Shown here: positions 1 through 22,472 of the stretch, one piece after another
Numbering within the stretch: the stretch's first letter is position 1
Layout: every line of letters starts with the position of its first letter
IMG/VR virus record: IMGVR_UViG_3300034111_000621
Span: 1 to 22,472 of that record
DNA length: 22,472 nt
Reading direction: 5' to 3' (one strand)
Source: a virus
Notes under the pieces: generated by a model
Told to the model about the DNA's origin: nothing
Database searches by the model: none
Seen by the model: the letters and a program-made list of their open reading frames with translations, nothing else
Position numbers and translations under genes: made by a program

Positions 1-1664
1 TTCCTCTCGATTGCTTGTTGCTGTGATGCTGAAAGCTCACGACCTTCTAATTGTTTGCGTTGTTCTTCTTCTGCTGCGGCAACTTTTAAATCTGTTTCTT
101 GTTGGAGGTTTTGTTCAATTTGGCTAAAGGCAAATGAAGCAGTATTTTCCAATATCTGTATGGCTGTCTGCTGTGCTAATTGCCTATACTCTTCTTCTTT
201 CTTTGCCTTTTCTTCTAAGTATTTTGTATCAATATCAGTTTGCTTTTTCTTTAAATCCTCGTAATCCTTTAACTCTTTTTCTACTTGGGCATAGATTTCT
301 TCGGAAGTTTTATAACGACCTTCTGATGCAATCCTGCTGTATATTTCATCAATTTCAAGACTGCTTTTTTGATATTCTTTTTGAATGTCTAACTGCCTAT
401 AGTAATTCTTTTTGAGTTGTGAGGTTGAATCAACATCCTCCATTGCTCTTTTGTTGGCTTCTTCTGTGGCTTTGGCTTCTGCCTCTGCTCTTTTTCGTGC
501 TTCTTCTTCTGCCTTTTTTAAGGCTTCTGCGTCTGCTGTTGCTTTTACTTTTGCTTTTTTCTCTTGTTGGTCTTTTAAATCTTTCTTTTCCTTTTCATCC
601 CACTTTTTATTTATTTCATCCCTTTGCTTATTATAAAGTTCAAAATTAAGCACTGTTTCTGCATCAAATGACGCTTGGCTTTGACCTGTTTCTTTTCTTG
701 CCTTTTCTCTTTGTTTAAACTCATAATCATAGGCAATCTTCAAGGCATCTAACTCACCTTTTTTATTTCCTTTTAATAACTCTAATCGCTTTTGCAATAC
801 TTTTTCATAAACATCTTTATCCTTTTCATACATCTTGGATAATCTTTCCTGAATCTGTTTAGTTGATTGCTCTGTGGTATTCATTTCAACAACTAAATAG
901 GCAAGTCCTGCAATTAACAAAGATATGCCACCCGTTGCCATTGCCATTGATGCAGTAATTTCTACTCCTAATGCTTTACTTGCTACTGCTGCAACTTTTT
1001 CACTCGCTGCTAAGGCATAATTTTTTACAATTCCCTCACCCGTTGCCAAGTTTGCCAACTCCTGAACACCTTGCAGTAAAGCCATTGCACTTTGAGTTTT
1101 TAGCAATGTCTTTTCAAGTTCCTTATTTTCACTACCCAACAAACCCATTGCACCTGTAACAACTGAAACACCTCCAGCTAATCCTCTGAATCCTTCAACT
1201 ACTGCATCAATCCTCTTTGTGTCGCTTGATAATGCCTTAATCTTTTGATTTACATCGCCTAAATGGTCGGTAAGTTCTGCCGCTCTCTTTGTGGCTTCAG
1301 ATAATTGTTTTGCATCCAATCCACCACTTGCAATCTGTGTTTTTAATTCTTTTAACTCTTGTTTTAGGGTTTTGCTTTTCTTTCCTGCCCCTTCCATCTC
1401 CTTACCCATTTCAGCAAAGTGTTCAGCAACTCCTTCTAATATTCCTGCTTGAATTTCTGCTTTAATACTTGCCATTTCATCACCAAAGTTTCCTGCTTCC
1501 TTTGTTGTGGCTTTTAATGTGTTAAGATATTTGGCTTGGGATTGATTTATTTCATCAATCTTTCTTGCATCTTCCTCAGTAATCTTTCCAATAAGTTTTA
1601 GTTGTTCAACCGCAGGTTGTAATCCTGTGGTGTCGGCAGTAAACTTGATAATTACGTTTTCCAC
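1..1664 (-). CDS. Tape measure protein (N-terminal 554 codons, cut by window edge)
   Basis: The reading frame is open from a GTG at 1664 to the left edge, so about 554 residues are seen and the C-terminus is missing. Two in-frame TAA codons lie about 9 nt upstream of the GTG, so the start cannot be far away. The protein starts VENVIIKFTADTTGL. It then has long, charged, Ala/Lys/Glu-rich helical stretches (KKAEEEARKRAEAEAKATEE and similar) and a hydrophobic segment (GGISLLIAGLAYLVVEM) near residues 220-240. Long coiled coil plus an internal hydrophobic segment, directly downstream of a chaperone-like gene, is the usual look of a siphophage or myophage tape measure protein, which sets tail length and is ejected with DNA. 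The assignment rests on composition and position, not on a specific motif. Confidence 0.8.
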   Translation of the reverse strand, partial: MENVIIKFTADTTGLQPAVEQLKLIGKITEEDARKIDEINQSQAKYLNTLKATTKEAGNFGDEMASIKAEIQAGILEGVAEHFAEMGKEMEGAGKKSKTLKQELKELKTQIASGGLDAKQLSEATKRAAELTDHLGDVNQKIKALSSDTKRIDAVVEGFRGLAGGVSVVTGAMGLLGSENKELEKTLLKTQSAMALLQGVQELANLATGEGIVKNYALAASEKVAAVASKALGVEITASMAMATGGISLLIAGLAYLVVEMNTTEQSTKQIQERLSKMYEKDKDVYEKVLQKRLELLKGNKKGELDALKIAYDYEFKQREKARKETGQSQASFDAETVLNFELYNKQRDEINKKWDEKEKKDLKDQQEKKAKVKATADAEALKKAEEEARKRAEAEAKATEEANKRAMEDVDSTSQLKKNYYRQLDIQKEYQKSSLEIDEIYSRIASEGRYKTSEEIYAQVEKELKDYEDLKKKQTDIDTKYLEEKAKKEEEYRQLAQQTAIQILENTASFAFSQIEQNLQQETDLKVAAAEEEQRKQLEGRELSASQQQAIER

Positions 1665-1945
1665 TATTTCTTATTAGCGGTTCTATTTAGTTGTTGGCTC
1701 TTCGCTTCGTTTGCGAAAAAAAAGAAATCGTACAAATTTAATGAATTTATTTGAAATGTTGGTGGAAGAAATTTCATTACTATTAATTTCAATCGTTCTC
1801 GGCTTTCAATTCCTCCTCTAACAGAATCAATGAATGAGCCACTTTCTGCAAACTTTCTATTTTGTCCACCACCCTCAAATACGTTAGGGAACTGTCTGCG
1901 TATGTATTTAAAAACGGTATCAATTTCTTTAAAGGTTCGTGCAAA
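1664..1945 (-). other. Possible -1 frameshift extension of the chaperone gene (gpGT-like)
   Basis: After the T9 run at 1943-1951 (zero frame GGT TTT TTT TTG), a -1 slip on T TTT TTT would continue for 93 residues in the -1 frame. It would stop at a TAG whose G is the first base of the tape measure GTG start (TAGTG). The fused product would be about 245 residues against 203 unshifted. Lambda G/GT and many tailed phages use such a -1 slip at this place. Against it: the first 150 nt overlap the zero frame and read like a shadow (Arg-rich), and the slip is 51 codons before the zero-frame stop rather than near it. Confidence 0.3.
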
Positions 1946-2400
1946 AAAAAACCATCTCCATATTTTTTCCAACTTTCAATCTTATGCTTATTGTATTCGT
2001 GGTCGTATCTCAATACGCTTTCTTTGTCATCAATAAAGGCTACTGAGGCAACCTTATAGATAATCTCTGGGCTTATGATGTATTTCAATCGTTCTTCAAA
2101 TCGTGCTATCTCAATGAACATATTTTTTAAGTCCAAAGATTTACCATTCTTTACCTCAGTGCATTTTTTCATTACTTCGATGTGATTGAGAATGTAATCT
2201 CTTGTAACTCCATTTTGAAGTTCTTCAAAAAATATTAAGGCATCCAATCCACGTTGGAATGGCATTGAATTTTTATCTTTAAACTCGTAGTATTTTACTT
2301 TATTACATTCAAATGCAAACTCTAAAGTAAATCCATCCTTTACGATTACATTAGAACTCGGTGCTAAGTTCTGTAATTGCTTTTTTATCGCTCCAAACAT
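1789..2400 (-). CDS. Putative tail assembly chaperone-like protein upstream of tape measure
   Basis: 203 residues, ATG start. No catalytic motif is visible. The sequence is mixed alpha/beta at the N-terminus (SSNVIVKDGFTLEFAFECNKVKYYEFKD) and mostly helical after that, ending in a charged helix (ILLEEELKAEND). A protein of this size directly before the tape measure gene is usually the tail assembly chaperone (lambda gpG position), which coats the tape measure protein during tail assembly; the role here is inferred from position. A run of nine T residues (1943-1951) inside the gene gives a possible -1 slip into an overlapping frame that stays open to the tape measure start. Its own start overlaps the end of the upstream 67-aa gene by 50 nt. 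Confidence 0.6.
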   Translation of the reverse strand: MFGAIKKQLQNLAPSSNVIVKDGFTLEFAFECNKVKYYEFKDKNSMPFQRGLDALIFFEELQNGVTRDYILNHIEVMKKCTEVKNGKSLDLKNMFIEIARFEERLKYIISPEIIYKVASVAFIDDKESVLRYDHEYNKHKIESWKKYGDGFFLHEPLKKLIPFLNTYADSSLTYLRVVDKIESLQKVAHSLILLEEELKAEND

Positions 2401-2554
2401 TATTTATTTTTATTTGATATTGGTTTAATTTCTTGTAAACTTTTACTTCTGTTGATCCGTTTGCAAATCTATGATATTGGTTGTTGCCTTGGCATCCACA
2501 AGAATGCCCTTGAGCAACAAATCCATTATTGTTTAAGATTAGCAACCAATTCAT
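2351..2554 (-). CDS. Small hypothetical protein with CGC motif
   Basis: 67 residues, ATG start placed immediately after the TAA of the preceding gene (TAA-ATG). The N-terminal half is hydrophobic then Gly/Cys-rich (GHSCGCQGNNQYHRF), and the C-terminal half is a basic strand-rich stretch (TEVKVYKKLNQYQIKINNVW). The two nearby cysteines could bind a metal, but nothing more shows this. It overlaps the downstream gene by 50 nt, longer than other overlaps here, yet both frames look protein-like across the overlap. Its place among tail genes suggests a minor virion or assembly role. I do not recognise the family. Confidence 0.55.
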   Translation of the reverse strand: MNWLLILNNNGFVAQGHSCGCQGNNQYHRFANGSTEVKVYKKLNQYQIKINNVWSDKKAITELSTEF

Positions 2555-2902
2555 TTAATCTCGGTAAATTATTGAGGTTAATATTTTATTAAGCCCACTC
2601 AAAGCTATACAATAGGCAAACATCCAAAAGTAACCGTAAGGCTGACCATCGTAAACAAAGAAAGCAAATGGAAATCCATAGAGTAGTATCATACAAGGAG
2701 GGCAGTTATAAAGTGGCTTTGTTATCCAAAACCATTCATCGCCAATGAACTTTTCAAATCGTTCTGTTATGGGCTTAAAAATCATTCCTTCCCCTGCAAA
2801 GATGTTGTGAATACCAATTATTGCAAGTGAGTTAAAAAAAAGTAACATAAAGACTTGAAATGCCTCAATCTTTGTGTTTAGAATCCATAGTTGTTCTTCC
2901 AT
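2555..2902 (-). CDS. Membrane protein with NCPPCM motif
   Basis: 115 residues from the ATG at 2902. A TTG at 2935 would add 11 residues and overlap the upstream gene; the ATG is preferred because it follows an A-rich leader ending AACAACACA. Two or three hydrophobic segments are seen (FQVFMLLFFNSLAIIGIHNIF; PPCMILLYGFPFAFFVYDG; YFWMFAYCIALSGLNKI). Between them is a CPPCM motif at the start of the second segment. CxxC beside a membrane segment recalls small DUF1360-like membrane proteins, an uncertain comparison. It sits among tail genes, so it could be a virion or host-envelope protein. Function unknown. Confidence 0.65.
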   Translation of the reverse strand: MEEQLWILNTKIEAFQVFMLLFFNSLAIIGIHNIFAGEGMIFKPITERFEKFIGDEWFWITKPLYNCPPCMILLYGFPFAFFVYDGQPYGYFWMFAYCIALSGLNKILTSIIYRD

Positions 2903-2922
2903 TGTGTTGTTTATTTTGGTTT

Positions 2923-3297
2923 TTATGAGCAACAAGGCACATTTTCTGTTCTTATTGCTGCATCTATTAATACCTTAGTAAAGTTTAAAACTATTTGAGA
3001 ATAATCATTTTCACATAGTGTTAAAATAACTGGTGTACATAGGTCAGTTAATTCAAATATCTGAACTATTATCTCTCCCGTTCCATCGTTCCAAAATCCA
3101 CTCAACAATCCATCTTTAGATAGTGATAGAGTGCCTCCTGCATTAGTTGTTAGCCTTGTCTTTAAGACCATCCCATTGGCAAAGGTAAACCTTACTTCAT
3201 AAATTGTTGTTGCCTCTAAATCTAAGTTTAAGGCGATGAAATCAATACATCCCGGTACATCTTGTTTGTATGTTGCGTTGCAATTAAGTAGTGCCAT
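2923..3297 (-). CDS. Hypothetical protein, possible small virion component
   Basis: 124 residues, ATG start 3 nt downstream of the methyltransferase stop. The sequence is beta-rich with few charges (ATTIYEVRFTFANGMVLKTR, then GGTLSLSKDGLLSGFWNDG, then EIIVQIFELT) and carries cysteines near both ends (NCNATY, CIDF, DLCTP, TLCEND, a final CCS). A compact beta protein just upstream of the tail chaperone position could be a tail tube, completion or decoration protein, but it is short for a major tail protein. I do not recognise the family; the structural role is inferred from place only. Confidence 0.6.
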   Translation of the reverse strand: MALLNCNATYKQDVPGCIDFIALNLDLEATTIYEVRFTFANGMVLKTRLTTNAGGTLSLSKDGLLSGFWNDGTGEIIVQIFELTDLCTPVILTLCENDYSQIVLNFTKVLIDAAIRTENVPCCS

Positions 3298-3300
3298 ATT

Positions 3301-3852
3301 TTATCTTTTTATTCCCCAAAAGTACAAATCTTGAGGAAATTCTAATCGTGTTTTAAATTGATAAATTAAAAAGTCTTTTTCAAAGTTAAAGTTGCCAAAG
3401 AAATTGCCCTCAGTTAAATTCATGTAGTAATCTTCCCAATCTTCGGCTTTACTTGTAAATGGTGAATCGCTTGGCGATGTTCGTTTTGTTCCGTGTTCAG
3501 GTCTGCCTGTGGTTGCACAAGTAAATAAAAATAAACCTCCACTCTTTAATAGATTGTCGATTACATTTCTTACCGTTTCTCTCCAATGTTTATCGTGTTC
3601 AAAGCATTCAGTAGAAATAACAACATCAAATTTGTGGTTCTCAGCAGGTTTAAATTCGTGGCCTTTGCAAACAATATCAACATTCTTACCTTCTCCAATA
3701 TCAATGCCAGTGTAATCGTAATTCTCAAATAAATATCGGTTGTTTCCATTAATATCTAAACTACCAATATCTAAAACGCTAACTCCTTTAAAAAAGTCAG
3801 GCATAAATTCTTTAACTGATTTGCAGAAGTTTATTTGCTCTTGATGGGCCAT
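3301..3852 (-). CDS. Class I SAM-dependent methyltransferase
   Basis: 183 residues. Motif I is VLDIGSLDINGNNR (about residues 26-39), the acidic end of strand 2 is TGIDIGEGKNVD (about 48-59), and motif IV is FDVVISTECFEHD (about 75-87). This is the Methyltransf_11-like layout used for small molecules, sugars and proteins rather than the DPPY-type DNA enzymes. It starts on the stop of the glycosyltransferase (TAATG overlap), so the two are co-translated and probably act on the same target, for example a surface glycan, a virion protein, or a host envelope sugar. Such pairs in phages are often accessory genes. The fold is clear; the substrate is unknown. Confidence 0.8.
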   Translation of the reverse strand: MAHQEQINFCKSVKEFMPDFFKGVSVLDIGSLDINGNNRYLFENYDYTGIDIGEGKNVDIVCKGHEFKPAENHKFDVVISTECFEHDKHWRETVRNVIDNLLKSGGLFLFTCATTGRPEHGTKRTSPSDSPFTSKAEDWEDYYMNLTEGNFFGNFNFEKDFLIYQFKTRLEFPQDLYFWGIKR

Positions 3853-4469
3853 TATTTATATTTTTCGGTAAATATTTTATAATCTTCTGCTTGTATAAGT
3901 CCAAATTCAGGAAGTCTTGTTGTGGTGCTTATATCACTTTCAATCTTGCATCCGTATAGCTTCTTGGCTTTGCCTTTAGCGTATTTGATTAGGTAGTCAT
4001 CACCACAAGCAATCTTTAACTCAAATGGAATATCTACATAGTTAGATTTGTGGATGAACATTGCACATCCATATCCATAGGGTCGTTCAACTACATCGGT
4101 AAGGTTCATTGATACGGATTGTTTTAAGGCATAATTCTCAAAACACATACCAACTACTCCAACATCTGTTAACTTATCGTTTAAGAAGCTAAAAACATTA
4201 GTGTCAATTAGGATGTCATCGTTAAGGATGGCAATGTTATCATTGTCGGCAAGTTTAACTCCATAATTCCACGACTCATTTACAAATAAATTTTCAACCC
4301 TTTTATCAATATAAAGTTTGGTGTTGTAAATCAATAACTCTTTTTCTAACTCGCTTCTTTCATTTGAAATTATAGTTATATCATTTACCAACTCGCAATC
4401 AATTAGCGATTGAATTAATGGCTTTATCTTGTCAGATTTCCAAAGGGTAGGTATGATTACACTGAACAT
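3852..4469 (-). CDS. Family 2-like glycosyltransferase (GT-A fold)
   Basis: 205 residues. The N-terminus FSVIIPTLWKSDKIKPLI is the first strand of a GT-A fold. ESWNYGVKLADNDNIAILNDDILID (about residues 65-89) ends in NDD, at the place of the metal-binding DXD. A later CGDDYLIKYAK could be the acceptor-side acidic motif. GT2 enzymes move a sugar from a nucleotide-sugar to an acceptor. At 205 residues it is short, with no membrane segments, so it is probably a soluble cytoplasmic enzyme. It overlaps the upstream gene by 13 nt and the methyltransferase by 1 nt. The acceptor could be a phage protein, modified DNA, or a host glycan; the sequence does not decide. Confidence 0.75.
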   Translation of the reverse strand: MFSVIIPTLWKSDKIKPLIQSLIDCELVNDITIISNERSELEKELLIYNTKLYIDKRVENLFVNESWNYGVKLADNDNIAILNDDILIDTNVFSFLNDKLTDVGVVGMCFENYALKQSVSMNLTDVVERPYGYGCAMFIHKSNYVDIPFELKIACGDDYLIKYAKGKAKKLYGCKIESDISTTTRLPEFGLIQAEDYKIFTEKYK

Positions 4470-4894
4470 AACACTCTATTATTTAATTGGCTTTGTAATT
4501 CTTGTATTTTGTTCGCTAACTTTTTAAATGTTTTTTTTTCTTTAAGTTCATGTAACAATAAAGCTTCGTTTATACCTTTAATACCTTTTGCATGAAATTT
4601 TGTACATTGAACATCTATACAATCATTAGTTGAGTATGTAAAGTAATTTAAATAAAGGCGTTCTGTTACTTTTTCGTTTTTTTTATAAACTCCCAATTCT
4701 AACCTTTTTTCGTACATTTCAATAATATCCTCAATTTCGAAAGAATTATTGGCATCAAACATTTTTACTTCTTTTATAAAATCTATACTATAAGTAAATC
4801 TATCATTAACGTACATTACTAAATCACCTTTTTTTAAAATAGGCTTTTGTTTATAAAATGTTATTGTTAAATTTTTGTGCTTAATTGTTTTCAT
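4457..4894 (-). CDS. Hypothetical protein, first gene behind a promoter after terL
   Basis: 145 residues, ATG start behind an A-rich leader (AATTAAAAACTATG). The N-terminal 60 residues look beta-rich and basic (LTITFYKQKPILKKGDLVMYV), and the C-terminus is a helix (LKEKKTFKKLANKIQELQSQL) that could form a coiled coil. No motif is recognised. A TAAGTTTG box about 20 nt upstream makes it the likely first gene of a transcript that also carries the glycosyltransferase and methyltransferase. It overlaps the glycosyltransferase start by 13 nt, so the three probably form one accessory unit inserted between terminase and tail genes. Confidence 0.6.
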   Translation of the reverse strand: MKTIKHKNLTITFYKQKPILKKGDLVMYVNDRFTYSIDFIKEVKMFDANNSFEIEDIIEMYEKRLELGVYKKNEKVTERLYLNYFTYSTNDCIDVQCTKFHAKGIKGINEALLLHELKEKKTFKKLANKIQELQSQLNNRVLCSV

Positions 4895-4913
4895 AGTTTT
4901 TAATTGTTGTTTG

Positions 4914-4921
4914 CAAACTTA
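4914..4921 (-). promoter_or_regulatory. Candidate promoter -7 box upstream of the 145-aa gene
   Basis: TAAGTTTG on the minus strand matches the Bacteroidota -7 consensus TAnnTTTG; a TTTTGG about 22 nt upstream could be the -33 element. It lies in the short gap after the large terminase gene and would separately drive the accessory and tail genes. Spacing is long, so confidence is modest. Confidence 0.4.
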
Positions 4922-4931
4922 CTAATTTTTT

Positions 4932-6176
4932 TTAATCTCTAACCAAAAACTTTGAACAAAATGTATTACAAGCGTATCTAAAAGTATCTAAGGCATCGGA
5001 TTGTTGGGCAGGGTCGTTTCTATCTGCTTTCTTAATTGAGCCATCAGGCAACACCGTAACATTCTCAAAGTCGAATTGCAATGGCTTTGTGTTGTCCTTA
5101 TCCAATAGAACATTCCCTCTACTCAATAAGCTATTAACCAATACTCGGTTATCCGCTAATCTCGGATTAACTACCGGCACCATCATTTGATTATTTGATA
5201 GATTTAATTTGGCTCTGATTATCTTGTAATAGTTCATATTGTCTTGAACCATCGCTGAGGTAGATGAACCACTTGCATCGCCAGTAACCAAGTAAAGTGT
5301 GTTTCCATACTTGGTCTTAATCACATCGCAAAGTTCATAAATATCTGAATTAGCAAGTTTAATCGTTTCGATTACTCGAATAGTGTCAAAGGATGGTATT
5401 TGTAAAACTGAGCAACTAATTGGGTTTTTGTTAAAGTCAAATGATAAAATTATCTCTAAGTTTTTTAGTATCTCAACTTTCTGCAAATGTTTATTAGGCT
5501 CAAAAGCATAAGCCCATAACATAGTGTCAAGGGTAACATCCTCAGCCAGATACTCACAATTAAAGTACATCGGATCAAGTGTTGCCTTTGCTGAATCTAT
5601 CTCTTGAGCATCCATAAATGGGTTGTCGTATGTTGTAAACTTCCATCCTTGCCATTCGTGTTGATACTTTTCATCGGTTGACCTTTTGAACAACTCTTTA
5701 AAGTAAGTCTTACCGAATTGAGGTGTAGATAAAAACCAACAATCCCCAATGTAATCTGTTAGGGTTGCTCTTATTGTTCCGTTCCAAGCGGTTTTAAGTT
5801 TTTTAGCTTTTTCGCACTCGTCAATAACTACTCGTTTGTATTTTCGACCTCTACCAGAGTCGGGTTCATCTAATGACCACATATCAATAACACCTCCCGT
5901 TATCAATCTAATTTGCTTTAATTGTTCATTCTTCTGCTTGATGGCATCGCCAAGTATTTTGACAATGTCAATCCAAAAGTCATTAAGGTCTTTGTATGTA
6001 GGGCAGAAATAAGCTACTGGAAATCCATCCAATGCAGGTTCAATAATTAGTTCTTTGGCTATGGAGGTCTTTCCAAATCTTCTACCACACTTCAAAACAT
6101 TGAATCGCCTTTTTGTTTGCATAATCAACTCTTGGTTGATATGCCTTTTTTGGAGTTTAATTATTACCTCACTCAC
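4932..6176 (-). CDS. terL: Terminase large subunit
   Basis: 414 residues. The ATPase domain has Walker A GRRFGKTS (31-38), Walker B VVIDE with catalytic Glu (116-120) and a coupling motif STPQ (150-153). The RNase H-like nuclease domain shows acidic residues in LSFDFNKNP (D247), VTGDASG (D300) and SDALDTFRYA (D394/D397). It packages phage DNA into the prohead, cutting concatemers with the nuclease and pumping with the ATPase, docked on the portal. The start is a GTG at 6176 overlapping the small subunit stop by 8 nt. Both catalytic domains look complete and the length is normal for this family. No portal gene follows, which is unusual. Confidence 0.95.
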   Translation of the reverse strand: MSEVIIKLQKRHINQELIMQTKRRFNVLKCGRRFGKTSIAKELIIEPALDGFPVAYFCPTYKDLNDFWIDIVKILGDAIKQKNEQLKQIRLITGGVIDMWSLDEPDSGRGRKYKRVVIDECEKAKKLKTAWNGTIRATLTDYIGDCWFLSTPQFGKTYFKELFKRSTDEKYQHEWQGWKFTTYDNPFMDAQEIDSAKATLDPMYFNCEYLAEDVTLDTMLWAYAFEPNKHLQKVEILKNLEIILSFDFNKNPISCSVLQIPSFDTIRVIETIKLANSDIYELCDVIKTKYGNTLYLVTGDASGSSTSAMVQDNMNYYKIIRAKLNLSNNQMMVPVVNPRLADNRVLVNSLLSRGNVLLDKDNTKPLQFDFENVTVLPDGSIKKADRNDPAQQSDALDTFRYACNTFCSKFLVRD

Positions 6177-6417
6177 GGACTACTTTTATAAGTAAATCAC
6201 TTTTACTTTCAATGTCTGCTTTTATGTCTGTTGGAATTAGCTTGGCAGCAATCTTATAAAATTCAGTTGTGTTGTTTCTACCCCAAATTAATAAATTTGC
6301 TTTTGGGTCTGCTTGTAGCTTTTCAAATACATCAAAAACTACTTCTTTAACTGATTTAGTTATTTTGTTTTTTGCTCCTTTCGGTTTTCCCGAATTGCCT
6401 TTCTCAAATTTTGCCAT
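6169..6417 (-). CDS. Putative small terminase subunit (DUF5681-like N-terminus)
   Basis: 82 residues, ATG start. The N-terminus FEKGNSGKPKGAKNK is the Gly/Lys-rich signature of DUF5681-type proteins that often precede large terminases. The rest is helical (VKEVVFDVFEKLQADPKANLLIW, then FYKIAAKLIPTDIKADIESK), similar in arrangement to small terminases that bind DNA through an N-terminal domain and oligomerise through helices. It overlaps terL by 8 nt and has its own upstream promoter. The role of recognising packaging DNA for TerL is inferred from the motif and position; the protein is shorter than classic TerS. Confidence 0.7.
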   Translation of the reverse strand: MAKFEKGNSGKPKGAKNKITKSVKEVVFDVFEKLQADPKANLLIWGRNNTTEFYKIAAKLIPTDIKADIESKSDLLIKVVRE

Positions 6418-6454
6418 TCGTATTTAATCGTATTTATCGGCTATTGCCATTGTG

Positions 6455-6482
6455 CAAATATACAAATTATTTAATTGTCAAA
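6455..6482 (-). promoter_or_regulatory. Promoter for the terminase operon
   Basis: Minus strand TTTG (6482-6479), 16 nt, TATATTTG (6462-6455), matching the Bacteroidota -33/-7 pattern with an exact TAnnTTTG. The start of terS is 38 nt downstream of the box. The -33 side overlaps the end of the 55-aa gene. The plus-strand sequence 6459-6477 resembles the TATACAAAT-NN-ATTAAT box found at the early promoters. Confidence 0.65.
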
Positions 6483-6634
6483 TCTGTTTCCCAAACTTTT
6501 AGAATTTCTTTGGCCTTAGCCCGGAATATGTTTTTTTTTGACTGAGGCACTCGAAAACGGAGAACTTCTGTAGGCTCTCCGTATTTTTGTTTTGCTCCTG
6601 CTCCTTTTGGGTTTTGGGTTGTTTTAGTTGCCAT
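6467..6634 (-). CDS. 55-residue basic protein, possible DNA-binding
   Basis: A short frame with an ATG at 6634 and a TAA at 6467, starting 2 nt after the previous gene's end. The product begins MATKTTQNPKGAGAKQKYG and goes on with EPTEVLRFRVPQSKKNIFRAK. The pattern KYGEPTEVLRFRVPQSKK, a strand entering a helix after a basic tail, is seen in small ribbon-helix-helix-like proteins of Bacteroidota phages and plasmids. Lysine and arginine are frequent. It lies just before the terminase genes and could be a regulator or a packaging accessory; function is inferred only loosely. Confidence 0.6.
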   Translation of the reverse strand: MATKTTQNPKGAGAKQKYGEPTEVLRFRVPQSKKNIFRAKAKEILKVWETDLTIK

Positions 6635-6635
6635 T

Positions 6636-7091
6636 TTATAAATTAAATAATTTTTTTAATTGTTCTTTAAATTTATCATTTGCCTCAATTCCTTTTTCTG
6701 TTGCCATTCCATCTCTAAAAGTTGGTGTTCTTTCTAAAATAGCGGTTAAATTTTCAACTTCTTTTGCTATTACTTTTGCTTGCTCATCAACAATTAATTG
6801 AAATTTGCTTGTAGAGTTGTCTAAATCTGCAAATGAAATATAACCGACTAATTCGTTTTTTGAAACCTCGCAATCATTTATTGTTGTCGAAAACCCTTTC
6901 AATGTCCAAATACAAGAAGCAACTCTACCCCAGTGGTTAGATTGTCTGACAACCCCTTCTGTCGTGTACCAATATTTAGAAGATACATTGCCAAATTTAT
7001 CTAAAGAAATATAATCGGGTGCGGTTGTAGGCAAATCACATTTTGAGAATGTTCCTTTTGTCATTAAGTGAAAATTGGTTGCGTTTGTCAT
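6636..7091 (-). CDS. Hypothetical protein (SNHWGRVASCIW motif)
   Basis: 151 residues, ATG start. The core KYWYTTEGVVRQSNHWGRVASCIWTLKG (about residues 39-66) is rich in aromatic, His and Cys residues and looks conserved, but I cannot name a family. The C-terminal third is helical and charged (VDEQAKVIAKEVENL, then ANDKFKEQLKKLF). A TACATTTG promoter box 25 nt upstream starts the transcript, and the next gene is the 55-aa basic protein. Its place between replication and packaging genes would suit an accessory or host-takeover gene. Function unknown. Confidence 0.65.
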   Translation of the reverse strand: MTNATNFHLMTKGTFSKCDLPTTAPDYISLDKFGNVSSKYWYTTEGVVRQSNHWGRVASCIWTLKGFSTTINDCEVSKNELVGYISFADLDNSTSKFQLIVDEQAKVIAKEVENLTAILERTPTFRDGMATEKGIEANDKFKEQLKKLFNL

Positions 7092-7115
7092 GATTCCTAA
7101 TTGTTATTTCTTTGA

Positions 7116-7123
7116 CAAATGTA
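7116..7123 (-). promoter_or_regulatory. Candidate promoter -7 box for the 151-aa gene
   Basis: TACATTTG on the minus strand, exact TAnnTTTG, preceded by AAAAATAAGTGTG. The same AAAAATAA-N4/5-TACATTTG layout is seen at 12780-12787 and 18536-18543. No good -33 TTG is at the expected distance. The gap 7092-7217 holds this box and a second TAGATTTG nearer 7205, and no other feature that I can see. Confidence 0.5.
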
Positions 7124-7217
7124 CACACTTATTTTTATTTTGTACCACGCAATCAATAATATTTTGCTTATTTTTTATAACTTGCTGAAAATCAAATCTA
7201 TTATTTTTGTTTTGTCG

Positions 7218-9053
7218 TTAAAAGGCATCGTTGCCTATGTCTGTAAATTCATTCTTTGGGATAAAGTCCCAATTATCTTTTTTGTTTATTGGTGTGTCGA
7301 ATGCTCCGTTGGGCTTTATTGGGGTTGGTGGTAGTTCAAATGCTTCTACTTGTTTCTTTTCTCCTAATATCCAATTGGTATTGTCGGGGATAAATGTATA
7401 ATATCTTCCATTAATAAAGTGCCATCCCAATGAACACATTGTGCCTGACTGTCCCCAGTGTTTAAACTTTACTTTTTGTATGTATATTTCTGTTTTCTTG
7501 GAATCATAGTTGCGATATACGGTTAATCCGTTGTGAGTTTTATTAAAGAAGTTTGCAGATCCATTTATGTTGTAAAGGTTTGGCACTTCAAATAAACCCG
7601 TTTTTTTATCTTTCATAATCTTAGTTGGGTGAGCCACTAAAAAGCAATGTACCATATTTCTTTCACAAAATGTTGCTAATATATCCAATTGTTTTGAAAC
7701 ATAGTGTGTTGAATCTTCATTGTGTTCTAACTTATTCCAAGCATCAATTACAAAAGCATTTACTCCGTATTTTCTAATTAAACTTTTTACCATCCGCAAA
7801 ATATCCTCAAGTTTAAAATCATTTTCGGGTTTTATGAAAAAGAAGTTTTTTGAAAAGTAATCTTTGGCCAATTCCAATTCCATTTTATTCATTTTGTAAT
7901 TTCCATCAAATGCTTTGCCTATTAATTTCTCAGCAAACTTGCTAAAGTGAAGTTCTAAAGGATAGTTTTCAGGGCTGAATAAACCAAACTTCCACCCGGC
8001 ACGAATGTTTAATGATGCACAAATAAAATCTAATACCTCCGACTTTCCGTGATTTGGGATGCCTGTAATCGTTGTGATGTATCCTAAATGAAATTTAAGG
8101 TTTTCATCAAATGTTTCTAAGCCTATTGTTTCGCCTTGTGGCAATCCGTTGTTGTAATAATTATCTATCTCTTCGTTTAAGTCTGTGGAGGTAAATATGC
8201 CGACTAAAGGATATTCAATTTTGTTGTTTATGCTTTCTAAAATCCCATCCATTCCGTATTTAACCAAGCATTCATTTGCATCTTTGCAATCTTTGAACGC
8301 TACCTTTGAGCAATTTTCAACCCCTAATCTTCGGGCAAATTCATCTCTTAAACTATTTCCAGCTTGGTCGTTATCTAAGGCCAATATAAACCTTGTATCT
8401 TCATCAAATAGGTCTATGCAATTGTCTAAGTAAGTAAGATTGTTTCTGCCTATTGTAGCACCATTTGGAACGCTAATAACATTTTCAATTCCGCACTCAA
8501 TTAATGTTAAACAATCAATTTCACCTTCAACAATTATTATTTCTTTTTGGTCTTTTACTGCATCCAAATTATAAAAAATCAACTCAGCATCTTTTGCCAA
8601 TTTGAATTGTTTGTTGCCAGTGCGATATTTTACGTTTATCAATTCACCATCTCTAAAGTAGTTAAATTGTACGGTGTTGATGTTTCCGTTTGTTTGTGGC
8701 ATCCATTCTAATCCCTCTGTAATCTTTGCCTTTAATAATGTTTTTTGGCTAATCTTCCTTGTTTCAAACCACTTAACCAACTTTTCAGATAGTGTTGTTT
8801 CGTTTTTCCAAATAGGTCGTTTATATTCAATCCTTTGGTAGTTGTTTTCTAATTTCTCTAACTTCTTGTAAAAAGCCTTACCACAATGAGAGCAACTTCC
8901 TACTTCCTTTGTTGCGTTGTAGCTAAAGCATTTATCTTTTGACTTTTTTCGTTCGTGAGAACAAGCTGGGCAAGTCTGTTTGTTTTCGCCACCTTTGGAA
9001 ATATCAATTTGATATTCACGCTTTGATTCCTTTTCTATTACTGCTATTGTCAT
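7218..9053 (-). CDS. Primase-helicase (T7 gp4 / Twinkle-like)
   Basis: 611 residues, three modules. A zinc finger has C28, C31, C54 and C57 (TCPAC, then GSCSHCGK). A TOPRIM primase core has IIIVEGEID (E176, E178) and LALDNDQAG (D227, D229). A RecA/DnaB-type helicase domain has Walker A GIPNHGKS (331-338) and Walker B VIDAWNKLEH (about 435-444). This is the layout of phage enzymes that unwind the fork and make primers on the lagging strand. It follows the replisome-organizer-like gene by 2 nt, so loader and helicase are probably made from one transcript. The reading frame looks intact and of normal length. Confidence 0.92.
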   Translation of the reverse strand: MTIAVIEKESKREYQIDISKGGENKQTCPACSHERKKSKDKCFSYNATKEVGSCSHCGKAFYKKLEKLENNYQRIEYKRPIWKNETTLSEKLVKWFETRKISQKTLLKAKITEGLEWMPQTNGNINTVQFNYFRDGELINVKYRTGNKQFKLAKDAELIFYNLDAVKDQKEIIIVEGEIDCLTLIECGIENVISVPNGATIGRNNLTYLDNCIDLFDEDTRFILALDNDQAGNSLRDEFARRLGVENCSKVAFKDCKDANECLVKYGMDGILESINNKIEYPLVGIFTSTDLNEEIDNYYNNGLPQGETIGLETFDENLKFHLGYITTITGIPNHGKSEVLDFICASLNIRAGWKFGLFSPENYPLELHFSKFAEKLIGKAFDGNYKMNKMELELAKDYFSKNFFFIKPENDFKLEDILRMVKSLIRKYGVNAFVIDAWNKLEHNEDSTHYVSKQLDILATFCERNMVHCFLVAHPTKIMKDKKTGLFEVPNLYNINGSANFFNKTHNGLTVYRNYDSKKTEIYIQKVKFKHWGQSGTMCSLGWHFINGRYYTFIPDNTNWILGEKKQVEAFELPPTPIKPNGAFDTPINKKDNWDFIPKNEFTDIGNDAF

Positions 9054-9055
9054 AA

Positions 9056-9703
9056 TTAATGTACCATTGGTCTTTCGGTTGTTTTACTTTTTTCTGCTTG
9101 TTCTTTTTGAAGCCATTTTTTGGCGGTATAGTACAAACTTACATAACTTGTATTTTTTTTGTAGTTTTCTATTGATTCCAATACATCGTCAATCTGTTGT
9201 TTAGTGTAACCCGCTAAATTTAGTTTATGTACTTCTTCATTTGTTATTGAAAGATGCAGAAATGATTTGTATATTTTTATTTCATTCTTTTCATTGTTAT
9301 CATTCTTATCATTCTTGTTTGTGTGACTTTGCGTTTGGTTTGCGTTTGGTTTGCGTTTGGAAGTCGTTTGTTTTGCGTTTGAAGTGTCTTGATAAGTATC
9401 ATAATTACAAATAGTTATCCGTGTAGAAATTTGAATATTTTCAATTGTAATCATACCATCCTTTGCAAGAAGTTTAAAAAAGTTCCTTATGTAGTCTTTT
9501 GACACTTTAAATGTGTTTGCCCAACTTAATAAACTGCGTACAGATTGACCTCTTTTGCAGTCATAAATGTTTTGTCCAATGTTTACTTTTTGGTCTGAGT
9601 GATTAACTATTAATAGCAAACCAATCCAAATTCTAAGTTTAACTGGGTCTTGAAAAATCCAATGATTTAACAAACTGCGTTCTAATTTTATCCATCCATC
9701 CAT
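9056..9703 (-). CDS. Replisome organizer / replication initiator-like protein (DnaD- or lambda O-like)
   Basis: 215 residues. The N-terminus WIKLERSLLNHWIFQDPVKL, then a winged-helix-like stretch SLLSWANTFKVSKDYIRNFFKLLAKDGMI (about 55-85), and ITICNYDTYQD are typical of phage replication proteins. An Asn/Lys/Gln-rich low-complexity linker follows (about 105-140). The C-terminal domain (NEEVHKLNLAGYTKQQIDDVLESI, ending KKWLQKEQ) resembles DnaD-type loader-binding domains. It probably binds the origin and recruits the primase-helicase encoded next. The linker DNA holds 11-bp iterons and AT-rich 9-mers, as when the origin lies inside the initiator gene. Several ATGs (ATGGATGGATGG) sit at the start. 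Confidence 0.75.
   Translation of the reverse strand: MDGWIKLERSLLNHWIFQDPVKLRIWIGLLLIVNHSDQKVNIGQNIYDCKRGQSVRSLLSWANTFKVSKDYIRNFFKLLAKDGMITIENIQISTRITICNYDTYQDTSNAKQTTSKRKPNANQTQSHTNKNDKNDNNEKNEIKIYKSFLHLSITNEEVHKLNLAGYTKQQIDDVLESIENYKKNTSYVSLYYTAKKWLQKEQAEKSKTTERPMVH
9282..9317. repeat. Four tandem AT-rich 9-mers next to the iterons
   Basis: Plus strand units TCATTCTTT, TCATTGTTA, TCATTCTTA, TCATTCTTG, 9 bp each, 10 bp from the iteron block. They encode an Asn/Asp/Lys/Glu-rich linker, so protein-level repetition is also possible. Position and composition fit a DNA unwinding element of an origin. Confidence 0.55.
9328..9382. repeat. Five tandem 11-bp iterons (candidate origin)
   Basis: Plus strand units at 9328, 9339, 9350, 9361 and 9372: TTTGCGTTTGG three times exactly, then AAGTCGTTTGT (degenerate), then TTTGCGTTTGA. 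Because 11 is not a multiple of 3, the copies are read in different codon frames, so the repeat is kept at the DNA level. Copies sit on one face of the helix (about one turn each). They are probably bound by the protein encoded around them. Confidence 0.75.
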
Positions 9704-9704
9704 A

Positions 9705-9911
9705 CTATTCTAATTGATTGGCTTTTTGTAATAAGTCGTTAGCCATATCAATGGCAGTTTCTTTGCTAATTATAATTTGTGTAGAAAACAAGTCATTTGC
9801 TGAGTTGTTTTTTGTTTCAATTACAATTTGATTGTTGGTTGTTTTAAATGATTTAATAGTAAATAAATCATTGTCACTTAAATACTCTTTAATAAATCTT
9901 GGGTTTTTCAT
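9705..9911 (-). CDS. Small hypothetical protein of the replication operon
   Basis: 68 residues, ATG start. Beta-rich first half (DLFTIKSFKTTNNQIVIETK) and a C-terminal amphipathic helix (SKETAIDMANDLLQKANQL). No motif known to me. It lies 1 nt before the initiator-like gene and 12 nt after the 64-aa gene, within the transcript that starts near 10253. Both small proteins have a similar size and a beta-then-helix pattern, so they may be related or act together. Function unknown. Confidence 0.6.
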   Translation of the reverse strand: MKNPRFIKEYLSDNDLFTIKSFKTTNNQIVIETKNNSANDLFSTQIIISKETAIDMANDLLQKANQLE

Positions 9912-9923
9912 AAAATATAATTT

Positions 9924-10118
9924 TTAGTTATTAATTTTTTTTAGTTGTGAAATTACTTTTGATAGTTTTTTGTTAGTTTCTTCAAGTTCTTCCAAACTTA
10001 AATCTTTAACAATTGCACAAGGTGTAGAATCCTCAATGGTTATCTCTTTCCCCGAGCCTAATTTAATTGATACTTTAAAATTGTCATTGTTATCAATGTT
10101 CCAAGTAATATCTTCCAT
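9924..10118 (-). CDS. Small hypothetical protein, first gene behind the kissing-loop leader
   Basis: 64 residues from the ATG at 10118. An in-frame GTG at 10154 would add 12 residues but lies inside the leader hairpin, so the ATG is preferred. The first half is strand-like (ITWNIDNNDNFKVSIKLGSGKEITIE) and the end is a charged helix (SLEELEETNKKLSKVISQLKKI). It is the first frame after the structured leader at 10136-10229, whose last hairpin ends 17 nt before this ATG, so its translation is the most likely target of leader control. Family not recognised. Confidence 0.6.
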   Translation of the reverse strand: MEDITWNIDNNDNFKVSIKLGSGKEITIEDSTPCAIVKDLSLEELEETNKKLSKVISQLKKINN

Positions 10119-10135
10119 AATGTTTATTAACGTCA

Positions 10136-10229
10136 AAACCCTCGATATTTTCACGGCATTGAAAATATGAGGGTTTGATGTATATGCAATATTGCTATTG
10201 CTTATTTCTATTCGTTGTATGCCGACAAC
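10136..10229 (-). ncRNA. Structured leader with three hairpins and a kissing-loop pair
   Basis: In the minus-strand RNA order: H1 GUUGU-CGGCAU-ACAAC (10229-10214); H2 GCAAUA-GCAA-UAUUGC (10201-10186), with a GNRA tetraloop only on this strand; H3 AAACCCUC + AUAUUUUC paired with GAAAAUAU + GAGGGUUU around a one-base bulge (10176-10136), loop AAUGCCGU. The H1 loop CGGCAU is the exact complement of AUGCCG in the H3 loop. It lies upstream of the first ATG of the replication operon. H3 could also end transcription from the methyltransferase operon, though its T-run is short (GGGTTTTGACG). Confidence 0.6.
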
Positions 10230-10259
10230 TATTAATTGTAAATTTTAAGAACGGTTTTG

Positions 10260-10267
10260 CAATGTTA
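10260..10267 (-). promoter_or_regulatory. Weak candidate promoter for the replication operon
   Basis: Minus strand TAACATTG, one mismatch to TAnnTTTG, preceded by AAAAAAATAATCCG as at other AAAAATAA-type promoters of this genome. It would start RNA near 10253, just before the leader hairpins. Confidence 0.35.
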
Positions 10268-10295
10268 CGGATTATTTTTTTAATCTGCAAATGAA

Positions 10296-11297
10296 TTAGA
10301 ATGCAGAAATTTGTTTCTTTTCTACAAATCTACTTTTAACTTCCTTAATATTTATTTTCATTTGCTTATAGTAGGAATCCTTTAATTCAATACCAATAGC
10401 TTTGCGACCTAAAGACAATGGAGAATAAACCTCACTTCCAACCCCTGCAAAAGGAGTTAAAACAACTTCATTAGGATTTGAATACAATTCTACCAATCTA
10501 TCAATTACATCTAATTGTAAAGGGTGTACATGCTTTTCGTCATCTTCTTCTTTGGAATCTCTAAAAGGTAGAACATTATCAATTCTAATATCATCCCAAA
10601 CACTCGAAGCATACCTTTGCCAAATGTAGTGATTTAACTTTGTGATTTTATCTTCTTTGTTTATGTTGTTTAAATGTTCCCAAAGTTGTTCTTCGTTTAA
10701 GTCTGAGTTATTTGCATTGTTCCAAGCCCTTAAAATGTTTGGCAAAATTGGAATTTCGCCTGCATAATAATTTATTCCAAATGGATGTGTTACTGGTACT
10801 TCATTTTCACCTTTTTTTGTAAATACTAAAACATAATCAGGCATAGCAGTAAAACATTTTGTTGAATCCTCAACTATAAATTTGTGCATTAAAGATTGAA
10901 CCATTGTTCTCATTCTTACTTTTAAAGGCTCTTTCCAAATAGTTATTCTGTTTCTGTATTCAAATCCAAACTTTTCGTGAATCTTAATAACCTCGTGTGG
11001 AAAATCCCAAAGCCTACAAGTATTATCAAAAACATCTGTAACGTGAACAGCGTTTATTCTGCCCGGCTTTGTTACCCTCGACAATTGCTCTACTAAAAAT
11101 TCATATTGTTGCAAAAATTGTTCTTTGTTTTCACAATTAGAAAAATCTTTTTCACTACTTGAATAATTGTATAAACCTGCAAACGGAGGTGAATAAATTA
11201 CTAAGTCAATTGATTCTGTTTTTAAGGTGCTTACGACCTCCATGCAATCGCCATTATAGATTGCATAATTTTCTTTTACTTCTTGTTCTTTTACCAT
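10296..11297 (-). CDS. DNA methyltransferase (N4-cytosine/N6-adenine type)
   Basis: 333 residues. Catalytic motif IV is SPPF (36-39, in DLVIYSPPFAGLYNY), and the SAM-binding motif I comes late as FAGVGSE (283-289), followed by GIELKDSYY. IV before I is the beta-class order. SPPF/SPPY is common in N4-cytosine enzymes, though N6-adenine ones also occur. It starts 1 nt after the helicase stop, so the two are co-expressed. No restriction nuclease is beside it, so protection from host restriction, or a helicase-linked modification, is more likely than a complete R-M system. The target sequence cannot be read from the protein. Confidence 0.85.
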   Translation of the reverse strand: MVKEQEVKENYAIYNGDCMEVVSTLKTESIDLVIYSPPFAGLYNYSSSEKDFSNCENKEQFLQQYEFLVEQLSRVTKPGRINAVHVTDVFDNTCRLWDFPHEVIKIHEKFGFEYRNRITIWKEPLKVRMRTMVQSLMHKFIVEDSTKCFTAMPDYVLVFTKKGENEVPVTHPFGINYYAGEIPILPNILRAWNNANNSDLNEEQLWEHLNNINKEDKITKLNHYIWQRYASSVWDDIRIDNVLPFRDSKEEDDEKHVHPLQLDVIDRLVELYSNPNEVVLTPFAGVGSEVYSPLSLGRKAIGIELKDSYYKQMKINIKEVKSRFVEKKQISAF

Positions 11298-11298
11298 T

Positions 11299-12669
11299 TT
11301 AAATAAAGTTAGGTGTGATTATTTGATTGTTAAATTGTTTTGTTTTATGTTCAAATACTTGATTTACATTTTTAGTTAGATTTTTATGTAATTCAATTGC
11401 TTTTTGTGTTTTTTGTTGTAGTGCTTCAATTACTCTTGTTTGTCCATCGGAAATAACCATATCAATAACAACATTGTTTTTTTGTCCAAACCTCCAAAAT
11501 CTACGAATAGCTTGGTAGTATTGCTCATAACTCCAAGTAGGAAAAAATACTGAATGATTGCAGTGTTGCCAGTTTAATCCCATTGAAGTCATTTTTGCCT
11601 TTGTTATTAATCTTTTTATTTCACCATTAGCAAAAGCCAAAAGTATTTCCTCTTTTTTTTCGATAGTTTGACTTCCAATTATTTCGACTGCTTCTTTATC
11701 TGAACTTTTTAAAATAGCACTCTCATTGTTAGTATTGCACCAATAAACAGAAGTTTTATCTTTTGCCAATTCAATAGCCTTTACACATCTTTTTTCTTCT
11801 GTTTGTTTTTGTTCGTGTCTTACCTCAGTCATTGATTTAGCAATAGGAGTGAACATTGTTACTTGCCCATTTACATCAAACATAGATTGATTTTCTACAA
11901 TATGTTTATTGACAATTAACTCAGGCAAATTATACCTTTGATTTGAAAATCCTATATCAGAAGGCATTTTTACCATTATTGCCCATTGATTTACCCAAGC
12001 AAAAAAATCTGTTTCAGCGTGTGGTTTTAAATAAAATTTTTCACCAATATTTCTATTATTTGAATCTACTGAGTTTTGGTTATTCTTAAAAAACTTTGTT
12101 AGCATATCCATGTACCCCATGTATCCTAATGCTTCTGAACTGGTTCCAAGTTCTATAAAATCGTTTGGAGATGGAGTTGCTGTGCTTAAATATCTATAAG
12201 GAATTTTTTTTACAAAAGCAGTTACTTGACTTTTTATTTTACCATCAAAGTTTTTAAGTATTGAACTTTCATCTAAAATAACACCTACAAAATCAGATGA
12301 ATCAAAATAGTGCAATCTTTCATAGTTGCAAATAACAATCTTTTTAGTGTGCTTACCATCTTTGGAATACTCAATGTCATCAATTCCAAGTTTCTCAGCT
12401 TCTAAAATAAATTGAAATGCAACCGCTAAAGGAGTTAAAATTAAAACCTTTTTATTAGTGTGTTCAATAATGTTTTTGGCAATTGATAATTGAATTAAGG
12501 TTTTACCTAATCCAGTGTCGGCAAAAATTGCCATCCGACCTTTTTTTACTGCTTTCTCAATAATAAATTTTTGAAAGTCAAAAGCAATTTCAGGAACATA
12601 ATTTGCTTCAAATCCAAAGTTTCCTATTGAGTGCTTCTTTTTTTCTAAAAACTCTAAATAGTTTTGCAT
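11299..12669 (-). CDS. SNF2/DEAD-type superfamily 2 helicase
   Basis: 456 residues. Walker A ADTGLGKT (50-57), motif II DESS (133-136) in GVILDESSILKNFDG, motif III LSTATPSPND (161-170) and a C-terminal motif VI-like RRFWRFGQKNNVV. The spacing between motif III and the C-terminal lobe and the DE-S-S-KN pattern are those of SNF2-like phage helicases or translocases. No separate DNA-binding or nuclease domain is visible. It is translated just before the methyltransferase and is preceded by a 100-nt structured leader with its own promoter, so the pair forms a separate regulated unit between the recombination and replication operons. Confidence 0.88.
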   Translation of the reverse strand: MQNYLEFLEKKKHSIGNFGFEANYVPEIAFDFQKFIIEKAVKKGRMAIFADTGLGKTLIQLSIAKNIIEHTNKKVLILTPLAVAFQFILEAEKLGIDDIEYSKDGKHTKKIVICNYERLHYFDSSDFVGVILDESSILKNFDGKIKSQVTAFVKKIPYRYLSTATPSPNDFIELGTSSEALGYMGYMDMLTKFFKNNQNSVDSNNRNIGEKFYLKPHAETDFFAWVNQWAIMVKMPSDIGFSNQRYNLPELIVNKHIVENQSMFDVNGQVTMFTPIAKSMTEVRHEQKQTEEKRCVKAIELAKDKTSVYWCNTNNESAILKSSDKEAVEIIGSQTIEKKEEILLAFANGEIKRLITKAKMTSMGLNWQHCNHSVFFPTWSYEQYYQAIRRFWRFGQKNNVVIDMVISDGQTRVIEALQQKTQKAIELHKNLTKNVNQVFEHKTKQFNNQIITPNFI

Positions 12670-12685
12670 AGTTTATAAATAGTTA

Positions 12686-12769
12686 AACCCCCTATCAATG
12701 CTGTCAACCGCCAAGTTAAGCAACATCAATAGAGGGTTATTTTTTAAATTTCTTTTCATCTTGGCGGTT
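12686..12769 (-). ncRNA. Structured leader with two interlocking stems (pseudoknot or switch)
   Basis: Minus-strand RNA order A-B-A'-B'. A (12769-12760) AACCGCCAAG pairs with A' (12715-12706) CUUGGCGGUU, 10 of 10. B (12738-12721) AACCCUCUAUUGAUGUUG pairs with B' (12703-12686) CAGCAUUGAUAGGGGGUU over 18 continuous bp with four G.U wobbles. Those wobbles would be A.C mismatches in plus-strand RNA. A' lies in the 17-nt loop of B/B', so the stems form a pseudoknot or exclude each other. The promoter box ends 11 nt before A, and the helicase ATG follows B' by 16 nt. Confidence 0.65.
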
Positions 12770-12779
12770 ATTTCGTTGG

Positions 12780-12809
12780 CAAATGTAATATTATTTTTTA
12801 ATTAACAAA
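12780..12809 (-). promoter_or_regulatory. Promoter of the helicase-methyltransferase operon
   Basis: Minus strand TTTG (12809-12806), 18 nt, TACATTTG (12787-12780): exact match to the Bacteroidota -33/-7 pattern. RNA would start near 12773, a few bases before strand A of the structured leader. Confidence 0.7.
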
Positions 12810-13083
12810 TTTGTTTAACTTTTCTTTTTGCAAAAAATCCCTTCAACTCAGGATGTTCAGCCTCGTACAACCTCGCATAGTAAGGAGTATAATTGTTGTT
12901 GACCTTGAATCCATCTTTCTTAATTTCATCGTGCTTTGTGAACCTAACAATGTGCAGAACTCCATCGGATGAATACTTCTTAAATCCTCGATTGATTAGC
13001 TGAGCAATTACTCCTTTGTAATACTCGTAAACCTTTGGATATTTGGCGTGATAGTCAATAAATTTTTGTGGGTAGTTTTCCAT
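12802..13083 (-). CDS. Hypothetical protein of the recombination operon
   Basis: 93 residues, ATG start 2 nt after the NinB-like stop. The N-terminus is helical with many aromatics (YPQKFIDYHAKYPKVYEYYKGVIAQLINRGF); the middle has SSDGVLHIVRFTKHDEIKKDGFKVNN, strand-like and possibly a small winged-helix. The end is YARLYEAEHPELKGFFAKRKVKQ. The AEHPELKGFFAKR stretch resembles the IESHPEFKSFKKK stretch of the 64-aa protein at 18004-18198, so the two may share a C-terminal motif. No known function. It is last in its operon; the next promoter overlaps its end. Confidence 0.65.
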   Translation of the reverse strand: MENYPQKFIDYHAKYPKVYEYYKGVIAQLINRGFKKYSSDGVLHIVRFTKHDEIKKDGFKVNNNYTPYYARLYEAEHPELKGFFAKRKVKQIC

Positions 13084-13085
13084 AA

Positions 13086-13580
13086 TTAATAATTAATTGT
13101 TTGTTGTTCTTCTGGTGATGGCAAAGTAATTCCAAGAAAGTCTTTAGCCCAAGTAATAAGGCTGTCAATAAAATCAATAAACTCAGATTTGGTTAAGGTA
13201 GCAGTTGATCCAATCTTATCATAAGGCTCAACTTTTTCAATGTCGTGAATTTCTCCGGTAGATACATCAACATAGATTCCATCCTCCAATGCTAAGATTA
13301 CTGATTTTCCATTTACAACCGATATAAAGCGTTTTAATTTTAAAAACTTATATTTTACCAACTCGTGCATTTCATCCTTGCTATGGCCTAATTCTTGGCT
13401 CAAAATGTCGATATAAACCCAATACAGACTATTCTGCTGCAAACTTCTTGAACTCTTTTGCTTTTCGATTGTAATAACCACTCTTTTACCCTCCAAGTGT
13501 GCTAATTCTTGGAGGATATTTTGAGTAGTATTTTTTTGCAACTTGCCATCTTTGACCGTGCTGAAAAAAGTTGATTTCAT
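13086..13580 (-). CDS. NinB-like recombination protein
   Basis: 164 residues. The segment KSSRSLQQNSLYWVYIDILSQELGHSKDEMHELVKYKFL (about 42-80) has the RSxxQNxxYW...G.s.dE.HE..K..fl pattern of NinB (lambda Orf) family proteins, which help load strand-annealing or RecA-type proteins on single-stranded DNA. It overlaps the Gp157 stop by 1 nt (TAATG-type), and ERF and an SSB-like protein are upstream, which supports a recombination role. I matched it by pattern only; a similar pattern appears in other phage proteins of unknown function. Confidence 0.65.
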   Translation of the reverse strand: MKSTFFSTVKDGKLQKNTTQNILQELAHLEGKRVVITIEKQKSSRSLQQNSLYWVYIDILSQELGHSKDEMHELVKYKFLKLKRFISVVNGKSVILALEDGIYVDVSTGEIHDIEKVEPYDKIGSTATLTKSEFIDFIDSLITWAKDFLGITLPSPEEQQTINY

Positions 13581-14077
13581 TACTTGATTTGAATGTTTTG
13601 ATTAATCTGCAACCTTGCACCAATAACTACCTCGCCTTTCTTGATGGCTTCTTTAATGGCAGTTTTATCAATTGTATAAGTTGTTTTTTCCTTTAAGAAT
13701 TGTGCAGGAATATCAGCCTCATTATCAATTTCAACTGATTCACTTTTGCGGAAGCTAATCTTTAAGGTCGGAGTTTCTAACTTATTAATCTGATACAATT
13801 GCATCGCATTACTTACAGTTGTTTCTAATCTCTCAATAGTTTTAAGCCTCGCCTTTTTTAGTTCGCCTAATCGCTTAATTTCGGCATCAATGATTGATAC
13901 ATCACTTTCCATTTGCTTAACTACAAATCCGTAGCCCCTTGCTTTTTGTTCTAACTGCTCCTGATTGATTGTAAGTTGCAATTCGAGTTCGGGAGAACAT
14001 TCTCCTCCCGATTCGATTAGTTGATTTGCAAGTTCTAAATACTCTTTTTCTATTTGGTAAATGTTTAGGTTGCTCAT
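13580..14077 (-). CDS. Gp157-like protein (siphovirus Gp157 family)
   Basis: 165 residues. The N-terminal 100 residues form a predicted coiled coil (QIEKEYLELANQLIESGG, then KQMESDVSIIDAEIKRLGEL, then KKARLKTIERLE). The C-terminal part runs ETPTLKISFRKSESVEI, IPAQFLKEK, then DKTAIKEAIKKGEVVIGARL. That C-terminal pattern is the mark of the siphovirus Gp157 family (Pfam PF05565 from memory), once linked to phage resistance in streptococci and usually found among recombination genes, often beside ERF or SSB genes, as here. Its biochemical role is not known. Confidence 0.75.
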   Translation of the reverse strand: MSNLNIYQIEKEYLELANQLIESGGECSPELELQLTINQEQLEQKARGYGFVVKQMESDVSIIDAEIKRLGELKKARLKTIERLETTVSNAMQLYQINKLETPTLKISFRKSESVEIDNEADIPAQFLKEKTTYTIDKTAIKEAIKKGEVVIGARLQINQNIQIK

Positions 14078-14078
14078 T

Positions 14079-14612
14079 TTACAAAGTTGTTAAAAGGGTT
14101 TCTACTTCTTTAGATAAACGATATTTGGCTTTGATTTTATCAATAGTGCCATCGCCTTGCAACCATTCCTTTGCCTTTGCAAATTGTTCACTATCTTTAT
14201 TTAACCATGCCTTTTCTATTTGTGCCGGTTGTGGTGTTGGATTACTTGCTTTGTTGCCATCGTCATCTTCTGCTCCAACATTTACCAAAGATTGCAAACC
14301 GTATCTTCTTGCATAGGTTATCCCTGAGCCTTGCGATTGAGCATCATTTTGTTTGCTGTAAATGATTTCTGTTAGTGCTTCGATACTTTCTCCCGATTCG
14401 TGCAAAAGGATTGTTTTAATAAAGTTTTTGCCATCAATAAAGGCAGTTGGCTGAAGTACCACAATACCATTGTTATTTAAGTGTGGCATTGATGCCTCCC
14501 TAATTGAATTTAGGTCTGCATAGTTTGATTTGAAAAAAGGGTTTTTAGCATCTTTTTTGGCCGTTCCCATTTCTTTTTGAGCCTTTAATAAGGCGGTTGC
14601 GATTAGTTTCAT
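14079..14612 (-). CDS. erf: ERF-family single-strand annealing protein
   Basis: 177 residues from the ATG at 14612. A TTG at 14639 would add nine residues but overlap the upstream gene; the ATG follows an AACAAAAACAACT leader seen at other starts. ERF signatures are NPFFKSNYADLNSIREA (about 24-40), LLHESGE, and GSGITYARRYGLQSLVNV (about 95-112) followed by EDDDGN. ERF proteins bind single-stranded DNA as rings and anneal complementary strands in phage recombination and end-repair. The C-terminal 60 residues are the usual variable tail. It sits between an SSB-like gene and Gp157, a standard recombination set. Confidence 0.88.
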   Translation of the reverse strand: MKLIATALLKAQKEMGTAKKDAKNPFFKSNYADLNSIREASMPHLNNNGIVVLQPTAFIDGKNFIKTILLHESGESIEALTEIIYSKQNDAQSQGSGITYARRYGLQSLVNVGAEDDDGNKASNPTPQPAQIEKAWLNKDSEQFAKAKEWLQGDGTIDKIKAKYRLSKEVETLLTTL

Positions 14613-14623
14613 AGTTGTTTTTG

Positions 14624-14875
14624 TTAGTTGATTTTCCAAATTTCGATTGTGTTGTAATATTTTCCGTTGTGTTCACGACCTCTAATGTTGATGTGGGCAG
14701 TTACTTCTTCACCTGCAGATTTGCTATTAAACAAATCAATAGTTTTGTTAGATACTTGGCAACTTATCTTCTGAGGATATTCGCCAGATGTTTCGATTAC
14801 GATTTCTCTTTTTGTGAATTTATCGGAGATATACTCAATATCTCCGATTTTTACAATTGTTCCTTTTAATTCCAT
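14624..14875 (-). CDS. DUF3127-like, probable single-strand DNA-binding protein
   Basis: 83 residues, ATG start. The sequence is almost all beta strand: ELKGTIVKIGDIEYISDKFTKR, EIVIETSGEYPQKISCQVSN, EEVTAHINIRGREHNGKYYNTIEIWKI. The strand order, the Y.QKI.C.V and the final YYNTIEIWKI match small OB-fold proteins of the DUF3127 type, common in Bacteroidota and thought to be SSB-like. It is directly upstream of ERF, the usual place for the phage SSB. No acidic C-terminal tail of bacterial SSB type is present. The family name is from memory of its pattern. Confidence 0.65.
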   Translation of the reverse strand: MELKGTIVKIGDIEYISDKFTKREIVIETSGEYPQKISCQVSNKTIDLFNSKSAGEEVTAHINIRGREHNGKYYNTIEIWKIN

Positions 14876-14892
14876 TTTGTTTTTTTTTGTGA

Positions 14893-15243
14893 TTATTTAC
14901 GTGTGTTGTAATATACTTCGTGTTCTTCAATGACTTCAAAAACTTGCTCTAATTTGTCGTATAATTGCTCAATCCTTGCATTCTCAAGTAAATTAATAGT
15001 CATGTAGCTATGTCTATCTTCTTCTATTGGTTCGCCATCAAATTGAGTAAGGCGGTCAATCCTATCAATGTACTGAAAAGTTAAGATACCATCCTTAACC
15101 CAATAATCTACATGCTGATTATCTTTAAAGTAAAATCCGTTCATAACTCTTGCTTGTCTGAACATTTCTATCTTAGCAAATGTAACCAATGGCAAGAATG
15201 GGTCAACTGTTGTTTGTGTTTGTGTTTTTTCTAATGTGTTCAT
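14893..15243 (-). CDS. Hypothetical protein, first gene of the recombination operon
   Basis: 116 residues, ATG start behind AATTAAAAAAAACAACT. The product starts MNTLEKTQTQTTVDPFLPL. It then has a mixed region (FAKIEMFRQARVMNGFYFKDNQHVDYWVKDG) and a helical C-terminus (ENARIEQLYDKLEQVFEVIEEHEVYY). No motif recognised. It is the first gene behind the promoter at 15276-15305 and its operator-like palindrome, so its expression should be early and regulated together with SSB-like, ERF, Gp157 and NinB-like genes. Confidence 0.65.
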   Translation of the reverse strand: MNTLEKTQTQTTVDPFLPLVTFAKIEMFRQARVMNGFYFKDNQHVDYWVKDGILTFQYIDRIDRLTQFDGEPIEEDRHSYMTINLLENARIEQLYDKLEQVFEVIEEHEVYYNTRK

Positions 15244-15275
15244 AGTTGTTTTTTTTAATTGTTAATTGTTGAATG

Positions 15276-15305
15276 CAAAAGTATAAAAATATATTAATAT
15301 ATCAA
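15276..15305 (-). promoter_or_regulatory. Early promoter of the recombination operon
   Basis: Minus strand TTG (15305-15303), 19 nt, TACTTTTG (15283-15276), fitting the Bacteroidota pattern. It shares the TATATTAATATA box 6 nt upstream of the -7 element with the promoter at 18390. Confidence 0.65.
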
Positions 15306-15316
15306 TACTATTGATA
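15300..15316. promoter_or_regulatory. Operator-like perfect palindrome TATCAATACTATTGATA
   Basis: Eight-base arms around one central base, overlapping the -33 TTG of the promoter at 15276-15305. Next to it (15289-15302) is a second perfect palindrome, ATATATTAATATAT. A dyad on a -33 element is a usual repressor site; the 77-aa XRE-type protein encoded at 16699-16932 is a candidate binder. Confidence 0.5.
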
Positions 15317-15346
15317 AAAATAAATTGCAAATAATTGTTAATCAAG

Positions 15347-16045
15347 CTAATTAATTTTTAACTCAGCTAATTTATCTAAGATAGAATTGTTATCAAAATC
15401 ATTGCTTCTAATCTTTTTTTCTACTATGGCCCTAAACTCTCTCAGCCAATTAATAGGATAACTAAATACCTTATAATCTAAACTCAATTTCTTTAGATTG
15501 TTAAAATTATCAAGGCCAATTTTTTTAATTAAATTTGGTGTGTACTCAGCAAGATTTCCATCGTTATATTGGTTGCAATTTACACACTCTGCTGAAACAT
15601 TAAATGGGTGAAATATAACACCGCTAAATATTTCACATTTAAAATGGTGTCCTCCGTCTATTTTATTGTTATTAAAAGGCTTTTCACAGGCTATGCAAGT
15701 ATTTATATTATTTGCTTTATCTCGTAGTACACACCACCTTTGAAATGGTTTTTTTGTCAAGATTAATTCTTGTTGGTAGGATCGTGTTTCCTTTTTTTGC
15801 TCACGTTTAAATTTAGGCCAATTAGCATTAGCTTTTTGCTGCCATTCAATTGCAGATTTGTTTTTTGCTTCTTTCTTTTCAATTATCTTCTTTGCCTTTT
15901 CTTTGGCCTCAGCTTGTTTTTTTTGCCCCTCTGGTGTATTGATTAACCAAGTTATGTAATGTGATTGATTGACTTGTTTTTGCCCTAATTTGGTAGGAAC
16001 AAACTCAGCACCGCAACCACAATTACATATCTTACTTTTTGCCAT
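15347..16045 (-). CDS. ninG: NinG-like recombination protein
   Basis: 232 residues. The N-terminus carries a Cys cluster (KICNCGCG, 6-12). A basic helical stretch follows (40-90), then the NinG core QRWCVLRDKANNINTCIACEKPF (102-124) with C117/C120, GGHHFKC (131-137), and SAECVNCNQYNDGNLAEY (151-168) with C154/C157. The Cys/His spacing is that of an HNH-like zinc-binding fold. NinG (lambda Rap) is a Holliday-junction endonuclease that acts in phage recombination. The length is near that of lambda NinG. It follows the DnaA-like gene by 2 nt. Confidence 0.85.
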   Translation of the reverse strand: MAKSKICNCGCGAEFVPTKLGQKQVNQSHYITWLINTPEGQKKQAEAKEKAKKIIEKKEAKNKSAIEWQQKANANWPKFKREQKKETRSYQQELILTKKPFQRWCVLRDKANNINTCIACEKPFNNNKIDGGHHFKCEIFSGVIFHPFNVSAECVNCNQYNDGNLAEYTPNLIKKIGLDNFNNLKKLSLDYKVFSYPINWLREFRAIVEKKIRSNDFDNNSILDKLAELKIN

Positions 16046-16047
16046 AG

Positions 16048-16680
16048 TTAAGCACTTACTAATAAACTATTAAATGGCTCATTGTCCAAAGTAGATTTTT
16101 CTAATTCCTTAGCCAATAAATCAATTTCTCTATCCTTGCTCAATAACTCCTTTAATTGTTCTCTAAATGAATAATTTTCGCCAATGTATCTGCCCAATTT
16201 TATTAACTTGGAACTGTTAAAAAAATGATTTGCCAATAGCAACATTTCTTGTTCTTGATGCTCCCTAAAGTTAGTTAATCTGTTAAATATTGCCTCTACG
16301 CTACAATAGCAATGGTGATAATCTAAATCTCCTACCTCCCTTAATTCAATGTGCCTATTGACTGAATTGATTATTGTGGCGTGGTTTTTCGGTCTGCCCT
16401 TTGGAGCATCAACTTTTCTTAATCCTCCAACTTTAATGATTTTCTCACCATTAAAATAACTTGCTGTTTTATTTAATGTCGGAGGTATGTTATTAATCAA
16501 TGACCTCTTTTGAATAAAATAAATTAATACTTTGCGAATTAAGATAATTTCACCTTTTCTTGCAACCGATAATACCTTGCTTTTTTCTGCTCCAAATTCA
16601 AGGCAAACAGAGTTGATAAATTTATCAATGTCTAATTCTCTGCGGTCTGTTCTGTCTGTTAAATAAAAATTTGTTTTCAT
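16048..16680 (-). CDS. DnaA domain IV-like DNA-binding protein
   Basis: 210 residues. The segment from about 25 to 112 resembles the DnaA C-terminal DNA-binding domain: a helix CLEFGAEKSKVLSVARKGE, then IILIRKVLIYFIQKRS, and NHATIINSVNRHIELRE in the place of the DHSTVxxAxxxI signature. There is no AAA+ ATPase domain, so it cannot act like full DnaA. The C-terminal half is helical (LLLANHFFNSSKL, then LKELLSKDREIDLLAKELE). It could bind DnaA-box-like sites to help or block initiation, or act as a transcription factor. It is translated ahead of NinG. The similarity is by eye and moderate. Confidence 0.5.
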   Translation of the reverse strand: MKTNFYLTDRTDRRELDIDKFINSVCLEFGAEKSKVLSVARKGEIILIRKVLIYFIQKRSLINNIPPTLNKTASYFNGEKIIKVGGLRKVDAPKGRPKNHATIINSVNRHIELREVGDLDYHHCYCSVEAIFNRLTNFREHQEQEMLLLANHFFNSSKLIKLGRYIGENYSFREQLKELLSKDREIDLLAKELEKSTLDNEPFNSLLVSA

Positions 16681-16698
16681 TTTTTTTGTTTTTGATTG

Positions 16699-16932
16699 TT
16701 AGTAATTCATTGTTAGTTGTATGTCTATGCTTAATTTGTCTGCATAATGGCACATTAAAAAAAAGTCAATTTTACCTTGTTCAAATTCGTTCAATTTCTT
16801 TCTGCTTACTCCAAGCCAGTCAGCCATAAACTCTTGAGAGAATTTTGACTCTTTTCTCTCTTGTATCAAAATGGAAACAATTGACTGATAGTTTTGCAGC
16901 CCTTGTACACTTTCGGTTACATTTTTATTCAT
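16699..16932 (-). CDS. Small XRE-type helix-turn-helix regulator
   Basis: 77 residues from the ATG at 16932. The frame runs upstream to 17040 but overlaps the PAPS-reductase-like gene there and reads like a shadow. The HTH is FSQEFMADWLGVSRKKLNEFEQGK (about 32-55), with the Q..A..LGVSR..L..FE.GK pattern of Cro/CI-like proteins. The N-terminus (ESVQGLQNYQSIVSILIQERK) is helical. It may repress one of the early promoters with palindromes (15300-15316). No partner antirepressor or integrase is seen, so this does not by itself show lysogeny. Confidence 0.7.
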   Translation of the reverse strand: MNKNVTESVQGLQNYQSIVSILIQERKESKFSQEFMADWLGVSRKKLNEFEQGKIDFFLMCHYADKLSIDIQLTMNY

Positions 16933-17012
16933 AAGTTGTTGATTAATAATTAATACTACTAATTGAGTAGTTATGTGCAATAATTTTTTTAAACTTTTTT
17001 TGCCACCGCACC

Positions 17013-17822
17013 TTAGTCGGTACAAAATCCTGCTTGACATCCGCTTCCAGTTCCGAAGTAAAAATCTTGTTGCAGTCCAATAGTTTTAATTTTCTCATAA
17101 CTCATTTCTTTTTTCCATTTACGTTTTAGTGTTATTTCCATATCTGCGAACCATTGCATCTTTAAACTTTCATCATCAAAGTTTTTCCTAAGTTGTTGTG
17201 GGTTTTTCCAAAAGCAACCAACGCAATTACTATCAGGTGGAAATATCAAATCTGTTTTATTTGCCCATTGTGCTACTTGGTAATGGCTTATTCTATTTTC
17301 AATCAATGGATATTTACAAGTTCTCCATTCAATTTCTGTCCATTTATTTCTACCATTAGCACTTTGCCCTGTAATAGTTTTAAACTTTGTATTTTGGCTA
17401 TTGGCACGTTCTTTTTCATCAAACCTAAAACCGATATTCATTTCAACCATTCCAAAATGATTATTGCAAAATTCAAATATTGGTTTCATTTTCATTTCAG
17501 TTGTGCAAAATCTCATCATTAAGTTTGGCAATGCTTTTCTTTTTAAGCACACTTGCTCAAAAGTATCTCCAGTAACCCAAATTATCTCTTTACCAAGTAA
17601 CTGCTCCAAATCAAACATTAAGGTCAATGTAGTATCACTTTCAGCAGTAGCAATAAAATCCATTCCTATTTTATCGCTTATCTTTTGCACCAATGTTTTA
17701 TCTTTTGGAGTGCATCGACTATCTTCAATTCTTACCAATGCAAATACATTGTAATCGGTTGGATAGTGTTTCGCTAAGTAAGCAGAAGTTTTGCCTCCTG
17801 AAATTGATGTTATTGTTTTCAT
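17013..17822 (-). CDS. PAPS reductase-like PP-loop protein
   Basis: 269 residues from the ATG at 17822; a GTG at 17846 is the alternative. The PP-loop SISGGKTSAYLAKHYP starts at residue 6, with the SGGKTS motif binding ATP or PAPS. Cys residues at RFCTTEMK, TCKYPL, SNCVGCFWKN and a C-terminal GCQAGFC could bind a metal cluster. This is the phosphoadenosine-phosphosulfate reductase/DndC fold. Phages carry such genes often, with a suggested role in sulfur metabolism or nucleic acid modification (DndC acts in phosphorothioation). No other dnd genes are seen. It lies 49 nt after the folded element at 17872-17953. The family is clear; the substrate is not. Confidence 0.8.
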   Translation of the reverse strand: MKTITSISGGKTSAYLAKHYPTDYNVFALVRIEDSRCTPKDKTLVQKISDKIGMDFIATAESDTTLTLMFDLEQLLGKEIIWVTGDTFEQVCLKRKALPNLMMRFCTTEMKMKPIFEFCNNHFGMVEMNIGFRFDEKERANSQNTKFKTITGQSANGRNKWTEIEWRTCKYPLIENRISHYQVAQWANKTDLIFPPDSNCVGCFWKNPQQLRKNFDDESLKMQWFADMEITLKRKWKKEMSYEKIKTIGLQQDFYFGTGSGCQAGFCTD

Positions 17823-17871
17823 ATTATAATTTAAAAGCCCACGCACAAAAGTTTAAAAAAATTACAGACAC

Positions 17872-17953
17872 ATAACAGCAAATAAGCAAAAGCCCAAATC
17901 CCACCGCACAATGCCAACGCTATTTGTGCCTTCGCTTATCTGCAAAACGTTAT
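17872..17953 (-). other. 82-bp folded element (structured RNA or attC-like site)
   Basis: Minus strand: AUAAC (17953-17949), 5-nt spacer, GCAGAUAAGCGAAGG (17943-17929) pairing with CUUUUGCUUAUUUGC (17892-17878), one base, GUUAU (17876-17872). The main stem is 15 of 15 with three G.U wobbles valid only on the minus strand; the outer AUAAC/GUUAU adds five pairs. Inside is GCACAA/UUGUGC (17929-17924 with 17911-17906). The outer boxes in AAC...GTT arrangement and the size resemble integron attC sites; the wobbles favour RNA. Confidence 0.5.
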
Positions 17954-18003
17954 CAGATTGACTTATCATACATTATAGACTATAATCATAGTTAATGAAT
18001 GAT

Positions 18004-18198
18004 TTACTCACCATCCAACTCTATATCTGCATTTTTCTTTTTAAACGATTTGAACTCAGGATGGCTCTCGATAAAAATCTTGCCAAATGCCTCTCCTTTT
18101 TTCAGACTACTGCTCGGCTCTGTTGCCTTGTAGATAATTGAGTTCACAAATGCCATTTGCATCGGTGAAATGATGTATTGAATTTTTTTCTTTGACAT
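18004..18198 (-). CDS. Small hypothetical protein
   Basis: 64 residues, ATG start 1 nt after the end of the 55-aa gene. The sequence KIQYIISPMQMAFVNSIIYKATEPSSSLKKGEAFGKIFIESHPEFKSFKKK is a short strand then helices. ESHPEFKSFKKK resembles AEHPELKGFFAKR in the 93-aa protein at 12802-13083. No known function. It is the second gene behind the promoter at 18390-18421 and is followed by the folded element 17872-17953. Confidence 0.6.
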   Translation of the reverse strand: MSKKKIQYIISPMQMAFVNSIIYKATEPSSSLKKGEAFGKIFIESHPEFKSFKKKNADIELDGE

Positions 18199-18199
18199 A

Positions 18200-18367
18200 T
18201 TAATTGTGTTTTGTGGTTATTCCGTTGTGAGTAGTCTGCCAAATTTTAATCTTTTTTTCTTCTTGCTTTGGCTCTTGAATTGAGTATCTATCTCGGTGTG
18301 ATGTACACCATTCATACTTTAGCAATAAATTGTTTAGGTAGTCTGTAAATTGATTTAGTTTTTTCAT
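18200..18367 (-). CDS. 55-residue protein, first gene of the early transcript
   Basis: 55 residues from the ATG at 18367. The open frame runs upstream to 18505 but that part covers a terminator and a promoter, so it is not coding. The leader is AAATCACAATTAAT. The protein starts MKKLNQFTDYLNNLLLKYEW, a helix, and then CTSHRDRYSIQEPKQEEKKIKIW, charged. No motif is recognised. Position behind a strong early promoter suggests an early regulatory or host-takeover protein, but function is unknown. Confidence 0.55.
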   Translation of the reverse strand: MKKLNQFTDYLNNLLLKYEWCTSHRDRYSIQEPKQEEKKIKIWQTTHNGITTKHN

Positions 18368-18389
18368 ATTAATTGTGATTTGTTGTTTG

Positions 18390-18421
18390 CAAAAATATAC
18401 AAATATATTAATATAAACAAA
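18390..18421 (-). promoter_or_regulatory. Early promoter of the first early operon
   Basis: Minus strand TTTG (18421-18418), 20 nt, TATTTTTG (18397-18390). It has TATATTAATATA (18404-18415) 6 nt upstream of the -7 box, exactly as at 15276-15305. A second TATATTTG reading overlaps it. It should drive the 55-aa and 64-aa genes and probably the PAPS-reductase-like gene. Confidence 0.6.
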
Positions 18422-18457
18422 ATTATTTTTAATTAACTGATATACAAATAGATTAAT
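18395..18457. repeat. Direct repeat of an 18-bp operator-like box
   Basis: Plus strand ATATACAAATATATTAAT (18395-18412) and ATATACAAATAGATTAAT (18440-18457), one mismatch, 45 bp apart. One copy overlaps the promoter, the other lies upstream without a -7 box. Related boxes are at 15282-15300 and 6459-6477. Confidence 0.55.
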
Positions 18458-18470
18458 TTTGTAGAAACGA

Positions 18471-18496
18471 AAAAACCCACCTATTAAAGTGGGCTT
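18471..18496 (-). terminator. Rho-independent terminator T2
   Basis: Minus strand: GCCCAC, 8-nt loop TTTAATAG, GTGGG and a run of six T residues. The stem is 5-8 bp with a G.U at its base and flanking A-T pairs. It ends the short region behind the promoter at 18536-18543. Confidence 0.7.
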
Positions 18497-18529
18497 CTCG
18501 AACAATCAATTACCAGTCTATGAAAACTA
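18471..18529 (-). ncRNA. Possible small RNA between two terminators
   Basis: The promoter box 18536-18543 would start RNA near 18529, and the T2 terminator ends it near 18471, giving a transcript of about 60 nt without a useful reading frame. CAATTA and TAATTG (6 bp) could pair near its 5' end. It may also be just a leaky promoter for the operon beyond. Confidence 0.35.
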
Positions 18530-18535
18530 ATTGCA

Positions 18536-18543
18536 CAAATGTA
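18536..18543 (-). promoter_or_regulatory. Candidate promoter of the possible small RNA
   Basis: TACATTTG on the minus strand, preceded by AAAAATAATTCC as at 12780 (AAAAATAA-type). It lies between T1 and T2. No clear -33 TTG. Confidence 0.5.
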
Positions 18544-18559
18544 GGAATTATTTTTAAAT

Positions 18560-18585
18560 AAAAAAGCCCCAATATTAATTGAGGC
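18560..18585 (-). terminator. Rho-independent terminator T1 of the lysis cluster
   Basis: Minus strand GCCTCAAT, loop TAAT, ATTGGGGC and six T residues. The stem is 8 bp with one U.G, so it is perfect in minus-strand RNA and mismatched on the plus strand. It lies 41 nt after the spanin-like gene and closes the lysis transcript. Confidence 0.75.
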
Positions 18586-18626
18586 AAAAATAGCAGTCCA
18601 ACTGAATCTGTCAGTTGATAAGCCAT

Positions 18627-19157
18627 TTATTTTAAAAATTGGGTAAAATTATTTTTTTTTACCTTCCAAATTGCAACAAGGGTAAACACTACTCCTGTAA
18701 TAATTAATATAATCCACAATAAAAATTTAAAACTTGGAGTTTTTTTGACTTCCTTAACTTTTACTAACTCGCTTTTTGACTTGCTTTCTTTTGACTTGTC
18801 AACTTTTGACAAATCTATTTTTTTGCTTTCTGCGGAGGTTTCTTTTTTATCCTCTTTACCTTTTTCAATTATATTGCCCTTTATATTGGTTTTTGTCGTT
18901 GTGGTGCGATTAATAACCTTGCCACTATCATTCATAACTTCAAAGATAGTAACCTCGCTTAAATCGAAAAATTCTGTCTTTGTATCGGTGGTGAATGTTG
19001 ATACTATTTCCTTTTCCCTTTCGACCTCAGCAACTGAATCAACTTTTGTTTCTTGATCCGTTTTAGTTTCCTCTTTGCTTTTTTCTTTGCGTAAATTCTT
19101 GATGACATTGCAACTAAATGTTGTTGCTATAAGTAGGACCAGGATTAATTTTTTCAT
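18627..19157 (-). CDS. Putative unimolecular spanin (u-spanin)
   Basis: 176 residues. The N-terminus MKKLILVLLIATTFSCN is a lipoprotein signal with Cys16 (lipobox TFSC, loose as is usual in Bacteroidota). Residues 20-140 are highly charged, Lys/Glu/Ser/Thr-rich and could span the periplasm. A single TM segment FLLWIILIITGVVFTLVAIW lies at 145-164, followed by a basic tail. An outer membrane lipid anchor plus an inner membrane C-terminal TM in one chain is the u-spanin design (T1 gp11), which fuses the two membranes in the last step of lysis. It is downstream of endolysin and holin candidates. The role is inferred from topology. Confidence 0.6.
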   Translation of the reverse strand: MKKLILVLLIATTFSCNVIKNLRKEKSKEETKTDQETKVDSVAEVEREKEIVSTFTTDTKTEFFDLSEVTIFEVMNDSGKVINRTTTTKTNIKGNIIEKGKEDKKETSAESKKIDLSKVDKSKESKSKSELVKVKEVKKTPSFKFLLWIILIITGVVFTLVAIWKVKKNNFTQFLK

Positions 19158-19354
19158 AAGTTTTTATTTATAAATTCTTGAATAAACTCTATTATTTCAG
19201 ATGGAGATGTTTCAGGATTACTATCAAAAAACCATTCCATTTCTTTAATTAAATTATGCTGTGTTTGAAAACCCAAGTTAGCTTTTTGCACATATTCTAA
19301 ATGCTCAAACAAATCTTGTTGACTTTCAAATTCTGTTGTTACTGTTGTTTTCAT
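19154..19354 (-). CDS. Small hypothetical protein in the lysis cluster
   Basis: 66 residues from the ATG at 19354; a TTG at 19357 would add one residue. It overlaps the upstream gene by 1 nt (TGATG) and the spanin gene by 4 nt (ATGA), so it is translationally coupled to both. The protein is acidic and helical (ESQQDLFEHLEYVQKANLGF, then SPSEIIEFIQEFINKNL). No membrane segment or motif. Function unknown. Confidence 0.6.
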   Translation of the reverse strand: MKTTVTTEFESQQDLFEHLEYVQKANLGFQTQHNLIKEMEWFFDSNPETSPSEIIEFIQEFINKNL

Positions 19355-19590
19355 CAATCTTTAATCCAACTTGATAAAATAAATATTTTATTTTTTATTC
19401 TTTGCAATTCATCATTTGTGAATGGACTTTCCATAAATGGCTCTGATGCAAAAACCGTTCTTTCTAAATTAACCTTTTGCGATTCCAATAAATTACTAAG
19501 CACCACTACCCACTCCCGAACTTCATCAATAGGAATAATCTCTGCCTTTGCTTTTTCTTTTGGCTTTCTTGGTTTTGTTGTTACCGCCAT
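19354..19590 (-). CDS. Small hypothetical protein next to the phosphoesterase
   Basis: 78 residues, ATG start 2 nt after the phosphoesterase stop. The first 16 residues are basic (TTKPRKPKEKAKAE), and the rest is helical (IDEVREWVVVLSNLLESQKVNLERTV, then NDELQRIKNKIFILSSWIKD). No motif is recognised. Its place between a metallophosphoesterase and the spanin candidate does not define a role. Confidence 0.6.
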   Translation of the reverse strand: MAVTTKPRKPKEKAKAEIIPIDEVREWVVVLSNLLESQKVNLERTVFASEPFMESPFTNDELQRIKNKIFILSSWIKD

Positions 19591-19592
19591 AA

Positions 19593-20648
19593 CTATCTAA
19601 TTTTACCATTGATAATTCTTAAATTTGTTACTTCAAAATTTCCTTCTTCATCCACAACTCTAACGTGGGCAAATCCGTGAGTATATTTATTGATTGGTGC
19701 ATAGTCAGGGTGCAATTCACTCAAACAAGCAACACTCCAACAAGTAACAACTTTTCCGTTAATATTAGGCTCTGTGTGTTCACTTGATTGGTGATGATGG
19801 CCACAAATAGCATTGTCTTTGGCTTTTAGATACAACCCTCTTGCAATGTTTACTGGCGACATTATCGAAGTGCCTAATTCGTGGCCGTGCAATGCAGTCA
19901 ACTTGCCTATGTGAACTATCTGCTTATCGGGTATCATTGTTATATCGTGGTCTGCTAACTTCAATATACTCTCCAAATTAAACTCACTCAATCCTAATAA
20001 GTCTGGTGCTTTTTCAATCAAATAATGTTCCCATCTCACATCGTGGTTTCCTAACTTATAAAATATTTTTGCAAGTGGAAATATTTTTCTGAGGATGCTT
20101 AAAAAATCTCTTGTAGTTTTTATTTCATTGCCTAAATCTCGTTTGCGTGGATCTTTCTGAAATCTTGAAATTGCATAAAAATCAATCAAATCTCCATTTA
20201 TAAAAATAGTATTTACTTTTTTTTCAAAGCCATACTTCAAAGCAATATTAAGGGCAGTTAATGAATGATATGGTAAATGAATATCATTAATAAATAAGAT
20301 GTCATTGCACTCTTTTGGTAGTTTGTATGCTTCGTAGTGTGTTTCTAATGAATTGGGGAGGTTGTAAGTATTTCTTTGCTTACCTGTAACATTTTCAGCT
20401 AACGATAAAAACTCATTTTGATTGTCAAATTCTTTTTTAATTTCCTTTACAAAACTCTCAACTTGTTTTTTTGAGTTGTTTGGCTTTTCCGAACTACTTT
20501 GATTGCAGTATCTTTTTGCAGCACATCTAATCTGATTGTATTCATCCCTATTGGATGTCCAATACACTCCTAACTCATTAGCTACTTGTCCCGGTGATAG
20601 ATTCGGTTTTTTTGCTAATACACCTAAAATTTGTTCTTTGAATTTCAT
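19593..20648 (-). CDS. Metallophosphoesterase with N-terminal HTH-like region
   Basis: 351 residues. Residues 1-50 hold a helix-turn-helix-like stretch (NLSPGQVANELGV). The calcineurin-like catalytic domain has D122-x-H124 (FINDIHLPYH), GD at 152-153 (INGDLID), GNHD 200-203 (KLGNHDVRWE), H254/H256 (LHGHELG) and GHHH 283-286 (ICGHHHQSSEH). All metal ligands seem present. Such enzymes hydrolyse phosphoesters, e.g. nucleotides or DNA ends; the substrate is unknown here. It overlaps the holin candidate by 4 nt (ATGA). Its position in a lysis cluster is common in Bacteroidota phages but unexplained. Confidence 0.85.
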   Translation of the reverse strand: MKFKEQILGVLAKKPNLSPGQVANELGVYWTSNRDEYNQIRCAAKRYCNQSSSEKPNNSKKQVESFVKEIKKEFDNQNEFLSLAENVTGKQRNTYNLPNSLETHYEAYKLPKECNDILFINDIHLPYHSLTALNIALKYGFEKKVNTIFINGDLIDFYAISRFQKDPRKRDLGNEIKTTRDFLSILRKIFPLAKIFYKLGNHDVRWEHYLIEKAPDLLGLSEFNLESILKLADHDITMIPDKQIVHIGKLTALHGHELGTSIMSPVNIARGLYLKAKDNAICGHHHQSSEHTEPNINGKVVTCWSVACLSELHPDYAPINKYTHGFAHVRVVDEEGNFEVTNLRIINGKIR

Positions 20649-20929
20649 AAGTTTTCATTTGGTGGATTGTCTTGTTTTTTGTTTTTTTCTGATTGAAGTA
20701 AATTAAATCCTGCCGCAATAAAAAGAGGCGAAATAAATAAAATAAAATCCGTAATAGTTGCCTTGAGAACCACCAAAATAAAGAAAGTCCAATACATAGC
20801 AAGAATGGAGGTAACGAATAAACTACGCTCAATTTTTTTGCTACTAAGGAAACTTTTTTCACTGCTAAAAGTTCTGTAAAAATCTCTTAAAGTATTTAGG
20901 CTTATATTTTTTATGAATGTTCGCCACAT
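20645..20929 (-). CDS. Two-TM membrane protein, holin candidate
   Basis: 94 residues. After a basic N-terminus (MWRTFIKNISLNTLRDFYRTFSS), two hydrophobic segments follow, VTSILAMYWTFFILVVLKA (about 39-57) and TDFILFISPLFIAAGFNLL (about 60-78), then a charged tail. The size, two TM helices and position next to the endolysin gene (the start overlaps its stop by 1 nt) fit a class II-like holin, which makes the inner membrane permeable for lysis. Holins have no sequence motif, so this is inferred. It overlaps the phosphoesterase by 4 nt. Confidence 0.6.
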   Translation of the reverse strand: MWRTFIKNISLNTLRDFYRTFSSEKSFLSSKKIERSLFVTSILAMYWTFFILVVLKATITDFILFISPLFIAAGFNLLQSEKNKKQDNPPNENL

Positions 20930-21411
20930 TATGCAGGAAATTTAGACATTTCAAAGTGCATTCCATCGCAACGACCAAAATCATATCCAGCAATCAATCC
21001 ACTATCCCTTGCAGTTTGCTGAAATAACTCGCTAAATGGTTTCAATCCTCTATGTATAGCTTGTGTTCTTGTTAATCCTAATGGGTTTTGTGTAGGGTTT
21101 AAATCAACCGCTATTCCCCAAGTGTGCATTGAAATATCTTTTTTGCTACCTCTAATTAATCGAGGCATAAAACATTCATCATTTGAATTTATTTCTTTGT
21201 GCAATCCTTTACGAATTAACTCATTTAAAAACTTTTCATAAGTTGGTTGAAAATCTCTATTTATGTAAATTGATTTTCCCAAACTTGGTATTAACTCTCT
21301 TATTTGTAAAGGATAATTCCAAATAGTCATAAATGCCTTTTCAAATTTTCCTCTTTCATCTGCTGAGGCTAAAGGGTTTCCGTAACGTGCGATTAATTGG
21401 GATTGTTTCAT
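20929..21411 (-). CDS. Peptidase M15-type endolysin (L-Ala-D-Glu or D-Ala-D-Ala peptidase)
   Basis: 160 residues. M15 metallopeptidase zinc ligands are in SMHTWGIAVDLN (H96, D103) and DGMHFE (H152), matching SxHxxGxAxD ... H of the VanY/L-alanyl-D-glutamate peptidase group. It cuts the peptidoglycan stem peptide, as do T5-type phage endolysins. There is no signal peptide, so it needs a holin. It overlaps the upstream gene by 4 nt and is followed at once by a two-TM protein. The final FEMSKFPA is close to the usual end of the catalytic domain, so there is no separate binding domain. Confidence 0.85.
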   Translation of the reverse strand: MKQSQLIARYGNPLASADERGKFEKAFMTIWNYPLQIRELIPSLGKSIYINRDFQPTYEKFLNELIRKGLHKEINSNDECFMPRLIRGSKKDISMHTWGIAVDLNPTQNPLGLTRTQAIHRGLKPFSELFQQTARDSGLIAGYDFGRCDGMHFEMSKFPA

Positions 21412-21638
21412 AAATTAGTTTTAGCGTTCATTTGTTTTGCCTCCTCCTCCAACATCCTCAAATTGGCTTCACTCTCAGATAATACTTCAAATAATTCATC
21501 GTATGAAATATTTTTTGTAACTCCATTTAATATTAGCTTTGCCTCCCTCTTTTCGGGATAGTTGGCAATTACTCTATAAGTTCCGTTTTTGTAGATTGCC
21601 TGTGGCCCTTGTGTGTAGTTTCTTGGTTCAATTTTCAT
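21408..21638 (-). CDS. Small hypothetical protein upstream of the endolysin
   Basis: 76 residues, ATG start behind AATTAACAAAACAACT. The first half is beta-rich (GPQAIYKNGTYRVIANYPEKREAKLILNGVTKNISYDEL), and the C-terminus is a coiled helix (EANLRMLEEEAKQMNA). It overlaps the genes on both sides by 4 nt, so it is made together with the endolysin. It could be an endolysin inhibitor or a virion part; nothing in the sequence decides. Family not recognised. Confidence 0.6.
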   Translation of the reverse strand: MKIEPRNYTQGPQAIYKNGTYRVIANYPEKREAKLILNGVTKNISYDELFEVLSESEANLRMLEEEAKQMNAKTNL

Positions 21639-22000
21639 AGTTGTTTTGTTAATTGTTTTATTGTTAATTTCATTTCTTCATGTTCGTCTTGAATTTTTTC
21701 AAAGTGTTGCATAATCGGCTCCATCCTTTTGATAGCATTTTTCGTGTCGCTAATAAACCCGGCATCATTGTGTAATTTTTGTGTTACCACCGCTTTAAAC
21801 TCTGCAAAATCTTTGATTAGTTGGTCAATCTTATAAGTGTTGAATGCTTCCAACTCCTTAACTTTATCGTGAATTATTAATCCATTTTGTTCAAGTTTTT
21901 CAACTCTTCTAATTATGATGTCGTAAATAATTTTTACTAAGCCAAAAGTAATGCCTAAAATCAAGGCAACAATACCAAATGCTATTGAGGATGTAATCAT
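21635..22000 (-). CDS. Membrane-anchored coiled-coil protein
   Basis: 121 residues. An N-terminal TM helix (SSIAFGIVALILGITFGLVKIIYDII, about 3-28) is followed by a long coiled coil (VEKLEQNGLIIHDKVKELEAF to DEHEEMKLTIKQLTKQL). A TM anchor with a soluble coiled coil in a phage lysis cluster could be a spanin-like inner membrane protein, a holin partner or antiholin, or an accessory lysis protein. No cysteine or lipobox is present. It overlaps the upstream gene by 4 nt and the downstream one by 4 nt. The role is inferred loosely. Confidence 0.6.
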   Translation of the reverse strand: MITSSIAFGIVALILGITFGLVKIIYDIIIRRVEKLEQNGLIIHDKVKELEAFNTYKIDQLIKDFAEFKAVVTQKLHNDAGFISDTKNAIKRMEPIMQHFEKIQDEHEEMKLTIKQLTKQL

Positions 22001-22386
22001 AATCTAAGAGTAAAAATGTATTTAAAATATAACTCAAATGTAGCCCCAAATAAGGCTCTTAATAATATAAGATGTACGATTGCCTCCCTAAGACTAAAAT
22101 CTTGCAAGGAAACAAAAAATAATGCTAAAAAAATAGTGTTTAAAAATATGAATTGACATAAGTGCCATCCATCGGTGAGAAAAACAAACAATGTTGAACT
22201 GAATGGATAATCTTCTCCAAGTTCAGGCTTTCCATCTCGCCATTTGTTTTGCCAACTATATTCTGAGTTCCAAAATCTATGATTTAACTTAGAAAATATA
22301 CTCTCATAAAAATGAAAGTTTAATTTGTCCATCGCTGCTTTGGCAATCGCTGAAACTATTATAAGTATGTAGATGTGGCTAATCAT
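21997..22386 (-). CDS. Multi-TM membrane protein of unknown function
   Basis: 129 residues, ATG start overlapping the upstream stop (ATGATTAG). Three hydrophobic regions are seen: MISHIYILIIVSAIAKAAM (1-19), WHLCQFIFLNTIFLALFFVSL (about 73-93), and IVHLILLRALFGATFELYF (about 102-121). Between the first and second is FWNSEYSWQNKWRDGKPELGEDYPFSSTLFVFLTDGWH, with a K-W-x-x-G pattern that looks conserved in flavobacterial phages as far as I can recall. No function is known. The position at the start of the lysis cluster gives a weak link to lysis or superinfection exclusion. Confidence 0.65.
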   Translation of the reverse strand: MISHIYILIIVSAIAKAAMDKLNFHFYESIFSKLNHRFWNSEYSWQNKWRDGKPELGEDYPFSSTLFVFLTDGWHLCQFIFLNTIFLALFFVSLQDFSLREAIVHLILLRALFGATFELYFKYIFTLRL

Positions 22387-22472
22387 TGATTATAGCGTAT
22401 AATACCATTGCAAACAAATGTAGCACTAATGCAAATGCTATTAGTAAAGCTGTAATTCCAAAGGCATCCTTA
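22379..22472 (-). CDS. C-terminal end of a membrane protein (cut by right edge)
   Basis: An open frame from the right edge to a TAG at 22379 ends with about 30 residues, ITALLIAFALVLHLFAMVLY and a short polar end. This is one TM helix. The stop overlaps the next ATG by 8 nt, the same tight coupling as in the rest of the cluster, which supports a real gene. The start lies outside the window. Confidence 0.5.
   Translation of the reverse strand, partial: KDAFGITALLIAFALVLHLFAMVLYAIIND

Follow-up and report, generated by a model that had tools for sequence, protein, structure and literature searches.

A self-complementary RNA leader upstream of a helicase-methyltransferase operon belongs to a recurring leader family in viruses of Bacteroidota bacteria

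The interlocking RNA leader described here is one of a family of leaders that recurs in viruses infecting Bacteroidota. It lies on the minus strand of the window, the whole stretch of 22,472 nucleotides that was analyzed (IMG/VR record IMGVR_UViG_3300034111_000621). The sequence-based support covers the promoter, the order of the parts, covarying pairing, recurrence, a U-run and gene context. The best reading of the family, to which we give about an even chance, is a cis-acting promoter-proximal attenuator in which the 5′ end of the RNA itself clasps the loop of a terminator. To our knowledge, RNA-based control has been little described in phages of the Bacteroidota, a phylum prominent in the gut and in water. 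No title among the literature searched names such a leader family, which is weak evidence of novelty, most subscription journals being outside the scope of that search. The family is easily recognized by its promoter, hairpins with complementary loops, U-run and ATG, and it occurs in cultured phages.

Results

Structure of the leader in the window

Read 5′ to 3′ on the minus strand, the leader consists of a promoter, A, B, A′, B′ and the ATG of a helicase gene. The promoter follows the consensus TTTG / TAnnTTTG, with a -33 box TTTG at 12809-12806 and a -7 box TACATTTG at 12787-12780 separated by a spacer of 18 nt. According to PMC9723704, the -7 box of F. psychrophilum is located at -12 to -5 relative to the start, and from this spacing the RNA start in the window was predicted near 12775. 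A preliminary description of this DNA had placed a matching promoter ahead of A, as found here, but its start point is corrected by this assignment, which puts the first base of A near +7 (~6 nt from the predicted 5′ end) and 9-10 nt downstream of the TTTG of the -7 box.

A (AACCGCCAAG, 12769-12760) and A′ (CTTGGCGGTT, 12715-12706) form a perfect duplex of 10 bp. B (12738-12721) and B′ (12703-12686) form a hairpin of 18 bp including four G·U pairs, with A′ in its loop, and the two helices interlock. These positions and lengths, the 2-nt link between A′ and B′ and the 16-nt gap from B′ to the ATG had all been given in the preliminary description and were confirmed. B′ is followed by a weak U tract (TTTAACTATTTA), and downstream, also on the minus strand, are genes for a SNF2/DEAD-type helicase (11299-12669, ATG at 12669) and, next in the operon, an N6/N4 DNA methyltransferase (10296-11297), both identified by Pfam.

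The combined score of the two helices (-43.6) was reached by none of 5000 dinucleotide shuffles of the leader, the best of which scored -30.4, and the minimum free energy had a z of -3.0. In the minimum free energy fold (-28.9), hairpin B/B′ was formed and A′ lay in the loop region of that hairpin. The plus strand folded more weakly (-20.6 vs -28.9) and contained no element in the same test, which accepts only an A located no more than 20 nt into the stretch examined. At up to one mismatch, the sequence of A occurred at only two places in the whole window, the A and A′ sites themselves. A, A′, B and B′ have no base in common, so both helices can in principle coexist. The earlier suggestion that the stems are alternatives of a switch is conceivable and was not supported by these four segments; in the family the two helices could coexist as kissing hairpins.

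Covariation in homologous leaders

A pattern fixing only the lower B stem retrieved 25 stretches from viral contigs. Among the distinct sequences listed, those with both promoter and interlock were the window type (L002, L094), L137, L303, L304, L307 and L309; distinct matches without the promoter (L297, L298, L299, L300, L301, L305 and L306) were left out of the alignment and the interlock test. L088, found by an A/A′ pattern, has a perfect -7 box and a weak -33 box (2/4) and was counted as promoterless among the B-pattern sequences. The resulting alignment of eight leaders (A1) omits the near-identical L094, L127 and L162 and the divergent L329.

With the pseudoknot structure imposed on this alignment, 92.4% of 224 cells were paired and 9 of 28 pairs carried changes on both sides. 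None of 500 shuffles was as high on either pairing or double changes, and slid partners paired in 39-51%. Helix A/A′ was paired in 96.3% of cells, with three pairs changed on both sides (one being a C-G pair replaced by U-A in L303 and L304), five of the rows (L307, L137, L303, L304 and L309) having been selected by the lower B stem pattern and not by A/A′. Helix B/B′ was paired in 90.3% of cells, with six pairs changed on both sides, and its G·U positions were not the same in the window and L088. Loop bases thus pair outside their hairpin with covariation, as in H-type pseudoknots or kissing hairpins. The preliminary description had named homologues that keep the sequence and lose the pairing as evidence against its claim; the opposite was seen, pairing being kept with both sides changed.

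A search of Rfam with the window leader and L082, L085, L137, L101, L309, L303 and L304 gave no match at the curated score, and nine more loci searched at E ≤ 5 gave seven matches, all under the gathering score. As none reached threshold, a known Rfam family was rejected, in line with the earlier statement that the leader is not a known riboswitch or ribozyme. The proposal of a cis-regulatory minus-strand RNA is supported by this result, by the covariation and by recurrence behind promoters.

A short open reading frame across the structure

A 28-codon ORF (12759-12673, minus strand), possibly a leader peptide, extends across the entire structure, with its stop codon 3 nt short of the helicase ATG. 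Its own ATG, after A, occupies the same place in the homologues except L309, where it falls within the end of A. The stop is 3 nt from the gene ATG in the window, L094, L109 and L307 and 4 nt in L088, and short ORFs also stop 0-7 nt ahead of the gene ATG in L113, L135, L011, L263 and L272. These distances favor a rival reading, translational or mRNA-stability control, in which the 5′ clasp and a hairpin near the start codon would protect the mRNA or gate ribosome entry, a reading that we regard as possible and on balance improbable. In the window it would take the form, held with the same reserve, of a leader-peptide-like ORF whose translation is coupled to that of the helicase. Leader peptides couple translation in this way in I-complex plasmids.

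The ORF itself is less constant than this rival would have it. Read by eye, it ends well before the gene ATG in L304 and L309 and runs into the gene with no stop in L137. An ATG before B is present in 30 of 66 family elements, where a frequency of ~0.47 is expected from composition; as this is no excess, the short ORF was rejected as a general feature of the family. Translational coupling is possible in the window group and is not a family trait.

The conserved nucleotides of B are read in different frames, as NPLL in the window and VPSI in L303 (by eye), and the frame of L309 differs as well. Because the frame over B is not conserved, coding sequence was rejected as an explanation. That the structure is due to chance or is a by-product of the ORF, which is at least present in the window group, is hardly credible given these frame differences, the 5000 shuffles and the covariation in homologues.

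Recurrence behind phage promoters

For the best 80 of 596 relatives of the helicase in viral contigs, the leaders were inspected and had the same order of parts in unrelated sequences. A loose topology scan, with neither promoter, U-run nor strict score, found the arrangement in 22 of 58 distinct leaders, compared with a range of 6-19 over 20 shuffles and with 20 when the reverse strand was scanned, and was rejected as evidence because it was too close to chance. A scored detector was built for this reason, combining the A/A′ energy, the second hairpin folded with A′ unpaired, a stem around A and the U-run. Applied to 703 kb, it gave 58 matches at ≤ -30 vs 2 in the shuffle, and 41 vs 0 when a perfect TAnnTTTG box upstream was added, both counts including near-identical relatives.

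A promoter-first test, in which the U-run was not required, took in 221 AT-rich loci (1.89 Mb) with 957 unique promoter-like sites. Elements at ≤ -30 were found behind 67 of the 957 sites and behind none with one shuffle per site, although about six of the 67 are doubtful (L286, L034 5781 and L078 are chance-like; L117, L129 and L192 each represent some other element read from its opposite strand). A limit on hairpin energy removed one, and the remaining 66, which are not independent and comprise 46 distinct A sequences, were used for the U-run, antisense and ORF counts. A larger set of 94 unique elements includes chance rows, such as those in contigs L118 and L158. The A/A′ pattern scan matched at least 119 loci; among the matches listed, 60 were distinct, 11 with a perfect -7 box and 49 without.

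Host DNA gave a different result. Across 400 kb from two host chromosomes there were 159 promoter-like sites, none of which carried an element, even at ≤ -26 (0/159 vs 67/957 in phages, Fisher p 2e-5). Without the promoter condition the detector gave 10 matches at ≤ -30 in the 400 kb of host DNA, none with a perfect -7 box, indicating that shuffles understate the background of the detector. Model R1, applied with stricter filters to 149 genomes of a Lutibacter MAG's family, gave two weak matches, which on reading resembled ordinary gene-end hairpins and were rejected as host-encoded copies. The promoter plus CCGCCAAG pattern was absent from 198 genomes of the same phylum. Both of the latter searches are blind to members with other sequences.

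Terminator-like second hairpin and two architectures

A run of at least four T directly followed B′ in 51 of 66 elements (77%) vs 11.7% of 4155 background positions, and a run of at least five in 58% vs 3.4%; the U-run had no part in the selection of these elements. Past the GC part of B′ the tail is TTTTTT in L307 and L088, TTTCTTTTT in L137 and TTTAAC in the window and the near-identical L094, L109, L127 and L162. Among 59 element leaders, 47.5% had five or more T at -26 to -8 of the ATG, compared with 7.1% of the 198 leaders without an element, so the U-run was rejected as a general feature of start regions. Because it accompanies element leaders, the second hairpin of the family (H2) is terminator-like by its sequence, and the same 51 of 66 elements combine a stable hairpin with a direct U-run as intrinsic terminators do. 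The specificity of the U-run for leaders with an element argues against translational control of the family.

Consensus promoters in antisense orientation within 200 nt were no more frequent at elements (6 of 66) than elsewhere (53 of 831). Given the U-run in element leaders and this lack of antisense promoter excess, promoter-proximal cis attenuation with a clasped terminator loop would be the most economical reading of the family. A countertranscript attenuator was rejected on the same promoter counts. In pT181-type attenuators of this sort, a terminator in the leader of a replication gene is controlled by loop-loop pairing with an antisense RNA. The present leaders share the terminator ahead of replication genes and the loop-loop pairing and differ in having the complementary loop on the same RNA.

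A stem around A (H1) was present in 49 of 54 elements with A 9-17 nt after TTTG, compared with 26% at shifted positions, in one of three with A 6-8 nt after TTTG and in one of nine with A within 5 nt. This dependence on distance distinguishes two architectures, kissing hairpins and a 5′-terminal pseudoknot. A U-turn (YUNR) near the 5′ side of A′ was rejected as a general feature, being present in only 20 of 66.

The copy in the window is a divergent member of the family. Its weak U tract lacks a run of four U, as do those of its near-identical relatives (16 of 67 elements in all), so that a stable hairpin with a direct U-run is not present. A 5′ hairpin around its A was looked for and none was clear, and the 28-codon ORF overlaps the structure. 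Given these features, control of the window copy may be translational. Its retention of all stems with almost no U tract fits that rival, and for this copy translational or stability control is favored over attenuation.

H2 often has an internal loop between two stems, such as GGA/AAA or AGUAG/CGAAA (FCV-1 (L085) 35886 and 40372, L011 5432, L225 4079 and L101 9005); the window copy has no such loop. The AGUAG/CGAAA form resembles the loop-E/sarcin-ricin motif, and the internal loop is a possible protein site. An extra small hairpin with a loop of about TnnCTTAAAA and variable stems appears, by eye, to lie between the U-run and the ATG of ORFs of ~58-77 aa (L073 5411, L208 23, L210 5666, L240 5062, L258 4665, L274 5109, L222 5506 and L228 5658) and is possibly a translational operator.

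Phages and downstream genes

Elements were found in 6 of 10 named-phage records scanned. Credible elements numbered three each in snusmum6-1 and hattifnatt9-1 and two each in FCV-1, mymlan6-2 and Cellulophaga phi18:3; hemulen9-1 had two and one doubtful row (8200). None was found in OP947161, phi3:1, crAss001 or tant8-1 (39.9 of 40.5 kb read). Nine viral contigs chosen for holding an element had 1-3 credible copies each, with one in the contig of the window's species, and six further doubtful rows (G006 two, G009 one, G011 one, G012 two; G011 was read over 39.8 of 41.2 kb). A DnaB query for further loci found only itself, the L080-type protein had no match in named phages, and nothing close to the 10-kb contig L101 was present in those phages. 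Genome contigs held 12 loci related to the window helicase, mostly in MAG contigs, with L293 and L294 from named alphaproteobacterial strains.

Pfam assigned a family to five of ten downstream proteins, among them DnaB and NUMOD4/HNH, and PHROGs assigned eight of ten (primase/helicase, DNA helicase, DNA methyltransferase, Erf, primosomal or initiation proteins and RecT), the two sets overlapping by five proteins. Taken together, the assignable families were SNF2/DEAD, DnaB-type and primase helicases, primosomal/initiation proteins, Erf, RecT, DNA methyltransferase and HNH/NUMOD endonucleases. Elements thus often precede replication or recombination genes, and many more stand ahead of small ORFs of unassigned function. 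The preliminary description made no mention of this link to replication genes, of the U-run that most members have, of the hairpin enclosing A at the 5′ end, of the short ORF or of the divergence of the window copy.

The distance from B′ to the ATG was 12-19 nt in 39 of 86 unique elements with an ORF found, as would suit translational control, and 41-51 nt in 15 of the 86, which would not. Because it is not uniform, this distance weakens the attenuation reading and its translational rival about equally. The start codon was within 51 nt downstream in 84 of the 86.

Diversification of the loop pairs

Seven leaders could be aligned (A2; snusmum6-1, hattifnatt9-1, FCV-1 and four contig loci) and carried five distinct loop pairs. 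Six of eight loop-loop positions were changed on both sides and no pair was broken; as the rows were found by complementarity, the pairing is partly selected and the changes between rows are not. The sister phages snusmum6-1 and hattifnatt9-1 differed by two compensated loop changes. Loops also differed in six of six contigs with more than one element, one of which counts an opposite-strand row. The pair CCGCCAAG/CTTGGCGG was common to several otherwise different leaders, among the matches listed the window type, the L095 type, L052 and L215.

A subfamily of near-fixed sequence (ACCGCCAAG, AACACC...GGTGTT) comprised L095, L096, L113, L117, L120, L141, L146, L159 and L087 and, among the matches listed, L101 and L131. 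In this subfamily A begins 2-3 nt past TATATTTG, and at so short a distance the RNA would start inside A.

The elements could be separate genes for trans-acting small RNAs that end at the U-run, with the downstream gene a mere neighbor. Their own promoter, compact fold and U-run would suit such genes, and we consider this reading very unlikely because a start codon follows so closely and because the loops differ within a contig, each pairing with itself.

An unlikely reading, although of greater weight than the last, is put-like cis antitermination, in which the folded leader would bind its own polymerase and cause it to ignore later terminators. According to PMC9378689, HK022 put is a ~70-nt RNA of two hairpins downstream of early promoters, present twice per genome and acting in cis on terminators ≥10 kb away. 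The present elements resemble put in being phage-borne, probably cis-acting structures of two hairpins (~90 nt) directly after promoters, with 1-3 credible copies. Unlike the similar putL and putR, the elements within one phage share little primary sequence; their hairpin loops are mutually complementary, a U-run follows most of them, and of the two kinds of leader only put is described as antiterminating. The word "kissing" is absent from the text of PMC9378689.

Discussion

In the attenuation reading, a host-type promoter would start an RNA whose segment A, lying in roughly the first 20 nt and usually in the loop of H1, is complementary to loop A′ of H2, with the U-run usually directly after H2 and the start codon soon after. 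A would clasp the terminator loop while the terminator forms and the polymerase leaves the promoter. This contact of loop and 5′ end would set the amount of transcription entering the operon, and early replication genes may thereby be tuned together. As the helices have no common base, a classical antiterminator is not expected and the effect of the clasp on termination is a guess; it may promote or prevent termination, and a protein bound to H2 may modulate it. In the window the clasp is kept as a 5′-end pseudoknot with long stems and almost no U tract, and for this fold an effect on the initiation or the stability of the helicase mRNA is the more likely one. If the family does attenuate, it would provide a terminator design that dispenses with mutually exclusive folding and would supply a natural library of possibly orthogonal loop pairs.

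The HMP-PP (thiS) riboswitch, an aptamer embedded in a terminator, likewise has a possible pseudoknot on a terminator hairpin upstream of a gene, according to PMC6478431. That riboswitch adopts one of two mutually exclusive folds, has a conserved loop and is associated with thiamin genes, whereas the present helices have no common base and their loops are variable.

The window pair AACCGCCAAG/CTTGGCGGTT contains CGCCAA/UUGGCG, and L303 and L304 have CGTCAA/TTGACG at this place. In the ColIb-P9 repZ leader CGCCAA is reportedly the partner of UUGGCG. The I-complex rep pseudoknot and the window group thus share this loop pairing, a replication gene and a short leader ORF; here CGCCAA comes first, reversing the order, and relatives have a U-run. 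An I-complex antisense Inc RNA with a rep gene was not found, the downstream gene being a helicase and the family having no antisense promoter excess. The likeness adds to the case for translational control, since PMC3753616 mentions a TTGGCG loop in connection with translational regulators of plasmids and, according to PMC8383071, translation of repZ requires a pseudoknot.

A wider proposal, tentative and in our estimate improbable, is that the family represents a new class of phage riboregulator, in which several early operons each carry a self-clasped terminator and the loop pair is a private, fast-diversifying, compensated address code. In that case the short RNA released by termination could also act in trans, pairing with newly made transcripts of the same element only. 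If true, this trans pairing would lead to copy-number feedback or superinfection exclusion. The feedback would be similar to that of plasmid incompatibility loops, from which the present elements differ in having both halves on one RNA.

An additional intergenic repeat

A separate intergenic repeat of ~75 nt (TAACGTTTTGCAGATAAGCGAAGGC ... GCTTTTGCTTATTTGCTGTTAT) was noted in the window at 17850-17960 on the minus strand. No match to it was found in 41 genomes of a Lutibacter MAG's family. It is common to otherwise different phage contigs (L109 5171-, L007 5471+) and occurs twice in one (L322 14797- and 15645-). Its arms are imperfectly paired and its ends are TAAC/GTTA, features that presumably recall integron attC sites.
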